64,000 bases of DNA from Amnibacterium flavum (GTDB lineage: Bacteria > Actinomycetota > Actinomycetes > Actinomycetales > Microbacteriaceae). Numbering within the stretch: position 1 is the first letter of the stretch; each line of letters opens with the position of its first letter. The notes under the pieces are model-generated. The model was not told the DNA's origin and searched no databases. It saw only the letters and a program-made list of their open reading frames with translations. Of this stretch, positions 1-64,000 are shown piece by piece. Made by a program: the position numbers and the translations under genes. The stretch is taken from positions 372,001 to 436,000 of the forward strand of contig NZ_QEOP01000001.1 in the NCBI RefSeq assembly GCF_003097495.1. Direction: 5' to 3'.

Positions 1-1
1 A

Positions 2-169
2 CTCTCGATGGATTCGCGCGCGTTCGGCGCCCACCCGACCCGCACCGAGCGTCACCTCGTTCCGTTCCGCACCCGCGACTGGCTGTTCATCGCCGCGTTC
101 TGGATCGTCAGCGCTCTCGTCCTGCTCGCCCTCCCCCGCGATTTCCTTCCCCTGATCGGAGACCGATGA
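2..169 (+). CDS. ECF transporter transmembrane (T) component, C-terminal fragment
   Basis: Only the last 55 residues are in the window. The fragment opens with a segment containing SMDSRAFG and a following PTRT, which matches the conserved Arg-rich cytoplasmic motif of EcfT/CbiQ proteins that grips the ATPases. It ends in one hydrophobic helix (FIAAFWIVSALVLLAL) and a short polar tail. Its TGA stop overlaps the ATG of the next gene (ATGA), so it is translationally coupled to the S component. The ATPase genes probably lie upstream, outside the window. The family call rests on a short fragment plus the S-component neighbours. Confidence 0.7.
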   Translation, partial: LSMDSRAFGAHPTRTERHLVPFRTRDWLFIAAFWIVSALVLLALPRDFLPLIGDR

Positions 170-780
170 CCTCTCACGCCGTGCCCCCGACCCGGAGACG
201 CGCCAGCACGCGCTTCCTCATGACCTGCGCCGTGCTCGGTGTCGCCGGCGGACTGCTGTCGATCGCCCTCAACTGGGCGAGCGTCGGCTTCGCGACCGTC
301 GGCGTCGTCTTCTTCGGGGTGACGATCGGCTTGTGGGTCCTCCCCTCGATCATCGGGCTGGCCCTCCTCCAGCGCCCGGGTGCGGGAGCCCTCATCGCGG
401 TGCTCGCCGGGCTCGTGAACGCCCCGTTCACCCCGTTCGGATACGCGCAGATCCCCACCGCGCTCATGATGGCGGTGCTCGTCGAACTGCCGTTCCTCGT
501 CACGCTCTACCGCGTCTGGAAGCCGTGGCTGTTCTACGTCGGGTACACCGTGCTCCTCACCGCGTTCTCGACCCTCTGGTTCGTCGCAACGGACATCATG
601 AGCAGCCCGGCGCTGCTCGTCGCCGCCTACGCCGCCTCGGCGATCGCGTCTCTGTTCTTCGTCTGGCTCGCGCTGCTCCTCGCGAAACGTCTGCGTCACG
701 CGGGAGTCGGCCGCACGGTAGCCCGGCCGGTGCCGCCAGTCGCCGCGTCGCCCTACGGCAGCGGTGGTGCGACGTCGTGA
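166..780 (+). CDS. ECF transporter S component (YkoE-like), copy 1
   Basis: 204-residue integral membrane protein with about five or six hydrophobic segments and no large soluble domain, the usual size and shape of a substrate-capture (S) subunit. A central segment around LALLQRPGAGALIA followed by NAPFTPFG resembles YkoE-family S components, some of which are linked to thiamine or its precursor HMP. It overlaps the EcfT stop by 4 nt, and its own stop overlaps the GTG of the next S component. The substrate cannot be read from the sequence. The siderophore-interacting protein downstream argues for an iron-related ligand instead of thiamine. Confidence 0.75.
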   Translation: MTSHAVPPTRRRASTRFLMTCAVLGVAGGLLSIALNWASVGFATVGVVFFGVTIGLWVLPSIIGLALLQRPGAGALIAVLAGLVNAPFTPFGYAQIPTALMMAVLVELPFLVTLYRVWKPWLFYVGYTVLLTAFSTLWFVATDIMSSPALLVAAYAASAIASLFFVWLALLLAKRLRHAGVGRTVARPVPPVAASPYGSGGATS

Positions 781-1352
781 GCCGCTTCCCGACCCGGTAC
801 CTGCTCACCTGTGCGGCCATCGGCGCGGCCGGGGGCGTCCTGCTGATCCCCGCGAACAACGTCGCCGCAGCCGTCTCCGCCTCGCTGCCGCCGCTCTACG
901 CCGCGATCGTCGGAGTATGGATCCTGCCCGTCATCACCGGCCTCGCGCTGCTGCGTCGCCCCGGGGTCGGGGTGCTCGTCGCCCTGCTCGCGTCCCTCGT
1001 GACGGTCCCGTTCACTCCGTACGGCGCCCGCTCGATCATCACCGGCCTCATGGTCGGGATCGCGTTGGAGCTGCCGTTCGCGATCGCGCTCTACCGGCAC
1101 TGGCGGCCGTGGCTGTTCTTCGTCGCCGCTCTCCTCGTCGGCGGGCTCTACGCCGGCGTCTCGTTCAACAGCCTCGATCTGCCCACCTTCCCGGCGGGGG
1201 TGCAGATCGCCTTCGTCGCCCTCCTGCTGGTGAGCGTCGCCGTCGCGGTCGCGCTCGGTCTGTGGTTGGCGCGTGCGGTCGAACGCACCGGCGTCGTCCG
1301 CGGGATCGCTCGCCCGAGAGCGGCGACTCCGGGTGCAGAGGCGGTTCGCTGA
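777..1352 (+). CDS. ECF transporter S component (YkoE-like), copy 2
   Basis: 191 residues starting at a GTG that overlaps the previous stop (GTGA). It is clearly paralogous to the preceding gene: both carry LALL-RPG-G in one helix and a PFTP(F/Y)G turn, and both have W(K/R)PWLF(Y/F)V near the middle. The pair is therefore a tandem duplication of S components served by one T component. Its TGA shares one base with the ATG of the next gene. Ligand unknown. The two copies could bind different related molecules or form one composite S unit. Confidence 0.75.
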   Translation: MSRFPTRYLLTCAAIGAAGGVLLIPANNVAAAVSASLPPLYAAIVGVWILPVITGLALLRRPGVGVLVALLASLVTVPFTPYGARSIITGLMVGIALELPFAIALYRHWRPWLFFVAALLVGGLYAGVSFNSLDLPTFPAGVQIAFVALLLVSVAVAVALGLWLARAVERTGVVRGIARPRAATPGAEAVR

Positions 1353-2167
1353 TGGCGCGCGGACTCCCCCGCAGGGTCGAGCCCGATGAGAAGGTGATCC
1401 TGCACGCCCACGTGCTGCGCACCGAGCGGGTCAGCCCCTCGTTCCAGCGGGTGACGATCACCGGCGAGGCGCTGCGGCGCTACGCGCCCCTCGGGTACGA
1501 CCAGTGGTTCCGGCTCTTCCTGCCCGCGCCCGGCCACAACGATATGAAGCTGCCGAAGAACCCGGGCGGGCTCCTCGGGTATGCGCGGTTCCTCGCCATC
1601 CCAAAAGCCTCGCGCCCCGCGCTCCGCAACTACACGACGCGGGCGTACCGACACGGGGTCGAAGGCGGTGCGCTTCCCGAGCTCGACATCGACTTCGTGC
1701 TGCACGGCGATGAAGGGTTCGCCTCCGGATGGGCCGCCCGCGCGCAGCCCGGCGACGAGGTCGCACTTCTCGACGAGGGCATCCTCTACGTGCCGCACGA
1801 GACGACGAGACGGCACCTGATCATCACGGACGAGACAGGACTGCCGGCACTGGCCGCCATCGGCGAGTCCCTCCCGCGGGATGCGGTCGGCGATGCCGTT
1901 CTCGAGGTGGCCGATCGAGCGGATGCCGAGTTGATGACCCTGCCTGCCGGGATGACGCTCCATGTGCTCGAGAGGGCCGAGGGGCTGCATCCCGGGTCGG
2001 CCGCTCTGGCGCGGGTGGAGGAGTTGGCGCTCGACGTCGACGGCCTGTATCCGTTCGCGGTCGGAGAGTCGTCGCTGGCAACCGGTGCGCGCCGGCACTT
2101 CGTCAGCGAGCGCGGGCTCCCGAAGGAGCAGATGACGTTCTGCGGCTATTGGAAGGCCGGACACTAG
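1352..2167 (+). CDS. siderophore-interacting FAD-binding reductase
   Basis: 271-residue cytoplasmic flavoprotein of the SIP family (ViuB/YqjH type), which reduces ferric siderophore to release iron. The N-terminal FAD-binding beta-barrel includes the signature RNYTTRAYR at about residues 91-99, where R-x-Y-T-x-R binds FAD. The C-terminal half is the NAD(P)H-binding SIP domain (HLIITDETGLPALAAI near 151-166, FCGYWKAG at the end). The ATG overlaps the stop of the second S component by one base, so the gene belongs to the ECF operon. That linkage suggests the ECF system imports an iron chelate or haem-like compound, but this is inference. Confidence 0.88.
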   Translation: MARGLPRRVEPDEKVILHAHVLRTERVSPSFQRVTITGEALRRYAPLGYDQWFRLFLPAPGHNDMKLPKNPGGLLGYARFLAIPKASRPALRNYTTRAYRHGVEGGALPELDIDFVLHGDEGFASGWAARAQPGDEVALLDEGILYVPHETTRRHLIITDETGLPALAAIGESLPRDAVGDAVLEVADRADAELMTLPAGMTLHVLERAEGLHPGSAALARVEELALDVDGLYPFAVGESSLATGARRHFVSERGLPKEQMTFCGYWKAGH

Positions 2168-2186
2168 CTCGAGGTCTGCGACATGG

Positions 2187-2420
2187 CGGACCTGCGCTTT
2201 GCTTCGCTCAGCGGGCGGGGCGGGCGAACGTGAGCCCGCCCGCAGAGCGCAGCGACGCGAAGGGCCTCCGCTTCAGGTAGGCGCTTCGACGGGCTCAGCG
2301 GGCGGGCGGCGGCGTCCCGGACCGTGGGCCTTCGCGTCGCTTCGCTCTGCGGGCGGCAGGCCCCCGCCCGCTGAGCGCAGCGAAGCGAAGGGGATCCACC
2401 CGCCCGCTCGCGATGACGAG
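2187..2420. repeat. REP-like palindromic repeat cluster 1
   Basis: Intergenic stretch with no credible gene. It holds at least five copies, in both orientations, of a short element with core CTTCGCTCAGCGGGCGGG or its complement CCCGCTGAGCGCAGCGAAG, plus one copy of the variant CTTCGACGGGCTCAGCGGG (about 2282-2303). Opposed copies can pair into hairpins. The same elements recur at 10225-10470, 16085-16255, 16618-17032 and 21474-21633. Confidence 0.75.
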
Positions 2421-2462
2421 CTCGACGGGCGGTAGGAGCACGGCCTGGCCACCGACGACGAA

Positions 2463-2487
2463 GGGACCGGGCCATCGGCCCGGTCCC
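2463..2487 (-). terminator. hairpin terminator of the DEAD-box helicase gene
   Basis: A perfect 11-bp inverted repeat (GGGACCGGGCC / GGCCCGGTCCC) with a 3-nt loop lies 22 nt beyond the helicase stop. On the minus strand it is followed by TTCGTCGTC, not a T run, which is common for GC-rich actinobacterial terminators. Confidence 0.65.
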
Positions 2488-2508
2488 CTCGATTCGGTAG
2501 GTCAGTCG

Positions 2509-4743
2509 TCAGCGTGCGACGAGATCCTTGATCGTCTTGTCGCCGGGCGAGACGGTCGTCGCGACGGCCTTGATCTCGGCGCGGCTCAGCAGCTCCTCCA
2601 TCTTGCGGCGACGGTTCTTGCCGATGAGGGTGACGACGATCCCCGAGTGGCCAGCGCGACCGGTGCGGCCGGCACGGTGCAGGTACGTCTTGTACTCCTC
2701 GGGCATGTCGGCCTGGATGACGAGTCCGATGTCGTCGACGTGGATTCCGCGTGCGGCGACGTCGGTGGCGACGAGCACGTCGACCTTGCCGCTCGTCAGA
2801 CGCTCGAGGCTGCGGGTCCGGCGGGCCTGGTTCAGGTCGCCGTGCAGGCTCGTCGCGGGAACCCCCATGTCGCTGAGCTCGTCGGCCAGCTGCTCCGCGA
2901 ACGCACGGGTGCGGGCGAAGACCAGGGTCTTGCCGCGACCCGCGGCGAGCTCGGCGACGAGGCGGACCTTGTCGCCCTGGTCGATGAGCAGCAGGCGATG
3001 ATCGATGTTGGAGTTCGACTGATCCTCGCCGGCGACCTCGTGGACCGACGGGTTCGGCAGGAACTCCTCGACGAGCGATGCGACACCCGAGTCGAGCGTG
3101 GCCGAGAACAGCAGGCGCTGCGCATCGGGACGCGTGAGACGCAGGATGCGCTGCACGGGCTCGAGGAATCCGAGGTCGCACATGTGGTCGGCCTCGTCGA
3201 GGACGACGACGGAGACCTCGGACAGGTCGAGGTGACCCTGCTCGACGAGGTCCTCGATGCGGCCGGGCGTGCCGATGATGATGTCGACACCGCGGTTGAG
3301 CGCACCCACCTGACGGGCCTGGGGAACGCCGCCGTAGATCTGCGTGGTGAACAGGCCGACGCTGCGCGCGATGGGCTGCACCGTGCGGTCGATCTGCAGG
3401 GCGAGCTCGCGGGTCGGGGCGAGGATGAGCGCACGGGGTGCACGTCCCATGGCCCGCTTGGCGCCGCCGCCGTTCTCCATGAGCCGCTCGACGAGAGGCG
3501 CGCCGAACGCGATGGTCTTGCCGGAGCCGGTGCGGCCACGGCCGAGCACGTTGAGCCCGCTGAGCACGTCGGGGATCGTCGCCGCCTGGATGGGGAACGG
3601 CGACTCGGCGCCGAGCTCCGCGAGGGTGCGGACGATGTTCGAACCGAGCCCCAGGTCTCCGAACGTGACGCCCTCGACCTCTGACGCGACGGTCGCGGTC
3701 GCCTCGAGGCGTTCGAGGACGACGTCTTCGACGTTCGCCATGTCGCGGTTCGGGCGGCCGTAGAACTCGGACTCGCCGTAGTTCACGCTGCGCCCCTCTG
3801 CGGCACGGGGGCGCTCGAAGCGGCCGCCCTCGGGACGCTCGTGACGAGGAGCGCGGTCGTTGCGATCGAAAGTGCGCGCGGGACGCTCGTCGCGGACGGG
3901 ACGGCCGTCACGCGTCGGGCGGGCGCCGGGCTCGTAGGCGCGGGCGGAGCGGTCGCCGCGGGGGGCGCGATCGTTGCGATCGTTCGTGTACGGACGGTCT
4001 CCACGAGGGGCACGGTCGTTCCGGTCGTTGGTGTACGGACGGTCTCCACGAGGGGCACGGTCGTTCCGGTCGTTGGTGTACGGACGGTCCCCACGAGGGG
4101 CACGGTCGTTCCGGTCGTTGGTGTACGGACGGTCCCCACGAGGAGCCCGATCGTTCCGGTCATTCGAGTACGGACGATCCCCACGAGGAGCCCGATCGCT
4201 CCGGTCGTTCGAGTACGGGCGATCCCCACGAGGAGCGCGGTCGCTCCGGTCGTTCGAGTAGGGACGGTCACTGCGCGGGGCGCGGTCGTCGCGCGAGTAG
4301 CGGTCGTCGCGCTGCGGGCGCTCGTCGCGCTGCGGGCGCTCGTCGCGCTGCGGGCGGTCGTTGCGGGAGTAGCGGTCGTCACGAGCGGAGGCGCTGTTGC
4401 GACCCCCCGAATACCGGTCGTCGCGGGGTGCGCGGTTGCGGTCACGGTCGCCGAAGCGCTCGTTCTGACCCTGACGTGCACGGCGCTCTTCGCCGGCCGC
4501 GGCGCCGGGGCGCTTCGGACGCGACTCGGGCGGGGTCCAGTCGGGACGACGCTCGCGACGGTCGTTCGTCTCGGGGCGTCCACGAGCGGCGCGGTCGTCG
4601 TTCGACCAGCGGTTCTTGGCGGGCGCCGCGTCGGACGCGGGACGGTAGCCGCGGTGCTTGGGGCTGACGCTGCTCGGCTTGCTGCCGCGCGCTGCGCCCG
4701 CGCCACCGCGGCGGGGAGAGGAATTACCACTGAATGAAGGCAT
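2509..4743 (-). CDS. DEAD-box ATP-dependent RNA helicase with repeat-rich N-terminal extension
   Basis: 744 residues. The first ~340 are basic and low-complexity (rich in R, D, N, P, G) and contain seven near-identical 15-residue repeats (about 155-266). The helicase core follows: Q motif about 361-386, motif I TGSGKT 405-410, PTRELA, DEAD 516-519, SAT 547-549, then domain 2 with TDVAARG and HRAGRTGR 689-696. It unwinds structured RNA in ribosome assembly or mRNA turnover. The disordered tail is at the N terminus, whereas many bacterial paralogues carry it at the C terminus. I chose the ATG at 4743 because AGGAG lies upstream at suitable spacing; an in-frame ATG 17 codons earlier has no such site. 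A ~190-nt leader is predicted from the promoter at 4941-4969. Confidence 0.92.
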   Translation of the reverse strand: MPSFSGNSSPRRGGAGAARGSKPSSVSPKHRGYRPASDAAPAKNRWSNDDRAARGRPETNDRRERRPDWTPPESRPKRPGAAAGEERRARQGQNERFGDRDRNRAPRDDRYSGGRNSASARDDRYSRNDRPQRDERPQRDERPQRDDRYSRDDRAPRSDRPYSNDRSDRAPRGDRPYSNDRSDRAPRGDRPYSNDRNDRAPRGDRPYTNDRNDRAPRGDRPYTNDRNDRAPRGDRPYTNDRNDRAPRGDRPYTNDRNDRAPRGDRSARAYEPGARPTRDGRPVRDERPARTFDRNDRAPRHERPEGGRFERPRAAEGRSVNYGESEFYGRPNRDMANVEDVVLERLEATATVASEVEGVTFGDLGLGSNIVRTLAELGAESPFPIQAATIPDVLSGLNVLGRGRTGSGKTIAFGAPLVERLMENGGGAKRAMGRAPRALILAPTRELALQIDRTVQPIARSVGLFTTQIYGGVPQARQVGALNRGVDIIIGTPGRIEDLVEQGHLDLSEVSVVVLDEADHMCDLGFLEPVQRILRLTRPDAQRLLFSATLDSGVASLVEEFLPNPSVHEVAGEDQSNSNIDHRLLLIDQGDKVRLVAELAAGRGKTLVFARTRAFAEQLADELSDMGVPATSLHGDLNQARRTRSLERLTSGKVDVLVATDVAARGIHVDDIGLVIQADMPEEYKTYLHRAGRTGRAGHSGIVVTLIGKNRRRKMEELLSRAEIKAVATTVSPGDKTIKDLVAR
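3946..4281 (-). repeat. 45-bp in-frame tandem repeats within the helicase gene
   Basis: Seven full copies and a partial one of a 45-bp unit, coding the 15-residue motif NDRAPRGDRPYTNDR with minor changes (S/N, T/S). The middle copies are nearly identical at DNA level, so copy number could change by slippage without shifting the frame. Confidence 0.9.
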
Positions 4744-4940
4744 GAAGAAGTGCTCCTGAAAAGGGCCGCAGAATGGCGGCATGATCCCGGGCACATCGGC
4801 GGCCGGGCCGGATTCGAATCGGATGTTGATCCAGCGATCCGCTGGCGGAACCGGCCCTGCGTGATCACAGTGCCCTGGAATAGATCTGAATCAGGGCCGC
4901 ACCGGCGTCACCGATGCTCTCGTCACGAGCCGACCGAACT

Positions 4941-4969
4941 ACGTTACCGGAACATCGCCGGTCTGTCAC
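4941..4969 (-). promoter_or_regulatory. promoter of the helicase gene with long 5' leader
   Basis: On the minus strand GTGACA (4969-4964) and TAACGT (4946-4941) are separated by exactly 17 nt, close to the sigma-70-type consensus. Transcription from here would start near 4934, giving a leader of about 190 nt before the ATG at 4743. Long leaders are typical of cold-induced DEAD-box helicase mRNAs. I see no gene in the leader. Confidence 0.5.
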
Positions 4970-4976
4970 CAGCCGA

Positions 4977-7900
4977 TCAGACGGCGGATGCCTGCTCGCG
5001 CTCGGCCTCGCGCGCCCGTCGGAGCCCCGCCCGGCGTTCGAAACCGCCGTACACGAGCGAGTAGAGGACGGGGAGGACGACGAGCGTCAGCACCGTCGAC
5101 GACACCAGTCCCCCGATGACGACGAGGGCGAGCGGCTGCGAGATGAACCCGCCTCCGCCGGTCAGACCGAGGGCCATCGGCAGCAGCGCGAAGATGGTCG
5201 CGAGCGCGGTCATCAAGATCGGACGGAGACGGCGGGTGGCGCCCTCCGTGACGGCCTGGACGACGGGCAGTCCTCGATCCCGATACTGATTCACCAGGTC
5301 GACGAGCACGATCGCGTTCGTCACCACGATTCCGACCAGCATCAGCAGGCCGATGATCGACGGGACGCCGAGCGGGATGCCCGTGACGACCTGGAGCAGG
5401 ATCGCGCCGGTCGCCGCGAACGGAACCGAGACGAGCAGCAGCAGCGGCTGCAGCAGGCTGCGGAAGGTCGCGACCATGACCACGTAGACGATGAGGATGG
5501 CGGCCAGCAGCGCGAGGAAGAGCTGGCTGAAGGCGTCACCCTGGTCGGACGAGACCCCACCGAGGGTCGCATCGGTGCCGGTCGGCAGGTCGATATCAGC
5601 GAGCGCCTGCGTCACCTGCGCGTTCGCGGCGGTCAGGTCGTCGGACGCGGGGGTGACCGAGACGGTTGCGCTGCGGGTACCGTTCACCGTCGAGATGCTC
5701 GACGGGCCGTCGGTCACTTCCACTGCGGCGAGGGAGTCCAATCGGACAGGCCCCCGAACCGTCGGCACCTCGAGTGCGGCCAGACCGTCACGGGTCGTCG
5801 GCACCGATGTCGGCTCGACGTAGATCGTCAGCTGCTGGTCGTCGATCGTGATCGACCCGAGCGCCGACGGCTGCATGGCCTGCGAGACGAATCCGGCGAG
5901 CGCGACCTCGGTGTAGCCGGCGGCGGATGCCGCGTCTCGATCGACGGCGACCTGGATGAAGGGCTGGGCGGCCTCCAGGTTGCTGGTCGCCTCGGCGACC
6001 CCGTCGAGGTCGCGCATCGCCGTCAGGACCTGGTCGGCCGCAGCCTGCAGGTCCTCCTGGTTGCTCGCCGTGATGTCGACGTCGATCGCGCTCGAGGTGC
6101 CGAATCCGCTCGACGCCGCCACCGAGAACGTGCCGGCGTCCTCGAGGGCGTCGAGGGTGTTGCGCACGTCGACCTGCAGGGCGTCCGCGTCGGCGTCGTC
6201 GCTCGTGGTGATCGAGTAGGTGGCCTGCGTCGATCCGCCGCCTCCCCTGAACGCCGCGAGCGCCCCGCCAGCGCTGCCGAGCGAGACCTGGACGGTCTCG
6301 ATCCCATCGATGTCCTGCAGCGCCTCCTCGGCGCGCTTCGCCGCGGCGTCCTGGACTTCGAGGCTGGTCCCGGGGTCGAACGTCTCGGTGACGGAGAGGG
6401 TGTTCTGACCGCTCGAGCCGAGGAAGTTGGTCTTCAGGAGCCCCAGCAGCGGAACCGTGCCGGCGAGGATCACGAACGCGATGACGAGCGTGATCACCTT
6501 GTGCGCGAGGGTCACGCGCAGAAGCGGGAGGTACCGCTTCTGCAGGCGCGTCGGCTGCTCGGCGGATTCGGCGCCGTCGGAGTGGCGGTGGACCTTGGGC
6601 GCCTTCAGCACCCAGTAGGCCAGCACCGGGACGATGCTGAGGGAGACGAACAGCGACGCGGCGAGCGCGATCGTGATGGTCAGCGCGAAGGGCCGGAAGA
6701 GCTCGCCCGTCGCTCCCTGCACGAACGAGATCGGGAGGAAGACGGCCACCGTCGTGATCGTCGACGCCGTCACGGCGCCGGCGACCTCGCGAACGGCTCG
6801 GGCGACCGTCGAGAGCTTGTCGTCATGGTCGGTCGCGAGATGCCGCTTGATGTTCTCGATGACGACGATCGAGTCGTCGACTACGCGCCCGATCGCGATC
6901 GTCAGAGCGCCGAGGGTCAGCAGATTGAGCGTGTACCCGGAGAACTGCATGCCGATGAACGTGATCAGCACGGAGGTCGGGATCGAGATGGCCGTGACGA
7001 GCGTCGCCCGCACGGAGAGGAGGAAGACGAGGATCACGATGACGGCGAACACCAGGCCGAGCAGACCCTCCGTCGCGAGCGACTCGATCGACTGCTCGAT
7101 GTACGGCGCCTGATCGAACACGGTCGTGAACGTGACGCCGTCGAGCTGGTCGGAGATGCCCGGCAGGGCGTCGGTGACGAGGTGGGACACCTCGACCGTG
7201 TTGGCCGCGGGCAGCTTGGTGACGGCGAGCGTCAGCGCGGGTTCGCCGTTGACGCGGGAGATCGAGGTGACGGGGTTGTCGACGAGCGCGACCGTCGCGA
7301 CGTCGCCGATCGTCGAGGTTCCGGCCGCGAGGGGCAGCGCGGCGATGTCGTCGACGGAGCCGAGTCGGGTTCCGGCCTGAACCGAGAGGGTCGAGCCGTC
7401 CTGCGTGATGCTGCCTGCCGGGACGAGCGCACCGCTCGATCGGACGACATCGCCGATGGCGGCGGGGGTCAGGCCGAGAGCCCCGAGCGCGGCGGTGTCG
7501 GGCGTGATCGTGATCCGCTGACCGGGAGCACCCGACAGCGTGACGCCGCGGACCCCGGCGAGTTCCTCGAGCGCGGGCAGCGCGACGCGGTCGAGGTCGT
7601 CGGCGAGAGTGGTGCTGTCACCCGACGCGGCGACCTGGATGATCGGGAAGTCGGAGATGCTGCCGCTGAGAACCTGCGGATCGAGGTCGTCGGGAAGGAT
7701 CGAGCGAATGCGGTTGATCGCCGCCGAGACCTTGTTCTCGCTCGCGGCGAGATCGACCCCGTAGGTGAAGGTCGCGCTGACGACCGAGCTGCCCGCACTG
7801 GAGGTCGCCGAAGTGCTCTCGACCCCCGCCACCCCGCGGATGGCCTGCTCGATAGGGGTACTCACACTGTCGTTCACGACCTCGGGAGACGCCCCCGTGT

Positions 7901-8054
7901 AGGTCGTGATGACCGCGATCTGCGGGAACTCGATCGACGGGATCAGCTCCTGTTTGAGCGAGGTCAGCGCGAGTCCGCCGAACACCGCCGCGACGATCGT
8001 GATGAGCGCGATGAGCGCCCTGTTCTTGAGGCTGGCGATCGCGAGGAGATGCAC
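4977..8054 (-). CDS. RND (HAE1/AcrB-type) efflux permease
   Basis: 1025-residue inner-membrane proton-driven exporter. The layout is that of AcrB: one N-terminal helix, a large periplasmic-type loop (about 35-325), helices 2-6 with the proton-relay pair D393-D394 in GRVVDDSIVVIEN, helix 7, a second large loop (about 555-830), and a last bundle of five helices. The start is a GTG; the protein opens (V/M)HLLAIASLKNRALIAL. No membrane-fusion or outer-membrane partner is adjacent, as expected for a Gram-positive host lacking a classical outer membrane. It stands alone between the helicase and the MocR gene. The substrate (lipid, drug or peptide) is unknown. Confidence 0.9.
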   Translation of the reverse strand: MHLLAIASLKNRALIALITIVAAVFGGLALTSLKQELIPSIEFPQIAVITTYTGASPEVVNDSVSTPIEQAIRGVAGVESTSATSSAGSSVVSATFTYGVDLAASENKVSAAINRIRSILPDDLDPQVLSGSISDFPIIQVAASGDSTTLADDLDRVALPALEELAGVRGVTLSGAPGQRITITPDTAALGALGLTPAAIGDVVRSSGALVPAGSITQDGSTLSVQAGTRLGSVDDIAALPLAAGTSTIGDVATVALVDNPVTSISRVNGEPALTLAVTKLPAANTVEVSHLVTDALPGISDQLDGVTFTTVFDQAPYIEQSIESLATEGLLGLVFAVIVILVFLLSVRATLVTAISIPTSVLITFIGMQFSGYTLNLLTLGALTIAIGRVVDDSIVVIENIKRHLATDHDDKLSTVARAVREVAGAVTASTITTVAVFLPISFVQGATGELFRPFALTITIALAASLFVSLSIVPVLAYWVLKAPKVHRHSDGAESAEQPTRLQKRYLPLLRVTLAHKVITLVIAFVILAGTVPLLGLLKTNFLGSSGQNTLSVTETFDPGTSLEVQDAAAKRAEEALQDIDGIETVQVSLGSAGGALAAFRGGGGSTQATYSITTSDDADADALQVDVRNTLDALEDAGTFSVAASSGFGTSSAIDVDITASNQEDLQAAADQVLTAMRDLDGVAEATSNLEAAQPFIQVAVDRDAASAAGYTEVALAGFVSQAMQPSALGSITIDDQQLTIYVEPTSVPTTRDGLAALEVPTVRGPVRLDSLAAVEVTDGPSSISTVNGTRSATVSVTPASDDLTAANAQVTQALADIDLPTGTDATLGGVSSDQGDAFSQLFLALLAAILIVYVVMVATFRSLLQPLLLLVSVPFAATGAILLQVVTGIPLGVPSIIGLLMLVGIVVTNAIVLVDLVNQYRDRGLPVVQAVTEGATRRLRPILMTALATIFALLPMALGLTGGGGFISQPLALVVIGGLVSSTVLTLVVLPVLYSLVYGGFERRAGLRRAREAEREQASAV

Positions 8055-8097
8055 CTTCGCGATTATCCCGGATCGATGTAACGGGGAAGCATCGGTC

Positions 8098-9534
8098 TCA
8101 GACGACCGCCGACAGCGACGACGTCTCGCTCGAGACGGGCGCGTCGGCCACGTCCGCCCATACCTCGGCGAGGATGTCGACCGCGTTGCGCACAGCCTCC
8201 GGCCCCGGACCGAACGGGATGCGGATGAACCGCTCGTACGCGCCGTCGAGACCGAACCACGGGCCGGCCGGGATGCGCAGGCCGCGATCGCGGGCGCCGA
8301 TCGCGAGCTGCGAGCTGACCGGCCGGTCGAAATGCACCCAGGCGGCGAGCCCCCCGTCGACTCGCGGCATCCGCCAGCTCGGCAGCCTCTCGGCGAGCGC
8401 TGCAGCGAGGGCGTCGCGCGCGATCAGATGCTCAGCTCGGCGGTGCTCGAGGATGGCGTCCAAGTCGGCGAGCAGCTCGGTCACGATCAGCTGGTCGAGC
8501 ACGGCCGTGCCGAGATCGCCGTGCGGCCGGGCGATCGCGAGTTCGGCGATGACGTCCTCGCTCGCTCGCAACCAGCCCACCCGGAGTCCGCCCCACATGG
8601 TCTTGCTCGCCGAGCCGATAGTGACGACCGAGGTGCCGGCCGGTACCACAGCCGCGAAGGGTGCACGCCGGCCGCGGTCGATGTCGAGCTCCCCGGTCGT
8701 CTCGTCGATCAGCAGGGTGCTGCCCGACTCGCGGGCCGCGCGGGCGATGCGCTCGCGTGTCGTCTCCGGCATGGTCCGCGCGGTCGGGTTGTGGAAGTCG
8801 GGCATCAGGTAGGCGACCTTGGGCGCGACGCCCCGGATCAGCTCGACGGCCTCATCGGCCTTCCACCCGTGGGTCGCGTCGACGGCGAGCGGGATGAGCC
8901 GTGCGCCGGCCAGACGGAGCGCCTCGTAGGCGTGCGGGTAGCCCGGGGACTCCACCACCGCACGGTCGCCCCGGCCGAGCAGCACCCGGGCGGCCAGGGT
9001 GATGGCGGCCTGGGCGCCGGAGGTCACCATGATCTGGGTCGGCCGGGTGGGCAGTCCGCGCGCTGTGTAGCGTTCGGCGAGCGCTTCTCGGAGCTGCGGG
9101 AGTCCGATGAGTTCGTATCCGGGACCTCCGAGCACCGACGGCAACGCGCTGACCGCTCGTTCGGCGGCCCACTGGAACCCGGGGGTCGCCCCTGCGGACG
9201 CGGTCGTGAAGTCGAGCCGGGGCCCCAGCGGGCCGAGCGACCCGTGCCGGTGGGCGTGGGTTCCGGGAATGCGGATGATGCTTCCCGATCCGCGCCGGGT
9301 CTCGACGTAGCCCGATGCACGCAGCTCATCCAGCGCGGCGCCGATGGTCGTGCGGCTGACACCGAGCCGGTCGGCGAGTTCGCGCTCGGACGGGAGTCGG
9401 CTTCCCGCCGGGATCCGGCCGTCGATCGCGAGCAGCCGGATGCGTGCCGCGAGCACCGCGTAACCGGCCCCGTCACCGTCGCGCCAGCCGGCGAGCAGGT
9501 CGGCGAGCTGCTGCGGGCTGACGGTGCGGACCAT
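8098..9534 (-). CDS. MocR-family (GntR/aminotransferase fusion) transcriptional regulator
   Basis: 478 residues. Residues about 20-90 form a GntR winged helix (SRLPSERELADRLGVSRTT), and 110-470 a fold-type I aminotransferase domain with the PLP-binding lysine K311 in SASKTMWGG. Such proteins bind PLP as an effector and control vitamin B6 or membrane-protein genes. It is divergent from a YczE-type membrane gene 60 bp away, a pairing known for the YczR subgroup of MocR regulators. The ATG is preceded by a -10 box TACAGT exactly 6 nt upstream, so the mRNA is probably leaderless. A MocR-type box sits just upstream of that -10, which suggests autoregulation. Confidence 0.9.
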   Translation of the reverse strand: MVRTVSPQQLADLLAGWRDGDGAGYAVLAARIRLLAIDGRIPAGSRLPSERELADRLGVSRTTIGAALDELRASGYVETRRGSGSIIRIPGTHAHRHGSLGPLGPRLDFTTASAGATPGFQWAAERAVSALPSVLGGPGYELIGLPQLREALAERYTARGLPTRPTQIMVTSGAQAAITLAARVLLGRGDRAVVESPGYPHAYEALRLAGARLIPLAVDATHGWKADEAVELIRGVAPKVAYLMPDFHNPTARTMPETTRERIARAARESGSTLLIDETTGELDIDRGRRAPFAAVVPAGTSVVTIGSASKTMWGGLRVGWLRASEDVIAELAIARPHGDLGTAVLDQLIVTELLADLDAILEHRRAEHLIARDALAAALAERLPSWRMPRVDGGLAAWVHFDRPVSSQLAIGARDRGLRIPAGPWFGLDGAYERFIRIPFGPGPEAVRNAVDILAEVWADVADAPVSSETSSLSAVV

Positions 9535-9540
9535 CAGACC

Positions 9541-9560
9541 ACTGTAGCGAAAGTGGACCT
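9541..9560 (-). promoter_or_regulatory. MocR -10 box and AAAGTGGACCT operator
   Basis: TACAGT reads on the minus strand at 9546-9541, 6 nt from the regulator's ATG. Immediately upstream, AAAGTGGACCT (plus strand, 9550-9560) agrees in its first nine bases with the AAAGTGGWCTA motif bound by the corynebacterial MocR protein PdxR. The site lies within the divergent region and could control both genes. Confidence 0.55.
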
Positions 9561-9594
9561 TTTCTTAGATACCAATTCGCGTTTCACTCATGAT

Positions 9595-10209
9595 ATGGGT
9601 TCACGTCATTCCGTCCGCATACCGACTCTTCTCGTCGGGCTCGCGCTGTACGGGATCGCCGACGGCATGATCGTGCAGGCCGCGATCGGCGTGAGTCCCT
9701 GGGCGGTGCTCGCACAGGGGATCTCCACGCAGACCGGCCTGCTCTTCGGGGTCGTGACCAACGTGATCGGAGCGCTCCTCCTTCTTCTCTGGATCCCGCT
9801 GCGGCAGAAGCCCGGGGTCGGGACACTGCTCAACGTGCTCATCGTCGGTTCGATGGCCCAGGTCGCGATCTGGCTGATCCCCGCCCCGGAACCGATCGTC
9901 GGGAAGGTCGCCTTATTCGCCGGCGGACTTCTGCTGCTCGCGGCTGCGACGGGGATCTACGTGGGAGCCGACTACGGGGCAGGCCCCCGCGACGGACTCA
10001 TGACCGGCGTCTCCAAGCGATTCGGCTGGCCGATCTGGCTGTCGCGCTCGACGATCGAGATCACCGTCCTCGCGGCCGGCTGGCTGCTCGGCGGCAATGT
10101 CGGCGTCGGGACGCTGGCGTTCGCCGTGTTCATCGGACCGCTCTGCCACCGCACCATCCCGCTGCTCGCGCTGCGGGCACCGCGAACAGCGGCCCCCGCG
10201 GCCGGCTGA
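9595..10209 (+). CDS. YczE/YitT-like integral membrane protein
   Basis: 204 residues with five to six hydrophobic helices and no soluble domain. The conserved opening (LYGIADGMIVQAAIGVSPWAV) and the turn YVGADYGAGPRDGLMTG around residues 118-138 are typical of the YczE family of predicted transporters. The ATG at 9595 is the only in-frame ATG after the MocR start and has no clear ribosome-binding site. The divergent MocR gene is the probable regulator. The substrate is unknown; a link with vitamin B6 or amino-acid-derived compounds is only suggested by the regulator class. Confidence 0.8.
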   Translation: MGSRHSVRIPTLLVGLALYGIADGMIVQAAIGVSPWAVLAQGISTQTGLLFGVVTNVIGALLLLLWIPLRQKPGVGTLLNVLIVGSMAQVAIWLIPAPEPIVGKVALFAGGLLLLAAATGIYVGADYGAGPRDGLMTGVSKRFGWPIWLSRSTIEITVLAAGWLLGGNVGVGTLAFAVFIGPLCHRTIPLLALRAPRTAAPAAG

Positions 10210-10224
10210 GGTCACCGACAAGGC

Positions 10225-10470
10225 AGGCACCCGCCGCCCGTTGAGCCCGTCGAAACGAGTGGCCGCACCCGCCCGCCCGCCCGCCCGCCCGCCCATTGAG
10301 CGCAGCGAAATGAAGGGCGGAGGCGAGGGGTCGTTCCTCCCTTCGCATCGCTTCGCTCAGCGGGCGGCGTCTTCGCATCGCTTCGCTCAGCGGACGGGCT
10401 CTTCGCTCGGCGGGCGGGGCGTTTCGACGGGCTCAACGGGCGGCTACCTCGGCTCGACGGGCGGGTGGCG
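10225..10470. repeat. REP-like palindromic repeat cluster 2
   Basis: The gap between the YczE gene and pgi carries both repeat types: TTGAGCCCGTCGAAACGA and CCCATTGAGCGCAGCGAAA on one side, several CTTCGCATCGCTTCGCTCAG copies, and two TCGACGGGCT-type copies on the other. A run of (GCCC) units precedes the first full element. A weak pgi promoter (TAGGTT, 10486-10491) lies just after the cluster. No gene is seen. Confidence 0.75.
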
Positions 10471-10551
10471 GTCAGATGGCGGCGATAGGTTTTCTGGTGA
10501 CCCGTGCCGTGTGCGCGGCAGCACCCACCGACCTGGCTCCGGGAGAATCCC

Positions 10552-12279
10552 ATGACCGAATCCGCTCCGCTCGACCCGACGACCACGGATGCGTGGCAAC
10601 TGCTCTCAGATATCGCCACCGACTTCTCACCCGACCTGCGCGCCTGGTTCGCCGACGACGCCGGACGGGCCGAGCGCTACACCTTCCAGGCCGGCGATCT
10701 CACCGTCGATCTGTCGAAGAATCTGCTGACCGACGAGATCCTCGCGCAGCTCCTGCAGCTCGCCGAGCTGAGCGGCGTCGCCCCTCGCTACCGGGCCATG
10801 ATCTCGGGCGAGCACATCAACGTCACCGAGGACCGGGCCGTCCTGCACACGGCGCTGCGCCGCCCCGCTGAAGGATCCGATCTCGAACCGCCGAAGGGCT
10901 TCACCGTCGACGGCCAGGACATCGACGGCGACGTGCACGCAACGCTCGACAAGGTCTACGCGTTCGCCGACAAGGTGCGCTCCGGCGAATGGACGGGCGT
11001 GACCGGCAGGCGCATCGAGACGGTCGTCAACATCGGCATCGGCGGTTCCGACCTCGGCCCGGTCATGGTCTACGAGGCGCTCAAGCCCTATGTGCAGGCC
11101 GGTCTCGAATGCCGCTTCGTGTCGAACATCGACCCCTCCGACATCTACGAGAAGACCGCCGACCTCGACCCCGAGACCACTCTCTTCATCGTCGCATCCA
11201 AGACGTTCGGCACTCTCGAAACCCTCACGAACGCACGCCTCGCACGGCAGTGGCTGTGGGAGCGCCTCGGTCGCTCCGGTGCGATCGCCGACACCGACGA
11301 GGCCCGCAGCGGAGCCGTCGCCAAGCACTTCGTCGCCGTGTCCACCGCGCTGGAGAAGGTCGCCGCCTTCGGCATCGACCCCGAGAACGCCTTCGGGTTC
11401 TGGGACTGGGTGGGCGGGCGCTACTCCGTCGACTCCGCCATCGGCACCTCGGTCGCCGTCGCGATCGGCCCCGATCGGTTCCGCGAGTTCCTCGCCGGAT
11501 TCCACACGATCGACGAGCACATGCGCAGCACACCGCTCGAGCGCAACGTGCCCGTGCTGATGGGACTGCTGAACGTCTGGTACGCCGACTTCCTCGGAGC
11601 CCAGAGCCACGCGGTCCTGCCGTACGCGCAGTATCTGCACCGGTTCCCCGCCTACCTGCAGCAGCTCACCATGGAGTCGAACGGCAAGAGCGTCCGCTGG
11701 GATGGTTCGCCCGTGACCACCGACACCGGTGAGATCTTCTGGGGCGAGCCGGGCACGAACGGCCAGCACGCCTTCTACCAGCTGATCCACCAGGGCACCC
11801 GCCTCATCCCCGCCGACTTCATCGCCGTCGCCAACCCAGCGCACGGTCTGACGGATGACAGCGGCGACGGCGGAGCAGTCGAGCCGGGCGCTGACGTGCA
11901 CTCCCTCTTCCTCGCCAACTTCTTCGCGCAGACCAAGGCGCTCGCCTTCGGCAAGACAGCCGAAGAGGTCCGCGCCGAGGGCACGAAGGAGTCGATCGTC
12001 TCGGCCCGCACCTTCAGCGGCAACCGACCCACCACCTCGATCCTCGCCCCGGAGCTCACCCCGAGCGTGCTCGGTCAGCTGATCGCGTTGTACGAGCACA
12101 TCGTGTTCACCGAGGGCACCATCTGGGGCATCGACTCGTTCGACCAGTGGGGTGTCGAGCTCGGCAAGCAGCTCGCGCTGCAGATCACGCCGGCGGTCGA
12201 CGGCGACACCGACGCACTCGACGCACAGGACTCGTCGACGAAGGCGCTCATCGCGAAGTACCTCGAACTGCGCCGGTGA
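10552..12279 (+). CDS. pgi: glucose-6-phosphate isomerase
   Basis: 575 residues, the usual length for bacterial phosphoglucose isomerase, which interconverts glucose 6-phosphate and fructose 6-phosphate in the cytoplasm. Both family signatures are present: [13 protein letters not shown] at about 286-298 and [15 protein letters not shown] at about 524-538. The sugar-phosphate-binding loops [10 protein letters not shown] and [12 protein letters not shown] are also clear. GGGAGAA lies upstream of the chosen ATG; an upstream in-frame ATG lacks such a site. It is monocistronic, flanked by repeats and by a strong terminator. Confidence 0.97.
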
Positions 12280-12298
12280 CGGCCGGCGGTTGAGAGGA

Positions 12299-12334
12299 GG
12301 GGGCGGATGCTTCGGCATCCGCCCCCTTTCTTTT
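12299..12334 (+). terminator. intrinsic terminator of pgi
   Basis: A perfect 12-bp stem (GGGGGCGGATGC / GCATCCGCCCCC) closed by a TTCG tetraloop, followed by TTTCTTTT. It is the only classical stem plus T-run terminator I found in the window. Confidence 0.92.
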
Positions 12335-12355
12335 CCCCGAGCACGAACGAAACGC

Positions 12356-12411
12356 TTGCATCCTCCGATAAACGCGATATATCGTGTGTCTCGTCAACGC
12401 GATATATCGTG
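12356..12411 (+). promoter_or_regulatory. promoter with tandem PadR-type operators
   Basis: Two identical 15-bp copies of ACGCGATATATCGTG (12372-12386 and 12397-12411), each with the perfect palindrome CGATATATCG, are spaced 25 bp centre to centre. TTGCAT at 12356-12361 could be the -35 box, and the first palindrome supplies the -10 (TATATC, 12378-12383, spacer 16). A repressor bound here would block the promoter. The PadR protein encoded in the operon is the obvious candidate. Confidence 0.7.
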
Positions 12412-12424
12412 AAGGGAGACGCGG

Positions 12425-13228
12425 ATGGCTCAGGAGAAATGGTTCGTCGACGGGCCCCGTGTGATCGATGTCGAGCATGTCCGACGCCTCAAGGTCGGCC
12501 TCATCGGCGGTGAGATCACGATCATCGGACACGACGACCCGGGCGCTCGTGTCGAGGTCCACTCCGTCTCGGGCAAGCCGCTCGCCGTCTCGATCGACGG
12601 GGACCGCCTCGAGATCGACCACCCCCAGATCGGATGGGACAACTTCCTCGACGTTTTCGGAGCGTTCCGGGACCGCGCCCGTGCCGACGTCACCGTCATG
12701 GTGCCCCACTCCGTCGCACTGAAGCTCGGCGTCGTCCGCGCCTCCGTCCTGGTCTCGCGCCTGATCGGCGACGCGTCGATCAGCACCGTCACCGGCGAGG
12801 TCGTCCTCGACAGCCACCGGGGCGACGCGCAGTTCAACGCGGTCAGCGGCGAGGTCTCGGTCCGCGCTCACGTCGGCGGCATCTCGGTCAACACCGTGAG
12901 CGGCGATGTCACCGCATCGGGTGAGATCAGCCGGTTCGCCTGCGACAGCGTCAGCGGCGCCGTCTTCCTCGACATGGTCGGCTTCCCCGAGTCGGTGGCC
13001 ACCAACTCGGTCACCGGCGGCGTGACGGCGCGTTTCGAGCCCGACGTACCGCTCCGCTACCGGATCAGCACCGCGACCGGACGACTGCAGCTCGACGACG
13101 AGCACATCACCGGCCTGCGCGGCGAATACGTCTCGAGCAAGGGAGCCGCCCCCGGCGCCCAGGCCGTCGACTTCCGCGCGAACAGCGTCTCCGGGTCGAT
13201 CTCGGTGCTGCACGGGATCCACGCGTGA
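12425..13228 (+). CDS. DUF4097-family beta-helix-like protein
   Basis: 267 residues, no signal peptide or membrane segment. From residue ~120 on, short repeats of the type (S/N)(T/A)V(S/T)G(D/E)V recur about every 20 residues, the hallmark of DUF4097 proteins and of a right-handed beta-solenoid. AAGGGAG precedes the ATG at good spacing. It overlaps the downstream PadR gene (GTGA). In other actinobacteria DUF4097 proteins often accompany PadR or two-component regulators that respond to envelope stress. The molecular function is not known. Confidence 0.8.
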   Translation: MAQEKWFVDGPRVIDVEHVRRLKVGLIGGEITIIGHDDPGARVEVHSVSGKPLAVSIDGDRLEIDHPQIGWDNFLDVFGAFRDRARADVTVMVPHSVALKLGVVRASVLVSRLIGDASISTVTGEVVLDSHRGDAQFNAVSGEVSVRAHVGGISVNTVSGDVTASGEISRFACDSVSGAVFLDMVGFPESVATNSVTGGVTARFEPDVPLRYRISTATGRLQLDDEHITGLRGEYVSSKGAAPGAQAVDFRANSVSGSISVLHGIHA

Positions 13229-13848
13229 GCCCCGCGGTCTTCGGGCGCGGCCACCTCCGCCTCTACCTGCTCGCACTGCTCGACGAGCGGCCCCGGCACG
13301 GCTACGAGCTGATGCAGGCACTGACGGAGCAGTTCGGGGGAACCTACGTTCCGAGCGCCGGCACCATCTACCCGCGTCTCGCGAAGCTCGAGGACGACGG
13401 GCTGGTCACGAAGCAGTCCGACGGGCGCAAGACCGTCTACGCCATCACCGACGCCGGCCGGGTCGAGCTCGAGTCCCGCCGCGACGAACTGGAGGGGATC
13501 GAGGGTCAGGTCACGGACTCGGTCCGGCATCTCGCCGACGAGGTCCGCCGCTCGGTGGACGACGCCATGAAGACGCTGCGCGCCGACCTCGCCGCCTCCG
13601 CCCGCGACGCCCGGGAGGGCGCCCGGTCCTCGGGGCAGCAGGCTCGACGCGACACCGACGACGCCCGTGTGACGTCGCGGATGCGACTCCAGGACGCGGA
13701 CTCCGCAGTGTCACGGTTCCGCAACGAACTCCGCTCCGACCTGCGTATCGCCGCCGAAGGCGGGACGCTCAGCCAGGAGACGACGGAGCTGATCTCCGCG
13801 GGACTCGACGACCTCCTGGGACGCATCCGGGGCAGTCTCGGTCGCTGA
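13225..13848 (+). CDS. PadR-family transcriptional regulator
   Basis: 207 residues from a GTG that overlaps the DUF4097 stop. The N-terminal winged helix is typical of PadR (LYLLALLDERPRHGYELMQA, then AGTIYPRLAKLEDDGLV). After residue ~90 comes an unusually long, charged, alanine/arginine-rich region likely to form a coiled coil, in place of the short dimerisation helix of small PadR proteins. Its probable targets are the two CGATATATCG palindromes upstream of the operon, which makes this an autoregulated stress module. Confidence 0.9.
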   Translation: MSPAVFGRGHLRLYLLALLDERPRHGYELMQALTEQFGGTYVPSAGTIYPRLAKLEDDGLVTKQSDGRKTVYAITDAGRVELESRRDELEGIEGQVTDSVRHLADEVRRSVDDAMKTLRADLAASARDAREGARSSGQQARRDTDDARVTSRMRLQDADSAVSRFRNELRSDLRIAAEGGTLSQETTELISAGLDDLLGRIRGSLGR

Positions 13849-13898
13849 GCAGGCGCTCGCCCCCCTGAATGGGGACTGAACGCGCTCCCGTGGCGGTA

Positions 13899-13926
13899 TT
13901 GACAGCGCAAGGGCCGGGAGTAGTGT
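13899..13926 (+). promoter_or_regulatory. promoter of the APC transporter gene (leaderless type)
   Basis: A perfect TTGACA -35 (13899-13904), 16-nt spacer and TAGTGT -10 (13921-13926). The GTG at 13935 begins 9 nt after the -10 end, near the expected transcription start, so translation probably begins at the 5' end of the mRNA. Confidence 0.7.
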
Positions 13927-13934
13927 CGTCGCTC

Positions 13935-16079
13935 GTGACTCAGACCCCGGAGGCCGGCGAGGCCGACGGCGGCAGCACCGTCAAACGTTGGTTGATCGGC
14001 GACAAACTGCCGAGCGATCAGCTCGAAGGTCAGCTGCTGCCCAAGCGGTACGCGCTCCCGATCTTCGCGAGCGACCCGCTCAGCTCGGTGGCGTACGCGC
14101 CGCAGGAACTGCTGATGATCCTGCTGCTCGGCGGGCTCGCGTTCCTCAGCTTCGCTCCCTGGGTCGCGGCCGCGGTCGTCGTGCTCCTGATCGTCGTCGT
14201 GGCGTCCTACCGTCAGCTGATCAAGGCGTACCCGTCCGGTGGCGGCGACTACGAGGTCGCGAGCAAGAACCTCGGCGAGAAGGCCGGGCTCGTCGTCGCG
14301 TCGGCGCTGCTCGTCGACTACGTGATGACCGTCGCCGTCTCGGTCGCGAGCGGTGTCGACAACATCATCTCGGCACTTCCGGGACTCGCACCGCTGCGGG
14401 TCGAGCTCGCGATCTTCTTCGTCATCCTCCTCGCCGCGGTGAACCTCCGGGGTGTCCGCGAGTCGAGCAAGGCCTTCGCGGTTCCCACCTACCTGTTCGT
14501 CGCGAGCGTGTTCATCATGGTCGTGGTAGGTCTCGTCCGCACTGCCCTCGGCGATGCACCCGTCGCCGAGTCGGCGGGATACGAGGTTCAAGGCGAGCAG
14601 CTCACACAGGCCGCGTTCGTTCTGCTTCTCCTCCGCGCGTTCTCAAGTGGCTGCTCGGCGCTGACCGGAGTCGAGGCGATCTCGAACGGCGTCCCGGCTT
14701 TCCGCCGACCGAAGATCCGCAATGCGCAGTCGACCCTCGTGCTCATGGGCGGCATCGCGATCGTGCTCTTCGCCGGCCTGACCACCCTCGCCCTGATCGC
14801 CGATGTCCACTACGCGGAGCGCACCTGCGACCTCATCGGTTACGCGAACTGCGGCGACGTGCCCCAGCGGAGTCTGATCGCGCAGATCGCGTCGTCGGTC
14901 TTCGGCAACAACTCGATCCTCTTCTTCGTGATCCAGGCCACGACGGCAGCGGTGCTGTTGCTCGCTGCGAACACCGCATTCAACGGCTTCCCGCTGCTCG
15001 GCTCCGTGCTCGCGAAAGACGGCTACGCGCCCAAGGCTCTCTCGACCCGCGGCGACCGCCTCATCTACTCGAACGGCGTGCTGATCCTCGCCGCGTGCGC
15101 CGCCGTCATCCTGCTCGTCTACCAGGCCAGCGTGACCGGCCTGATCCAGCTGTACATCATCGGCGTCTTCGTCTCGTTCACCCTCGGACAGACGGGCATG
15201 GTCCGGCACTGGCTGCGCGAACTGCGGGCCGGTCGGGGCAAGGCGAGCACCATCTGGGGGGCACTGTCGATCAATGCGGTCGGCGCTTTGATGACGGGCA
15301 GCGTCCTCATCGTCGTCACGATCACGAAGTTCACGCACGGCGCATGGATCGTGTTCGTCGTCATGCCGATCCTCTACACACTCATGCTCGGCGTGAACCG
15401 GTACTACCGCGACGTCGAGAAAGAGGTCGAGATCGACCCGCACGTGACCTTCGGGTCCGTGCACGACCACGCGATCGTCCTCGTCGGCCGCCTCCAGAAG
15501 CCGACGCTCAAGGCACTGGACTACGCGATCGCCGCCCGCCACGAGAGCCTCGAGGCCGTGCACGTCTCGGTCGACGACGAGGCGACCGACAAGCTCGAGG
15601 CCGAGTGGCGCTCGATGAACATCAAGGTGCCGCTCTGCGTGCTCCGCTCGCCGTACCGCGACATCGGCTGGCCGCTGGTGAAGTACATCCGCAAGCATCA
15701 GGAGCACAGCGGCGGCGAGGTCGTCACCGTCTACCTGCCGGCCTTCATCGTCGGCCACTGGTGGGAGCGGCTGCTGCACAACCACAAGGCGCGGCGCATC
15801 CAGCAGAAACTGGCGCTGCAGCACGGCGTCGCCATCGCGATCGTGCCGTGGCTGCTCGACTCGTCCGACCTCATCTACGGGCGCCGGTCCCGTCCGGTTC
15901 CCGGCCAGGATCGACGCGGAGAGCCGGTCCGCCCCATCTCGCGCACCCCGCTCCGGCCCGCCCGGGAGGACGCGACCCGCTCGGCCGTGGCCACCGCGAA
16001 CGCCCTGCGCCCGAAGGACCCGGACGTCGAGATCGTCAAGCCGATCCCGGTCAACAAGAAGCAACCCCGCAAGAAGTAA
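13935..16079 (+). CDS. APC-superfamily (KimA-like) cation/amino-acid transporter
   Basis: About 714 residues. The first ~480 hold twelve or so membrane helices with the APC-type motif FASDPLSSVAYAPQE; the last ~200 form a soluble domain containing the strand HDHAIVLVGRLQKPTLKAL, as in KimA-type proton/potassium symporters whose C domain resembles universal stress proteins. Potassium uptake is the best guess, an amino acid the alternative. I chose GTG 13935 because the consensus promoter ends just before it; an upstream in-frame ATG at 13869 lies before the -35 box and would not be on that transcript. The extreme C terminus is lysine-rich. Confidence 0.85.
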   Translation: MTQTPEAGEADGGSTVKRWLIGDKLPSDQLEGQLLPKRYALPIFASDPLSSVAYAPQELLMILLLGGLAFLSFAPWVAAAVVVLLIVVVASYRQLIKAYPSGGGDYEVASKNLGEKAGLVVASALLVDYVMTVAVSVASGVDNIISALPGLAPLRVELAIFFVILLAAVNLRGVRESSKAFAVPTYLFVASVFIMVVVGLVRTALGDAPVAESAGYEVQGEQLTQAAFVLLLLRAFSSGCSALTGVEAISNGVPAFRRPKIRNAQSTLVLMGGIAIVLFAGLTTLALIADVHYAERTCDLIGYANCGDVPQRSLIAQIASSVFGNNSILFFVIQATTAAVLLLAANTAFNGFPLLGSVLAKDGYAPKALSTRGDRLIYSNGVLILAACAAVILLVYQASVTGLIQLYIIGVFVSFTLGQTGMVRHWLRELRAGRGKASTIWGALSINAVGALMTGSVLIVVTITKFTHGAWIVFVVMPILYTLMLGVNRYYRDVEKEVEIDPHVTFGSVHDHAIVLVGRLQKPTLKALDYAIAARHESLEAVHVSVDDEATDKLEAEWRSMNIKVPLCVLRSPYRDIGWPLVKYIRKHQEHSGGEVVTVYLPAFIVGHWWERLLHNHKARRIQQKLALQHGVAIAIVPWLLDSSDLIYGRRSRPVPGQDRRGEPVRPISRTPLRPAREDATRSAVATANALRPKDPDVEIVKPIPVNKKQPRKK

Positions 16080-16084
16080 CCGGC

Positions 16085-16255
16085 CCGCCGCCCGCCCATT
16101 GAGCCCGTCGAAATGAAGGGCAACGAAGGTGAGCCCTGCGCTTCGACAGGCTCAGCGGGCGATGGGCCGAGCCCGCCCATTGAGCGAAGCGAAATGAAGG
16201 GCTCCCGGCCGCCTCGCTACCTTCGCATCGCTGCGCTCAGCGGGCGGGGACGAGT
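16085..16255. repeat. REP-like palindromic repeat cluster 3
   Basis: Alternating copies of CCCATTGAGCCCGTCGAAA and GAGCGAAGCGAAATGAAGG with facing GCTTCGACAGGCTCAGCGGG and CTTCGCATCGCTGCGCTCAG. The order gives two head-to-head pairs that could fold as hairpins. It separates the APC gene from the convergent small membrane protein. Confidence 0.75.
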
Positions 16256-16276
16256 CGCGTGCGACTCCCGTCGAGT

Positions 16277-16612
16277 TCACGCACGCGGCGGTTGTCGACC
16301 AGCGTCAACGCCGTACTCCGCATCGAAGAGGGTGATGCGCTTCGCGCGCGCCCGTAACGTGGCGACTCCTGACAGGACCGAGAAGATAGCGATTGCGACA
16401 TAGCCCGCCACCAGCCACCAGTAGAGGGCATCTTCGGGGCTGCGGGATGAGTTGAGGGCACCGATGGCTGCCCAGCCCAAACCCACCACGATTCGCGCGA
16501 TGCCACTCACCCGGCCCCGGTCGGCATCCATCCTCTTGGTGATGAGGCCGGATACCGGTGACGCGGGCGTCGGCTCGGTATCAGTCACGCAGGACAGATG
16601 AATGCGGACCAT
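16277..16612 (-). CDS. small membrane protein, function unknown
   Basis: Up to 111 residues with two hydrophobic helices (IARIVVGLGWAAIGAL and WWLVAGYVAIAIFSVLSGVATL) separated by a short polar loop, and a charged C terminus (RARAKRITLFDAEYG). Start uncertain: ATG at 16612 has AAGGA nearby, but that lies inside repeat sequence; GTG at 16588 would give 103 residues. No family was recognised. Codon pattern and helix layout look genuine, while the other reading frames here do not. Confidence 0.55.
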   Translation of the reverse strand: MVRIHLSCVTDTEPTPASPVSGLITKRMDADRGRVSGIARIVVGLGWAAIGALNSSRSPEDALYWWLVAGYVAIAIFSVLSGVATLRARAKRITLFDAEYGVDAGRQPPRA

Positions 16613-16617
16613 CCAGC

Positions 16618-17032
16618 CGAGTCCTTCGCTTCGACAAGCTCAGCGGGCAGGGCACGCTCGACAGGCCGCCACTCGGCGGGTCGATTCGTCCCGGCCCTGC
16701 ACCGAGCCCCCGCCCACTGAGCCCGGCGAATGATAGGGGTCGAGCCTGCCAAGTCCCTTCGCTTCGCTGCGCTCAGCGGGCGGGAAGCTGACCGCCCATT
16801 GAGCCCGTTGAAATGAAGGGCGACCAAGAAGACACCCGCGCTTCGACAGGCTCGGCGGTCGGACCCAGCCCGCCCATTGAGCGAAGCGAAATGAAGGGTC
16901 GAAGGAGACACCCGCGCTTCGACGAGCTCAGCTGGCGGCCCGCCTAGCCCGCCCATTGAGCCCGTCGAAATGAAGGGCAACCAAGAAGACACCTTCGCTT
17001 CGACAGGCTCAGCGGGCGGTACCCGCACGAAG
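16618..17032. repeat. REP/BIME-like repeat cluster 4 with constant inter-stem spacers
   Basis: More than 400 bp without a gene. At least three composite units (about 16790-16855, 16866-16935, 16947-17019) share the plan CCGCCCATTGAGC-core-GAAATGAAGGG, a short spacer (twice starting with GACCAAGAAGACAC or AACCAAGAAGACAC), then CGCTTCGACAGGCTCAGC. Single copies flank them (16629, 16757). The two arms of each unit can pair. Confidence 0.75.
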
Positions 17033-17125
17033 GTGACCGCGGCTCAATAGTGGGATTTGGCCGTGTCCTTCGTGCGCTGGAGCCGTGAGTCTGGGCGCTC
17101 GCTGGAAGTTAGTTGGAGACCGCCG

Positions 17126-17131
17126 TAGCGT
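17126..17131 (+). promoter_or_regulatory. -10 box of the YghA-like SDR gene (leaderless type)
   Basis: TAGCGT ends exactly 6 nt before the ATG at 17138. No ribosome-binding site is present. The upstream -35 region (TGGAAG, 17 nt away) is poor. Confidence 0.5.
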
Positions 17132-17137
17132 CGAACC

Positions 17138-18028
17138 ATGGTTGATCTCTACGAACCCCAAGACGTCACGAAGAAGTACCCGCAGCCCCCGTTCAAGCCC
17201 CAGCAGCAGCCGGTCCCCGGAACCATCTTCCAGATGGACCCGCCCGCCGATCACGGCGAGGAGAGCTACAAGGGCTCCGGTCGTCTCGCCGGCCGCAAAG
17301 CCCTCATCACCGGAGGCGACTCGGGAATCGGTCGCGCGGTCGCGATCGCATTCGGTCGGGAGGGTGCGGATGTCGCCCTCAACTACCTGCCCGAAGAGCA
17401 GAAGGACGCCGAGGACACAGCCAAGTACGCCGGCGACGGCGGTGCGAAGGTCGAGCTGATCCCCGGCGATCTCGCCGATGAGGCCTTCAACGCCGAGCTG
17501 GTCGAGAAGACGGTCGCCGCGCTCGGCGGACTCGATCTGCTCGTCATGATCGGCGGACGCATGCCGACCGTCTCCGGCATCGAGGACTTCGACACGGAGG
17601 TCTTCGACAACCTGCTCAAGGTCAACGTGCACTCCCTCTTCTGGCTGACGAAGGCCGCGAAGAGGCACCTGAAGCCGGGCGCCTCGATCATCACGACGTC
17701 GTCGATCCAGGGCTTCGTGCCATCGCCGACTCTCGTCGAGTACGCGGTGACGAAGGCCGGCATCGCCAACTGGACCCGCGCCATGGCTCAGCAGCTCGCC
17801 GAGGACGGCATCCGGGTCAATGGTGTTGCCCCGGGACCGTTCTGGACTCCGCTGCAGCCGTCGAGCGTGCCGAACGAGAAGATTGAGGAGTTCGGCGCTG
17901 AGGCCGCGTACGGCCGCCCCGGTCAGCCGGTCGAGCTGTCGTCGACCTACGTCTACCTCGCGTCGCAGGACTCGAGCTACACCAGCGGCGAGACCATCGC
18001 GGTCACGGGCGGCACCCCCACCCACTGA
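17138..18028 (+). CDS. YghA-like short-chain dehydrogenase (general-stress SDR)
   Basis: 296 residues. A ~45-residue proline/glutamine-rich N-terminal arm (PQPPFKPQQQPVPG) precedes the Rossmann domain, as in YghA and Bacillus general stress protein 39. The NAD(P) site is TGGDSGIG at about 58-65; the active site is S-x12-Y-x3-K (TTSSIQGF... then EYAVTKAG). The usual NNAG motif is replaced by IGGRM, a change also common in YghA relatives (AGKQ). The substrate is unknown, probably aldehydes or keto compounds during stress. It converges with the LacI gene across a shared hairpin. Confidence 0.88.
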   Translation: MVDLYEPQDVTKKYPQPPFKPQQQPVPGTIFQMDPPADHGEESYKGSGRLAGRKALITGGDSGIGRAVAIAFGREGADVALNYLPEEQKDAEDTAKYAGDGGAKVELIPGDLADEAFNAELVEKTVAALGGLDLLVMIGGRMPTVSGIEDFDTEVFDNLLKVNVHSLFWLTKAAKRHLKPGASIITTSSIQGFVPSPTLVEYAVTKAGIANWTRAMAQQLAEDGIRVNGVAPGPFWTPLQPSSVPNEKIEEFGAEAAYGRPGQPVELSSTYVYLASQDSSYTSGETIAVTGGTPTH

Positions 18029-18061
18029 CCCAGCGGTTCCGACCTACTCGTCGGCTTCCAC

Positions 18062-18100
18062 GAAATGCCCTTCGACAGCTTCACTGTCGAGGGGCATTTC
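18062..18100. terminator. bidirectional hairpin terminator
   Basis: A 17-bp inverted repeat (GAAATGCCCTTCGACAG / CTGTCGAGGGGCATTTC, one G-T pair) with a 5-nt loop sits between convergent genes. The GAAA/TTTC ends provide short U runs in both directions. Confidence 0.7.
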
Positions 18101-18163
18101 CGTGCCACCGGTGAATGACGCGCGGTCGCGCCGCGACCCGACAATCGACGGGAGGCGATGAGG

Positions 18164-19234
18164 TCACATCGGGTCCACGACAGGAACAGGACGTTCGCCG
18201 CCTCCTGAGCCGCGCACGACGAGTTCGGGGGTCACGAGGCGGTGCGCCTCGCCCGGACGGGGTTCGCGCATCGAGATGTCGCGGCCCGAGACACCCATCA
18301 GCAGCTCCAGCACGCCGTCAGCGACCATGCCGAGACGCTGTTCGACGCTCGTCAACCCGACTGCCGCAGCCACGGGCGTGTTGTCGAATCCGGTGATCGC
18401 GACGTCCGTACGTCCCAGCGCAGTGGTGGCGATCAGAGCGCCAAGGGCGAGCGAGTCGCTGGCCGTCGCGATGGCGTCGACGTCGGGTCGACGATCGAGG
18501 AACTCCGCCACCGCGACCCTGGCCGCGGTGACGTCCTCCTCGGCCTCGATCGAGAGCGAGGCGAGCTCGGACTCGGAGGCTCCGCGCGACGACATCGCAT
18601 CGGCCCAGCCGCGACGCCGGTCGTCTCCCGTGGCGGACGGGCTCGGCCAGCCGAGGTAGGCGACGCGGCGAGCGCCGGTGGCGATCAGATGCTCGGCTGC
18701 GGCGCGCAACCCGGCGCGTCCGTCGACGTCGACCCAGTGATGCATCGGATCGCCCATGTCGTCGGCAGCCCACGGTCGGCCGAAGGTGACGAACGGGATG
18801 CCCTGGTCGAGCAGCCACCGCGTGCGGAGGTCGGAGTGCGAGGTCGAGGTCAGCACGAACGCATCGGCGTCCCGGTCGTCGCGGAGCCGCTCGATCTGCT
18901 CGATCTCCCCCGCGTCGTCGTCGGCCGTGAAGAGCAGGACCCGCATGCCGCGCGCGTACGCCCCCTCGGTGAGGGCATGGAGGAACCGGTCTAGCACGGA
19001 GCCGGAGATGCCGTCGCCCATGGCGGCGAGACGGATGCCGATCGTCGACGACTTCTGACTCCGCAGACGACGGGCCGAAGCATGCGGACGGTAGCCGAGC
19101 TGTCCGATGGCGTCCTCGACTCGGGCGCGGGTCTCGGGACGGACGATCTCGGGCGAGTTGACGACGTTCGAGACGGTCTGACGCGAGACCTGTGCGATGC
19201 GTGCGACGTCGTCGATGGTGGGCTTGCCTGCCAT
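18164..19234 (-). CDS. LacI-family transcriptional regulator
   Basis: 356 residues: N-terminal LacI helix-turn-helix (TIDDVARIAQVSRQTVSNVVN) and hinge to about residue 60, then a periplasmic-binding-protein-like sugar sensor. GGAGGGAG precedes the ATG. It is divergent from the debranching-type glycosidase gene, and a perfect LacI-style palindrome lies between them; a near copy lies before the alpha-galactosidase transport operon, so this protein probably controls both. The effector is presumably an alpha-linked sugar or its breakdown product. Confidence 0.93.
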   Translation of the reverse strand: MAGKPTIDDVARIAQVSRQTVSNVVNSPEIVRPETRARVEDAIGQLGYRPHASARRLRSQKSSTIGIRLAAMGDGISGSVLDRFLHALTEGAYARGMRVLLFTADDDAGEIEQIERLRDDRDADAFVLTSTSHSDLRTRWLLDQGIPFVTFGRPWAADDMGDPMHHWVDVDGRAGLRAAAEHLIATGARRVAYLGWPSPSATGDDRRRGWADAMSSRGASESELASLSIEAEEDVTAARVAVAEFLDRRPDVDAIATASDSLALGALIATTALGRTDVAITGFDNTPVAAAVGLTSVEQRLGMVADGVLELLMGVSGRDISMREPRPGEAHRLVTPELVVRGSGGGERPVPVVDPM

Positions 19235-19328
19235 CGTTGCTCCCTCCGAGTCGGCCCCGCACCGGCGGACACCGGCGCTGCCATGATCGTCCCACCCCGG
19301 CGCTCGAGAACAGCATCCCGCATTTCGC

Positions 19329-19358
19329 TTTGATCGTTCAAATCAGAATGGATAGAGT
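19329..19358 (+). promoter_or_regulatory. LacI operator overlapping the glycosidase promoter
   Basis: TTTGATCGTTCAAA (19329-19342) has inverted TTTGA/TCAAA half-sites. Its left end doubles as a -35 (TTTGAT), with TAGAGT (19353-19358) as the -10 at 18-nt spacing. Repressor bound here would exclude polymerase. Confidence 0.7.
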
Positions 19359-19422
19359 GACGACCGGCCGACCTCGGCATCACCCCCCGCACCCTTGACG
19401 CTCGACAGAGGAGTCCTCGCTC

Positions 19423-21438
19423 ATGGCCGGTCTGCAACCCCTTCTCGACTCGGCGACCGTCGTCCTGGCCGCGCCGGCCCAGGCGTGGTCGGATCGCTCG
19501 GGCGAGCTGAGCGGCAAGGGCATCTCGGGCTTCTACGTCGGCGACCGACGCGTGCTCAGCCGGATGAACGCGACCGTCGACGGCAGCGTCCCCGAGATCA
19601 TCTCGACGTCGGCGGCGGCGGATCGGGCCGAGTTCGTCTCGCTCCTGCGCACCGTCGACGACGCCTCCCCCGATCCGCGCGTGCGCCTGCGCCGGAATCG
19701 CGTCGTCGGACCCGACGGTCTCCGCGAGGAGTTCACCGTCGAATCGACGCTCTCGACACCGGTCGACCTGATCCTCGCCGTGACGATCGAGGCGGACTTC
19801 GCGCGCATGGACTCCATCAAGTCCGGCCTCGGCGACGATCTGCCCGCCGCCCTCCCGACGGTCGACGGCGCTACGGCGACCTGGACCCACGTCGGAGTGA
19901 CCGCCGCGCTGACGGCTCCCGATGCACGTCTCAGCGCGACACGCACGACACTCGTCGTCGAGTGGAACGTCACGGTCGCTCCCAAGTCCCAGGCGACGGT
20001 GGCCCTGGACGTGACAGCCCGGATCGACGACGCCGTCGTCACCGCGCCCGCGTCCGCGTCGCCGTGGGAGGGCGTGTCGGTCCATGCCGACGATGTCCGC
20101 CTGCGCCGGTGGGTCGACGCGGCCCTCCGCGACCTCGGCTCCCTCCGGATGAGCGTCGCCGACTCGGACGATGTGTTCCTCGCCGCGGGCGCACCGTGGT
20201 TCTTCACGCTCTTCGGCCGTGACTCCATCTGGGCGGCACGGATGATGCTGCCGTTCGGGACCGATCTCGCCCGCGACACCCTCCGCGTCCTGGCCGGCAT
20301 GCAGGGCACGCACTCCGACCCGCAGACCGCGGAGCAGCCGGGCAAGATCATGCACGAACTCCGCTCATCGAGCCTGGAGCTGCCGGGCGAGGGCATCGTG
20401 CTGCCGCCGCTCTACTACGGCACCGTCGACGCGACCGCCCTGTGGATCTGCCTGCTGTCCGACGCGTGGCGGTGGGGTCTCGACGATGCCGAGATCGAGC
20501 CGCTCATCCCCCACCTCGAGGCCGCCCTCGCCTGGCTCAGCGACTTCGGCGACAGCGACGGCGACGGCTTCCTCGAGTACATCGACGAGAGCGGACGCGG
20601 ACTCGCGAATCAGGGCTGGAAGGACTCCGGCGACTCCGTCCAGTGGAATGACGGAACCCTCGCCAAGGGACCGATCGCACTCTGCGAGGTGCAGGCCTAC
20701 GCCTACGAGGCCGCGATCGGCGGAGCAGACCTGCTCGACCGATTCGGACGCGACGGCGGCGATGAATGGCGCCAGTGGGCGGAGTCGCTCAAGAAGCGCT
20801 TCGCGGAGCAGTTCTGGGTCGACGCCGACGGCGGCGCGTACCCGGCGATCGCGCTCGACGCCGACAAGCGCCCCGTCGACTCGCTCACCAGCAACATCGG
20901 TCACCTGCTCGGCACCGGCCTGCTGTCCGCGGAGCAGGCGGGGCTCGTCGCCCACCACCTCGTGTCGGAGCGGCTCAACTCGGGCTACGGGCTCCGCACG
21001 ATGGCCACCGACGCGGCGGGGTACTGGCCGCTCAGCTACCACGGTGGTTCCGTCTGGGCGCACGACACCGCGATCGCGATCCTCGGCCTGCGCCGCGAAG
21101 GCTACGTCGCCGAAGCGGCCGAGCTGAGCGAGGGCCTGCTCCGCGCCGCCGAGGGCTTCGGCTACCGCATGCCCGAACTGCACTCGGGCGACGCCTTCGG
21201 CACGGTCGGCGCACCCGTACCGTACCCCGCGGCCTGCCGCCCGCAGGCCTGGTCGGCCGCCGCCGCGGTCGCGGTGCTGGCCGCCGCCGCGGGGCTCGAG
21301 CCCGATCGGGACAGCGGAACCCTGATCGTCGAACCGGGTGACTCCCCCCTCGCCCGCGGCGTGATCGTCTCGGGCCTCGCAGTCGGGGCCGACCGCTTCA
21401 CCCTCGACGCCGACGCAGGACGCCTCTCACGCGAGTGA
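19423..21438 (+). CDS. amylo-alpha-1,6-glucosidase / glycogen-debranching-type glycoside hydrolase
   Basis: 671 residues without a signal peptide, so cytoplasmic. An N-terminal beta-rich GDE-type domain (about 1-215, with KGISGFYVGDRRVLSRMN) is followed by an (alpha/alpha)6 barrel (about 230-650) with PWFFTLFGRDSIWAARMML, EYIDESGRGLANQGWKDSGD and YHGGSVWAHDTAIAI, all typical of actinobacterial amylo-alpha-1,6-glucosidases. GAGGAG stands upstream of the ATG. It is monocistronic under the LacI operator. The role could be debranching or trimming of imported alpha-glucans or galactosides; the exact linkage specificity is not visible. Confidence 0.85.
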   Translation: MAGLQPLLDSATVVLAAPAQAWSDRSGELSGKGISGFYVGDRRVLSRMNATVDGSVPEIISTSAAADRAEFVSLLRTVDDASPDPRVRLRRNRVVGPDGLREEFTVESTLSTPVDLILAVTIEADFARMDSIKSGLGDDLPAALPTVDGATATWTHVGVTAALTAPDARLSATRTTLVVEWNVTVAPKSQATVALDVTARIDDAVVTAPASASPWEGVSVHADDVRLRRWVDAALRDLGSLRMSVADSDDVFLAAGAPWFFTLFGRDSIWAARMMLPFGTDLARDTLRVLAGMQGTHSDPQTAEQPGKIMHELRSSSLELPGEGIVLPPLYYGTVDATALWICLLSDAWRWGLDDAEIEPLIPHLEAALAWLSDFGDSDGDGFLEYIDESGRGLANQGWKDSGDSVQWNDGTLAKGPIALCEVQAYAYEAAIGGADLLDRFGRDGGDEWRQWAESLKKRFAEQFWVDADGGAYPAIALDADKRPVDSLTSNIGHLLGTGLLSAEQAGLVAHHLVSERLNSGYGLRTMATDAAGYWPLSYHGGSVWAHDTAIAILGLRREGYVAEAAELSEGLLRAAEGFGYRMPELHSGDAFGTVGAPVPYPAACRPQAWSAAAAVAVLAAAAGLEPDRDSGTLIVEPGDSPLARGVIVSGLAVGADRFTLDADAGRLSRE

Positions 21439-21473
21439 TGCCTGCACCAGCCGTCGAACCGCAGGTGCACCGC

Positions 21474-21633
21474 GCCTCGATACGCGCTGCGCGCTCCTCG
21501 ATCTCGCAGAAGTGGGCACCCGCCGCCCGTTGAGCTCGTCGAAACGAAAGTGCGCCACGCCTCGATACACGCTGCGCGCTCCTCGATCTCGCAGAAGTGG
21601 GCACCCGCCGCCCGTTGAGCTCGTCGAAACGAA
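21474..21633. repeat. 75-bp tandem duplication containing REP-like cores
   Basis: Positions 21474-21548 and 21559-21633 are the same 75 bp with one mismatch and an 85-bp period. Each copy holds CTCGATACGCGCTGCGCGCT-type sequence and the core TTGAGCTCGTCGAAACGAA. It lies downstream of the glycosidase gene and has no gene of its own. Confidence 0.85.
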
Positions 21634-21649
21634 GGCGGGACGCGGGCGC

Positions 21650-22348
21650 TCAGTAGGTGGCGCGACCGCCGCTGATGTCGTAGACCGCGCCGGTCGAGAA
21701 GCTGATCTCATCGGAGGTCAGCCAGGCGACGAGAGCGGCGACCTCCTCGGCACGACCGACCCGACCCATGGGGATGAGCGAGGTGATGTGCGCGAGCACC
21801 TCGGGTGAGGTCGCCGCGTTCATCGGCGTCTCGATGACGGCGGGCGCGATCGCGTTCACGATGACGCCCGTCTTGGCGAGCTCCTTGCCGAGCGACTTCG
21901 TGAGCCCGATGACAGCGGCCTTGCTCGCCGAATAGGCGCTGAGGTTGGGGTTGCCGTCCTTGCCCGCCATGCTGGCCATGCTGACGATGCGCCCCCAGCC
22001 GCGCTCGATCATGCCGGGTACGACGGCTTTCGTGACGTTGAACAGCCCGTTCACATTGACGTCGAACGTCTTCTGCCACTCGGGCAGGTCGATCTGCCAG
22101 AACGGCTTGTTGGGCCCCACGACACCCGCACTGTTGATGAGGATGTCCACGGGTCCGACCTGAGAGACGGCGGCCTCGACCGCGGCCGGGTCGGTGATGT
22201 CGATGCTGACGTCGGCACCGGCGGAGAGGTCGAAGGTGACGACCTCGATCCCGTCGGAGCGCAGCCGGGCTGCGCAAGCCGCACCGAGTCCGCTCTGACC
22301 GCCGGTGATGATCGCTCGTCGCGTTCGTGCATCCTGCTGGGGTTCCAC
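21650..22348 (-). CDS. short-chain dehydrogenase/reductase, sugar-dehydrogenase type
   Basis: 232 residues from GTG 22348, chosen because AAGGGAG lies 5 nt upstream; an in-frame GTG at 22372 would add 8 residues. Classical SDR layout: TGGQSGLG cofactor loop, INSAG, and YSASKAA active site (Y-x3-K). NAD is likely because an acidic residue ends the second strand (VVTFDLS). It lies 67 nt downstream of the alpha-galactosidase on the same strand and is probably the last gene of that operon, where oxidation of the released sugar is a reasonable role. Confidence 0.85.
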   Translation of the reverse strand: MEPQQDARTRRAIITGGQSGLGAACAARLRSDGIEVVTFDLSAGADVSIDITDPAAVEAAVSQVGPVDILINSAGVVGPNKPFWQIDLPEWQKTFDVNVNGLFNVTKAVVPGMIERGWGRIVSMASMAGKDGNPNLSAYSASKAAVIGLTKSLGKELAKTGVIVNAIAPAVIETPMNAATSPEVLAHITSLIPMGRVGRAEEVAALVAWLTSDEISFSTGAVYDISGGRATY

Positions 22349-22415
22349 ATCGACTCCCTTGTTCTCGTTCACTCTTGCACCCCGCGCGGCCGCGCATCGG
22401 AGCGATCGGCCGGGC

Positions 22416-24335
22416 TCAGTCGTCGCGCCCCTCGGGGTCCTTGATCCGCGAGGCGAGGATCAGCCACGAGGTCGCGGGGCCCACGACCTCGATGCCCGCC
22501 TCCATGAGCGCCCGGCCCGACTCCTCGCTCACCGCCGCCCCGTCGCCGAGAATCTCGACGCGGTAGCGCGCGTCGGGCTCGAGCGCGGTGAAGCGCAGTC
22601 CCCCGGCCACGGGCTGCCCGTCGAGCTGGAAGGCCGCCAGCAGATGCTCGGTTCCGAGCTCCAGCTGCAAGCGCGGCGCTCGTTCGCCGCGGCCATGGCG
22701 GAGCGGGGCCGCTGTCAGCCGCCGCAGACGCCCGGCTCGGACCAGCGGCGCGAGTCGGTCGCGGTAGATCGCGACGTGCTCGCGGAGACGCTCGAAAAGG
22801 TCGTCCCGGAGCCCGGTCAGCTTCATCGACACCCCGAATCGCTGCAGCATCGCCGCTCGGAGCATCGCGTCGAACGTCGAGGCGGAGATCGCGCCGAAAT
22901 CGACCGCCTGGTCAGGGTTGTCGCCACGCCATTCGGACCAGCTCCAGTGCAGCATGGCGGCCGGCGGCAGCATCAGGCTCGCTCCCCACAGGACCTGGAG
23001 GTGATGCTCGGTCCAATCGGGGTCGGAGAGGAACAGGCAGTGCACGTGCTGCGCGAGACCGAGGTCGATCCGCAGACCGCCCGACGAGCAGGCCTCGAGG
23101 ATGACCTCGGGGTGCGCCTCGCGGAACTCGTCGAGCACCCGGTAGAGGCCCTGATAGTGGCGCAGCAGGCCATCCCCCGCGCCGTGGCCGTGGTCGGTCC
23201 GGTCGCAGCCGCTTCCGGGATCGACGTTGAAGTCGAGCTTCAACCAGGTGGCACCGGTCGAGGAGACCGCGCGATCGAGGGCGTCGGCGACGAAGCGGCG
23301 CGACTCCGCGGATCCGAGGCAGACGTAACCGAGGAACGTCGGATCGTCGGGGTCGAGCCCGACCCCGGTCGGCTGGTGCCCCGCGGGCGCGCGGCGCAGA
23401 GCGAGCAGTTCGGGGTGCTCGCGCCGCAGCCGAGATCCGGCGCCCACCGCCTCGGCCTCCATCCAGATGCCGAATTCCGCGCCCGACGCCCGAACGGCGT
23501 CCGCCAGAGCAGGAAGACCGGAGGGGAAGCGCGCGCTGTTGACCTGATCCCAGTCGCCCCGTTCGAGCTGCCAGTCGCTGGACGCCTCGGGCCTGCCGAA
23601 CCAGCCCGCATCGAGGGTTGCGACCTCGAGACCCGCATCGACCGCCCTGAGGGACTCGGCGAGGAACACCGCCTGATCGATATCGACGTCCTCGTAGGGC
23701 CACCAGTGGTTCCACTCGGTGGGCATCCGCTCCGACCACTGCGACCGCGGGATCATGTCGGCGCCGACAGCGCTCACGAGGAGCAGTCCGGCCGACTCGA
23801 TGTCGGTCGCCACCGATACCAGGACGGCCGGAGCCTCGAAGCTCTCACCCGGCGCGAGGGCCACCGCGAAGTCGGCGGGCGAGATACCCGCTGTCACCCC
23901 GCCCAAGCCGTCGACATCGATATGCCAGTTGCCGCTCCACGCGACGGTGATGACGACCGCTGCACCGTCGCGCTCCAGCCCGAGCCACGGGTGGATGCCG
24001 AGCGACGATCGTCCCGCGCTGGTTCGCAGGGCGAGCGCGCCTTCGAGCGCCTCGACGACGGGTTCGAACTCGCCACCCCACGCGGACTCGAAGTGCAGCG
24101 AACGCCACCGCCCGGGTTCGAGCTCAGCGGTGAAGGCGTCGGCGTGCGTCACGGTGACGGTCTCGTCGGACACGTTGAAGAGGCGGAGCCGGAACTCCCA
24201 CACTCCCCCGTCGGTCCCGCGCGGCTCGGCCCACCAATCGGCGGATACCCCGTCGGGCAGATCGTCGGAAGGACCGACCCCCGAGAGGACCTGCCCGGCG
24301 AGGTGGATCCGGTCGCCGGTGAGTTCCGCCGCCAT
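22416..24335 (-). CDS. alpha-galactosidase, GH36-like
   Basis: 639 residues, cytoplasmic. A beta-sandwich N-terminal domain (1-185) leads to a (beta/alpha)8 barrel (about 190-520) and a C-terminal beta domain. The GH36/clan-D catalytic residues are visible: nucleophile D368 in WLKLDFN and acid/base D424 in SSGGLRIDLG. It removes terminal alpha-galactose or a related sugar from imported oligosaccharides. The ATG overlaps the stop of the permease gene (ATGA), so the enzyme is made together with the importer. Confidence 0.9.
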   Translation of the reverse strand: MAAELTGDRIHLAGQVLSGVGPSDDLPDGVSADWWAEPRGTDGGVWEFRLRLFNVSDETVTVTHADAFTAELEPGRWRSLHFESAWGGEFEPVVEALEGALALRTSAGRSSLGIHPWLGLERDGAAVVITVAWSGNWHIDVDGLGGVTAGISPADFAVALAPGESFEAPAVLVSVATDIESAGLLLVSAVGADMIPRSQWSERMPTEWNHWWPYEDVDIDQAVFLAESLRAVDAGLEVATLDAGWFGRPEASSDWQLERGDWDQVNSARFPSGLPALADAVRASGAEFGIWMEAEAVGAGSRLRREHPELLALRRAPAGHQPTGVGLDPDDPTFLGYVCLGSAESRRFVADALDRAVSSTGATWLKLDFNVDPGSGCDRTDHGHGAGDGLLRHYQGLYRVLDEFREAHPEVILEACSSGGLRIDLGLAQHVHCLFLSDPDWTEHHLQVLWGASLMLPPAAMLHWSWSEWRGDNPDQAVDFGAISASTFDAMLRAAMLQRFGVSMKLTGLRDDLFERLREHVAIYRDRLAPLVRAGRLRRLTAAPLRHGRGERAPRLQLELGTEHLLAAFQLDGQPVAGGLRFTALEPDARYRVEILGDGAAVSEESGRALMEAGIEVVGPATSWLILASRIKDPEGRDD

Positions 24336-25177
24336 CAGCGCCCGAGGCTCGCGCCGAGGCCGCTCATGACGTACTTCGCGGCGAACGACAGCAGGACGAG
24401 CGGCGGGAGCGCCGTCAGGATCAGACCCACCGCGACGAACGGCTGATCGTTGGTGAACCGGCCGCCGATCTGCGCGAGCGCCGGAGTGAGCAGTCGCAGC
24501 TGATCGTTCGGCAGCAGGATGTAGGCGAAGAGGAGCTCGTTCCACATCGCGATGAACTGCAGCACGAGGAGCGTCGCCAGACCGGGGATCGCCATGGGGC
24601 TCGCCACGTTGAGGAACGTCCGCCAGAATCCGGCGCCGTCGACCCGGGCCGCCTCGAGCACACTCGTGTCGAGCGCGCGGTAGGTGACGGTGAGGAAGAA
24701 GATGGCGAACGGCAGCCCCGTCGCCACATAGACCAGGATCAGGCCGGGCAGCGACCCCACCAGTCCGATCCGCGACAGCAGCAGGTAGATCGGGATGATG
24801 AGCACCTGGGCCGGGATGAGCATGACCGACACGAGAGTCGCCGAGATGTACTTCGCACCCGGCACCGGGTATTTCGCGAGCGCGAACCCGGCGAGACCGG
24901 CCACGAGCAGCTGGATGACCAGACCGAACCCGACGACGATGACGCTGTTGAGGATCGCCCGGCCGAGCCCGTAGTTGTTCCAGACGGTGACGAAGTTCGA
25001 CAGGGTCAGCTCGCTCGGGATCCCGAACGGGTTGGCGAGGTAATCGGCTCGAGTGCGGAACGCGGTGAACGCCAGATAGATGATCGGATAGGCGATCGAC
25101 AGGCCGACGAGGCACAGCACGATGAAGATCGGGACGCGCGCCCGCCGGGGCAGCGTGGACGAGGTGGTCGTGGACAT
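24335..25177 (-). CDS. ABC sugar transporter permease (MalG type)
   Basis: 280 residues with six membrane helices. The EAA loop that docks the ATPase is LEAARVDGAGFWRTFLNVASP. The ATG overlaps the stop of the upstream permease by 4 nt. It belongs to an importer whose operon carries no ATPase gene. Confidence 0.93.
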   Translation of the reverse strand: MSTTTSSTLPRRARVPIFIVLCLVGLSIAYPIIYLAFTAFRTRADYLANPFGIPSELTLSNFVTVWNNYGLGRAILNSVIVVGFGLVIQLLVAGLAGFALAKYPVPGAKYISATLVSVMLIPAQVLIIPIYLLLSRIGLVGSLPGLILVYVATGLPFAIFFLTVTYRALDTSVLEAARVDGAGFWRTFLNVASPMAIPGLATLLVLQFIAMWNELLFAYILLPNDQLRLLTPALAQIGGRFTNDQPFVAVGLILTALPPLVLLSFAAKYVMSGLGASLGR

Positions 25178-26118
25178 CAGTCGTCCTCCGTCGCTCTGAA
25201 GAATCGCAGCTGGATGAGGGTCAGGCCTCCGATGAGGAGGAAGACCATGACCGCCAGCGCCGAGCCCTCGCCCAGGCGGCTCGACGAGAACGCGAGCGTG
25301 TAGATCAGGTAGTCGAGAGTTGTGGTGTCGTAGCCCGGACCACCGGCCGTCATGACGAAGATGAAGCCGAAGAGGGCGGTGAACGTGTAGAGCACGTTGA
25401 GGATGGAGACGAGCGCGACGACACCGCGGATGTTGGGAAGCGTGATGTACCAGAGGCGCTTCCACCAGCCGGCCCCGTCAACGGTCGCCGCCTCGAAGAT
25501 CTCGGGATTGATCGACGAGAGGCCGCTCAGCAGGATCAGGGTCTGGTAGCCGAAGCCCGACCAGACGAGGGCGACGATGATCACCGCGATCGAGGTGCCC
25601 GCGCTCGAGAAGAAGTCGATCGGCGTTCCACCGGCCGCGACGATGGCGGCGTTGACGGGGCCGCGGTAGGAGAAGAGCGACTTGAACATGAGGCCGATGA
25701 CGGCCGTCGAGAGCACGTTCGGCACGAAGAAGAGGACTCGGAAGAGCTTCCATCCGCGGATGCGCTCGTAGAGCAGCACCGAGCAGACGAGCGCCGCGAC
25801 GATGACGAGCGGCACCGAGATCAGGAAGATGATGTTGGTGAGGAACACCTTGTGCAGCAGCGGGTCCGCGAGCAGCTTGGTGTAGTTGCCGAGGCCGATG
25901 AAGTCGAAGTTCAGGCCGTTGGTCTTGTTGAACGAGATCCAGACGGCGTAGCAGACCGGGTAGATCATGAACCCGATGACGAGCACGATCGCGGGGGCGA
26001 CGGCCGCGAGGCCGATCATGCGCTCGCGGCGGCGCCACGGGGCCAGTTTGGGGGGACGCCCCCCGGCCGCCCCCGCCGAAGCGGGGGCGGCCAGGGAGGC
26101 GACGGCTGGTGCAGTCAT
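25177..26118 (-). CDS. ABC sugar transporter permease (MalF type)
   Basis: 313 residues. A ~30-residue Ala/Pro/Gly-rich N-terminal tail is followed by six membrane helices; the EAA loop is FEAATVDGAGWWKRLWYITLP. It overlaps the binding-protein stop (ATGA) and the next permease. It pairs with the MalG-type subunit to form the membrane channel. Confidence 0.93.
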   Translation of the reverse strand: MTAPAVASLAAPASAGAAGGRPPKLAPWRRRERMIGLAAVAPAIVLVIGFMIYPVCYAVWISFNKTNGLNFDFIGLGNYTKLLADPLLHKVFLTNIIFLISVPLVIVAALVCSVLLYERIRGWKLFRVLFFVPNVLSTAVIGLMFKSLFSYRGPVNAAIVAAGGTPIDFFSSAGTSIAVIIVALVWSGFGYQTLILLSGLSSINPEIFEAATVDGAGWWKRLWYITLPNIRGVVALVSILNVLYTFTALFGFIFVMTAGGPGYDTTTLDYLIYTLAFSSSRLGEGSALAVMVFLLIGGLTLIQLRFFRATEDD

Positions 26119-27431
26119 CAGCCAGCAGTCTCGCTGTCATAGGCGGCCTGCAGCTGCGACACGGCGTCTTCGGGCGTTGTCTGCCCGGTGTAGACGGTGG
26201 CGTTGACCTTGTAGAACAAGTCGATGACCGACTGGGGCATGACATTGTCGAACGGGTAGACGACATCCTCGGCTGCAGCCACGTACTCGGCCTCGGACTT
26301 GAGGTAGTAGTTCGTGATGACCGAGGTGTCGGCCTGAGCACTGTTGGACGGCTCGGTCTGGAACAGCTCAACGTACTGATCGATCGTCGCCGGCTCGGCG
26401 AGCTTGTTCAGGAACTTCTTCGCGAGGTCCTGGTTCTTCGAGTAGTTCGTGATGCTCACCGCGACGTTGGGTCCGCCGGCGATGGTGCTCGGGTACTGGG
26501 CGCCGTCGAGCATCGGGATGGGGAACACACCCGCATCCTCGCCCATGGCTTCCTGCAGAGCGCCGTTCTCCCACGCACCGGAGATCATGAACACGCCGTT
26601 GCCCTGGACGAAGCCCGTCAGCAGGTCGGCGTTGCCCACGCTGCCCGCATCGGGGTTGGTCAGACCCTTCGAGTAGAGCTCGGAATAGGCCTTGTACGCC
26701 TTGACCATCGCGGGGTCGTCGACGGCGATGTCGCCGTTGTACATGTCGGTGAAGGCCGAGGGGCCGAGTTCACCGCCGACGAGGGCCGCCATCACCCAGG
26801 CGCCGACGTAGCCCTCCTGGTTGGGCGTCCAGAACGGGACGGCATCGGTCTTGCCGAGCGCGTCCTCGCCGAGCGAGACGAGGTCCTCCCACGTCGCGGG
26901 CGGGGTGCTCAGGTCGAGCCCCGCCTCTTCGGCGAGGGCCTTGTTGTAGAAGACGTAGAAGTACGAGCCTCCACCGTAGGGAAGGGCCAGGAGCGCACCG
27001 TCCTCGGTGTACCCCTTGCGGACGGTGTTCCATCCGGTGAGGTCGCTCAGCGTCTCATCGCTGAAGGTGCCGTCGAGGTCGAGGAGGAAGTCGGAGTAGT
27101 CGACCGTGTTGCCACCGGTGTAGCCGACACGGATGTCGGGACCGTTGCCGGCGATCGACGCGGCCTGGAACTGGGCGCCGTCCTGGGCGATGTCGCCCGA
27201 GGTGGTGACGATGTCGACCTTGACCCCGGGGTTGTCCTCCTCGAACTGCGTGGCGACCTGGTTGAGGAACGAGTTGTCGGCGATGGCGCCGTCATCCGTC
27301 TTCTTGGTCAGCAGACCGCCGTCCCAGATGGTGAGGGTGGTCTCGCCGCTGTCGTCGCCTGCCGAGCAGGCGGCGAGGCCCGCCACGAGTCCGGCGGCCA
27401 CCACGATGGCCCCGATACGAGTGCGTTTCAT
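26118..27431 (-). CDS. ABC sugar transporter solute-binding lipoprotein
   Basis: 437 residues. A short positive N terminus and hydrophobic helix end in the lipobox LAAC with the lipidated Cys at position 22. The mature protein is a family-1 (MalE/UgpB-like) extracellular sugar-binding protein. The ATG at 27431 follows GGAAGGA. It is the first gene of the importer-alpha-galactosidase-SDR operon. A LacI operator lies 116 nt upstream. The ligand is presumably an alpha-galactoside such as melibiose or raffinose. Confidence 0.93.
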   Translation of the reverse strand: MKRTRIGAIVVAAGLVAGLAACSAGDDSGETTLTIWDGGLLTKKTDDGAIADNSFLNQVATQFEEDNPGVKVDIVTTSGDIAQDGAQFQAASIAGNGPDIRVGYTGGNTVDYSDFLLDLDGTFSDETLSDLTGWNTVRKGYTEDGALLALPYGGGSYFYVFYNKALAEEAGLDLSTPPATWEDLVSLGEDALGKTDAVPFWTPNQEGYVGAWVMAALVGGELGPSAFTDMYNGDIAVDDPAMVKAYKAYSELYSKGLTNPDAGSVGNADLLTGFVQGNGVFMISGAWENGALQEAMGEDAGVFPIPMLDGAQYPSTIAGGPNVAVSITNYSKNQDLAKKFLNKLAEPATIDQYVELFQTEPSNSAQADTSVITNYYLKSEAEYVAAAEDVVYPFDNVMPQSVIDLFYKVNATVYTGQTTPEDAVSQLQAAYDSETAG

Positions 27432-27546
27432 TGCTGGTCCTTCCTGTGATGCTTCTCTTGTGCTGGACGGCTCCCGCTGCAGGAGCCGCTTGGTGCGGTT
27501 TGAGCGATGCGTCCGTCGACATCGACGGACGACCGCGTGGCCGACG

Positions 27547-27560
27547 CTTGAACGATCCAA
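27547..27560 (-). promoter_or_regulatory. LacI operator upstream of the alpha-galactosidase ABC operon
   Basis: On the minus strand TTGGATCGTTCAAG matches the site at 19329-19342 (TTTGATCGTTCAAA) in 12 of 14 positions. It lies between the end of the upstream SDR gene and the binding-protein gene. Confidence 0.65.
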
Positions 27561-27570
27561 TTACTACACA

Positions 27571-28317
27571 TCAGAAGGTGGCCGCCAGTCCACCATCCAC
27601 GGGGAGAACGGCTCCGGTGATGTAGGTATTGGATGCGGAGACGAGGAATTCGGCGGCGACCGCGACCTCGTCGGGGGTTCCGGGACGGCGGAGCGGGAGC
27701 CGCCCGTGCTCGAGGTAGACCGAGGCGAACCAGTCGGTCTCGTACTCGGTGCCGCCATCGGGCAGCACCGCCATCGGGGTGTCGATGAAGCCCGGTGCGA
27801 GGGCGTTCACCAGGATGCCGTCGGGTGCGAGGTCGACGGCCAGTGCACGGGTGAGGTTGTGAACGCCGCCCTTGCTCGTCGCGTAGGCGTACACCCCGGC
27901 CTGAGCCTGGAGGCCCTGCACGGATCCGATGTTGAGGACTCGCGCTGTCGACGACTCGCGGAGGAACGGGAGGACGGCGCGTGTGACGACGACCGTGCCG
28001 GTGAGGTTGACGTCGATCGTGCGGCGGTAGAGATCGAGATCGGCGTCGTCGAGAGAGGTCTCGGTGGCGATCCCCGCTGAGTTGACCAAGACGTCGAGGC
28101 CGTCGAGTCGCGACGCGAGAGCACCGACAGACTGCTCGTCGGAGACGTCGACCAGATGAGCGCTCGCCCCGAGCTCATCGGCGAGGGCGCCGAGTCCGAC
28201 CTCATCGCGATCGGCGAGGACGAGTCGATCGCCCGCTGCAGCGAGACGCCGCGCGATGGCCGCGCCGATGCCGCTCGCGGCGCCCGTGACGAGCACGGTG
28301 CGGGGGGACTCTGACAT
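27571..28317 (-). CDS. short-chain dehydrogenase/reductase, probable sugar dehydrogenase
   Basis: 248 residues from ATG 28317, which has AGGA 6 nt upstream; an ATG two codons earlier touches the AGGA and is less likely. Motifs: TGAASGIG, ADRDE after strand 2 (NAD preference), VNSAG, YATSKGG. It is divergent from the aldose-epimerase/dehydratase genes, and all three probably act on the same sugar: mutarotation, oxidation, then dehydration of the aldonate. An alternative is a 2-keto-3-deoxy-aldonate dehydrogenase. Confidence 0.88.
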   Translation of the reverse strand: MSESPRTVLVTGAASGIGAAIARRLAAAGDRLVLADRDEVGLGALADELGASAHLVDVSDEQSVGALASRLDGLDVLVNSAGIATETSLDDADLDLYRRTIDVNLTGTVVVTRAVLPFLRESSTARVLNIGSVQGLQAQAGVYAYATSKGGVHNLTRALAVDLAPDGILVNALAPGFIDTPMAVLPDGGTEYETDWFASVYLEHGRLPLRRPGTPDEVAVAAEFLVSASNTYITGAVLPVDGGLAATF

Positions 28318-28344
28318 CGACATTCCTACCGAGCGAACAACAAT

Positions 28345-28353
28345 GGTCTGACC
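28345..28353. promoter_or_regulatory. candidate GntR (FadR-type) operator
   Basis: GGTCTGACC, an imperfect palindrome with A/T flanks (AAT and TAA), resembles the GGTCNGACC-type sites of FadR-subfamily regulators. It lies in the divergent region, close to the SDR start. The GntR regulator encoded at 30792-31541 is the likely ligand. Confidence 0.45.
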
Positions 28354-28448
28354 TAAAGGTACTCGACGAGAACCCCGGTGGGGCCGTCTGCGAGCGACTC
28401 TAGCGTCTCTGGCCTTTAGATAATACCTTTTCCCCAGGAGGTGGTCCG

Positions 28449-29483
28449 GTGTCGGCATTCGAGCCCCCGTCCTCCCCGCTTCCTGCGGTGGGAATCGCGT
28501 GGTCGCACGGCAGCGCGACCGTATCGCCGCTCGCCGCCATGCTCCTCGATGCCCGATTCGACGTCGACGGACGCGTGGTGCGGCCGTTCGCCCGAGCGGA
28601 GTGGACGCGTGACCAGTCCCTCCACGACGCCGTTCCCGCAGGCGAACCGGAGCACATCCGGGCGCTGGGCGGCGACTTCGTTGCGCTTCCGTTCGGGTCC
28701 GCCGAGGTGCCGAGCGACGCCGGTGTCGACTGGGCCGCCGTCGCGGGTCCGGCGAACGATCCGCCGCACGGGCGGGCGGCCGACGCTGAATGGGACATCA
28801 CCGAACTGACGGCCGGGTCGGTGACCCTGGCGCTCGATCTCCCGGTCGATGATCCCTTCGCACGCCTGGAGCGCACGATCCGCGGGATCGCCGGACAGGC
28901 CGCCATCGAGTTCGAGCTGCGGATCCATGCCCGCCGCCCCCATCGCGCGCCGCTCGGCCTGCATCCGATCTTCCGCATGCCCGAGCAGGGCGAGACACTG
29001 ACGCTCGCGTCCCGGTTCGCGTCAGGACGGACCTATCCCGGCAGCGTCGCCTCCGGGAGTGCGCTGCTGATCCCGGGTGCGGAATTCGCTGCGCTCGACG
29101 GAGTCCCCGGCCCGGCGGGTCCCGTCGACATCTCACGCCTGCCCTTCGCCGAGACAACCGAGGAGGTCGTCCAACTGCTCGAGGCGCGCTCCCCGGTTTC
29201 GCTCACGTGGTCGTCCGGGTACTCCGCGACACTCGAGTGGGACGACGAAGTCCTGCCGTCGGTCCTCCTCTGGATCTCGGACCGCCACCTGCAGGACGCC
29301 CCGTGGAACGGCAGGTACCGCGGGCTCGGCGTCGAGCCGATCGCCTCGGCGTTCGACTTCCCGGCATCCACCTCGACGGCGCTGAATCCCCTCGCCCGGG
29401 CCGGGTCGGTGACATCGGTCCGCCTGAACCCGCACGAGCCTCTCGTCCTCCACCATCGCGTCATCATCAAAGGTACGACCTGA
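28449..29483 (+). CDS. aldose 1-epimerase-like protein
   Basis: 344 residues, starting at a GTG preceded by AGGAGGTGG. The fold is predicted to be the galactose-mutarotase beta-supersandwich: APLGLHPIFRMP carries a candidate catalytic His, and a glutamate-containing RGLGVEPIASAFDFP lies near the C terminus, as in aldose epimerase-like proteins. Classical GalM motifs are only partly kept, so it may be a distant epimerase-like enzyme. It is followed after 94 nt by the enolase-superfamily gene. Confidence 0.7.
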   Translation: MSAFEPPSSPLPAVGIAWSHGSATVSPLAAMLLDARFDVDGRVVRPFARAEWTRDQSLHDAVPAGEPEHIRALGGDFVALPFGSAEVPSDAGVDWAAVAGPANDPPHGRAADAEWDITELTAGSVTLALDLPVDDPFARLERTIRGIAGQAAIEFELRIHARRPHRAPLGLHPIFRMPEQGETLTLASRFASGRTYPGSVASGSALLIPGAEFAALDGVPGPAGPVDISRLPFAETTEEVVQLLEARSPVSLTWSSGYSATLEWDDEVLPSVLLWISDRHLQDAPWNGRYRGLGVEPIASAFDFPASTSTALNPLARAGSVTSVRLNPHEPLVLHHRVIIKGTT

Positions 29484-29513
29484 AGCGAAAACCTCGTCGA
29501 AAGTTGCGCCGCC

Positions 29514-29542
29514 TGAGAGCGGCTCCGGCGATAACGTATGAT
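29514..29542 (+). promoter_or_regulatory. candidate promoter of the dehydratase gene
   Basis: TATGAT (29537-29542) is a good -10; the -35 (TGAGAG, 17-nt spacer) is weak. The same TAT-ATCTAA context occurs inverted at about 28414-28425 before the divergent SDR gene, which hints at shared control. Confidence 0.4.
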
Positions 29543-29577
29543 CTAACCGACCAAGGGCGAGACGGAGGACTCCCATC

Positions 29578-30771
29578 GTGCGAATCGACGCAGTGGATTT
29601 CTTCTACGCGAGCATGCCCGACGTGACCCTCGAGGCCGACGGCAGCCAGGATGCCCTGCTCGTCAGGGTGAGCGCCGGCGGCTATGTGGGCTGGGGCGAG
29701 TGCGAGGCATCGCCGCTCGTCTCGGTGGCGGCATTCATCACCCCGCGCTCGCACGGGGTGTGCCAACCGGTCGAGGCCTCGGTGCTCGGTGAGGAACTCG
29801 ACGGTCCCGACGACATCCGTCGCATCGCATCCCTCGTCGAGCGCAACAGCATGGATCTGCTGCAGGCGGCTCACACCTTCTCCGGCATCGAGATCGCCCT
29901 CTGGGATCTGCTCGGACGCGCTCGGGAGCAGCCCGTCTGGCAGCTCCTCGGCTACGAACGCGCTTACTCGAAGACCCCGTACGCGTCGATCCTGTTCGGC
30001 GACACCCCCGCCGACACCTACGCACACGGAGTGGCTGCGGTCGCGCGCGGGTTCAATGCCTTCAAGTTCGGCTGGGGCCCATTCGGCACCGGGACCGTCG
30101 CGGCGGACGCCGACCACCTGCAGGCGGCGCGAGAGGCGATCGGCTCGGACCGTCACCTTCTCGTCGATGCGGGTCAGATCTTCGGGGCCGACGTCGATGC
30201 GGCCGCGGAGCGACTCGGAGCGCTCGAGGCCGCGTCGGTCATGTGGCTCGAGGAGCCGTTCCGGGCATCCGAGTTCGACGCCTACGCCGCGCTCGCTGCG
30301 CGCGCCACGACCGTGCGCCTGGCCGGCGGCGAGGGTGCGCACGAGGAGGCGATGGCCCGCAATCTTCTGAAGTACGGGCACGTCGGATTCCTCCAGATCG
30401 ACACCGGCCGGATCGGCGGGATCGCTCCCGCGAAACGCGTCGCCGATCTCGCGGCCCAGGCCGGCATCACTTTCGTCAACCACACCTTCACCTCGCACCT
30501 GGCGCTCTCGGCGTCGCTCCAGCCGTTCGCGGGGCTGGCCGATCACCGGATCTGCGAGTACCCGGCCGAGCCGAAGCAGCTCGCGGTCGACATCACGAGC
30601 AACCACCTGCTGCCCGATGCCGACGGCGAGATCCACGTGCCCGACGCACCCGGGCTGGGAGTCGAGGTCGATCTCGACGCTCTCGCTCCGTACCTCAGGT
30701 CGATCGACATCTCCGTCGACGGTGAGACGCTGTACTCTAGCCCGCAGTCGGGCCGCGTTCTGCTCGGATAG
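29578..30771 (+). CDS. enolase-superfamily (mandelate racemase-type) sugar-acid dehydratase
   Basis: 397 residues starting at GTG, with GGAGGA upstream. The N-terminal capping domain (1-125) and the barrel are typical. Metal ligands D197 (LLVDAGQ), E225 (WLEEP) and E252 (AGGE) and the D275-H302 catalytic dyad (QIDTG, NHTF) are present. The usual K-x-K motif is reduced to K163-F-G165, so the second lysine is missing. Neighbouring epimerase, SDRs and GntR regulator suggest dehydration of an aldonate to its 2-keto-3-deoxy form. The exact sugar (galactonate, fuconate or other) cannot be decided. Confidence 0.85.
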   Translation: MRIDAVDFFYASMPDVTLEADGSQDALLVRVSAGGYVGWGECEASPLVSVAAFITPRSHGVCQPVEASVLGEELDGPDDIRRIASLVERNSMDLLQAAHTFSGIEIALWDLLGRAREQPVWQLLGYERAYSKTPYASILFGDTPADTYAHGVAAVARGFNAFKFGWGPFGTGTVAADADHLQAAREAIGSDRHLLVDAGQIFGADVDAAAERLGALEAASVMWLEEPFRASEFDAYAALAARATTVRLAGGEGAHEEAMARNLLKYGHVGFLQIDTGRIGGIAPAKRVADLAAQAGITFVNHTFTSHLALSASLQPFAGLADHRICEYPAEPKQLAVDITSNHLLPDADGEIHVPDAPGLGVEVDLDALAPYLRSIDISVDGETLYSSPQSGRVLLG

Positions 30772-30791
30772 TGCTGACCACTGGAGGGCCG

Positions 30792-31541
30792 TTGAGCAAC
30801 AGTGCGTCACCGCCGGACGTGCAGTCCGGCTACTCGATGCGGGGCCGACAGGGTCATGTGATCGAGGCCATCGGCCGCGCCATCGTCGGCGGCGTGTACC
30901 AGCCGGGAGATCTGCTTCCGCGAGAGGCGGAGCTGACCACCGAGCACGGCGTCAGCCGCACATCGGTGCGGGAGGCCATGAAGGTCCTCGCCGCGAAAGG
31001 CCTGGTCGACATCCGCCCCAAGGTCGGCACGCGCGTCCGCCCGAAGGATCTGTGGAACACGTTCGACTCGGACCTGCTGACCTGGACCCACTCCGAGGGC
31101 TTCGGCACCGAGCTGATGCAGGACCTCATCGAGCTTCGGCAGATCGTCGAGCCCAACGCGGCCCGCCTGGCCGCAGGGCGCGCGTCGATGCAGGATCTCG
31201 GCCAGCTGGAGAAGACGGCTCTGGCGATGGCGGCGAACGCGCACGACAACGTGGCGTACGCCGAGTGGGACGTGGCATTCCACATGGCCGTCTACGCGGC
31301 CTCCCACAACACGTTGCTGCAGCGATTCGGCATGCTCGTCGCCGATTTCATGAAGATCGCGTTCGACGTGCAGCAGGCCGCCGCCAGCGAGTCGCTCACC
31401 GAGGACGCGGCCCGGCACATGCTCGTCTTCGAGGCGATCAACCGTGGCGACGCGAATGCGGCCACCGACGCCATGCTCGAAGTGGTCCTCGACGGCAAGA
31501 GCGCGCTCTTCGCCGCGCTGACCGAGCACTCGAAGGACTAG
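30792..31541 (+). CDS. FadR-subfamily GntR transcriptional regulator
   Basis: 249 residues if started at TTG 30792, which follows GGAGGG by 3-4 nt; a GTG at 30771 overlapping the previous stop would add seven residues. The winged helix (LLPREAELTTEHGVSRTSVREAMKVL) is followed by an FCD ligand domain with D/H metal-ligand-like residues (LRQIVEPNAARLAA, DVAFHMAV). DgoR-type regulators of sugar-acid genes have this layout. It most likely represses the epimerase, dehydratase and divergent SDR genes. Confidence 0.9.
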   Translation: MSNSASPPDVQSGYSMRGRQGHVIEAIGRAIVGGVYQPGDLLPREAELTTEHGVSRTSVREAMKVLAAKGLVDIRPKVGTRVRPKDLWNTFDSDLLTWTHSEGFGTELMQDLIELRQIVEPNAARLAAGRASMQDLGQLEKTALAMAANAHDNVAYAEWDVAFHMAVYAASHNTLLQRFGMLVADFMKIAFDVQQAAASESLTEDAARHMLVFEAINRGDANAATDAMLEVVLDGKSALFAALTEHSKD

Positions 31542-31579
31542 GCCCTCCCGCCGATATCCCGCAGCGAAGGAGCGCGCCC

Positions 31580-32518
31580 GTGTCCCGTCTGTCCTGGGCC
31601 GATCTACCGTCCCCGTTGCGGCGACGGATCGAGTCGACTCTCGGTGGCGAGGTGGTGGCCGACAGATCCTCCACCGGAGGCTTCTCGAAGGGAACGGCGT
31701 CCCGGGTCGAGACGCGCACCGGGGGCACCGGATTGGTCAAGGCTGTGAGCCGCGCACACGATGTCGACAGCTACGACCTCTACCGACGCGAGGGCGCCGT
31801 TCTGCAACTGCTCGCCCCGCTCGCCCTCCCGGCTCCCGATCTGCGACTGGTCATCGATGACGGCGACTGGATCGCGCTCGTCTTCGACGTCGTGGACGGG
31901 CACCACCCGGCGGCCGACGATCCCACCGCGCATCGCGCGGTGCTCGACGGGCTGGTCGGGATGCCCGCGATCGAAGTCCCCATGCCGGCTCTTGCCGACG
32001 CCGCCGCGGAGATCTCCGCTATGACCCGGGGGTTCCGCGAGATGACGGCGTTCGCGGGCGCCGCGGCCCTTCCCGCTTGGGCTCGGGACCACCATCACGA
32101 ACTCGTGGCACTGACCCGATCCGCCCCTGGTGCCATCCGCGGGAACCGCCTCGTCCACTTCGACTTCCGCGCGGACAACGCGCTCATCGACACCGATGGG
32201 CGGCTTCGCGTCATCGACTGGACCTGGGCGTCGGTCGGCTGCGGCTGGCTGGACTCGCTCACCTACCTCCTCGATGCGCGAGTCCACGGCGGGGGGTCCG
32301 ACGCCGACGACCTGATCGAGACCCACCCCGTGTTCGCCGACGCCTCGCGGGGCGACATCGACTCGGCGCTGGCCTCGTTCGCCGCTTACTTCCTGTACGC
32401 GACCTCGCTTCCCTCCCCCGCCCATCTGAGCGACCTGCGAGCCTTCCAGCGTCTCGAGGCGTCGGTTGTGCTCGAATGGTTGGCGATGCGACGCGGATGG
32501 AAGATCGAGGGCGGGTGA
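31580..32518 (+). CDS. aminoglycoside-phosphotransferase-like kinase
   Basis: 312 residues from GTG 31580 with GAAGGAG upstream. The C-lobe carries the Brenner motif as RLVHFDFRADNALID (H-x-D-x4-N) and the metal-binding DW as RVIDWTWA, both needed for phosphotransfer. The substrate is unknown: proteins of this kind phosphorylate small metabolites such as choline, homoserine or sugars more often than antibiotics. It overlaps the downstream methyltransferase gene (GTGA). Confidence 0.82.
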   Translation: MSRLSWADLPSPLRRRIESTLGGEVVADRSSTGGFSKGTASRVETRTGGTGLVKAVSRAHDVDSYDLYRREGAVLQLLAPLALPAPDLRLVIDDGDWIALVFDVVDGHHPAADDPTAHRAVLDGLVGMPAIEVPMPALADAAAEISAMTRGFREMTAFAGAAALPAWARDHHHELVALTRSAPGAIRGNRLVHFDFRADNALIDTDGRLRVIDWTWASVGCGWLDSLTYLLDARVHGGGSDADDLIETHPVFADASRGDIDSALASFAAYFLYATSLPSPAHLSDLRAFQRLEASVVLEWLAMRRGWKIEGG

Positions 32519-33342
32519 CCGCGGGCTCTCTGGCGTCCTGGCTGCGCTGTCCGATCTGCGGGCGTGATCTCGACGCGCTCGGCGACGAGGTTCTCGGCTG
32601 CTCGAGCGGGCACCGATTCGACGTCAGCAAACGCGGCTATGCAGGGCTCCTCGTCGGGAAGGCCGCGGCAGCTCGTCCTGTGACGGTGGGGCAGCTCGAT
32701 GCTCTCGATCCTCTGTTCGCCGCCGGCCTGTTCACGACGACGACCGACGCGCTGGATGCGGTGCTGCCGCGCACCGCCGAGGCGCGCATCCTCGACGCCG
32801 GATCGGCTGCGGGCCATCTGCTCGGGCCGATCCTGGCGAACCGGTCGCGGGCCGGCGCTCTCGCCGTCGGCGATAGCCCCGCCGTGGTCGCTCGCTCGAT
32901 GCGGAACTCCCGCAGCGACGGGCTGCTCTGCGACACCGCACACGACTGGCCGGTGCGCGACGGGACGGCGACCGCCGTCGTGAACCTGCTGGCACCACAT
33001 CGGCCTGCCGAATTCCACCGACTGCTCGCGCCCGGCGGCGTGTTCATCGCGGCCGTCGCGGGGTACGACCACCTCGCCGAGCTGCGTCCCGCCGGCGAAT
33101 ACCCCGAGTGGCGGGACGCGGCGGCCGAACTCGTCGACGATGTCTTCCCGTGGTTCGAGCATGACCAGTCACGGACCGTGACCGAGCAGCACGAGACCAG
33201 CGGAGCGACGGGGCCCGCCCTTGTCGAGGCGCGCGAACTCATCGGCGGCACGGCCACCGCCCGCGCCGTCGAACCGCCGGCCGGCAGCATCACGATCGAC
33301 CTGACCGTCATCCGATTCCGTCGCAGACGTCGGCCGGTCTGA
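32515..33342 (+). CDS. RlmA-like 23S rRNA (guanine-N1)-methyltransferase
   Basis: 275 residues from a GTG overlapping the previous stop. The N-terminal zinc site C12-x2-C15-x13-C29-x3-H33 matches the RlmA/TlrB family, which methylates guanine in 23S rRNA helix 35 (G745 or G748). The SAM-binding strand is ILDAGSAAGHLL; the classical LDxGCGEG loop is altered. VVNLLAPHRPAEFHRLLAPGG corresponds to the family catalytic segment. In some actinobacteria relatives confer macrolide tolerance; nothing here shows that directly. Confidence 0.82.
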   Translation: MTAGSLASWLRCPICGRDLDALGDEVLGCSSGHRFDVSKRGYAGLLVGKAAAARPVTVGQLDALDPLFAAGLFTTTTDALDAVLPRTAEARILDAGSAAGHLLGPILANRSRAGALAVGDSPAVVARSMRNSRSDGLLCDTAHDWPVRDGTATAVVNLLAPHRPAEFHRLLAPGGVFIAAVAGYDHLAELRPAGEYPEWRDAAAELVDDVFPWFEHDQSRTVTEQHETSGATGPALVEARELIGGTATARAVEPPAGSITIDLTVIRFRRRRRPV

Positions 33343-33357
33343 TCGGCCCGGACCCGA

Positions 33358-34284
33358 TTACCGCTCGTCGCGGACGAGCGGGAGCACGGCGGGAGCCCCG
33401 GCGATCGACCCGTACTCGTTCGGCTCGCAGACCATGTCGGACGAGAGCGGGGCGGTGGCGAACTGCTGGAGGCCGGTGACGCGCAGAAGGTCGAGTCTCG
33501 CCTCCGCCTCGCTTCCCGGTGCCACGGTGTAGACCACGATCCGCAGATCGCCGCCCGGCACGGTCAGAACATCGCAGTCCACCTCGATCGGCCCGACGGG
33601 TGTGCGTGTGACCGTCTTGCGGCTCGATCGGTGCTCGGCGACTCGCGCCTCGGCCCATCGACGTTCGAACTCGGGCGACTCCGCGCGAAGTCGCGTCACG
33701 AGATGGGCGAGGGCGCCATCGTGCGGGTACCGCCCCACCGCGGATCGGAGATCGGCGGCGAGATCCCGCGCGAAGTCCTCTTCGTGCTGCTCGTCGAACT
33801 CGGTGCCGTCGTGGCCCGAGGTGAAGTGCCGCCAGACGAGGTTCCGGTCGATCCCGGTGAATCGGGAGGGGTCGCCGTTGAGGGCCGCCCAGAGCGGGTT
33901 CCACATGAGGATGTCGTGCGTCGCGGAGAACACGGCGAGGGGCACATCGCCCAAGCGGTCGACGATGCGCTGCACTCCGGGCGTGATGTGCCGTGGCACG
34001 ACGCCGCGCGCGGGCGGAGCGGCCCCGGCCGCGCGGTAGAGGTGATCGCGTTCGCTCTCGGTCAACCGCAGGGCGATCGCGAGCGCCCCCAGCATCTGCG
34101 ATGACGGATTCGTCGCCCTGCCCTGCTCCAGGCGCACGATGTAATCGACGCTGACCCCGGCGAGCGCGGCGAGCTCCTCGCGTCGGAGGCCCGAAGTCCT
34201 GCGGCCGGCGCCGGCGGGCAGACCGACCTCGGTCGGGCTCACCCGGTCGCGCCACGACCTCAGCACCTCGGCGAATTCACTCAT
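33358..34284 (-). CDS. MmyB-like (MLTR) XRE-family regulator
   Basis: 308 residues: helix-turn-helix with the typical RRTSGLRREELAALAGVSVDYIVRLEQGR (about 28-56), and a PAS-like MmyB ligand-binding domain (about 100-290; FSATHDILMWNPLWAALNGD, HDGTEFDEQHEEDFARDLA). MLTR proteins bind fatty-acid-like ligands and usually control a divergent SDR gene, exactly the arrangement here. Its stop faces the methyltransferase stop across 15 nt, and a 9-bp perfect palindrome (CCGCTCGTC-GCG-GACGAGCGG, 33361-33381) lies in its last codons. Confidence 0.9.
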   Translation of the reverse strand: MSEFAEVLRSWRDRVSPTEVGLPAGAGRRTSGLRREELAALAGVSVDYIVRLEQGRATNPSSQMLGALAIALRLTESERDHLYRAAGAAPPARGVVPRHITPGVQRIVDRLGDVPLAVFSATHDILMWNPLWAALNGDPSRFTGIDRNLVWRHFTSGHDGTEFDEQHEEDFARDLAADLRSAVGRYPHDGALAHLVTRLRAESPEFERRWAEARVAEHRSSRKTVTRTPVGPIEVDCDVLTVPGGDLRIVVYTVAPGSEAEARLDLLRVTGLQQFATAPLSSDMVCEPNEYGSIAGAPAVLPLVRDER

Positions 34285-34333
34285 CTGCTCATCTTGCGCC
34301 TCGGAAATGCCTCCATGCTGGTACTCGCAGTCC

Positions 34334-34348
34334 CACCGTCAGACGGTG
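34334..34348. promoter_or_regulatory. candidate MLTR operator
   Basis: CACCGT-CAG-ACGGTG is a perfect 6-bp inverted repeat in the 101-bp space between the MmyB-like regulator and the divergent SDR gene. Confidence 0.45.
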
Positions 34349-34385
34349 CCTGGGCGACGCGAGGCAGACGGCGCAGTCTGAGGTC

Positions 34386-35066
34386 ATGACAACGACACTC
34401 ATCACCGGGGCCAACAAGAGCCTCGGACTCGAAACCGCCCGACGACTGATCGCCGAGGGCCACACCGTGTACGCCGGCATGCGCGACCTTCAGAGCGGTG
34501 ACGCGGCTCGGGAGCTCGGGGCGATCCCGGTCCAGCTCGATGTCACCGATGCCGGCAGCGTCGAGGCGGCCCTCGCCTCACTGCCGGAGCTCGACGTTCT
34601 CGTCAACAACGCGGGAATCCTCGGCGCCTCGTTCGGCGTCGACGATCTCGACGCCGCAGCCATGGACGCCGTTCTGCAGACGAATGTCGTCGGGATCGTC
34701 CGGGTCACCCAGGCCGCTCTGCCTCTTCTGCGCCGCTCCGCGAACCCCGTCGTCGTGAACGTAGCGTCGGGTGTCGGCTGGCCGATCTTCCTGCGCACCG
34801 AGACGCGTGACGAGTTCCCGGTCGGCGCCGTCCCTTATGCGGCGTCGAAGGCGGCGGTGATCACGCTGACCGTTCAGTACGCGAAGAACCTGCCCGAGTT
34901 CCGCATCAATGCGAGCGATCCCGGATACACGGCAACCGACTTCAACGGTCACGGAGGGCACCAGACGGTCACCGAGGGAACCGACGCGACGGTCGCGCTC
35001 GCGCTCCTCGGCCAGGACGGGCCCACCGGCGAATTCCACGACCGCACGGGCCGCATCGACTACTGA
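34386..35066 (+). CDS. short-chain dehydrogenase/reductase (MLTR partner)
   Basis: 226 residues. Cofactor loop TGANKSLG, VNNAG, and YAASKAA active site. YAGMRD after strand 2 carries an arginine, which favours NADPH. It resembles the SDRs that MmyB-like regulators control, so both genes probably respond to the same lipid-like or xenobiotic ligand. It converges with the XRE-cupin gene across 17 nt. The substrate is unknown. Confidence 0.85.
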   Translation: MTTTLITGANKSLGLETARRLIAEGHTVYAGMRDLQSGDAARELGAIPVQLDVTDAGSVEAALASLPELDVLVNNAGILGASFGVDDLDAAAMDAVLQTNVVGIVRVTQAALPLLRRSANPVVVNVASGVGWPIFLRTETRDEFPVGAVPYAASKAAVITLTVQYAKNLPEFRINASDPGYTATDFNGHGGHQTVTEGTDATVALALLGQDGPTGEFHDRTGRIDY

Positions 35067-35083
35067 GCGTGCACCGGAACGGG

Positions 35084-35686
35084 TCAGTGCTGGTTCTGAC
35101 CGATGGCCAGGAAGCGGATCGGGACCTCGAGCAGCTCCTGCGGCCCGTGCGGGGCTTCGCCGTCGATGAGCAGCGAGTCGCCGGGGCGCAGGTGGTACCT
35201 GTACGAGCCGTGGCCGTAGACCATCTCGCCCTCGAGCATGTAGAAGAACTCGGTGCCGGCGTGCTGGAACTGCGGGAACACCGCCGAGCTCTCGGTCAGG
35301 GTGACGAGGGTCGGGTCGATCGCGCCGTCGATGCCTTTGAGCAGGCCGAGCTGGCGGTACTCGTGGCCGAGCCGGGTGCCGCTGCGCACGGTGACGCTGC
35401 CGCTGCCCGACGGGGTGAAGACGGCCTCGCGGTCGACATCGGCACCACGGAACAGCGCTGTGACCGGAACGCCGAGGCCATCGGCCAGCCGCTGCAGGGT
35501 GGTGAGACTCGACGATGTGGTGGCGGTCTCGACCCGGGAGATCATCGCCTTGGAGATGCCCGTCTTGGTCGCCAGGTCTGCGGATGACATGCGCTGGGCG
35601 GTGCGGTACTCGCGGACCCGTTCGGCGATGACGGCCTCAAGCCGACCGGTCGTCTCCGACTCGTCGGAGCCCTCGGTGGTCGTCAC
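35084..35686 (-). CDS. XRE-family regulator with cupin sensor domain
   Basis: 200 residues: helix-turn-helix 16-75 (RMSSADLATKTGISKAMISRVE) and a C-terminal cupin_2 domain (about 110-195; TEFFYMLEGEMVYGHGSYRYHLRPGD). The class often controls polyamine, amino-acid or sugar genes. It lies 23 nt past the ABC ATPase stop, but TAGTAT 6 nt upstream of its GTG suggests its own leaderless promoter. Confidence 0.9.
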   Translation of the reverse strand: MTTTEGSDESETTGRLEAVIAERVREYRTAQRMSSADLATKTGISKAMISRVETATTSSSLTTLQRLADGLGVPVTALFRGADVDREAVFTPSGSGSVTVRSGTRLGHEYRQLGLLKGIDGAIDPTLVTLTESSAVFPQFQHAGTEFFYMLEGEMVYGHGSYRYHLRPGDSLLIDGEAPHGPQELLEVPIRFLAIGQNQH

Positions 35687-35692
35687 CGGCTC

Positions 35693-35698
35693 ATACTA
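35693..35698 (-). promoter_or_regulatory. -10 box of the XRE-cupin gene (leaderless type)
   Basis: TAGTAT on the minus strand ends 6 nt before GTG 35686. It overlaps the intergenic space behind the ABC ATPase gene. No ribosome-binding site is visible. Confidence 0.5.
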
Positions 35699-35709
35699 TT
35701 CGGCGGTGC

Positions 35710-36789
35710 TCAGCTCTCCCGAACGTTCAGCCGCTCGCCCGACTCGCGGTCGAAGAGGTGCCAGGCTCCGGGACGGACCCGGATCCCGACCGTCGCCGAC
35801 TCCGCCATCCCGGACAGGTTCGACGCCTCGACGACGCTGGTCAGCGTCAGTCCCGACGCGGAGAGGGAGACGATCGCGCGCGGTCCGAGCAGCTCGATCA
35901 AACCGACCGTCGCTGTGGCGGGCGCCGAGATCGCACCCGGGGCCTCGACGAGCAGGTCGTCGGGCCGCACGCCGAGCGTCACGGCGCCGTCCTCCTGGTC
36001 GGTCTGCAGCTCGAAGCGCACGCCGGTCTCGGAGACGAAGGTCCCACGCTCGATCACCCCGTCGATGAGATTCATCTTGGGGCTTCCGACGAAGGCCGCG
36101 ACGAAGGTGTTCGCGGGAGCGCTGTAGACCTCGAGCGGAGTGCCCTGCTGCGCGATGCGTCCCTCCCGCATGACCACCATGCGGTCCGAGAGCGTCATCG
36201 CCTCCTCCTGGTCGTGGGTGACGTAGAGCGACGTGATGCCGAGCCGGCGCTGGATCTGGAGCAGCTCGGTTCGGGTCTCGACCCGGAGCTTGGCGTCGAG
36301 GTTGCTGAGCGGCTCGTCGAAGAGGAACACCGACGGCTGCCGGATGATGGCGCGTCCGATGGCCACCCGCTGCTGCTGCCCGCCGGAGAGGTCCTTCGGC
36401 TTGCGCCCGAGCAGGTGGCTGAGGCCGAGGGAGTCCGCGACCGAATCCGCACGCTTGAGCGCCTCGGTGCGGGGAGTCTTCGTCGCGCGCAACGGGAAGG
36501 CGATGTTCTCGCGCACGCTGAGGTGCGGGTAGAGGGCGTAGTTCTGGAACACCATCGCCACGTCGCGATCCTTGGGTTCGAGGCCCGTGACGACCCGGTC
36601 GCCGATGGCGATGTCGCCCGAGGTGATCGGTTCGAGACCGGCGAGCATCCTCAGTGACGTCGATTTGCCGCAGCCCGACGGCCCGACGAGCACCGTGAGC
36701 GAGCCGTCGGGCAGGACGAGGTTGAGGTCGTCGACGATCTGCGTCTGGCCGTAGCTCTTGCTGACGTTGGTGAATGTGACAGTTGCCAT
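35710..36789 (-). CDS. ABC sugar transporter ATPase (MalK/UgpC/MsiK type)
   Basis: 359 residues: Walker A GPSGCGKST, signature LSGGQQQR, Walker B VFLFDEPLSNLD, H-loop THDQEEAM, then the C-terminal OB/TOBE regulatory domain (about 240-359) typical of carbohydrate importers. It is the only such ATPase in the window, whereas three binding-protein/permease sets are present, so it could energise the others as MsiK does. It is the last transporter gene of the DeoR-kinase operon. Confidence 0.95.
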   Translation of the reverse strand: MATVTFTNVSKSYGQTQIVDDLNLVLPDGSLTVLVGPSGCGKSTSLRMLAGLEPITSGDIAIGDRVVTGLEPKDRDVAMVFQNYALYPHLSVRENIAFPLRATKTPRTEALKRADSVADSLGLSHLLGRKPKDLSGGQQQRVAIGRAIIRQPSVFLFDEPLSNLDAKLRVETRTELLQIQRRLGITSLYVTHDQEEAMTLSDRMVVMREGRIAQQGTPLEVYSAPANTFVAAFVGSPKMNLIDGVIERGTFVSETGVRFELQTDQEDGAVTLGVRPDDLLVEAPGAISAPATATVGLIELLGPRAIVSLSASGLTLTSVVEASNLSGMAESATVGIRVRPGAWHLFDRESGERLNVRES

Positions 36790-36809
36790 CAGTTCTCTTC
36801 TTTCGAAAC

Positions 36810-37625
36810 CTAAGACTTGACCGCGCCGCCGCTGATGCCCTGGACGAGCTTGCGCTGGATGAAGAAGCTCGCGATCACGACGGGGATCACGGCGATGAGG
36901 ATGGCGGCGCTCATGGAACCGAGCTGGACGCCGCGGAAGGTATTGAACCCTGCGATGGCCACCGGGAGGATCGCCGCCTTGCCGGGCGCGAGGATCAGTC
37001 CGTAGAACATGTCGTTCCAGGACAGGGTGAAGCCGAAGATGGCCGCCGCTCCGAGCCCGGGCAGCACCTGCGGGAGGACGACCCGCCAGAACGCGCCGAA
37101 CCGGCTGAAGCCGTCGACGCGCGCCTGCTCCTCGAGCGAGCGGGGCACCGCCTCGAAGAAGCCGATGAGGAACCAGGTGACGACGGGGAGCACGAAACTC
37201 AGGTGGGCGAAGATCACCGGCACGAGGGTGTCGTTCAACCGGAGCGCGTACGCCATGGTGAGGAACGGGAACACCAGCACGGCCGGCGGAAGCACCTGGG
37301 CCGCGAGCATGCCGAACCTCGTCGCCGTTCCGCCCGCCCGGTACTTGGCGATCACGTAGGCGCCCGAGCTGCCGACGACGACACTGATCAGAACGGTCGT
37401 CAGTCCGACGATGGCACTCCGTCCGGCGGCGTCGAGGATGCCCGACGAGAGCACGTTCTCCCAGCTCGCGAAGGTCGGAGCGAAGAACACCAGGTTCGGG
37501 TCGTTCAGCTGCGACGGTGTCTTGAAGCTCGCCAGGGCGATCCAGATCATCGGGAACAGGACGAAGATCGCTGCGGCCCACAGCAGTGCGATGCGTGCGA
37601 TCGCCAACCCGCTGACTCGTCTCAT
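36810..37625 (-). CDS. ABC sugar transporter permease (MalG type)
   Basis: 271 residues, six helices, EAA loop SLEEQARVDGFSRFGAFWRVVLP. It overlaps the upstream permease stop by 4 nt and is followed after 20 nt by the ATPase gene. Together with the next subunit it forms the channel of sugar importer 2. Confidence 0.93.
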   Translation of the reverse strand: MRRVSGLAIARIALLWAAAIFVLFPMIWIALASFKTPSQLNDPNLVFFAPTFASWENVLSSGILDAAGRSAIVGLTTVLISVVVGSSGAYVIAKYRAGGTATRFGMLAAQVLPPAVLVFPFLTMAYALRLNDTLVPVIFAHLSFVLPVVTWFLIGFFEAVPRSLEEQARVDGFSRFGAFWRVVLPQVLPGLGAAAIFGFTLSWNDMFYGLILAPGKAAILPVAIAGFNTFRGVQLGSMSAAILIAVIPVVIASFFIQRKLVQGISGGAVKS

Positions 37626-38473
37626 GCGCTTCGGTTCCTCTCGAGTCGACGGAAGGCGACGACGATCACGGTGAGCACGACGGCCAGCACGACGAACGCC
37701 ATCGACGACGCCTCACCCAGGCGGAAGAACTGGATGCCGGTCTGATAGGTGAAGTACTGGATGGTCTGCGTCTCGGTGCCCGGACCGCCCCGGGTGGTCG
37801 CGTAGACGTATTCGAACACCTTGAGGGCGTCGAGCGCGCGCAGCAGGATCGCTACCACCAGCACGGGCGCCAGCAGCGGCAGTGTGATGCGGCGGAAGAT
37901 GTACCAAGGGCCGCCGCCGTCGACACGGGCGGCCTCGAGCGGCTGCTTCGGGATGGACTCGAGTCCCGCGAGAAGCAGCAGGACCATGAACGGCGTCCAC
38001 TGCCAGACGTCGATGAAGGCGAGCGTGAAGAGCGCCCGCCCGGGCCCGAAGAAGTCGTAGTTGATCCCGATACCGCGCAGCAGTTCGGGGATGGCGCCGA
38101 TCTGGTCGTTGAGCAGGAAGCGGAACGTGAGCCCGACCGCGATCGGGGTGATGAACATGGGCGCCAGCAGCATCGAGCGGGTGACGTCGCGCGCCCACTT
38201 CTGCTTCTGCAACGACAGGGCGATGGCCAGACCGATCACGAGCTCGAGCCCGACCGCCACGACGACGTAGAGGGCCGTGACGCCGAACGCCTCCCAGAAC
38301 GATGCGTTGGTGAAGGTCGACGCGTAGTTCGCGATGCCGACGATGTCGGGGGCGCCGCGATCGGTGAGTTTGTAGTCGGTGAAGCTCAGGTAGAGGGCGT
38401 AGAGCAGCGGGAACCCGACGACCGCGACGAACACGGCGATGAGGGGCGCGAGCATCCCGTATTTGAATCTCAC
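37622..38473 (-). CDS. ABC sugar transporter permease (MalF type)
   Basis: About 283 residues, six helices, EAA loop LEAARVDGGGPWYIFRRITLP. Start chosen at GTG 38473 because AAAGGA lies 8 nt upstream; the in-frame ATG at 38482 directly abuts that sequence and would leave no spacer. It overlaps the MalG-type gene. Confidence 0.9.
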   Translation of the reverse strand: MRFKYGMLAPLIAVFVAVVGFPLLYALYLSFTDYKLTDRGAPDIVGIANYASTFTNASFWEAFGVTALYVVVAVGLELVIGLAIALSLQKQKWARDVTRSMLLAPMFITPIAVGLTFRFLLNDQIGAIPELLRGIGINYDFFGPGRALFTLAFIDVWQWTPFMVLLLLAGLESIPKQPLEAARVDGGGPWYIFRRITLPLLAPVLVVAILLRALDALKVFEYVYATTRGGPGTETQTIQYFTYQTGIQFFRLGEASSMAFVVLAVVLTVIVVAFRRLERNRSA

Positions 38474-38519
38474 GATCCGCATCCTTTCCGCGTCATCGGG
38501 TGTCGGGTTCCCATCCGTC

Positions 38520-39830
38520 TCAGCCCTGGATCTTGACCGCGGCGGCCTGCGCTGCGCTCAGAGCGTCCTCGACGCTCTTCGTGCCTGCCACGGCTTCGTT
38601 CAGCTCGGTTCCGACGGCCTGGATCATCTCCTCGCCGCCGGCGCCCTGGCTGAGCGGTGCTGCGTCGGAGAGGATCTCCTTGACCGCCTCGTAGTAGTCC
38701 GCGCCGAAGCCGTCGTCGAGGACCGCTTGGTCCTCGAGGGTGCTCTCGCGGATCGCGGCGCCGCCGGCGCTGACGCGCTCGACGTCCACGGCCTTCGAGG
38801 TGATCCAGGACGCGAACGCCCATGCGGCGTCGGGTGCTCCCGAGTTGGTCGGAATCGCCCAGCTCCAGGCGCCGAGCACCTGCTTGCCACCGGGCATCGG
38901 CGCGAGCTTGAACTGGCCGGCCAGGTCGCCGGAGGCGCCGTCGGGGTCGTTCAGTGCGGGGAGGTTCCAGTTGTAGCTGATCATCGAGGCAGCCTCTCCG
39001 CTCGAGACCGAGCGGAACGCCTCGTCGAAGGCCCAGTTGAGGCTGTTGTCCGGGGCGGCGTTCTCGTACGCGGTGATGTACGCCTCGAGTGCGGCCTTGG
39101 CCTCGGGGGTGTCGAGGCTGGGGTTGCCCTCGTCGTCGTAGATCGAGCCGCCGGCTGCGAACAGCCAGTTGGCCCACTCCTCGAAGATCTTGTATCCGCG
39201 CTGCGGCTGCATCGCGATGCCCGAGCGATCGGCGGTGGTCAGCTGCTGGACGTCGTCGACGAGCTCGTCGAGGGTCGTCGGGACCGAGAGCCCCGCCTCC
39301 TCGTAGTCGGCCGTGTTGTAGAGGTAGCCGAGCGCGTAGTTGTAGAACGGCACCCCGTATCGGACGTCGTCGACGGTCGTGATGTCGGTGAGCGGGGTGA
39401 AGAAGTCGTCGGCGTCGTAATCGGTCGTCGAGTCGATCCGCTCGTCGAGCGGCTCGAGGAAGCCCGCCTGCGCGAAGTCGACCATCCACGGGTTGTCCGC
39501 CACGATCAGGTCGTAGGCGGGGTCCGGTGACTGGAACGACGAGACGAGCTTGTCGCGCATCTGGTCGAAGGTGAGGGATTCGATGTCGATCGTGATGTCG
39601 GGGTAGACCGTGTTGAACTCCGACACCAGCTCTTTGACGATGTCGGTGTCCGGCACGTTCTCCATCAGGATGCGGACGGTCCCCTCGGTGTCGGTGGGGA
39701 TGTCGCCGAGTCCGGATGATTCGACTTCGGCGGGGCCTCCCGATCCGGCGCATCCGGTGAGCGCGATCGCGATCGCGCTCGTCAGGGCAACGCCGGCGGC
39801 GAACCGACCCGATTTCTTGGTGAGTGACAT
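38520..39830 (-). CDS. ABC sugar transporter solute-binding lipoprotein
   Basis: 436 residues. Lipobox LTGC with the lipidated Cys at position 27, then a family-1 extracellular solute-binding fold (IVADNPWMVDFAQAGFLEPLD, AMQPQRGYKIFEEWANWLFAAGG). The ATG follows AGGA. It lies between the SDR and the permeases. The ligand may be a sugar alcohol or pentose, judged only from the FGGY kinase and SDR partners. Confidence 0.93.
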   Translation of the reverse strand: MSLTKKSGRFAAGVALTSAIAIALTGCAGSGGPAEVESSGLGDIPTDTEGTVRILMENVPDTDIVKELVSEFNTVYPDITIDIESLTFDQMRDKLVSSFQSPDPAYDLIVADNPWMVDFAQAGFLEPLDERIDSTTDYDADDFFTPLTDITTVDDVRYGVPFYNYALGYLYNTADYEEAGLSVPTTLDELVDDVQQLTTADRSGIAMQPQRGYKIFEEWANWLFAAGGSIYDDEGNPSLDTPEAKAALEAYITAYENAAPDNSLNWAFDEAFRSVSSGEAASMISYNWNLPALNDPDGASGDLAGQFKLAPMPGGKQVLGAWSWAIPTNSGAPDAAWAFASWITSKAVDVERVSAGGAAIRESTLEDQAVLDDGFGADYYEAVKEILSDAAPLSQGAGGEEMIQAVGTELNEAVAGTKSVEDALSAAQAAAVKIQG

Positions 39831-39868
39831 GACAGGTCCTTTGCTGGAGGGTGCGGGTGGGAAAGAGG

Positions 39869-40639
39869 TCAGTCCATGAAGGCGCCGCCGTTGATCGCGA
39901 GCGCCTCTCCGGTCATGAAGGCGGAATCGTCGCCGAGCAGGAACGCCACGACCCGCGCGACGTCCTCCGGCTGCTCGAGCCGGCCGAGGGGCGTGTCGTC
40001 GATCCAGAGCTGCTTGACGGCCTCGGGTTCGGTGCCGCGCAGCTCGGCCTCCCAGGCCAGCTCGCGCTCCTGCATCGGTGTCGCGACGTAGCCGGGGCAG
40101 ATGCTGTTGACGCGGATGCCGTGCTCGGCGAGCTCGAAGGCCATCGCCTGGGTGAGCCCGACGACCCCGAACTTCGAGGCGACGTAGTCGGCGAGGAAGG
40201 GGACCTTGCCCTGCTTGCCGGCCATCGAAGCGGTGTTGACGATGGCACCGCGTCGGCCGGTGCGGACCATGGCGCGCGCGGCGGCCTGCCCGCAGACGAA
40301 GACTCCCTTGAGGTTGATCTCGAGGGTCTTGTCGTACTTCTCGATGGGCATCTCGAGGAAGCGCTGCATGAAGGAGATGCCGGCGTTGCTGACCCAGGCG
40401 TCGAGGCCCAGGCGATCGGCGACGTCGTCGGCGACCCGCGCCGCGTCGTCGGGTGAGCTGACGTTCAGCACCGCGGACTCGTGGGACTGCCCCGCGCTCG
40501 AGTCGAGACCGGCTGCGGCCTGTTCGGCGGCCTCGCCGTTGATGTCGGAGACGACGACCTGCCACCCGCGCTCGGCGAGAGTGGAGGCGATGGTCCGACC
40601 GATGCCCGATCCGGCTCCGGTGACGACGACGGTCTTCAT
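39869..40639 (-). CDS. short-chain dehydrogenase/reductase, polyol or sugar dehydrogenase
   Basis: 256 residues: TGAGSGIG, SDINGE after strand 2 (NAD-type), VSNAG, YVASKFG, and a C terminus close to polyol-type SDRs (GGAFMD). Its ATG overlaps the FGGY kinase stop (ATGA). In such operons the SDR oxidises the imported polyol to a ketose that the kinase phosphorylates, or the reverse order. The substrate is not identifiable from sequence. Confidence 0.88.
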   Translation of the reverse strand: MKTVVVTGAGSGIGRTIASTLAERGWQVVVSDINGEAAEQAAAGLDSSAGQSHESAVLNVSSPDDAARVADDVADRLGLDAWVSNAGISFMQRFLEMPIEKYDKTLEINLKGVFVCGQAAARAMVRTGRRGAIVNTASMAGKQGKVPFLADYVASKFGVVGLTQAMAFELAEHGIRVNSICPGYVATPMQERELAWEAELRGTEPEAVKQLWIDDTPLGRLEQPEDVARVVAFLLGDDSAFMTGEALAINGGAFMD

Positions 40640-42120
40640 TGGCGGGTTCTCCTTGCCAGTTTGTGCGAGATCGGGGCGACGGCCGCACCGAGCTCGCGCC
40701 ATTCGAGGTAGGCGCGGTCGTAGATCTCGACCTTGTGCGGGTCGGGGACGACGGGGGATCCGAGGGTGATGAAGCGGGCGGTGTCGGACCAGTCGTCGAG
40801 CGATCCGATTCCGACGGCCGCGATGAGAGCCGCGCCGAGCGAGGCACCAGGGTGATCGACGACGGGGAACATCTCGGTGCCCAGCACCTCGGAATGGATC
40901 TGCTTCCAGAGGGTCGACTTGCTGCCGCCGTTGGTGATCGACACCCGACCCAGCTCGATGCCCATGTCGCGGAACACCTCGACGTGGTGGCGGAATCCGA
41001 ACGCGATCGCCTCGAGGACCGAGCGGTAGAGGTCGGCTCTGGTGTTGCCGAGGTGCAGACCCGCGAACGTTCCACGCAGGTCGGGGTCGTGCAGCGGGCT
41101 CTTCTCACCGAGGAAGTAGGGAAGGCAGAGCACCTCGGCGGGTCGGCTCTCGGTCGCCTCGATGTCGAGCTGGGCGAGCGATTCGCCCCCGATGAGGCCC
41201 TGGTACCAGCGGATGAGACTGCCGCTGGTGGCCATGCAGCCGTTGGGCAGCCAGCGGCCGGGCACCGGGTGGGCGTCGAGGTAGAGGCGCTGGTCGACGA
41301 TGGGGGTGTCGCTGGCCACCAGGATGTCGCCGGCACCGCCGAGTTTGACGAGCCAGTCGCCGTGCTTCTCGACCCCGGCCGCGAATGCGGACAGGACGTG
41401 GTCGGCTCCGCCGACGACGAGTGTCGTTCCCGTCCGCAGTCCGGTGCGCTCGGCGATCGAGGCGCTGACGGATCCGACGACGCTGCCCGGTGCCTGAACC
41501 GGGGGCACCAGGTCGGCGTCGAGGCCGGCAGCGGCGAACACCTGCGGCACCGGCTCTCCGGCGATGGTGAACAGACCCGATTCGAGCGCCCAGTTCAGTT
41601 CGACGTGAGGCTCCGCGCCCAGTGCCATGAGCACCCAGTCGTACGAGCCCACGATGAACCGGGCGGCAGCGAGGTCTTCGGGGCGGTTCTCGTGGAACCA
41701 GCGAATCGTCGGGGCGACCGATTGTTGGGTGAGCGCCGACCCGGTGAGGGCCACGAGGTCGAGGTCGGTCAGCTGGCCCGCGAGGCGGTCGACCTGGTCG
41801 TTGGCGCGAGCGTCGTTCTGCAGGAGCGCACGACCCACGGGTGCGCCGTCGTCGCCGACGAGGATGACCGCGGGAACCATGCCCGAGGTCGCCAGCGCGC
41901 CGATCTCGGAGGCATCCACCGAGGACTCCGCGAGGAGCTGCTGGATCGAGTCGATGATGTTGGCGAGCCACTGCGCGGGGTCGGCTTCCGCCCAACCCGC
42001 GTTCGGGCTGTACAACGTGGCCTCGCGGGAGGCCTGGGCGACGATGCCGCGTTCGGTGTCGAAGAGGACGGTCTTCGTACCGGTCGTGCCGATGTCGATG
42101 CCGATCGTGTAGCGGCTCAT
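40636..42120 (-). CDS. FGGY-family carbohydrate kinase
   Basis: 494 residues with the two-domain actin-like fold: phosphate-1 loop IGIDIGTTGTKTVLFD at the N terminus, TTLVVGGADH in the second lobe, and NGGSKSTLWKQIHSEVLG near the C terminus. It resembles xylulokinase-type members. The catalytic base is probably D234-like in the GGADH region. It is coupled on both sides (4-nt overlaps with DeoR and SDR). It phosphorylates the sugar imported by the downstream ABC system. Confidence 0.92.
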   Translation of the reverse strand: MSRYTIGIDIGTTGTKTVLFDTERGIVAQASREATLYSPNAGWAEADPAQWLANIIDSIQQLLAESSVDASEIGALATSGMVPAVILVGDDGAPVGRALLQNDARANDQVDRLAGQLTDLDLVALTGSALTQQSVAPTIRWFHENRPEDLAAARFIVGSYDWVLMALGAEPHVELNWALESGLFTIAGEPVPQVFAAAGLDADLVPPVQAPGSVVGSVSASIAERTGLRTGTTLVVGGADHVLSAFAAGVEKHGDWLVKLGGAGDILVASDTPIVDQRLYLDAHPVPGRWLPNGCMATSGSLIRWYQGLIGGESLAQLDIEATESRPAEVLCLPYFLGEKSPLHDPDLRGTFAGLHLGNTRADLYRSVLEAIAFGFRHHVEVFRDMGIELGRVSITNGGSKSTLWKQIHSEVLGTEMFPVVDHPGASLGAALIAAVGIGSLDDWSDTARFITLGSPVVPDPHKVEIYDRAYLEWRELGAAVAPISHKLARRTRQ

Positions 42121-42926
42121 GCGCTCGCCGCGCCCAGGTCGGCTGCCTCGCGCCCCGGTCCCGGAACGCAGACCACGTTGGCGCCGACGGCGCGTGCTCC
42201 GACCAGGGCGGGGTGATCGGTGGGGCCGTCGGTGACGAGCGCGTCGACGGCGCTGAGGGGCGCGATGCTCATGAGCTGCACCCGGCCGAGCTTGGTCTCG
42301 TCGGCGACGACGATCACGCGGTCGGCCGCCTTCATCGCCGCGCGCTTCACGCTGCCCTCTTCACGGTGGTACTCGGAGACGCCGCGGTCGGAGTCGACAC
42401 CGGCGATGCCCATGACGTAGGTGTCGCAGTTGTACCGACTGAAGGTCTCCTCGGTCTCGGAGCCGATCAGGCTCAACTCGCCGGGCCGCACGCGCCCACC
42501 GGCCATGAGCACGGTGGTGTCGGGCTCATCGGCGAGTTCGACGGCGACCAGGATGCTGGGCGTGACGATGGTGAGGGCGAGGCCCCGCCCCCTGATGGCC
42601 TTCGCGACCGCCAGGACCGAGCTGCCGCTGTCGAGGATCACGGTCTCGTGGGGCTGCAGCAGATCGACCGCGGCTTCGGCAATGTGCATCTTGCCCTCGG
42701 CGGCCGCGGCGGCTCGCGTCTCGAAGGATGGCTCGGCCGCCTTGCCGCGCAGCAGGATGGCGCCTCCGACGACGCGACGCACGATGCCCGACGCCTCGAG
42801 GGCTTCGACGTCGCGCCGGATGGTCATCGCGGAGACGTCGAACTCCTCGGCGAGCGTCGCGAAGTCGATCTCGCCGTCGGCGATGACGCGCTGTTCGATC
42901 AGCGCCCTTCGCGTCTTAGCTGCCAT
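42117..42926 (-). CDS. DeoR/GlpR-family transcriptional regulator
   Basis: 269 residues. DeoR helix-turn-helix at about 6-55 (IDFATLAEEFDVSAMTIRRDVEAL) and the DeoRC sugar-phosphate sensor (EEGSVKRAAMKAADRVIVVADETKLG). It is the first gene of the kinase-importer operon and overlaps the kinase start. The effector is probably the phosphosugar made by that kinase. No clear ribosome-binding site precedes its ATG. Confidence 0.92.
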   Translation of the reverse strand: MAAKTRRALIEQRVIADGEIDFATLAEEFDVSAMTIRRDVEALEASGIVRRVVGGAILLRGKAAEPSFETRAAAAAEGKMHIAEAAVDLLQPHETVILDSGSSVLAVAKAIRGRGLALTIVTPSILVAVELADEPDTTVLMAGGRVRPGELSLIGSETEETFSRYNCDTYVMGIAGVDSDRGVSEYHREEGSVKRAAMKAADRVIVVADETKLGRVQLMSIAPLSAVDALVTDGPTDHPALVGARAVGANVVCVPGPGREAADLGAASA

Positions 42927-43076
42927 AGCTACATCCAAACCGACTTTTGTTACTCGATCACACTTCGTGTGTTTCAAACATGTAAATTCACCGCACTTCG
43001 CCGCGGTATGTGTGAATATATGACAGACAAGGGCCGTCGTCTAGTACGCCGGCACATCTCAAACGAAAGGCTCGCA
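42927..43076. promoter_or_regulatory. divergent promoter region with short palindromes, DeoR/BtpA
   Basis: 150 bp, distinctly AT-richer than its surroundings. It holds the perfect inverted repeat CACAC-TTC-GTGTG (42959-42971), an adjacent TTTCAAACATGTAAA (42972-42986) and GTGTGAATATATGA (about 43010-43023), a plausible -10 zone for the BtpA gene. These are candidate DeoR sites. Confidence 0.5.
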
Positions 43077-43892
43077 ATGAGCGACTGGCTCGGATCCGTC
43101 TTCCCCGTCATCAAACCCGTCATCGCGATGCTGCATCTGTCTGCGCTGCCCGGCGACCCGGGGTTCGACACCGCTGCGGGCATCCGCGCAGTGGTCGATC
43201 GGGCGAAGTCGGAGCTCGCGGACCTGCAGGAGGGCGGGGTCGACGGCATCATGATCTCGAACGAGTTCAGCCTCCCCTACCTGACCAAGACCGAGCCGAT
43301 CACGGCGATCAGCATGGCCCGCATCATCGGCGAGCTCCTCGGCGACATCCGCATCCCCTACGGAGTGAACGTGCTCTGGGACGGCCGAGCGTCGATCGAT
43401 CTGGCCGTCGCCACGGGCGCACAGTACGTGCGTGAGATCTTCACGGGCGTCTACGCGAGCGACTTCGGCCTGTGGAACACCAACATCGGCGAGGTGGCCC
43501 GCCACCGCGCGCGTGTGGGCGGCGGCGACGTGAAGCTGTTCTTCAACATCGTGCCCGAGTCAGCGAAGTACCTCGCGGACCGCGACCTCAAGTCGATCAC
43601 CGAGACGACCGTTTTCGCGACGCTGCCAGATGCGATCTGCGTCTCAGGACTGACGGCCGGAGCGCCGACCGACGTTCAGGCTCTCGCCACGGTGAAGAGC
43701 GCCGCCGGCTCCGTGCCGGTGTTCGTGAACACCGGGGTCCGCGCCAACAACGTCGGCGACCAGCTCGCCATCGCCGACGGCGCCATCATCGGCACCTACT
43801 TCAAGAAGGACGGCGTGTTCGAGAACCGCGTCGAACAGGCTCGCGTGCACGAACTCATGGGAGCCGCGCGGGACGCCCGCGCATCCTTCTGA
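43077..43892 (+). CDS. BtpA/SgcQ-family TIM-barrel protein
   Basis: 271 residues. The opening KPVIAMLHLSALPGDPGF and later GVDGIMISNEFSLPY, GVNVLWDGRASIDLAVATGAQYVRE and VFVNTGVRANNVGDQL are the conserved BtpA-family blocks. Cyanobacterial BtpA aids photosystem I; other members such as SgcQ sit in sugar operons, where their reaction is unknown. Here it is divergent from a DeoR-FGGY kinase-ABC operon, which favours a sugar-metabolism role. AAAGG precedes the ATG. Confidence 0.9.
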   Translation: MSDWLGSVFPVIKPVIAMLHLSALPGDPGFDTAAGIRAVVDRAKSELADLQEGGVDGIMISNEFSLPYLTKTEPITAISMARIIGELLGDIRIPYGVNVLWDGRASIDLAVATGAQYVREIFTGVYASDFGLWNTNIGEVARHRARVGGGDVKLFFNIVPESAKYLADRDLKSITETTVFATLPDAICVSGLTAGAPTDVQALATVKSAAGSVPVFVNTGVRANNVGDQLAIADGAIIGTYFKKDGVFENRVEQARVHELMGAARDARASF

Positions 43893-43913
43893 GCCTCTGG
43901 TAACCCTGACGAA

Positions 43914-43951
43914 GTCGGGCGGTCATCCGAAGATCCGCGAGACCGCCCGAC
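43914..43951 (+). terminator. hairpin downstream of the BtpA gene
   Basis: A perfect 11-bp inverted repeat (GTCGGGCGGTC / GACCGCCCGAC) with a 16-nt loop begins 22 nt after the stop. No T run follows. Confidence 0.5.
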
Positions 43952-44023
43952 AACCGACGTGTCGGGATCAGCGAGTCCGTCGGGGATCTTGACGGGGCAC
44001 TTCGATTTTAGAAGTATGGCCGC

Positions 44024-44428
44024 ATGAGCCTGTTCATCACCTGCCCCGTCGCGGACGTCGAGCGCGCGACGGCTTTCTACACCGCGCTCGGCTGGACCCT
44101 GAATCCCGAGATGTCCGACCACAACGTGTCGTGCTTCGCGATCGCGCCCGAGCAGTACGTCATGCTCGGCAGCCGCGAGATGTACGCGAGCGTCGGCGGG
44201 GTCGAGGAGCTGATCGGCGGGCCCGGAACACCGTCGAAGGTCACTGTCTCGTTCGACCTCGGCAGCCGCGAGGCGGTCGACGAGCTCACCGAGCGCGCCG
44301 GTGCCGCGGGCGGGCGGATCGGCGACACCGACGATTACCCGTTCATGTACCAGCGCCAGTTCGACGACCTCGACGGTTATCACTACTCGCCGTTCTGGAT
44401 GAAGCCGGACGCCGATCCGACAGCGTGA
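44024..44428 (+). CDS. VOC-family (glyoxalase/bleomycin-resistance-like) protein
   Basis: 134 residues, two beta-alpha-beta3 halves typical of a VOC module (FITCPVADVERATAFYTALGW at the start, YHYSPFWMKPDA at the end). It resembles predicted lactoylglutathione-lyase-like proteins of unknown substrate. Its stop overlaps the GTG of an HxlR regulator gene, so the two are co-expressed. Confidence 0.85.
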   Translation: MSLFITCPVADVERATAFYTALGWTLNPEMSDHNVSCFAIAPEQYVMLGSREMYASVGGVEELIGGPGTPSKVTVSFDLGSREAVDELTERAGAAGGRIGDTDDYPFMYQRQFDDLDGYHYSPFWMKPDADPTA

Positions 44429-44769
44429 GCGACCTCGCCGCAGCCCTCGACATCGTCGGAGCGCGGTGGGCTCTGCTCATCGTGGAGCGCCTGCTCAACG
44501 GGCCGCAGCGATACGGCGACCTGCAGCGCGACCTGGGAGTGCCGGCGAGCATGCTCGCGACCCGCCTTCGCGAACTCGAAGCAGCGGGGGTGCTCGTTCG
44601 CCTGCCCCTCTTCCACAACACCCGCGCCTACGCGCTCACCGATCGCGGAGTCGCCTTGCGCGAGGCGATCTCCGCGCTCGGACGGTGGGGCGTTGCGGAG
44701 GCCACCGTCGAAAGCGACGTCCTCAATCCGGGAGCCGCCGCCCGGATCGATCGGCTCCGCCGAGAATGA
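44425..44769 (+). CDS. HxlR-family transcriptional regulator
   Basis: 114 residues from a GTG overlapping the VOC gene. Winged helix typical of HxlR: DIVGARWALLIVERLLNGPQRYGDLQRDL, then RLRELEAAGVLVRLP. There is no cysteine, so a thiol-based aldehyde or redox switch as in HxlR/HypR is not possible here. It probably controls its own operon. Confidence 0.88.
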   Translation: MSDLAAALDIVGARWALLIVERLLNGPQRYGDLQRDLGVPASMLATRLRELEAAGVLVRLPLFHNTRAYALTDRGVALREAISALGRWGVAEATVESDVLNPGAAARIDRLRRE

Positions 44770-44855
44770 GCCCTCCCCTCCCTGAGGCTGACGCTTCCGC
44801 CCTGTAGTGAGCGTTGTAGAGTCGGCCCACCCTTAGCCGATCGACAGGAGCGGTG

Positions 44856-45233
44856 ATGACGTCGATGCGCATCGAGCTGATCCCTCTACGCTGCACCGAC
44901 GTCGACCGCGGCCTCGCCTTCTACGTCGACCGAGTCGGTTTCGCCCTCGATCACGACGTGCAGCCCGGCAACGGCATGCGGATCGTGCAGCTCACGCCGC
45001 CGGGGTCCTCGTGCTCGATCGTCATCGGCTCGGGCATGGGCATGTCGGATGGCGCCGCCGTGCACGGCATCCACCTCGTCGTCGACGACCTCGAGGCTGT
45101 CCGCTCCGAACTGCTGTCGCGCGGCGTCGAGGTCTCCGAAGTGAGCGACATGGGCGGCGGGGTGCGTTATGCCTATTTCGAGGACCCGGACGGCAATTCC
45201 TGGGCGCTCCAGGAGATCCGACTCCCCCACTGA
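44856..45233 (+). CDS. VOC-family protein
   Basis: 125 residues. ATG 44856 is preferred over the adjoining GTG 44853 because AGGAG then lies 5 nt upstream. VOC fold: IELIPLRCTDVDRGLAFYVDRVGF, and a C-terminal YAYFEDPDGNSWALQEI containing the usual metal-ligand Glu. The substrate is unknown. It lies 86 nt after the HxlR gene on the same strand. Confidence 0.87.
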   Translation: MTSMRIELIPLRCTDVDRGLAFYVDRVGFALDHDVQPGNGMRIVQLTPPGSSCSIVIGSGMGMSDGAAVHGIHLVVDDLEAVRSELLSRGVEVSEVSDMGGGVRYAYFEDPDGNSWALQEIRLPH

Positions 45234-45406
45234 GGCGCCTGGCGGTTGGGGCGCTCACAACTGCGCCGCCCCGAGAGACCCGGCTGCCGTTCAGCTGCGC
45301 GCACCGGCCGAGGAGGCCGGCCCGGGAGGTGGGGTCGGCTTGCACATGCCGCAGCGTCATCTGGTCTGCTCGAAGCACATCCCGTCCCGATGCGAAAGGT
45401 CCGCAA

Positions 45407-46330
45407 ATGCGCCCGTTCCCGACCCCGCCCCGTGAGGTTCTGATCGGCGACGCCGCTGCGTTCGTCGGCATCACTCCCCGTGCGATTCGCCACTACCACC
45501 AGGTCGGCCTGCTCCCCGAGCGCGAACGGGGCAGCGACGGCCGTCGCCGTTACGGCTACGAGGAGATGATCCGGCTGCTCTGGATCCGTCGCATGGCCGA
45601 GGCGGGGATCGCCCTCGATGACATCCGCGACGCCTTCGTCGACGCCTCGACGGGCGGCGCCGACGGCGAGGACGAGGTCGCGCGCGTCCTCGCCCGTCTG
45701 GAGGACACTCTGGCCGCTCACGAGGCCGAGCTGCAGCGGAAGCGGGCCTCGGTGCAGCGCATGCGGAACCTCGGCGGCCGTCTGGGATTGCTCGACGATC
45801 TCGTCTCCGGCCGCCTAGAGGGCGTTCCGGAGGGCACATTGCGACAGGACGACCTGGATGCCCTGCTGGTCACCGAGCGGATCTTCGGTCCGCTCGGCGC
45901 CGCCGTCCAGGCGGGCCGCTTCGTCGCTCTGGCCTCCGACGAGGCGCTGCGAGCAGAATCCGACCGCATCGACGCCGCCGAGGAGGCCCTCGACGACACC
46001 GTCGCGATCGATGACCCCCGAGTGGCACAGGTCGCGGCCCAACGACACGCCTTCGAGACCGCGCTCATGCGCGTCATCGAGGAGTCCGGTCAACTCGAGG
46101 AGGACGACGCTCTCTTCGACGCCTGGGACGAGCTGCACCCGCCCGCGGACGCCGACTCGACGAGCGGCGCCGGACCGGCAGAGGGCTCCCGGGCGAGGAG
46201 CGCGGCGGAGACCATCTGGAAGATGCCCTACGACTTCTCGCCGGCCCGACTGCGGCCCATGGAACTGGCGGTCCTTCTCGGCGCCTCCGAGGCACCGGCG
46301 GCCGACATGGGGCGCGAAGAACCCGGGTGA
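45407..46330 (+). CDS. MerR-family transcriptional regulator
   Basis: 307 residues: winged helix (IGDAAAFVGITPRAIRHYHQVGLLPE, RRYGYEEMIRLLWIRRMAEAGI) followed by a long helical region and an acidic/alanine-rich effector domain, much longer than metal-sensing MerR proteins. No conserved Cys pair is present, so a small-molecule ligand is more likely than a metal. GAAAGG precedes the ATG. The 173 bp upstream show no gene. Confidence 0.88.
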   Translation: MRPFPTPPREVLIGDAAAFVGITPRAIRHYHQVGLLPERERGSDGRRRYGYEEMIRLLWIRRMAEAGIALDDIRDAFVDASTGGADGEDEVARVLARLEDTLAAHEAELQRKRASVQRMRNLGGRLGLLDDLVSGRLEGVPEGTLRQDDLDALLVTERIFGPLGAAVQAGRFVALASDEALRAESDRIDAAEEALDDTVAIDDPRVAQVAAQRHAFETALMRVIEESGQLEEDDALFDAWDELHPPADADSTSGAGPAEGSRARSAAETIWKMPYDFSPARLRPMELAVLLGASEAPAADMGREEPG

Positions 46331-46374
46331 CGGAAGCCTTCCTCACCCCGACGATCGGGTCTCGGGCGGGCGAC

Positions 46375-47256
46375 TCACGACGTGTAGTAGCCGGCCTCGA
46401 GGTCCTCGAGCAGGGTCGGCCCGGTCGGCTCCCACGCGAGGAGGTGTCGTGTGGCGGAGCTGGAGGCGGGCTGGTCGCCGCCGAGTAGGGCGCCGAACAT
46501 GCCGAGCTGATCGGAGTCGACGGATGAGGCCGTCAAGCCGGTCTTCCTCGCGATGACGTCGGCGACCTCGCGCATCACCACCCCCTCCTCTCCGACGGCG
46601 TGCAGCACAGCCCCGGCGGGTGCCGTCTCCAGAGCGAGACGGAACAGCCGGCCTGCGTCGCTGATATGCACCGCGGGCCATCGATTCGACCCGTCTCCGA
46701 CGTAGGCGGCAGTTCCCAACTGACGGTCGAGCCCGACCAGCATGGCGATGAGGCCATTACGGTCTCCTTCTCCGTGGACGGAGCGCGGCATCCGCACGAG
46801 TCCCGACCGGATGCCGCGCTCTGCCAGCGCCAGCACCGCCCGTGCCGTGCGGGAACGCGACCCGGCCGGTCCCGCGGGATCGAGCTCGTCTCCCTCGGTG
46901 GCCAGCTGACCGAGACTCGTGGGAGTGCCGGACGCGGCGAAGAATGCCTTGCTCGTGCCGCCCAACGCATCGCCGAGTCGTTCGAGGAGACGCACCTCGT
47001 TATCCACGGCCGAGTCGAACTCGGCAAAATCGAGAGTGAAGGCGAGATGCGCGGTGGCGTCCGCGTCCAGCGCCTCGGCGACCAACAGATCGTGATCACC
47101 CATGTCACCCATGACGGGCGTGACACCAACGAGACGCACCCTCTCGGCCGAGGCTTCCGATCGAACGAGACCTCGAACCTCGTGGCCTGCCGCGACCAGC
47201 TCGGTGGTGAGAGCTGTCCCTATCCAGCCGGAAGCTCCGGTGACGAATACGCGCAT
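46375..47256 (-). CDS. NAD(P)-dependent epimerase/dehydratase-like SDR
   Basis: 293 residues. Rossmann loop VTGASGWIG at the N terminus; later blocks SVHGEGDRNGLIAMLVGLDR, GDGSNRWPAVHISDAGRLFRLALE and SSSATRHLLAWEPTGPTLLEDL are typical of atypical extended SDRs in actinobacteria. The usual Y-x3-K is not evident. AGGAG lies 8 nt before the ATG. It is divergent from a TetR gene, the likely repressor. Confidence 0.87.
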   Translation of the reverse strand: MRVFVTGASGWIGTALTTELVAAGHEVRGLVRSEASAERVRLVGVTPVMGDMGDHDLLVAEALDADATAHLAFTLDFAEFDSAVDNEVRLLERLGDALGGTSKAFFAASGTPTSLGQLATEGDELDPAGPAGSRSRTARAVLALAERGIRSGLVRMPRSVHGEGDRNGLIAMLVGLDRQLGTAAYVGDGSNRWPAVHISDAGRLFRLALETAPAGAVLHAVGEEGVVMREVADVIARKTGLTASSVDSDQLGMFGALLGGDQPASSSATRHLLAWEPTGPTLLEDLEAGYYTS

Positions 47257-47318
47257 GTGATCGCTCCTGTCGACGAGGATCCCCGCTCTTCGCGACGACC
47301 CGATTGAGCCCATCGATT

Positions 47319-47367
47319 GATGCGACTCTGACACATCACAATACCCGTGATGTGTCAGAGTCGCATC
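47319..47367. promoter_or_regulatory. perfect 21-bp inverted repeat between SDR and TetR genes
   Basis: Two perfectly complementary 21-bp arms (47319-47339 and 47347-47367) around the 7-nt loop AATACCC. The inner part TGACACATCAC/GTGATGTGTCA partly recurs as GATCACATCAC at 47432-47442, on the TetR promoter. Most likely a double TetR operator. Confidence 0.7.
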
Positions 47368-47442
47368 ACTTGGCCGCCGATCAGCAGTTCGTGCGTTCAA
47401 AAAGCACCATTGGCGGTCAACCATGCAACCCGATCACATCAC

Positions 47443-47448
47443 TAGAAT
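47443..47448 (+). promoter_or_regulatory. -10 box of the TetR gene (leaderless type)
   Basis: TAGAAT ends 6 nt before ATG 47455. The -35 region is weak. The partial operator copy ATCACATCAC lies just upstream of and touches the -10. Confidence 0.55.
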
Positions 47449-47454
47449 CGGGGG

Positions 47455-48054
47455 ATGGCGCGATGGCAACCGGATACGCGGGGGAGGCTGCTGCACGCCG
47501 CCGTGGAGCTCTTCGCCGAGCGCGGATACGACGACACGACCGCAGCTCAGATAGCCGATCGGGCCAATGTGACACGCACCACGCTGTTCCGGCACTTCGC
47601 CGACAAGCGGGAGATCTTGTTCCAGGGACAGGACGAGCTGGTCGACCTCGCCGTGAAGGGCGTGCAGGATGCGGCGCCGGGCAGCACTCCGCTTGAGATC
47701 CTCCGGGCCGGGATTCTGCCGCTCTGCACGGTTCACACGGAGGACAGGCGGCAGGTCCGTCAGCGGCTCGCGGTCATCATTCCCACCAGCCTTGAGCTGC
47801 AGGAACGCGCAGCTTTCAAACGGTCCGCGATCACTGATGCCCTCGCTGGCGCCCTGGCCGCGCGATTGGGCGATCCGCATCAAGCCAGCATGCTCGCGGA
47901 TGCCGGGGTACGCGCGTACTACGACGGCTATGCGACGTGGATCGATTCCGACGAGAGCGATGCCTTGATCGATCACGTCAGCGCCGTACTAGCGAAGGTC
48001 GAGTCCGCTCTCGTGGGTCTGGCCTTCTCGACGCTGGCGATGGCCCGCACCTGA
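47455..48054 (+). CDS. TetR-family transcriptional regulator
   Basis: 199 residues: helix-turn-helix 10-55 (RLLHAAVELFAERGYDDTTAAQIADRANVTRTTLFRHFADKREILF) and an all-helical ligand domain. It is divergent from the SDR at 46375-47256. The 196 bp downstream (48055-48250) show no gene or clear signal. Confidence 0.92.
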   Translation: MARWQPDTRGRLLHAAVELFAERGYDDTTAAQIADRANVTRTTLFRHFADKREILFQGQDELVDLAVKGVQDAAPGSTPLEILRAGILPLCTVHTEDRRQVRQRLAVIIPTSLELQERAAFKRSAITDALAGALAARLGDPHQASMLADAGVRAYYDGYATWIDSDESDALIDHVSAVLAKVESALVGLAFSTLAMART

Positions 48055-48250
48055 CCGCGATGCGTGCGGGCGCCGCCCGAGAGGACAGATCCGGAGGAAT
48101 GGATCGAAAGCAGCGACCCAGCCGAGCGACAACTGCGTGTCGGTGTTCCTGAAAACCGTTGGCTTCTGCAACTGCCGCCGCACCCCTCCCCCTCCCGGAG
48201 CCACGGCGCAGGCCGACAAATCGCCTCAGAGTCCGTGCGTGTCGCTGAGG

Positions 48251-49372
48251 TCAGGCGGCGTGGGCGGGGAGGCGGAAGAGGTCGGGTGCGTCAGCCGTTC
48301 CGGTGGCGACGTCGGCGATCAGCTCACCGAGCAGGGGCGCGAACTTGGCGCCATGACCTGAGCACGGGGACGCGACGACGATCGAGCCGATGCGGTCGAT
48401 CACGAAGTTCTCCGTCGGGGTGCTCGTGTAGAGACACGTCGTCTCCGCGTACGGGACCGGCTCGACGTCCGGAAGCTGCCGCCGCACGTAGTCGATGATC
48501 CGTTCCCTCGCCTCGCGTCGCACCAGCCCATCCCGACCCGAGGCGGTCGTGGGCAGCCCGAAGTCGTGCTCAGCGATCTTGAATCCGCGGAACCCGGCGT
48601 CGCGACCGCCGGGCAGCGAATAGACGCTCAGCCGATCCTTGTTGACAAAAATCGGCCAATCGGTCGGATCGCCGACCGATTCGGGGAACGCGAAATGAAA
48701 CGCCTGCTGCTGAGTGACCACCAGCGGGGGCAGCCGCGCCGCCCACTCCCCCGGCAGCACATCGAGTAGTTCCGGCAACCAGGCGCCCGCCGACACGATC
48801 AGCACGGCGCAGTCGATCTCTTGCCCATCGGTCGACGTGACCACCTGACCGGTCGGACACTCCCGGATGGCCGCCGCAGCCCACCCCGTGAGCACCTGCG
48901 CCCCCGCGAGGCGAGCCTGCTCGACCATCGTCAGCACCGCCCGCTCCGCATCGATGACACCGGCACCGGCGTGATGGACGACATCCCCGTCGAAGCGGTG
49001 CTGCGGCCAGCGCTCCATCGCGGCTCCGGCGCTCAGGCGCTCGTTGTCGAGCCCGAGGCGCGTGAGGCTCGCGACGATGCCATCGAGGTCGCGACCGTCG
49101 CCGAAGTCGAGGCCACCCGTGATGGTGAGGATGGCTTCCCCGGATGCAGCCTCGAGCTCGCGCCAGCCATCGAGCGCTCGCACGGTCAGCGCGGAGTGGA
49201 ACTCGTCGGGGTACGCGTGCCGGAAGATGCGGGCGCTGCCGTGAGAGCTCCCACCCGCGTTGGCCGGAGTGGTCGCCTCAGCGAGCACGACCTCCTCGCC
49301 GTGCTGCGCCAGCCGCCATGCCGTCGCGGCACCCGCGAGACCGGCACCGAGCACCAGGTACTTCGTCTGCAT
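48251..49372 (-). CDS. monomeric sarcosine/N-methyltryptophan-oxidase-like FAD enzyme
   Basis: 373 residues. N-terminal FAD Rossmann motif LGAGLAGAATAWRLA, SSHGSARIFRHAY near 42-54, and C313 in TTCLYTSTP, at the place of the cysteine that carries covalent FAD in MSOX/MTOX enzymes. SPCSGHGAKFAPLLGE near 335-350 is the conserved flavin-site loop. The family oxidises secondary amines (N-methyl amino acids) to amine plus aldehyde. It starts only 4 nt after the MgsC-like gene stop, so I infer that it acts on the N-alkylglutamate made by that complex. Confidence 0.9.
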   Translation of the reverse strand: MQTKYLVLGAGLAGAATAWRLAQHGEEVVLAEATTPANAGGSSHGSARIFRHAYPDEFHSALTVRALDGWRELEAASGEAILTITGGLDFGDGRDLDGIVASLTRLGLDNERLSAGAAMERWPQHRFDGDVVHHAGAGVIDAERAVLTMVEQARLAGAQVLTGWAAAAIRECPTGQVVTSTDGQEIDCAVLIVSAGAWLPELLDVLPGEWAARLPPLVVTQQQAFHFAFPESVGDPTDWPIFVNKDRLSVYSLPGGRDAGFRGFKIAEHDFGLPTTASGRDGLVRREARERIIDYVRRQLPDVEPVPYAETTCLYTSTPTENFVIDRIGSIVVASPCSGHGAKFAPLLGELIADVATGTADAPDLFRLPAHAA

Positions 49373-49376
49373 CGGT

Positions 49377-50690
49377 TCAGAGTCCTGCGCCGGGAATCCA
49401 CGAGGTGCCGGCCAACGGAACACGAGCCATCGCGGCCGACTCGATGGTCAATGCGACGAGGTCTTCGGGCTCGAGATTGAGTACATGCGATTTTCCGCAT
49501 GCACGTGCGATCGTCTGCGCCTCAAGGGTCAGAACCCTCAGATAGTTGGCCAGACGCCGCCCACCCTCGATGGGGTCGAGTCGCGCGGACAGCTCGGGGT
49601 CCTGCGTCGTGATGCCCGCGGGATCGCGACCGGCCTGCCAGTCGTCGTAGAACCCTGCCGACGAACCGAGCTTCTGGTACTCGTCCTCCAGCTCGGGCGC
49701 ATTGTCGCCGAGAGCGATGAGCGCGGCGGTGCCGATCGACACCGCATCCGCCCCGAGGGCCAAGGCCTTCGCGACGTCGGCTCCTGTTCTGATGCCTCCT
49801 GAGACGATCAGCTGGACCTCGCGATGCACCCCCAGACCCTGCAGTGCCTCGACGGCGGGTGGGATGGCGGCGAGAGTCGGGATGCCGACATGCTCGATGA
49901 AGACGTCCTGAGTCGCCGCCGTGCCTCCCTGCATGCCGTCGAGCACCACGACGTCGGCGCCGGCCTTCACGGCGAGCTGGGTGTCGTAATAGGGCCGGGA
50001 CGCACCGATCTTCACGAAGATCGGCTTCTCCCAGTCGGTCAGCTCGCGAAGTTCGGCGATCTTGATGGTCAGATCGTCCGGGCCCGTCCAGTCGGGGTGC
50101 CGGGCGGCGGACCGCTGGTCGATGCCGACCGGCAGGGTGCGCATGCCCGCGACGCGCTCCGTGACCTTCTGGCCCAGCAGCATCCCGCCGCCGCCGGGCT
50201 TCGCCCCCTGGCCGAGCACGATCTCGATGGCGTCGGCCGCGCGGATCGCGTCGGGGTTCATGCCGTAACGGGACGGCAGGTACTGGTAGACGAGCGTCTT
50301 CGAGTGGCCGCGCTCCTCGGGCGTCATCCCGCCGTCGCCCGTGGTCGTCGACGTTCCGACGGCGCTGGCACCGCGGCCGAGCGCCTCCTTCGCGTTGGCG
50401 GACAGGGCGCCGAAGCTCATACCCGCGATCGTGATCGGGATATCGAGATGGATGGGCTTCGACGCGTGCCTTGCGCCGAGGGTGACATCGGTGTCGCACC
50501 TCTCGCGGTAGCCCTCGAGCGGGTAGCGCGACATGCTCGCGCCCAGGAATAGGAGGTCGTCGAAGTGCGGCAGCGCACGCTTCGCCCCCGCCCCGCGGAT
50601 GTGGTAGATCCCGGTCTCGGCCGCGCGCTGGATGCCGCGGATCGTGGCCCGGTCGAACGTGGCGGATTCGCGCAGCGCCCGGTCAGTCAT
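49377..50690 (-). CDS. FMN-binding glutamate synthase-like subunit (MgsC/GlxD type), lacking Fe-S cysteines
   Basis: 437 residues corresponding to the FMN/2-oxoglutarate barrel of glutamate synthase (GSTTTGDGGMTPEE-like loop around 111-126, KPGGGGMLLGQKV 164-176, FVKIGAS, VLDGMQGGTAAT 249-260, IVSGGIRTGADVAKALALGA). In GltB a C-x5-C-x4-C set precedes P-x-G-[VI]-[AT]-T-Q and binds [3Fe-4S]. Here the matching residues before PAGITTQ (357-363) are A345, W351 and D356, and the whole protein has only two cysteines (C65, C398). It forms an operon with MgsA- and MgsB-like genes. Confidence 0.88.
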   Translation of the reverse strand: MTDRALRESATFDRATIRGIQRAAETGIYHIRGAGAKRALPHFDDLLFLGASMSRYPLEGYRERCDTDVTLGARHASKPIHLDIPITIAGMSFGALSANAKEALGRGASAVGTSTTTGDGGMTPEERGHSKTLVYQYLPSRYGMNPDAIRAADAIEIVLGQGAKPGGGGMLLGQKVTERVAGMRTLPVGIDQRSAARHPDWTGPDDLTIKIAELRELTDWEKPIFVKIGASRPYYDTQLAVKAGADVVVLDGMQGGTAATQDVFIEHVGIPTLAAIPPAVEALQGLGVHREVQLIVSGGIRTGADVAKALALGADAVSIGTAALIALGDNAPELEDEYQKLGSSAGFYDDWQAGRDPAGITTQDPELSARLDPIEGGRRLANYLRVLTLEAQTIARACGKSHVLNLEPEDLVALTIESAAMARVPLAGTSWIPGAGL

Positions 50691-50716
50691 GGTGGTTCTC
50701 TTTCCCGTGGGGAGTG

Positions 50717-51406
50717 TCAGTACGCCGAGGAGTTCTCGGAATGGAAGTGGTACAGCGTGCGCGCCGAGCCGTAACGGCGGAACTCGGACGGCGACTCGGT
50801 GCGGCCGGCCGCCGCCAGCAGTTCGGCCAGTTCGGCGAGATGCTCTTCGCGCATGGGCTTCTCGATGCAGTCGGACCCCAGGGAGCGCGCCTGCCCCTTG
50901 AGATAGATGCGGGTCTCGTAGATCGAGTCGCCGAGCGAGTCGCCGGCGTCGCCGCAGATGACCAGACGGCCGGCCTGCGCCATGAACGCCGACATGTGGC
51001 CGACGTTGCCGCCCACGACGATGTCGACCCCCTTCATCGAGATTCCGCAGCGGGCACCGGTCGTGCCGTCGATGACGAGGAGACCGCCGTGCGCGGTCGC
51101 GCCGGCCGACTGCGACGCGTTGCCCTTGACGTGCACGCGCCCCGACATCATGTTCTCGGCGAGCCCCGTACCGGCGCTGCCCTCGATCGTGACCGTGCCC
51201 TTCTGATGCATTCCGGCGGCGAAGTAGCCGACGTGGCCGTCGATGACGACGTCGATCTCGCTGTCGATCCCGACGGCGACGTTGTGCGCGCCGCCCGGGT
51301 TCGTCACCCGCCAGTGCTCGCCGTCGTGCGCCTTGTGCAGCGCCGAGTTGAGCTCGCGCACCGTCGAGACGTGAAGGTCGACGACCTCTTCGTTCAGAAC
51401 TCCCAC
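50717..51406 (-). CDS. GXGXG-motif glutamate synthase-like subunit (MgsB/GlxC type)
   Basis: 229 residues starting at a GTG that overlaps the upstream amidotransferase gene by 13 nt. It consists of the parallel beta-helix found at the C terminus of GltB, with repeated G-x2-G-x3-G turns (NVGHMSAFMAQAGRLVICG, GDAGDSLGDSIYE). In glutamate synthase this domain is structural; in N-methylglutamate synthase it is the separate MgsB subunit. The length matches GlxC/MgsB. Confidence 0.88.
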   Translation of the reverse strand: MGVLNEEVVDLHVSTVRELNSALHKAHDGEHWRVTNPGGAHNVAVGIDSEIDVVIDGHVGYFAAGMHQKGTVTIEGSAGTGLAENMMSGRVHVKGNASQSAGATAHGGLLVIDGTTGARCGISMKGVDIVVGGNVGHMSAFMAQAGRLVICGDAGDSLGDSIYETRIYLKGQARSLGSDCIEKPMREEHLAELAELLAAAGRTESPSEFRRYGSARTLYHFHSENSSAY

Positions 51407-52296
51407 GTGTACACCTCGCCGGGTTCAGGTTCGAAGATGTTGGCCGTCTCGATGCCGGGCAGGTCGACGAGCGCGCGGTACTCCGACGCGACGGCGACCC
51501 ACTGGTCGGTCTCGGCGATGATCGCGGGCTTGCAGGCGATCGGGTCGCGGAGCACCGCGAGGCCGTCGGCCGTGGTGACGACCAGCGTGTAGAACCCGTC
51601 GAAGGTCTCGCGCAGATTCTCGAGGCCCGTCGTCAGGTCGTCGCCCTCGCGCAGGCGCATCGCCAGGTAGCGGGCGGCGACCTCGGAGTCGTTCTCGCTG
51701 TCGAACTCGATTCCCTGCGCCCGAAGACCGCGGCGGATCGTGGCGTGGTTCGAGAAGGAGCCGTTGTGCACGAGGCACAGGTCGTCATCGACCGTGAACG
51801 GGTGGGATCCCGAGGCGGTGACCGCCGACTCCGTCGCCATCCGGGTGTGGGAGACGCCCTGGGTGCCCGAGACCGACGCGAGGCCGAAGGTCTCGGCCAG
51901 GTCGACGGGGTTGCCGACGCCCTTGAGGTTGGCGACGTGGGTACCGCGTCCGATCTGGCGCGCGCCCGGTGCGACGGCGCGGAGGGCGGCGGTCAGGATC
52001 GCGGTGTCGACCGCGGCGCTCACGAGCGTCGTATCGCCGAGTGTGCGGACCTCGACCGCGCCGGCGGACGGGAGCTCCGCGGCGAGCGCCGCCGACAGCT
52101 CCTCGTCGCTGGACGGGCTGTCGAGCAGAGTGACGGTCGACTGCCCAGCGTGGACGAAGCGCTCGACGTCGTACACGGCGATACCCGCCGAGTCGGGTCC
52201 GCGGTCGACGATCTCGCAGAGCATGGCGTGCATCATCGATCCGAGCTGCGGGCGCAGCGCCGGATCCTTGAGCTGCAGCGCGGCGATTCCGCACAT
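51394..52296 (-). CDS. class-II glutamine amidotransferase-like subunit (MgsA/GlxB type)
   Basis: 300 residues starting Met-Cys: C2 is the N-terminal nucleophile freed by Met removal. Other Ntn-amidotransferase blocks are GVSHTRMATES and CLVHNGSFSNHATIRRGL (about 147-191). In N-methylglutamate synthase this subunit hydrolyses the gamma-glutamyl amide and feeds the amine to the synthase site. It lies 45 nt downstream of the glutamine-synthetase-like gene. Confidence 0.9.
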   Translation of the reverse strand: MCGIAALQLKDPALRPQLGSMMHAMLCEIVDRGPDSAGIAVYDVERFVHAGQSTVTLLDSPSSDEELSAALAAELPSAGAVEVRTLGDTTLVSAAVDTAILTAALRAVAPGARQIGRGTHVANLKGVGNPVDLAETFGLASVSGTQGVSHTRMATESAVTASGSHPFTVDDDLCLVHNGSFSNHATIRRGLRAQGIEFDSENDSEVAARYLAMRLREGDDLTTGLENLRETFDGFYTLVVTTADGLAVLRDPIACKPAIIAETDQWVAVASEYRALVDLPGIETANIFEPEPGEVYTWEF

Positions 52297-52341
52297 GAGC
52301 CCACCTTCTTTCTGTTGCTGATCTCGTTTCGAGGGGTGCGG

Positions 52342-53682
52342 TCAGACCGCGGTGAGGTAGTTGTCGACTTCCCAGCTGGTCACGGTGTTGTGCCAGCGGA
52401 AGAACTCGTCCTGCTTGACGCCGGCGTAGTACTCGGCGACCCGGCCATCGAGGCCGAGTGCGTCGATGAGCACCGGGTCGGCGCGGAGCGCGTCGACCGC
52501 GTGCAGGAGAGTAGGCGGGAGGGCCGCGGCGCCGGGCTGCGGGACGCCCTTCTTCCCCGGATCCCCCGGGTCGGCGTCAGCACGGACACCGGAGAAGCCT
52601 GCGGCGAGCGTCGTGGCGATGGCGAGGTAGGGATTGGCCGAGCCGTCGCCGCCGCGAAGTTCGATGCGGTTCCCGTCGGGGACGCGGATGAAATGCGAGC
52701 GGTCGTTGCCGCCGTATCCGGCCGTCGTGGGCGACCAAGTCGCTCCCGACTCCGTCGTGACGGCGCCGCGGCGCTTGTAGGAGTTGACCGTCGGCGCGAG
52801 GAACGCGGAGAGACCGGCCGCGTGTTCGAGCACTCCCGAGACGAACGAGTAGGCGAGCGGCGACAGCCCCAGACCGCGCGCATCGTCCTCGGCGGGGAAC
52901 AGCGCCTGGTCGCCCTTCCAGAGCGAGATGTGCATGTGCATTCCGTTACCGGTGCGGTCGGTGAAGGGTTTGGGCATGAAGGTCGCCGTCATGTCGGCCT
53001 CCTCCGCGAGCATCGAGATGATGTAGCGGAGGGTGACGACCCGGTCAGCGGTCTGCAGGGCGTCGGAGTACTTGAAGTTCTGCTCGAACTGGCCGGCGCC
53101 GTCCTCGTGGTCGTTCGCGTAGTTGTCCCACCCGAGTGAGTTCATGGCCTTCGAGATCGAGGCCAGGTGGCCGAACATGCGTGTGACACCGCGAGCGTCG
53201 TAGCAGGGGCGGCCCGAGGTGTCGCGGGCGTCGGCGGTCACGAGTGTGCCATCCGCGTCCTTCTTGAGGAGGAAGTACTCGACCTCGGCGCCGACCATCG
53301 CGGTGATGCCCTCGGAGTCGAGTTCCGCCAGCAGGTTCTTGAGGATCACGCGGGGCGCGTAGGGCCACGGCTCACCGTCGACGTAGGGGTCGCAGTGCAC
53401 GAGCGCGAGGCCGGGGCGGATGAAGTCGAGGTTCGTGTAGCTGCTCGGGTCGGGCATGGCGATCAGGTCGGGATCGGACGGCACCTGGCCTATGGCGCCC
53501 GCCGCGAACCCCGCGAATCCGAGCGCACCCGCCTCGAGTTCGTCGAGCGCCTGGACGGGCACGAGCTTCGCGCAGGGCTTGCCGTTCATGTCGACGAATG
53601 TGGCGAGGAGGAACTCGACGCCGTCGGCCTTCACACGTTCAGCGAGGGTGGCGGGGGTGGTCGCCGCGAGTGGGTCTGTCAT
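52342..53682 (-). CDS. type III glutamine synthetase-like ligase (GlnT / gamma-glutamylmethylamide synthetase type)
   Basis: 446 residues. Metal and ATP-site motifs of the glutamine synthetase fold are intact: AEVEYFLL, GNGMHMHISLW, FIRVPDGNRIELRGGDGSANPYLA. Length and motif style match GlnT/GmaS, which ligate ammonia or a primary amine to the gamma-carboxyl of glutamate with ATP. TGGAG precedes the ATG. Its position at the head of the mgsABC-like genes points to an amine as acceptor. True glutamine synthesis cannot be excluded from sequence alone. Confidence 0.9.
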   Translation of the reverse strand: MTDPLAATTPATLAERVKADGVEFLLATFVDMNGKPCAKLVPVQALDELEAGALGFAGFAAGAIGQVPSDPDLIAMPDPSSYTNLDFIRPGLALVHCDPYVDGEPWPYAPRVILKNLLAELDSEGITAMVGAEVEYFLLKKDADGTLVTADARDTSGRPCYDARGVTRMFGHLASISKAMNSLGWDNYANDHEDGAGQFEQNFKYSDALQTADRVVTLRYIISMLAEEADMTATFMPKPFTDRTGNGMHMHISLWKGDQALFPAEDDARGLGLSPLAYSFVSGVLEHAAGLSAFLAPTVNSYKRRGAVTTESGATWSPTTAGYGGNDRSHFIRVPDGNRIELRGGDGSANPYLAIATTLAAGFSGVRADADPGDPGKKGVPQPGAAALPPTLLHAVDALRADPVLIDALGLDGRVAEYYAGVKQDEFFRWHNTVTSWEVDNYLTAV

Positions 53683-53706
53683 CTGGACTCCAGGGGCGTT
53701 GCATGT

Positions 53707-53736
53707 CAGTGAACGAGGTTTACTGAAACAACGGTA
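53707..53736 (-). promoter_or_regulatory. promoter and operator of the amine-assimilation operon
   Basis: The inverted repeat CAGTGAAC-GAG-GTTTACTG (53707-53725, 7 of 8 bp paired) overlaps the expected transcription start of a minus-strand -10 box TACCGT (53736-53731). This is a typical repressor position. No -35 consensus is visible. The rest of the gap 53683-53844 holds no gene. Confidence 0.5.
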
Positions 53737-53844
53737 GCCCGTGCGGCGACGCGAATGAGCCGTCCGGCGTTAAATCCGTGTTACGACGCTGAGGCCATCG
53801 ACGACGGCTCGACAGCCATCCCCCGACGGGTACTGCGCCCCCGC

Positions 53845-55056
53845 TCAGTCGTCGGCGAAGAAGCGGGACAGGATCGAGACGCTGTCCGTCGAGGTCGTCA
53901 CAGAGGGTGCCGCTGAGGCGCCCATCGGATCGCCGAGCGGAGCCGACGCCGCGAGGATCGGCTCGGGCTCACTGGAAGCACGCCGTCCCCCGAGCGCGGT
54001 GAAGACCTGACGCGCGAGAAGCCGGCCGGCGCGGTTCGCGCCGATCGTGCTCGCCGTCGGGCCGTAACCGGCGAAGAAGACGCGGGGATCCCGCTCCGCC
54101 GCTCCTGTGGTCACCACGACGCCGCCGGCCTTCTCGTGCAGTCGCAACGGGCTGAGGTGGCGGATGTCGGGGCGGAAGCCGGTCGCCCAGATGATCGCGT
54201 CGATTCGATCGCTGCTGCCGTCGGGCCAGACGACCGAGTCCTCGGTCAGTCGCTCGAAGAGCGGACGGGCGACGAGCACGCCGCGTTCGATCCCCGCGGC
54301 GATCCGGCGGGTCTTGGCGACACCCGTACCGCTCACGATGCTCGGGAGCGCCTTGCCCGCCCGCGCGGCGGCATCCTGCTCCGCCACCGCGTTGATCGCG
54401 TCCTCCAGATCGAGCGATCCGTGATCGCGGTAGTCGATCGGACGGCGGGACGTCCAGAACATCTTCGCCGCGACCCCCTCGAGCTCGAGGAGGAAGCCGA
54501 TGGCGGACGTGCCGCCGCCGACGACGAGAACGTTCTTGCCGCGGAACTCCTCCGCCGAGATGTAGCTCGACGTGTGCACCTGCCGCCCCTCGAACTGCCA
54601 CGCACCCGGATAGTAGGGAACGAACGGCGCACCCCAGGTTCCGGTCGCATTGACGAGCGCGAGTGCGGTGATCTCCCCGGCGGATGTCTGGACGACGAGG
54701 TCGGCACCACGGTCGAAGACGGCGCCCACCGTCACCGGGCGCTGCACCCGGAGGTCGTAGAACTGCTCGTACCGGCGGTAGTAGTCCTCGACCACCTCGC
54801 GCGCGGGCAGGCTGCGATCGGCGGTGTCGAAGCTCACCCCGAGGGCTTTCATGCCGGGCAGGTCATGAACCCGGTGAGCGGAGCCGAGGCGCAACGACTC
54901 CCACCGGTGCTGCCACGCCCCACCCGTCGACGGTCCGCGGTCGACGATGATCAGGTCGGTGCCCGGCTTGAGTCCGAGCTTCTGGAGGTAGTAGGCGACC
55001 GAGAGTCCGGCTTGGCCCGCGCCGATGACGACGACGGACGCGGTCTGTCGATTCAC
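53845..55056 (-). CDS. flavin-containing monooxygenase-like protein
   Basis: 403 residues from a GTG with GGAGGTGGAGA upstream. FAD motif GAGQAG (12-17), the FMO fingerprint F-x-G-x3-H-x3-Y as FEGRQVHTSSY (155-165), and the NADPH motif GGGTSA (180-185) are in order; ATGFRPD lies near the end. It could oxygenate amines, sulfides or ketones. It stands 162 bp upstream of the amine operon on the same strand, so a role in amine breakdown is possible but unproven. Confidence 0.85.
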   Translation of the reverse strand: MNRQTASVVVIGAGQAGLSVAYYLQKLGLKPGTDLIIVDRGPSTGGAWQHRWESLRLGSAHRVHDLPGMKALGVSFDTADRSLPAREVVEDYYRRYEQFYDLRVQRPVTVGAVFDRGADLVVQTSAGEITALALVNATGTWGAPFVPYYPGAWQFEGRQVHTSSYISAEEFRGKNVLVVGGGTSAIGFLLELEGVAAKMFWTSRRPIDYRDHGSLDLEDAINAVAEQDAAARAGKALPSIVSGTGVAKTRRIAAGIERGVLVARPLFERLTEDSVVWPDGSSDRIDAIIWATGFRPDIRHLSPLRLHEKAGGVVVTTGAAERDPRVFFAGYGPTASTIGANRAGRLLARQVFTALGGRRASSEPEPILAASAPLGDPMGASAAPSVTTSTDSVSILSRFFADD

Positions 55057-55217
55057 TCTCCACCTCCCCCGTCCCGTAGTGTCGCGTATAGATGAGTGAC
55101 GCTACTCAATGGTGCCCCATCTTGCCCGTGCTAAAGTGGGCGCGAGTTTTTCGCATTCCCTGTTGAGGTCCGCCGAAGTATTACCCGCCGGCGAAGAGTG
55201 GTGAGGGGGTCACGCAC

Positions 55218-55412
55218 ATGGGGCGCGGCCGTCAAAAAGCAAAGCACACCAAGGTGGCACGCGAGCTGAAGTATTTCAGTCCGGCCACCAACTACGACGC
55301 GCTCGAGCGCGAGCTCGGCACGGGCCCCGGCCCGGGTGATGCCGAGTACGACAAGTGGGCGGAATACGCCGAGGAGTCCGCGGAGAACCGCGACGAGTCG
55401 CGCAGCGCCTGA
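55218..55412 (+). CDS. DUF3073 family protein
   Basis: 64 residues: GRGRQKAKHTKVARELKYFS and YDALERELG are the DUF3073 hallmarks, followed by an acidic tail. The family is small, soluble and confined to actinobacteria; its function is unknown. GAGGGGGT lies upstream. It supports the taxonomic placement of the window. Confidence 0.9.
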   Translation: MGRGRQKAKHTKVARELKYFSPATNYDALERELGTGPGPGDAEYDKWAEYAEESAENRDESRSA

Positions 55413-55444
55413 ATTCCCGCCACGAGATCGTCGAGTGAACTGAC

Positions 55445-55933
55445 GTGATCGAAGACTGGAGCGACTTCTTCGTCGCGACCGTCGGCGCAGCCGCCGCATT
55501 GGCCGGTCTCATCATCGTGGCGATGACCGTCAACATTCAGACGATCCTCAAATCGCCATCCATGCCCTCACGGGCGGGCGCGACGATCGGGTCGCTGGTG
55601 CTGCTGGTCGTCGTCGGTGCTGCGTCGCTCATCCCGTCGATCACCGGCGAGTGGCTCGGCGTCGCGGCACTGGTGGCTGTCGCCGGTCAGGCGGTCTTCG
55701 CGGGCCGGTCGGCGTACATGCTGTTCCGCCACGACCGTCTGGCACCCCGTGGACTCAATGGCGTGAAGGCCGTGCTCGCGGTCGTCGAGATCGTTCCGTT
55801 CATCATCGGCGGAGTCCTCCTCGTCACCGGCGCGACCTCGGCGGGGATGGTCGCCGTGGCGATCGGATTCCTCCTCGTCTTCGTCCTGGCCGCGATCAAC
55901 GCCTGGGTTCTGCTCGTCGAGGTACTTCGCTGA
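55445..55933 (+). CDS. integral membrane protein, function unknown
   Basis: 162 residues from GTG 55445 with four or five hydrophobic helices (VGAAAALAGLIIVAMTVNI, IGSLVLLVVVGAASLIPSI, and three more). The opening WSDFFVATVGAAAALAGL recurs in actinobacterial membrane proteins I cannot name. No ribosome-binding site is obvious. It lies 32 nt after the DUF3073 gene and is probably co-transcribed. Confidence 0.75.
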   Translation: MIEDWSDFFVATVGAAAALAGLIIVAMTVNIQTILKSPSMPSRAGATIGSLVLLVVVGAASLIPSITGEWLGVAALVAVAGQAVFAGRSAYMLFRHDRLAPRGLNGVKAVLAVVEIVPFIIGGVLLVTGATSAGMVAVAIGFLLVFVLAAINAWVLLVEVLR

Positions 55934-55989
55934 CACCGGTCCCGCGAGACTGCCCTACCGGGAACGCACGGAACCTGCCTCGAGCAGAT

Positions 55990-56010
55990 CAGGTCGCCTG
56001 AAACGACCTG
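55990..56010. terminator. candidate bidirectional hairpin
   Basis: CAGGTCG-CCTGAAA-CGACCTG lies between the convergent membrane-protein and MarR genes, directly before the MarR stop. There is no T run. Confidence 0.4.
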
Positions 56011-56011
56011 C

Positions 56012-56476
56012 TCAGCACTCGCGACTCATCTCCTCGGTCACCCGGCGGAGGAACAGGCTCACCAGTTCGGCCTCTTCGGGGGAGAGATCATTCGCGAGAT
56101 CGCGGATCCGCGCCGTCAGAGGATCGACGTCGTCCGGGTCCTGGGTGGTGTCGTCGGGGATGACGAGCTTGCGCCTGCGGTCGCCGGGATGATCCTCGCT
56201 GTGGGCGAGTCCGGTGCGCTCGAGCCGTTGGATCAGCGCGGACACCGACGCCGACGTGATCTGAAGATGCTCGGCGATCTCCTTCGGGCTGATCGGATCG
56301 CCGCTCTTCGCGCGTTCGAGGATGAGGCGCATGGCGGTGCGATCATTGTCGCTCGGCCCGCAGTCCCCCTGTCGGCGTCGCGCGAGGTGCGCTTCGGCGC
56401 GACGAAGGTCTTGGACCGCCCATGCCGCGTCGACTGAGGGCGTTACTTTCGTCTCTGAAGTCGATGAAGCTTCCAC
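56012..56476 (-). CDS. MarR-family transcriptional regulator 1
   Basis: 154 residues from GTG 56476 with GGAGG 5 nt upstream. MarR winged helix: ISPKEIAEHLQITSASVSALIQRLERTGLAHSEDHPGDRRRKLV. N-terminal arm and C-terminal helix form the dimer interface. The palindrome at 56501-56515 in its promoter is also present upstream of the two small genes at 56588-57051, where a second MarR gene lies divergently. Confidence 0.9.
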   Translation of the reverse strand: MEASSTSETKVTPSVDAAWAVQDLRRAEAHLARRRQGDCGPSDNDRTAMRLILERAKSGDPISPKEIAEHLQITSASVSALIQRLERTGLAHSEDHPGDRRRKLVIPDDTTQDPDDVDPLTARIRDLANDLSPEEAELVSLFLRRVTEEMSREC

Positions 56477-56500
56477 AGACGCCTCCGTAGGCCATCAAAT

Positions 56501-56515
56501 GCTAGACAGCCTACG
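56501..56515. promoter_or_regulatory. MarR-type operator, copy 1
   Basis: GCTAGACAGCCTACG, 25 nt upstream of MarR 1, matches GCTAGACAGACTAGC at 57081-57095 in 12 of 15 bases. Confidence 0.6.
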
Positions 56516-56587
56516 CTTATTAACGACGAGTGGCGCCGCGATCCAGCCTCTACGGAGTGCGGATGCGATTGCCTGCCCCGGGTTCGG

Positions 56588-56869
56588 TCAGCCGCCCATC
56601 GTCGCGCCGGCCATGATTCGCTTCAATCCGCGCAACTCCGATTCCAGCTCCGGGCCGGTTATCTCGCCGGCGAGATAGGCGGCGCGACTCTCGACGAGGT
56701 CGCGCGTCAGCCGATCGGCGAGGGCTGGCGATTTCCACCTCAGGTCCGAGAGCTCCTCGAGAAGTCGACTGACTGCAGCGGAGTCGCCCCTGACTGCAGC
56801 TCGGATGGGCCGCCCCTGACTCGGGACGACGGTCGGGGCCGCGTCATGGGCCGACAGATAGAGAGTCAC
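56588..56869 (-). CDS. small soluble protein, function unknown
   Basis: 93 residues from a GTG overlapping the previous stop (GTGA). The middle is charged and probably helical (SRLLEELSDLRWKSPALADRLTRDLVESRAAYL), ending in MAGATMGG. There is no signal peptide or membrane segment. No family was recognised. It is coupled to a small membrane protein and sits between two MarR regulators. Confidence 0.65.
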   Translation of the reverse strand: MTLYLSAHDAAPTVVPSQGRPIRAAVRGDSAAVSRLLEELSDLRWKSPALADRLTRDLVESRAAYLAGEITGPELESELRGLKRIMAGATMGG

Positions 56870-57051
56870 AGTGCCGTCAAGCCGATCAAGGCGAGCACGA
56901 GGGTGACCGCACCGAGGATTCCGCCGGCGACGACCACCGCTTGAGCCGGCGACTCCTGCGCCAGCGCGCGAACCTGCACGACCTCGAGGAAGGCGTCGGA
57001 ATGATTGTCGGAGGCACGAACCGGTGGGGGCGCCGGGAGATCGACGGACAT
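56866..57051 (-). CDS. small single-helix membrane protein, function unknown
   Basis: 61 residues from ATG 57051 (AAAGGCGAG upstream); a GTG at 57066 would add five. The N-terminal half is polar, the C-terminal half one long helix (AVVVAGGILGAVTLVLALIGLTAL), so it is tail-anchored. It overlaps the 93-residue gene. Its promoter contains the perfect MarR-type palindrome at 57081-57095. Confidence 0.65.
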   Translation of the reverse strand: MSVDLPAPPPVRASDNHSDAFLEVVQVRALAQESPAQAVVVAGGILGAVTLVLALIGLTAL

Positions 57052-57080
57052 CGTCTCGCCTTTCACTAGTCGGACTAACT

Positions 57081-57095
57081 GCTAGACAGACTAGC
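57081..57095. promoter_or_regulatory. MarR-type operator, copy 2
   Basis: GCTAG-ACAGA-CTAGC, a perfect inverted repeat. CTAG, a rare tetramer in high-GC DNA, occurs four times within 57065-57099. Confidence 0.65.
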
Positions 57096-57226
57096 TAGAT
57101 TTGCGAAGTTCGCCAGACCGCGTATCTGAGTGTCGGCCGTGAATCGTCTCGACGGCAGGGTTCGGGTCGCGCGGCTCGAAATGACTCGACTCCATCGCGG
57201 AGGATCCACACAGCCCTGGCGGGATC

Positions 57227-57232
57227 TAACAT
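57227..57232 (+). promoter_or_regulatory. -10 box of MarR gene 2 (leaderless type)
   Basis: TAACAT ends 6 nt before ATG 57239. There is no ribosome-binding site and the -35 is weak. Confidence 0.5.
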
Positions 57233-57238
57233 TCTGGG

Positions 57239-57778
57239 ATGGGCCGCCCTCACGACGACGACGCGTCCGGGTACTGGTACTCCGACGCCGAGGCCGCCTC
57301 CCCTGTGGAGCTGTTGAATCTTCTGCGCCGCTACCGCGCAGCGGAAGTTGCCATGCGCGCTCGCACACGCGCCTCGATGAAGATGAACGAGACGGACCTT
57401 CTCGCGATCAGATACCTTCTCCGCGAAGCTCGAGCGGGTCGTCACGTGAAGAACCGCGATCTGGCGGAGCGGCTCAACATCTCGTCGGCCTCCGTGACGG
57501 TCATGCTCGATCGACTCGAGCGCAGCGGCCACATCGAGAGGCGCCCGCACCCGACGGATCGGCGGGCGATCGTCGTGGTGGCCACGACCGACTCCGACCG
57601 CGAGGTCAGGGAGACGCTCGGAGAGATGCACCAGAGGATGCTCCACCTGGTTGAGGACATGACGGACGGCGAGCGACTCACGGTGGCCCGCTTCCTCGCC
57701 GGCATGACAGCCGCCGTCGAAGAGGCCAAGGACCTCGACGCCGAGCTCCGAGAGATCGTCCGCGATTCTCGGGCGTGA
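57239..57778 (+). CDS. MarR-family transcriptional regulator 2
   Basis: 179 residues. Winged helix VKNRDLAERLNISSASVTVMLDRLERSGHIERRPHPTDRRAIVV. It differs from MarR 1 by a longer N-terminal arm (HDDDASGYWYSDAEAAS). It is divergent from the two small genes and likely binds the GCTAG palindrome; GTGTCTAGG at about 57815-57823 beyond its stop resembles a half-site. Confidence 0.9.
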   Translation: MGRPHDDDASGYWYSDAEAASPVELLNLLRRYRAAEVAMRARTRASMKMNETDLLAIRYLLREARAGRHVKNRDLAERLNISSASVTVMLDRLERSGHIERRPHPTDRRAIVVVATTDSDREVRETLGEMHQRMLHLVEDMTDGERLTVARFLAGMTAAVEEAKDLDAELREIVRDSRA

Positions 57779-57890
57779 TCAGCCAGTGGAACGCTAGTTC
57801 GCACGGCTACAAGAGTGTCTAGGAAAACAATCACCGCGTCATCTCGAGCGATACGAACGTTTTCGCGAGATGAGATGACGGAGGGCACCC

Positions 57891-58697
57891 GTGCCTGAAG
57901 GCGACAGCGTGTACCGACTCCGCGCGCGCCTCGCCCCGGCTACGACGGGGAAGACGATCGTGGCGGGCGAGCTGCGTTCCGGTCCCGCCGCCGGGACGAG
58001 TGTCGCCGGTGCGCGCCTCATCGATTACGGAACCCACGGCAAACACCTGATGATGCGGTTCGACACCGGCAAGACGCTTCACACCCATCTGCGGATGCAG
58101 GGCTCGTGGACGATAACGGGCGCTGGCCGCACCCTTCCACGGCGTGAACTGCACCGGGTGAGGGTTCGCATGCTCTTCGACGACTCGACGACCCTGTGGG
58201 GAATCGACGTCCCCGTCGTCGAGCTGCTCCCCACCGCCGAGGAGCGCTCGGTGCTCGCTCACCTCGGGCCGGATCCGCTCAGGGACGACTGGGATCCGGC
58301 CATCGCTGCAACACGGTTGAGGTCGGATCCCGGCCGGGCGTTCGTGGCGGCCCTGCTCGACCAGCGGAACCTGGCCGGTCTCGGCAACCTGTGGGTGAAC
58401 GAGCTGGCGTTCCTGACGGGGATCAACCCGTTCGCGCCGGTCGGGGCCGTCGATGTCGACGCCCTCGTCGAGCGGGCGGCACGGTCTCTGCGACTCTCCG
58501 CCACCGTCCCGGGGATGTACCAGGTGACGACTGGCGACACCAGGAGAGGCCGCTCGCACTGGGTCGCCGGTCGCGCCGGGCGCCCGTGTCTGCGATGCGG
58601 CACCACGGTGCTCGTCCGGGCCGAGGCGGTCGCGGATCCACAGCAGCGACGCACGTGGTGGTGTCCGAACTGCCAACCGATGCGGTCGAACACCTGA
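57891..58697 (+). CDS. nei2: endonuclease VIII-like DNA glycosylase (Nei2 type)
   Basis: 268 residues from GTG with GGAGGG upstream. After Met removal the catalytic P1-E2 start (PEGDSVYRL) is exposed, as in Fpg/Nei enzymes that excise oxidised bases and nick the strand. The H2TH segment (DQRNLAGLGNLWVNELAFLTGINP) and a C-terminal zinc finger (C233, C236, C258, C261) complete the fold. The symbol follows the mycobacterial Nei2 branch, on overall resemblance. Confidence 0.9.
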   Translation: MPEGDSVYRLRARLAPATTGKTIVAGELRSGPAAGTSVAGARLIDYGTHGKHLMMRFDTGKTLHTHLRMQGSWTITGAGRTLPRRELHRVRVRMLFDDSTTLWGIDVPVVELLPTAEERSVLAHLGPDPLRDDWDPAIAATRLRSDPGRAFVAALLDQRNLAGLGNLWVNELAFLTGINPFAPVGAVDVDALVERAARSLRLSATVPGMYQVTTGDTRRGRSHWVAGRAGRPCLRCGTTVLVRAEAVADPQQRRTWWCPNCQPMRSNT

Positions 58698-58709
58698 CGG
58701 GCGACCGCG

Positions 58710-61073
58710 TCACCTCGGTTCGAGGACGGGCTGGGAGGAGCTGACGAACGGTGTCTCGGGTTCCACCTGCTCCGCGTCGCTGACGACGACCTCGACGAGA
58801 CGCTCGTCAGCGATCGTCACCCGGTAGACGGGTCCGGTGATCGCGAGCGCCGTCTCGGTCTCCCGCTCCGCGCAGGAGGGGCCGACCCAGAGCTCGACAT
58901 CACCGGGCTCGACGATGCGCTGGTAGGCGGCATCGCTGAAGGCGAGGCGGCTCGTCGGGACCCGGAAGGAGACCCGCACCTCGGCGCCTGGCTCGAGGTG
59001 GACGCGCTGATAGCCCAGCAGTTGCGCCACCGGGCGCGTGACGCTCGCGTAGACATCGTGGGCGTACAGCTGAACGAGATCGGTGCCCGCGCGCGGGCCG
59101 GTGTTCCGCACCGTGACCGTCGCCGTGAACGCATCGCCCGCGGCCACCTCGGACGCATCCAGGTCGAGAGCGCTGCGTTCGAATGTCGTGTAGGTCAGTC
59201 CGTGACCGAACGGGAGGACGGGCGCGCTGTCGGCGCTCGTCACCTCGGAGGCGCCGCCGAGCAGGGGGTGCAGGTAGGAGAAGGGCTGCGCACCCGCGCT
59301 CCGCGGAAGCGACACGGGCAGATGGCCGGATGGCGCGACCCTGCCGGAGAGCACGCCGGCGATAGCCGACCCGCCTTCCTCCCCGGGGAAGAACGCCTGG
59401 ACGACCGCGGCCGGGGCGGCAGGCCCGGAAACCGCCCAATCGATGGCGTACGGTCGGCCCGTGAGAAGCACCATGACGACGGGCGTGCCTGTCGCGATGA
59501 TCGCCTCGACCAGGTCGCGCTGAACTCCCGGAAGATCGAGACTCTCGACGTCATTGCCCTCGCCGACCGTCCCGCGGCCGAACAGGCCGGCCCGATCCCC
59601 CACGGCGACGATGGCCAGGTCCGAATCCTGCGCCGCTTGGAGAGCAGCGGCGAATCCGGATCGATCGTCGCCCTCGACCGCGCAGCCTTCCACGACGGAG
59701 AACTCGCTGCCGGGAAGCTCATCGCGCAGCGCCTCGGCCAGGGTGGGGATGTCGAAGCCGAGCGGAACGTCGGGGTGATGGGCGAGCACGTGGTTCGCGA
59801 ACGAGTAGCAGCCCATGAGCGCCTCGGACGAATCGGCGTTGGGACCGATCACCGCGATGCGGCGACCCGACGCGCCGACCGCACCGGTGAGCGGCAGGAC
59901 GCCGTCGTTGGTGAGCAGCACCAGAGACTCCTCGGCGAGGCGACGGGCGATCTCGCGGTGCTCGGGGGTGTCGAGGTCGATGGTCCGAGGCGGAGAGGCG
60001 AAGTCGGCGTCGAGCAGTCCGAGCTCCTCCTTCTGAGCAAGAACGCGCAGCACCGCCTGATCGACCAGAGCTTCGTCGGCGAGACCCGCACGGATCCTCT
60101 CCCGCAGGGGCGCGAGGTAGGCGTCGCCGCTCGGCAGCTCCATGTCGATGCCCGCGGCGAGCGCCAGCTCGGCGGCGACCCCCTTGTCGGCTGCGACCGC
60201 ATGGGTGAGATGCAGGAAGGCGACCGCGAAGTAGTCGGAGACCACGACACCGTCGAATCCCCACAGCTCGCGCAGGATCCCCGTCAGGTACTCCGGTGTC
60301 GCGGCGACCGGCATGCCGTCGATCTCGGCGTACGAGTTCATGACCGACCTGGCGCCGCCGTCGAAGAGCGCCATCTCGAACGGCGGGAGGAGGACGTCGG
60401 CGATCTCCCGCCGCCCCATGTGCACGGGCGCGTGGTTCCGTCCCGACTGCGAGGCGGAGTAGCCGACGAAGTGCTTCAGCGTCGCGTGCACCCCTTCGGC
60501 CTGCAGTCCCTTCACATACGCGGTCGCGATGGTGCCGACGACGTACGGGTCCTCGGCGATGCACTCGTCGACGCGTCCCCAGCGCGGATCGCGGATGACG
60601 TCGAGCACCGGCGCCAGCCCCTGATGGATGCCGAGCTCGCGCATCGAACCTCCGATGAGACGCGCCATCTCCTCCACCAGCTCGGGGTCGAAGGCGGCTC
60701 CCCAGCCGAGCGACGTCGGGAAGGTCGCCGCCTTCCACGCCGCGAGACCCGTGAGGCATTCCTCGTGCACGAGAGCGGGGATGCCCAGCCGCGTCTCCGT
60801 CTGCAACCGCCGCTGCTCAGCCCACAGCCACTCGGCCCGCTCCACCGGATCGACCGGCCGCGTTCCGTAGACCCGGGTGAGGTGGCCGATACCCGACACC
60901 GTCGCCTGGTCGTAGCGGCTCGACGACTTCATCTCACCCGCCATGGGAGCGACGACGTCGCCGCCCTGGTCGACCCAGTAGCCGACGATCTGGGCGAGTT
61001 TCTCCTCGAGCGTCATCCGGGCGTGCAGGGTACGGACACGATCGGACACCGAGGGCAGGCTTGTGACGGTCAC
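58710..61073 (-). CDS. GH3-family beta-glycosidase
   Basis: 787 residues from a GTG. The N-terminal (beta/alpha)8 domain has the K200-H201 substrate motif and nucleophile D280 (GVVVSDYF); the second alpha/beta domain spans about 380-600; the C terminus is a fibronectin-III-like domain (about 650-770). There is no signal peptide, so it acts in the cytoplasm on sugars imported by the adjacent ABC system. It hydrolyses beta-linked glucose, xylose or similar; which one is not visible. It follows the MalG-type permease after 56 nt. Confidence 0.93.
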   Translation of the reverse strand: MTVTSLPSVSDRVRTLHARMTLEEKLAQIVGYWVDQGGDVVAPMAGEMKSSSRYDQATVSGIGHLTRVYGTRPVDPVERAEWLWAEQRRLQTETRLGIPALVHEECLTGLAAWKAATFPTSLGWGAAFDPELVEEMARLIGGSMRELGIHQGLAPVLDVIRDPRWGRVDECIAEDPYVVGTIATAYVKGLQAEGVHATLKHFVGYSASQSGRNHAPVHMGRREIADVLLPPFEMALFDGGARSVMNSYAEIDGMPVAATPEYLTGILRELWGFDGVVVSDYFAVAFLHLTHAVAADKGVAAELALAAGIDMELPSGDAYLAPLRERIRAGLADEALVDQAVLRVLAQKEELGLLDADFASPPRTIDLDTPEHREIARRLAEESLVLLTNDGVLPLTGAVGASGRRIAVIGPNADSSEALMGCYSFANHVLAHHPDVPLGFDIPTLAEALRDELPGSEFSVVEGCAVEGDDRSGFAAALQAAQDSDLAIVAVGDRAGLFGRGTVGEGNDVESLDLPGVQRDLVEAIIATGTPVVMVLLTGRPYAIDWAVSGPAAPAAVVQAFFPGEEGGSAIAGVLSGRVAPSGHLPVSLPRSAGAQPFSYLHPLLGGASEVTSADSAPVLPFGHGLTYTTFERSALDLDASEVAAGDAFTATVTVRNTGPRAGTDLVQLYAHDVYASVTRPVAQLLGYQRVHLEPGAEVRVSFRVPTSRLAFSDAAYQRIVEPGDVELWVGPSCAERETETALAITGPVYRVTIADERLVEVVVSDAEQVEPETPFVSSSQPVLEPR

Positions 61074-61129
61074 GGCCTTCTCTTTCTTTAGCAGGAATGG
61101 AACAGGGCCGTACGGGCCGGGGTGAGGCG

Positions 61130-62005
61130 TCAGCCCTTGACTGCCCCGGTCAGGCCGCCGACGATGCGGCGTTCGAACACGCTGAAGAAGATCAGCGCTG
61201 GGATCATCGACAGGGAGGTGAAGGCGAGGACCTTCGCGGTGTCGACGGAGTACTGGGACGAGAACGCCTGCACCCCGAGAGGCAGCGTGAACACCTCGGA
61301 GTTGTTCAGGATGAAGAGGGGCAGCAGGTAGCTGTTCCAGGCCGCGATGAAGGCCAGGATCCCGACGGTGATGACACCGGGAGTGGCCAGGGGCACCACC
61401 ATCCGCCAGAAGAACCCGATGCGGCTGCAGCCATCGATGAAGGCGGCTTCCTGGATCTCATCCGGGATCGCCCGCAGGAACGGGACGAGGATGATGATGG
61501 TCGTCGGAAGCGCGAAGGCGATCTGGGGCAGGATCACCCCCGGCAGGGAGTTCATCAGTCCGAGGTTCTTGATCACGATGTAGAGCGGCGTGATCGCGAC
61601 CGTCATCGGGAACATGAGCCCCGCCGCGAACAGTGCGTACATCGCCCCGCGTCCACGGAACCGGTAGCGGGCCAGCACGTAACTGGCCATCAGACCGAGC
61701 ACCACCACTCCGACGGTCGTCGCGGTGGCGGAGATGATCGAGTTCAGCACCTCCTGCCAGAACACCCCGCCCGTCAGCACGTCGAGGTAGTTCCCGACGT
61801 TCCACGGGCTGGGCAGACCCGACGGGTCGGTGGTGATCTGCGAGTTGGTGCGGAAGCCCCCGATGATGATGAAGGCGACCGGCGCCAGCATCGCGATGAT
61901 CACGACGACCGCCACGACATAGGCGACGGGGGTGCCCCAGCGCCGCGGTGTCTTGGCGACGGAGATCTGCCGCTGAGGCGGCTTCACTGCGGTCAGGGTG
62001 GTCAT
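61130..62005 (-). CDS. ABC sugar transporter permease (MalG type)
   Basis: 291 residues, six helices, EAA loop IQEAAFIDGCSRIGFFWRMVVP. The ATG overlaps the upstream permease stop (ATGA). It is part of the importer feeding the GH3 enzyme. Confidence 0.93.
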   Translation of the reverse strand: MTTLTAVKPPQRQISVAKTPRRWGTPVAYVVAVVVIIAMLAPVAFIIIGGFRTNSQITTDPSGLPSPWNVGNYLDVLTGGVFWQEVLNSIISATATTVGVVVLGLMASYVLARYRFRGRGAMYALFAAGLMFPMTVAITPLYIVIKNLGLMNSLPGVILPQIAFALPTTIIILVPFLRAIPDEIQEAAFIDGCSRIGFFWRMVVPLATPGVITVGILAFIAAWNSYLLPLFILNNSEVFTLPLGVQAFSSQYSVDTAKVLAFTSLSMIPALIFFSVFERRIVGGLTGAVKG

Positions 62006-63018
62006 GGGGTCTTCCCCTTCTCAGTCAGCGCACCATCGGTGTCGCGCCGCAGGACGAATCGCTGGTAGACGAGGGCGACGGCCAGCGAGATGAGGAACAG
62101 CACCACGGCGACGGCGTTGCCATAGCCGTAGTTGCCGGCGTTGCGCCCGTTGGTCACCAGATAGGTGGCCATCGTCGAGGTGCCCGCCGTCGAGGAGACG
62201 TACTGACCCCAGATGATGTAGACGAGATCGAAGAGCTGAAGCGCCCCGATGATCGACAGGAACGCCCAGATGCGCAGCGTCGGCGCGAGGAGGGGGAGCG
62301 TGATCCTCCGCTGGATCTGCCAGTAGGAGGCGCCGTCGATGGCCGCCGCCTCTGACAGCTCCTCGGGGATGCCCTGCAGGCCGGCGAGGAACAGGATCAC
62401 CGCGAACCCGACGTACTTCCAGGTGATGATCACCATGAGCGACCAGATCGCGATGTCCGGATTCGACAGCCAGTCCTGTGTGAGCGAGCCGAGACCGACC
62501 TTGTCGAGCAGCCCGTTCACGGCGCCGTTCGTCTGGAGCATGAGGCTCCACCCGGTGCCGACGACGACCTCGGAGATGACGTAGGGCACGAAGATGAGCA
62601 CACGGATGACGGACTGGCCGCGCAGCTTGCGGTTCAGTAGAAGCGCCAACAGGATCGCGGCCGGCCCCTGGAGCACCAGGGACAGCACGACGATGATGCC
62701 GTTGTGCTGGACCGCCGCGATGAACGTGGGGTCCTGGATGATCGTGAGGTAGTTCTTGAACCCCACGAAGTCGGTGGGGATCCCGTAGCCCTGCCAGCTG
62801 AAGAAGCCGTAGTAGGCCGCCATGACGACGGGGAAGATGACGAAGCCCAGGAAGACGATGAGGGCGGGGCCCGTGAGCAGAGCGATCTCGAGCCGTCCGC
62901 GCCAGTCGGTCTTCCGACGGCGGGGTGCCGGGGGCGGCGTCACAGCAACGCCGCCCCCGGCTGTTCCGAGATCAGTCTGCGAAGGGTTCTGCAGGGCAGG
63001 ACTCTCGCGTACTGACAC
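62002..63018 (-). CDS. ABC sugar transporter permease (MalF type)
   Basis: 338 residues from GTG 63018, preceded by GAGGG. A ~45-residue polar N-terminal tail precedes six helices; EAA loop LSEAAAIDGASYWQIQRRITLP. It lies 11 nt after the binding-protein stop. No ATPase gene follows in this operon. Confidence 0.9.
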   Translation of the reverse strand: MSVRESPALQNPSQTDLGTAGGGVAVTPPPAPRRRKTDWRGRLEIALLTGPALIVFLGFVIFPVVMAAYYGFFSWQGYGIPTDFVGFKNYLTIIQDPTFIAAVQHNGIIVVLSLVLQGPAAILLALLLNRKLRGQSVIRVLIFVPYVISEVVVGTGWSLMLQTNGAVNGLLDKVGLGSLTQDWLSNPDIAIWSLMVIITWKYVGFAVILFLAGLQGIPEELSEAAAIDGASYWQIQRRITLPLLAPTLRIWAFLSIIGALQLFDLVYIIWGQYVSSTAGTSTMATYLVTNGRNAGNYGYGNAVAVVLFLISLAVALVYQRFVLRRDTDGALTEKGKTP

Positions 63019-63029
63019 TTTCCCTCGAC

Positions 63030-64000
63030 CTACGCCTTCGCTGCTGCAGCGTTGACGGCCTCGACGAGCTCCTCGGGGCCGCCCTTGCCTGCGAGCAGGT
63101 CGACGACTCCGACGTTCAGCGCGTTGCCGACGTTCAGTCCGTAGACCGTGTCGAGCCACTGCGACACGTACGGAGCTGCGTTGTAGGCCTCGAGGATCTG
63201 CTTCAGGTACGGCTCGGTGACCGCCTCCTGAGCGACGGTGTTGACGGGCGGAGCGTTGAACGCGGCGTAGTACTCCTTCTGGACATCGGCCGTGCCGATG
63301 TAGTTGAGGAAGTCGACGCACTCGGGCGGAGCCGAGGCGGAGCACGAGTAGCCGTCGACGCCGCCGAGGATGGAGCCGGGCTCACCCTCTCCGCCGGGGA
63401 TCTCCGGGAAGGGGAACCAGGCGAGGTCGGGGAGGGGCTTCTCGTCGGGGGTCAGCGAGGCGATCACTCCCGGATCCCAGGCGCCCATGAGCTCCATGCC
63501 GGCCTGGTGGTTGGCGAGCAGACCCGCCGAGCTGCCGGCGCCCTGCTGCGCGGAGGTCGTCAGGAAGCCCTCGTTGAACGGCTCGGTGTCGGAGAAGGCC
63601 TGCAGGTCCTCGCCCGCCTTGATCCAGCACTCGTCGGTGAACTCCATGTTGTCCGCCGCGTCGGCGAGCGTCTCGGGGCTGCACTCGCGGAGGGCGAAGA
63701 AGTAGTACCAGTGCGCGGCCGGCCAGGCGTCCTTCGCACCGAGGGCAACGGGCTGGACGCCCGAGTCCTTGAGCTTCTGCACCGCGTCGTCGAGTTCGTC
63801 GATCGTCGTCGGGTTGGCGGTGATCCCCGCCGCGTCGAAGAGGTCCTGGCTGTAGAACAGGCCGCCGGGGAGCACGGCGACCGGCATCGCGTAGAGCTTG
63901 TCGTCGAGCGTGTTCGCGGAGAACGATCCCTCGGGGATCTCGCTGGTCACCTCGTCGGACACCTTGCCGGTGAGGTCCATGACCTGGCCTGCGGCCACCA
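63030..64000 (-). CDS. ABC sugar transporter solute-binding protein, 5'-truncated by window edge
   Basis: About 323 residues of the C-terminal part of a family-1 sugar-binding protein (AMPVAVLPGGLFYSQDLFDAAGI, GGVDGYSCSASAPPECVDFLNYIG). The true start and lipobox lie beyond 64000, so any start inside the window would be false. Four cysteines (ECSPET, DECW, SCSA, PECV) could form two disulfides, unusual for this family in the cytoplasm but sensible for a secreted protein. Partner of the two permeases and the GH3 enzyme. Confidence 0.9.
   Translation of the reverse strand, partial: VAAGQVMDLTGKVSDEVTSEIPEGSFSANTLDDKLYAMPVAVLPGGLFYSQDLFDAAGITANPTTIDELDDAVQKLKDSGVQPVALGAKDAWPAAHWYYFFALRECSPETLADAADNMEFTDECWIKAGEDLQAFSDTEPFNEGFLTTSAQQGAGSSAGLLANHQAGMELMGAWDPGVIASLTPDEKPLPDLAWFPFPEIPGGEGEPGSILGGVDGYSCSASAPPECVDFLNYIGTADVQKEYYAAFNAPPVNTVAQEAVTEPYLKQILEAYNAAPYVSQWLDTVYGLNVGNALNVGVVDLLAGKGGPEELVEAVNAAAAKA

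Follow-up and report, generated by a model that had tools for sequence, protein, structure and literature searches.

The window, i.e., the whole analyzed stretch of 64,000 nucleotides from Amnibacterium flavum (contig NZ_QEOP01000001.1, positions 372,001 to 436,000), contains five tightly packed minus-strand genes in the order gmaS-mgsA-mgsB-mgsC-Oxi. All five open reading frames of the preliminary description were recovered at their coordinates, and these genes and a possible regulatory gene are located as follows:

52342..53682, minus strand: gmaS, gamma-glutamylmethylamide synthetase-like ligase (446 aa; TIGR03105, type III glutamate-ammonia ligase, 564.7 bits versus a cut-off of 469.6)
51394..52296, minus strand: mgsA, Ntn-type class II amidotransferase subunit with Cys2 (300 aa; GATase_6/GATase_7)
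50717..51406, minus strand: mgsB, GXGXG subunit with a GTG start (229 aa; PF01493, 41.8 bits versus a cut-off of 32.5)
49377..50690, minus strand: mgsC, FMN-barrel subunit of N-methylglutamate synthase (437 aa; Glu_synthase, PF01645, 298.9 bits versus a cut-off of 20.4)
48251..49372, minus strand: Oxi, single-chain FAD oxidase with an ATG start and the fold of monomeric sarcosine oxidase (MSOX) and N-methyl-L-tryptophan oxidase (MTOX) (373 aa; DAO profile, 149.5 bits versus a cut-off of 27.9)
35084..35686, minus strand: XRE + cupin protein, 13.7 kb away from the five genes and a possible regulator of the pathway

The mgsB gene overlaps mgsA by 13 nt, and 4 nt separate the mgsC stop codon from the Oxi ATG, in agreement with the spacing described earlier. 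We term the oxidase "single-chain" rather than "monomeric," which is as much as the gene sequence shows. The family assignments made earlier for the five genes also held, with profile scores above the cut-offs for GmaS, MgsB, MgsC, and Oxi and a GATase_6 match for MgsA. Because the same gene order recurs in many genomes, the arrangement is not a product of chance. A monooxygenase-like gene upstream (53845-55056) was rejected as a cluster member, having no match at a threshold of 45 bits among the actinobacterial loci covered (i.e., all but L103 to L182), and a promoter scan and a tandem-repeat search gave nothing useful.

The best solved relatives of GmaS are 7cql and 9qur, the latter of which is named glutamate-methylamine ligase. 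The RhGmaS residues Asp177, Glu186, and Arg312, described as catalytic and strictly conserved (PMC7948447), correspond to D191, E200, and R328 in the window and are present in 122, 121, and 122 of 122 actinobacterial rows, respectively. Two residues of glutamine synthetase (GS), the ammonium-binding Asp50 and the flap residue Glu304 (PMC7948447), are replaced by Ala (A57 in the window) and Trp (W316) in all 129 aligned rows. We infer that GmaS joins methylamine rather than ammonia to glutamate; gmaS has been described as a validated marker of methylamine users (PMC7948447).

The synthase genes encode three separate subunits, namely, an Ntn amidotransferase (beginning MCGIA), a GXGXG protein, and an FMN barrel. 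Identities to the proteins of five plasmid clusters (from Acinetobacter, Mycobacterium, Streptomyces, Methylobacterium, and Pseudomonas) are 47 to 57% for MgsA, 62 to 67% for MgsB, and 82 to 84% for MgsC, and a comparison with known N-methylglutamate (NMG) clusters gives approximately 80 to 84% identity for MgsC. MgsABC would be predicted to form N-methylglutamate. The window MgsC lacks the [3Fe-4S] cysteines that follow the FMN barrel in GltB; the region reads YDDWQAGRDPAG, with D329, after LIALG, at the position of GltS residue 1102, which, together with residues 1108 and 1113, we take to be a 3Fe-4S cluster ligand. MgsC of this type, without the cysteines, is referred to here as type I. Among 58 loci compared, the cysteines are intact in 12 actinobacterial loci and in L100, which is the exception among proteobacterial NMG clusters, where MgsC is otherwise also devoid of them. 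The absence of these ligands bears on the question of the synthase's reductant (PMC6237917), which is now directly testable. An ordinary extra ammonia assimilation set (i.e., GlnT and a split glutamate synthase, the oxidase being unrelated to them) would agree with the database names, type III glutamate-ammonia ligase and glutamate synthase family, and with the breadth that glutamine-synthetase-like enzymes can have (PMC11335346). However, the replacement of both GS residues in every GmaS row and the lack in MgsC of the cysteines of the 3Fe-4S cluster, through which electrons from NADPH or ferredoxin reach glutamate synthase (PMC8097209), make such a set very unlikely.

The closest solved relatives of Oxi are sarcosine oxidases. 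Its predicted model (pLDDT, 92.1) has a TM score of 0.90 to MSOX and 0.85 to 0.87 to MTOX, and the positions of MSOX R49, R52, Y55, K265, C315, and K348 are all kept in the window protein. Although fold and residues are held in common, Oxi is only 23 to 30% identical to solved relatives, among the matches listed down to NikD, and falls below the NCBIfam cut-offs for both N-methyltryptophan oxidase (226.5 of 257 bits) and soxA_mon (179.3 of 479.65 bits). We take Cys315 to be the flavin cysteine and count Lys265 among the key MSOX/MTOX positions; Oxi would be expected to carry a covalent flavin. Both residues, along with Arg52, Tyr55, and Lys348, which bind the carboxylate in MSOX and MTOX (PMC12582975), are kept in 54 of 54 MgsC-linked and 13 of 13 unlinked Oxi proteins, and the MSOX H269 position varies in the family (H, Y, or F). 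K245 was considered as the residue that pairs with the gamma-carboxylate and marks the family but was discarded, because linked and unlinked Oxi proteins are not cleanly told apart by any pocket column. Also discarded was the pairing of S252 with MSOX Tyr254, which came from one gap-adjacent HMMER alignment; in another alignment, and according to the YGLP/YGFP motif, the counterpart of Tyr254 is Y251.

The last step of the textbook NMG pathway is performed by the four-subunit dehydrogenase MgdABCD, of which SoxD is one subunit. No match to mgdABCD, FolD, or PurU was detected within the window. Neither SoxD nor a full SoxA was found in the A. flavum genome (rated 99.99% complete), in which the MgdC match is 25% identical and covers residues 629 to 968 of 977. 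SoxD was also not found in 31 of 35 other type I MgsC genomes searched, and the check for absence of mgdABCD suggested in the preliminary description thereby had a favorable outcome. The search was able to detect SoxD, as four of the 35 genomes matched elsewhere in the genome at E below 1e-33; 14 control genomes gave no SoxD match and so provide no control. Those four genomes would suit a last step performed by a distant MgdABCD, as proposed for Mycobacterium strains 141 and 155 (PMC5023230), but the lack of a SoxD match in A. flavum, its partial MgdC match, and the 31 genomes without a SoxD match make this source of the last enzyme extremely improbable.

In actinomycetes, a single-chain FAD oxidase often takes the slot past mgsC; two distinct types occur there, Oxi and the SoxB-like OxiMyc. 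Among the best 80 of 388 GmaS loci, a set biased to kin of the window, Oxi lies within 1.5 kb downstream of MgsC in 46 (39 within 100 bp and 7 at 0.5 to 1.5 kb), and OxiMyc lies within 100 bp in 14 more; the slot holds no oxidase in 13, and OxiMyc is >1.6 kb away in 4 more. The search for conserved adjacency across actinobacterial genomes that had been recommended earlier therefore had a positive outcome. We also counted 135 MgsC loci, leaving out two loci with MgsC of <400 aa and one without MgsC; some genomes sit in both sets. Of the 55 Oxi loci, 38 have an oxidase start that overlaps the end of MgsC, 22 of them by exactly 4 nt; all 39 OxiMyc loci have such an overlap, which is exactly 4 nt long in 29. 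Gaps may err by a few nucleotides because genes of fetched loci were called by tblastn and start choice. The slot is without an oxidase in 33 of the 135 loci, and L136 was scored as such despite an OxiMyc beside its split MgsC. OxiMyc (e.g., positions 10299-11489 of L007) has its operon position, overlap, and DAO superfamily in common with Oxi. Among NCBIfam models, it comes closest to soxB (124 bits) and N-methyltryptophan oxidase (121.5 bits) but remains far short of either cut-off, and the window Oxi (P0005) had no tblastn match at 50 bits in L007. SoxA matches near the OxiMyc clusters L147, L160, and L176 were set aside as a GcvT-like gene covering the C-terminal part of SoxA alone.

The Mycobacterium plasmid L007 and Mycolicibacterium wolinskyi (L174) both have OxiMyc in the slot. 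In Mycobacterium strains 141 and 155, gma, mgsA, mgsB, and mgsC are consecutive, as in the window, whereas MgdA-D were assigned to a distant locus and the accessible part of the report mentions no oxidase beside mgsC (PMC5023230). A class-level sample of 394 genomes included 44 with MgsC, which carry OxiMyc (30 genomes), a split OxiMyc (1), Oxi (8), or SoxB/SoxA genes (5), counts that say nothing about Oxi elsewhere in OxiMyc genomes. OxiMyc (E ≤ 1e-100) was found in 32 of the 394 genomes, and 30 of these are among the 44 with MgsC (Fisher test, 6e-32 by genome and 6e-10 by genus). In the family-level sample, Oxi is present in 5 of 5 MgsC genomes versus 27 of 294 others. The oxidase type switches at least nine times on the MgsC tree. 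This tree was built by a quick method, and it has long branches and many forks that it does not settle; L098, L099, and L101 were labeled Sox manually, as their Sox genes lie outside the slot. The pattern suggests that the last-step oxidase has been swapped repeatedly in related genomes.

Judging from sequence and gene context, the cluster is likely an NMG-type operon for assimilating a primary amine, most likely methylamine, with a single-chain last enzyme. GmaS would use ATP to join methylamine to the gamma-carboxyl group of glutamate, and MgsABC would transfer the methylamine onto 2-oxoglutarate to yield N-methylglutamate. Oxi, taking the place of MgdABCD, would then oxidize the N-methyl group with O2 to release glutamate, formaldehyde, and H2O2. 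Adjacency and the lack of matches to SoxD and full SoxA support the NMG-type route proposed in the preliminary description, the reaction and substrate of which we infer. The proteobacterial NMG pathway (gmaS, mgsABC, and mgdABCD) uses the same GmaS and MgsABC families, with GmaS residues conserved, but the window has gmaS first and a single-chain FAD oxidase directly past mgsC.

Operon position and phyletic pattern likewise make N-methylglutamate from this MgsABC the likely substrate of Oxi. If Oxi instead served another pathway (for sarcosine or another N-methyl amino acid) and merely rode in the operon, the true last enzyme being unrecognized, its resemblance to sarcosine oxidases would be expected, as would its occurrence elsewhere: relatives (E ≤ 1e-60) are found in 32 of 299 family genomes, only 5 of which have MgsC, and an M20 hydrolase adjoins Oxi in 7 of 13 fetched MgsABC-less loci (13 of 36 Oxi places; 5 of the 7 from genomes without MgsC). 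We nevertheless regard a ride-along oxidase as unlikely, because the slot is shared by two oxidase families that replace one another repeatedly and mostly overlap mgsC, OxiMyc is nearly confined to MgsC genomes, and no MgdABCD was found in the genome for the last step. Since Oxi also occurs without MgsABC, family membership alone does not settle the substrate; the two nearest unlinked relatives (62 and 59%) have neither MgsABC nor M20 alongside.

Either oxidase, and also Oxi alone, is found together with a HutD-like protein and an M20 hydrolase resembling AllC; HutD binds formylglutamate. The presence of these genes would be explained if the oxidases oxidized N-methylglutamate twice, via the hydroxymethyl form, to N-formylglutamate, from which the M20 hydrolase would release glutamate and formate. 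We consider this route doubtful; if true, it would mean methylamine use without free formaldehyde. No M20 gene adjoins the window cluster, and the best genomic M20 (47% identical) lies on another contig. A hut operon was dismissed as the origin of the M20 and HutD-like genes, as visual inspection of the genes called in three loci revealed no hut enzyme.

Methylamine is probably the main amine, being favored over other amines by genes near the cluster in some relatives: a DUF3445 dimethylamine-monooxygenase subunit is linked in 17 of 107 distinct actinobacterial loci without the FeS cysteines, mycothiol formaldehyde dehydrogenase (MscR) is linked in 4 of 82 such loci having a single-chain oxidase, and ammonium-transporter (Amt) genes occur near some clusters. 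The same pathway acting on a larger amine (ethylamine, isopropylamine, or ethanolamine), with an N-alkylglutamate intermediate and a larger aldehyde, is somewhat unlikely. Its possibility arises from Gln175, an amine-pocket residue of RhGmaS outside the strictly conserved trio (PMC7948447), which is Gln in 7 of 7 proteobacterial rows but Ala in 122 of 122 actinobacterial rows (A189 in the window). The window, in which Amt, dimethylamine monooxygenase, and MscR had no match, also lacks methylamine-specific neighbors. Against a larger amine stand the high identity of MgsC to its homologs in the five plasmid clusters and the dimethylamine-monooxygenase and MscR links in relatives. MscR was rejected as the formaldehyde sink of A. 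flavum itself, the best three of nine genomic matches being far below the NCBIfam cut-off.

If genomes were searched for mgdABCD, many actinomycetes would seem to lack the last step despite a replacement enzyme, which is present in named loci of Arthrobacter, Streptomyces, Mycolicibacterium, and Microbacterium; two different oxidase families have apparently taken on one reaction many times over. Judging by homology, both oxidases would use O2 and, consequently, would supply neither the respiratory chain with electrons nor tetrahydrofolate with C1 units, as would befit a nitrogen source rather than a carbon source. Finally, the XRE + cupin protein possibly regulates the pathway. It is 59% identical to the L008 regulator (next best in the A. 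flavum genome, 29%), and most actinobacterial clusters have a relative of that regulator linked to them.

The cluster is real: five open reading frames (ORFs) occupy the minus strand at 48251-53682, as the preliminary description had claimed of five tightly packed genes, and profile matches place all five in the following families.

Within 48251-53682, minus strand: ligase, type III glutamine-synthetase-like (profile match)
Within 48251-53682, minus strand: amidotransferase, with a class II amidotransferase domain
Within 48251-53682, minus strand: GXGXG subunit (profile match)
49377-50690, minus strand: MgsC, FMN glutamate-synthase barrel (profile match)
Within 48251-53682, minus strand: Oxi, DAO-family FAD oxidase (profile match)

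The position of the oxidase ATG, 4 nt past the mgsC stop, likewise agrees with that description. The source genome measures 3.57 Mb (13 contigs; completeness rating, 99.99%), with the window on contig C1. MgsC is missing from all five genomes sampled in the same genus, and the cluster is thus patchy. An ArsO-like flavin monooxygenase gene (53845-55056; 276.9 bits versus a cut-off of 425) is located 162 nt upstream of gmaS; no match to it was found in the actinobacterial loci searched (i.e., those other than L103-L182).

Comparative data support a putative amine pathway with a single-chain oxidase, which would represent a new variant of the known pathway, present in many actinomycetes. In the family sample (299 genomes; Oxi threshold, E ≤ 1e-60), MgsC occurred in 5 genomes and Oxi in 32, including all 5 MgsC genomes (Fisher test, 1e-5 by genome and 0.005 by genus). 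The class sample (394 genomes) included 44 MgsC genomes, counting the window genome. Loci came from two sources: regions of ≤20 kb around the 47 MgsC places in genomes other than that of the window, and 80 named GmaS loci, which are the best 80 of 388 relatives among the matches listed and are therefore skewed toward the window's kin. The predicted adjacency of oxidase and cluster genes recurs in other genomes: among these best 80 of 388, Oxi lies ≤100 bp from MgsC in 39 loci and at 0.5 to 1.5 kb in 7, and OxiMyc, a SoxB-like single-chain oxidase occupying the same slot, lies ≤100 bp from MgsC in 14 and >1.6 kb away in 4 (no downstream oxidase, 13; contig end, 2; no MgsC, 1). Across the combined 135 full-MgsC loci (130 distinct rows, plasmid records included), 55 are labeled Oxi, 39 OxiMyc, 8 Sox, and 33 none; in 38/55 Oxi loci and 39/39 OxiMyc loci, the oxidase gene begins before mgsC ends. 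The Oxi/OxiMyc/Sox label changes at least 9 times on the MgsC tree, or 21 times with "none" as a state.

Among the MgsC genomes of the class sample, the enzyme types at the locus form a complementary pattern. OxiMyc (E ≤ 1e-100) was detected in 32 of the 394 class genomes, 30 of which carry MgsC; the other two (G473 and G539) are fragmented, and their genus has MgsC in other genomes. The 14 MgsC genomes without OxiMyc comprise eight with Oxi at the locus (the window genome, G344, G376, G391, G409, G449, G483, and G497; 650 bp past MgsC in G376 and ~5 kb upstream of it in G391), five with SoxB and SoxA matches beside MgsC (G422, G493, G552, G568, and G591), and one with a split OxiMyc (G595; locus L079). 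Of 11 genomes chosen for an empty slot or an Oxi standing elsewhere, 6 contained OxiMyc, i.e., every family f25 genome with an empty type I slot (6/6; types defined below); it was not found in three Pseudoclavibacter-type genomes, where Oxi is elsewhere, or in G376 and G391.

The expected absence of mgdABCD, encoding the four-subunit N-methylglutamate dehydrogenase (SoxBDAG), was supported. SoxD was not found in the window genome, where a Paracoccus MgdC query gave a sole match of 25% (residues 629 to 968), or in 31 of the 35 other type I genomes of the whole survey; the four positive genomes indicate that the search is able to detect SoxD. Fourteen control genomes yielded no SoxD and therefore do not serve as a control. 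No SoxD occurred ≤9 kb from the cluster in 82 distinct actinobacterial type I loci with a single-chain oxidase; SoxA matches near three of these were rejected as a GcvT-like gene. By contrast, in Paracoccus, Sinorhizobium, and Sphingobium, whose MgsC is 80 to 81% identical to that of the window, gmaS/mgsABC-type genes lie close to SoxBDAG, FolD, and PurU; the Paracoccus locus additionally has genes for dimethylamine monooxygenase nearby. In the portions consulted, gma-mgsABC is described in two Mycobacterium strains with the last step assigned to MgdA-D genes elsewhere (PMC5023230), and GlnT, GlxBCD, and SoxBDAG are assigned in SAR11, with monomeric sarcosine oxidase assigned to other demethylations (PMC3160333). 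The term "N-methylglutamate oxidase" was absent from the literature searched, and no single-chain enzyme for this step appeared among the titles and abstract openings of the matches listed, which largely exclude subscription journals.

The AlphaFold2 model of Oxi (pLDDT 92.1) matched Bacillus MSOX (TM 0.90) and MTOX (TM 0.85 to 0.87) in Foldseek, and Oxi keeps every substrate-carboxylate and catalytic position compared (part of these roles from the consulted portion of PMC12582975). This fold and these residues predict, at the level of substrate class, an enzyme that oxidizes N-methyl- or similar amino acids.

The window GmaS (closest solved relatives, 7cql and 9qur) was compared with RhGmaS residues taken from part of PMC7948447. 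K30', A48', Y147, D177, E179, E186, N188, W300, R312, and R317 are all present, and these ten are conserved in 121 to 122 of 122 actinobacterial rows. The Q175 position is Ala in 122/122 actinobacterial rows versus Gln in 7/7 proteobacterial rows. Loss of the glutamine synthetase ammonium aspartate argues for an alkylamine rather than ammonium as the probable substrate; the Q175A change makes it doubtful which alkylamine.

The window MgsC is 82 to 84% identical to those of Acinetobacter, Mycobacterium, Streptomyces, Methylobacterium, and Pseudomonas plasmid clusters (n = 5). Among 58 loci compared, MgsC divides into type I (the window, most actinomycetes here, and 7/8 proteobacterial loci), with LGDN...YDDWQxGxDPAG or a near motif, and type II, with LGCN...CxxCxTGxCPVG at the same place. 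The HMMER alignment of MgsC with GltS stops at residue 328 of the window MgsC (GltS 1101), immediately ahead of the GltS 3Fe-4S ligands (residues 1102, 1108, and 1113). As the 3Fe-4S cluster belongs to the electron route from NADPH or ferredoxin to FMN (PMC8097209, in part), type I MgsC, lacking these cysteines, seems unable to receive electrons by that route. A redox-neutral FMN reaction would fit; PMC6237917 gives the redox cofactor of the synthase as not known and refers back to an earlier-described reaction of glutamate + methylamine. The 17 type II loci (L073-L084, L100, L115, L123, L149, and L178) hold OxiMyc (9), SoxB/SoxA (5), Oxi (1), or an empty slot (2). Proteobacterial type I MgsC (L006, L009, L010, L098, L099, L101, and L102) group among actinobacterial rows, next to a clade that unites the window with Micrococcales-like rows. 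This placement hints, with modest support on a tree whose root was not inferred, at inter-phylum transfer. On Pseudomonas aeruginosa plasmid pF076 (L010; 4292-5934 and 7336-10302), genes for an FAD oxidoreductase and a cupin protein are annotated upstream of mgsABC. This stretch, truncated where the record begins and incompletely annotated, carries no gmaS annotation.

Genes found within 9 kb of the cluster in the 82 loci encode an XRE-cupin regulator (72 loci), the ammonium transporter Amt (45), a DUF3445 dimethylamine-monooxygenase subunit (11), and the mycothiol formaldehyde dehydrogenase MscR (4). The latter three point to methylamine as the substrate in relatives; none had a match within the window. 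The only close regulator copy in the window genome is as follows.

35084-35686: XRE-cupin regulator, 13.7 kb from the cluster, 59% identical to the copy in the Streptomyces cluster

It adjoins sugar ABC transporter-like genes.

In 31/82 loci the cluster is linked to a gene for an M20 hydrolase, which scores 612 bits with NF006770 (allantoate amidohydrolase; cut-off, 372), and in 10/82 to HutD (PF05962). Clusters with Oxi and clusters with OxiMyc both have such an AllC-like gene as a neighbor, at times accompanied by a HutD-like gene (L105, L106, L108-L111, L113, L114, L116, L117, L119, L121, L122, L125, and others). This linkage could reflect an N-formylglutamate product, whereby the oxidase would oxidize the N-methyl group twice and the M20 hydrolase would yield glutamate and formate; we consider this improbable. 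One other reading is that the role of Oxi is wider than N-methylglutamate. Thirteen family loci with Oxi and without MgsABC were fetched from 36 Oxi places, and M20 adjoins Oxi in seven (L087-L090, L092, L094, and L095), with Amt nearby in four and HutD in one. For two of the seven M20-Oxi loci (L089 and L090), the genome carries MgsABC on a different contig. In L109 and L111, M20 follows MgsC, and no Oxi was seen. Such linked and unlinked loci complicate the picture: M20, Oxi, and MgsABC behave as a network, any two of which can co-occur without the third.
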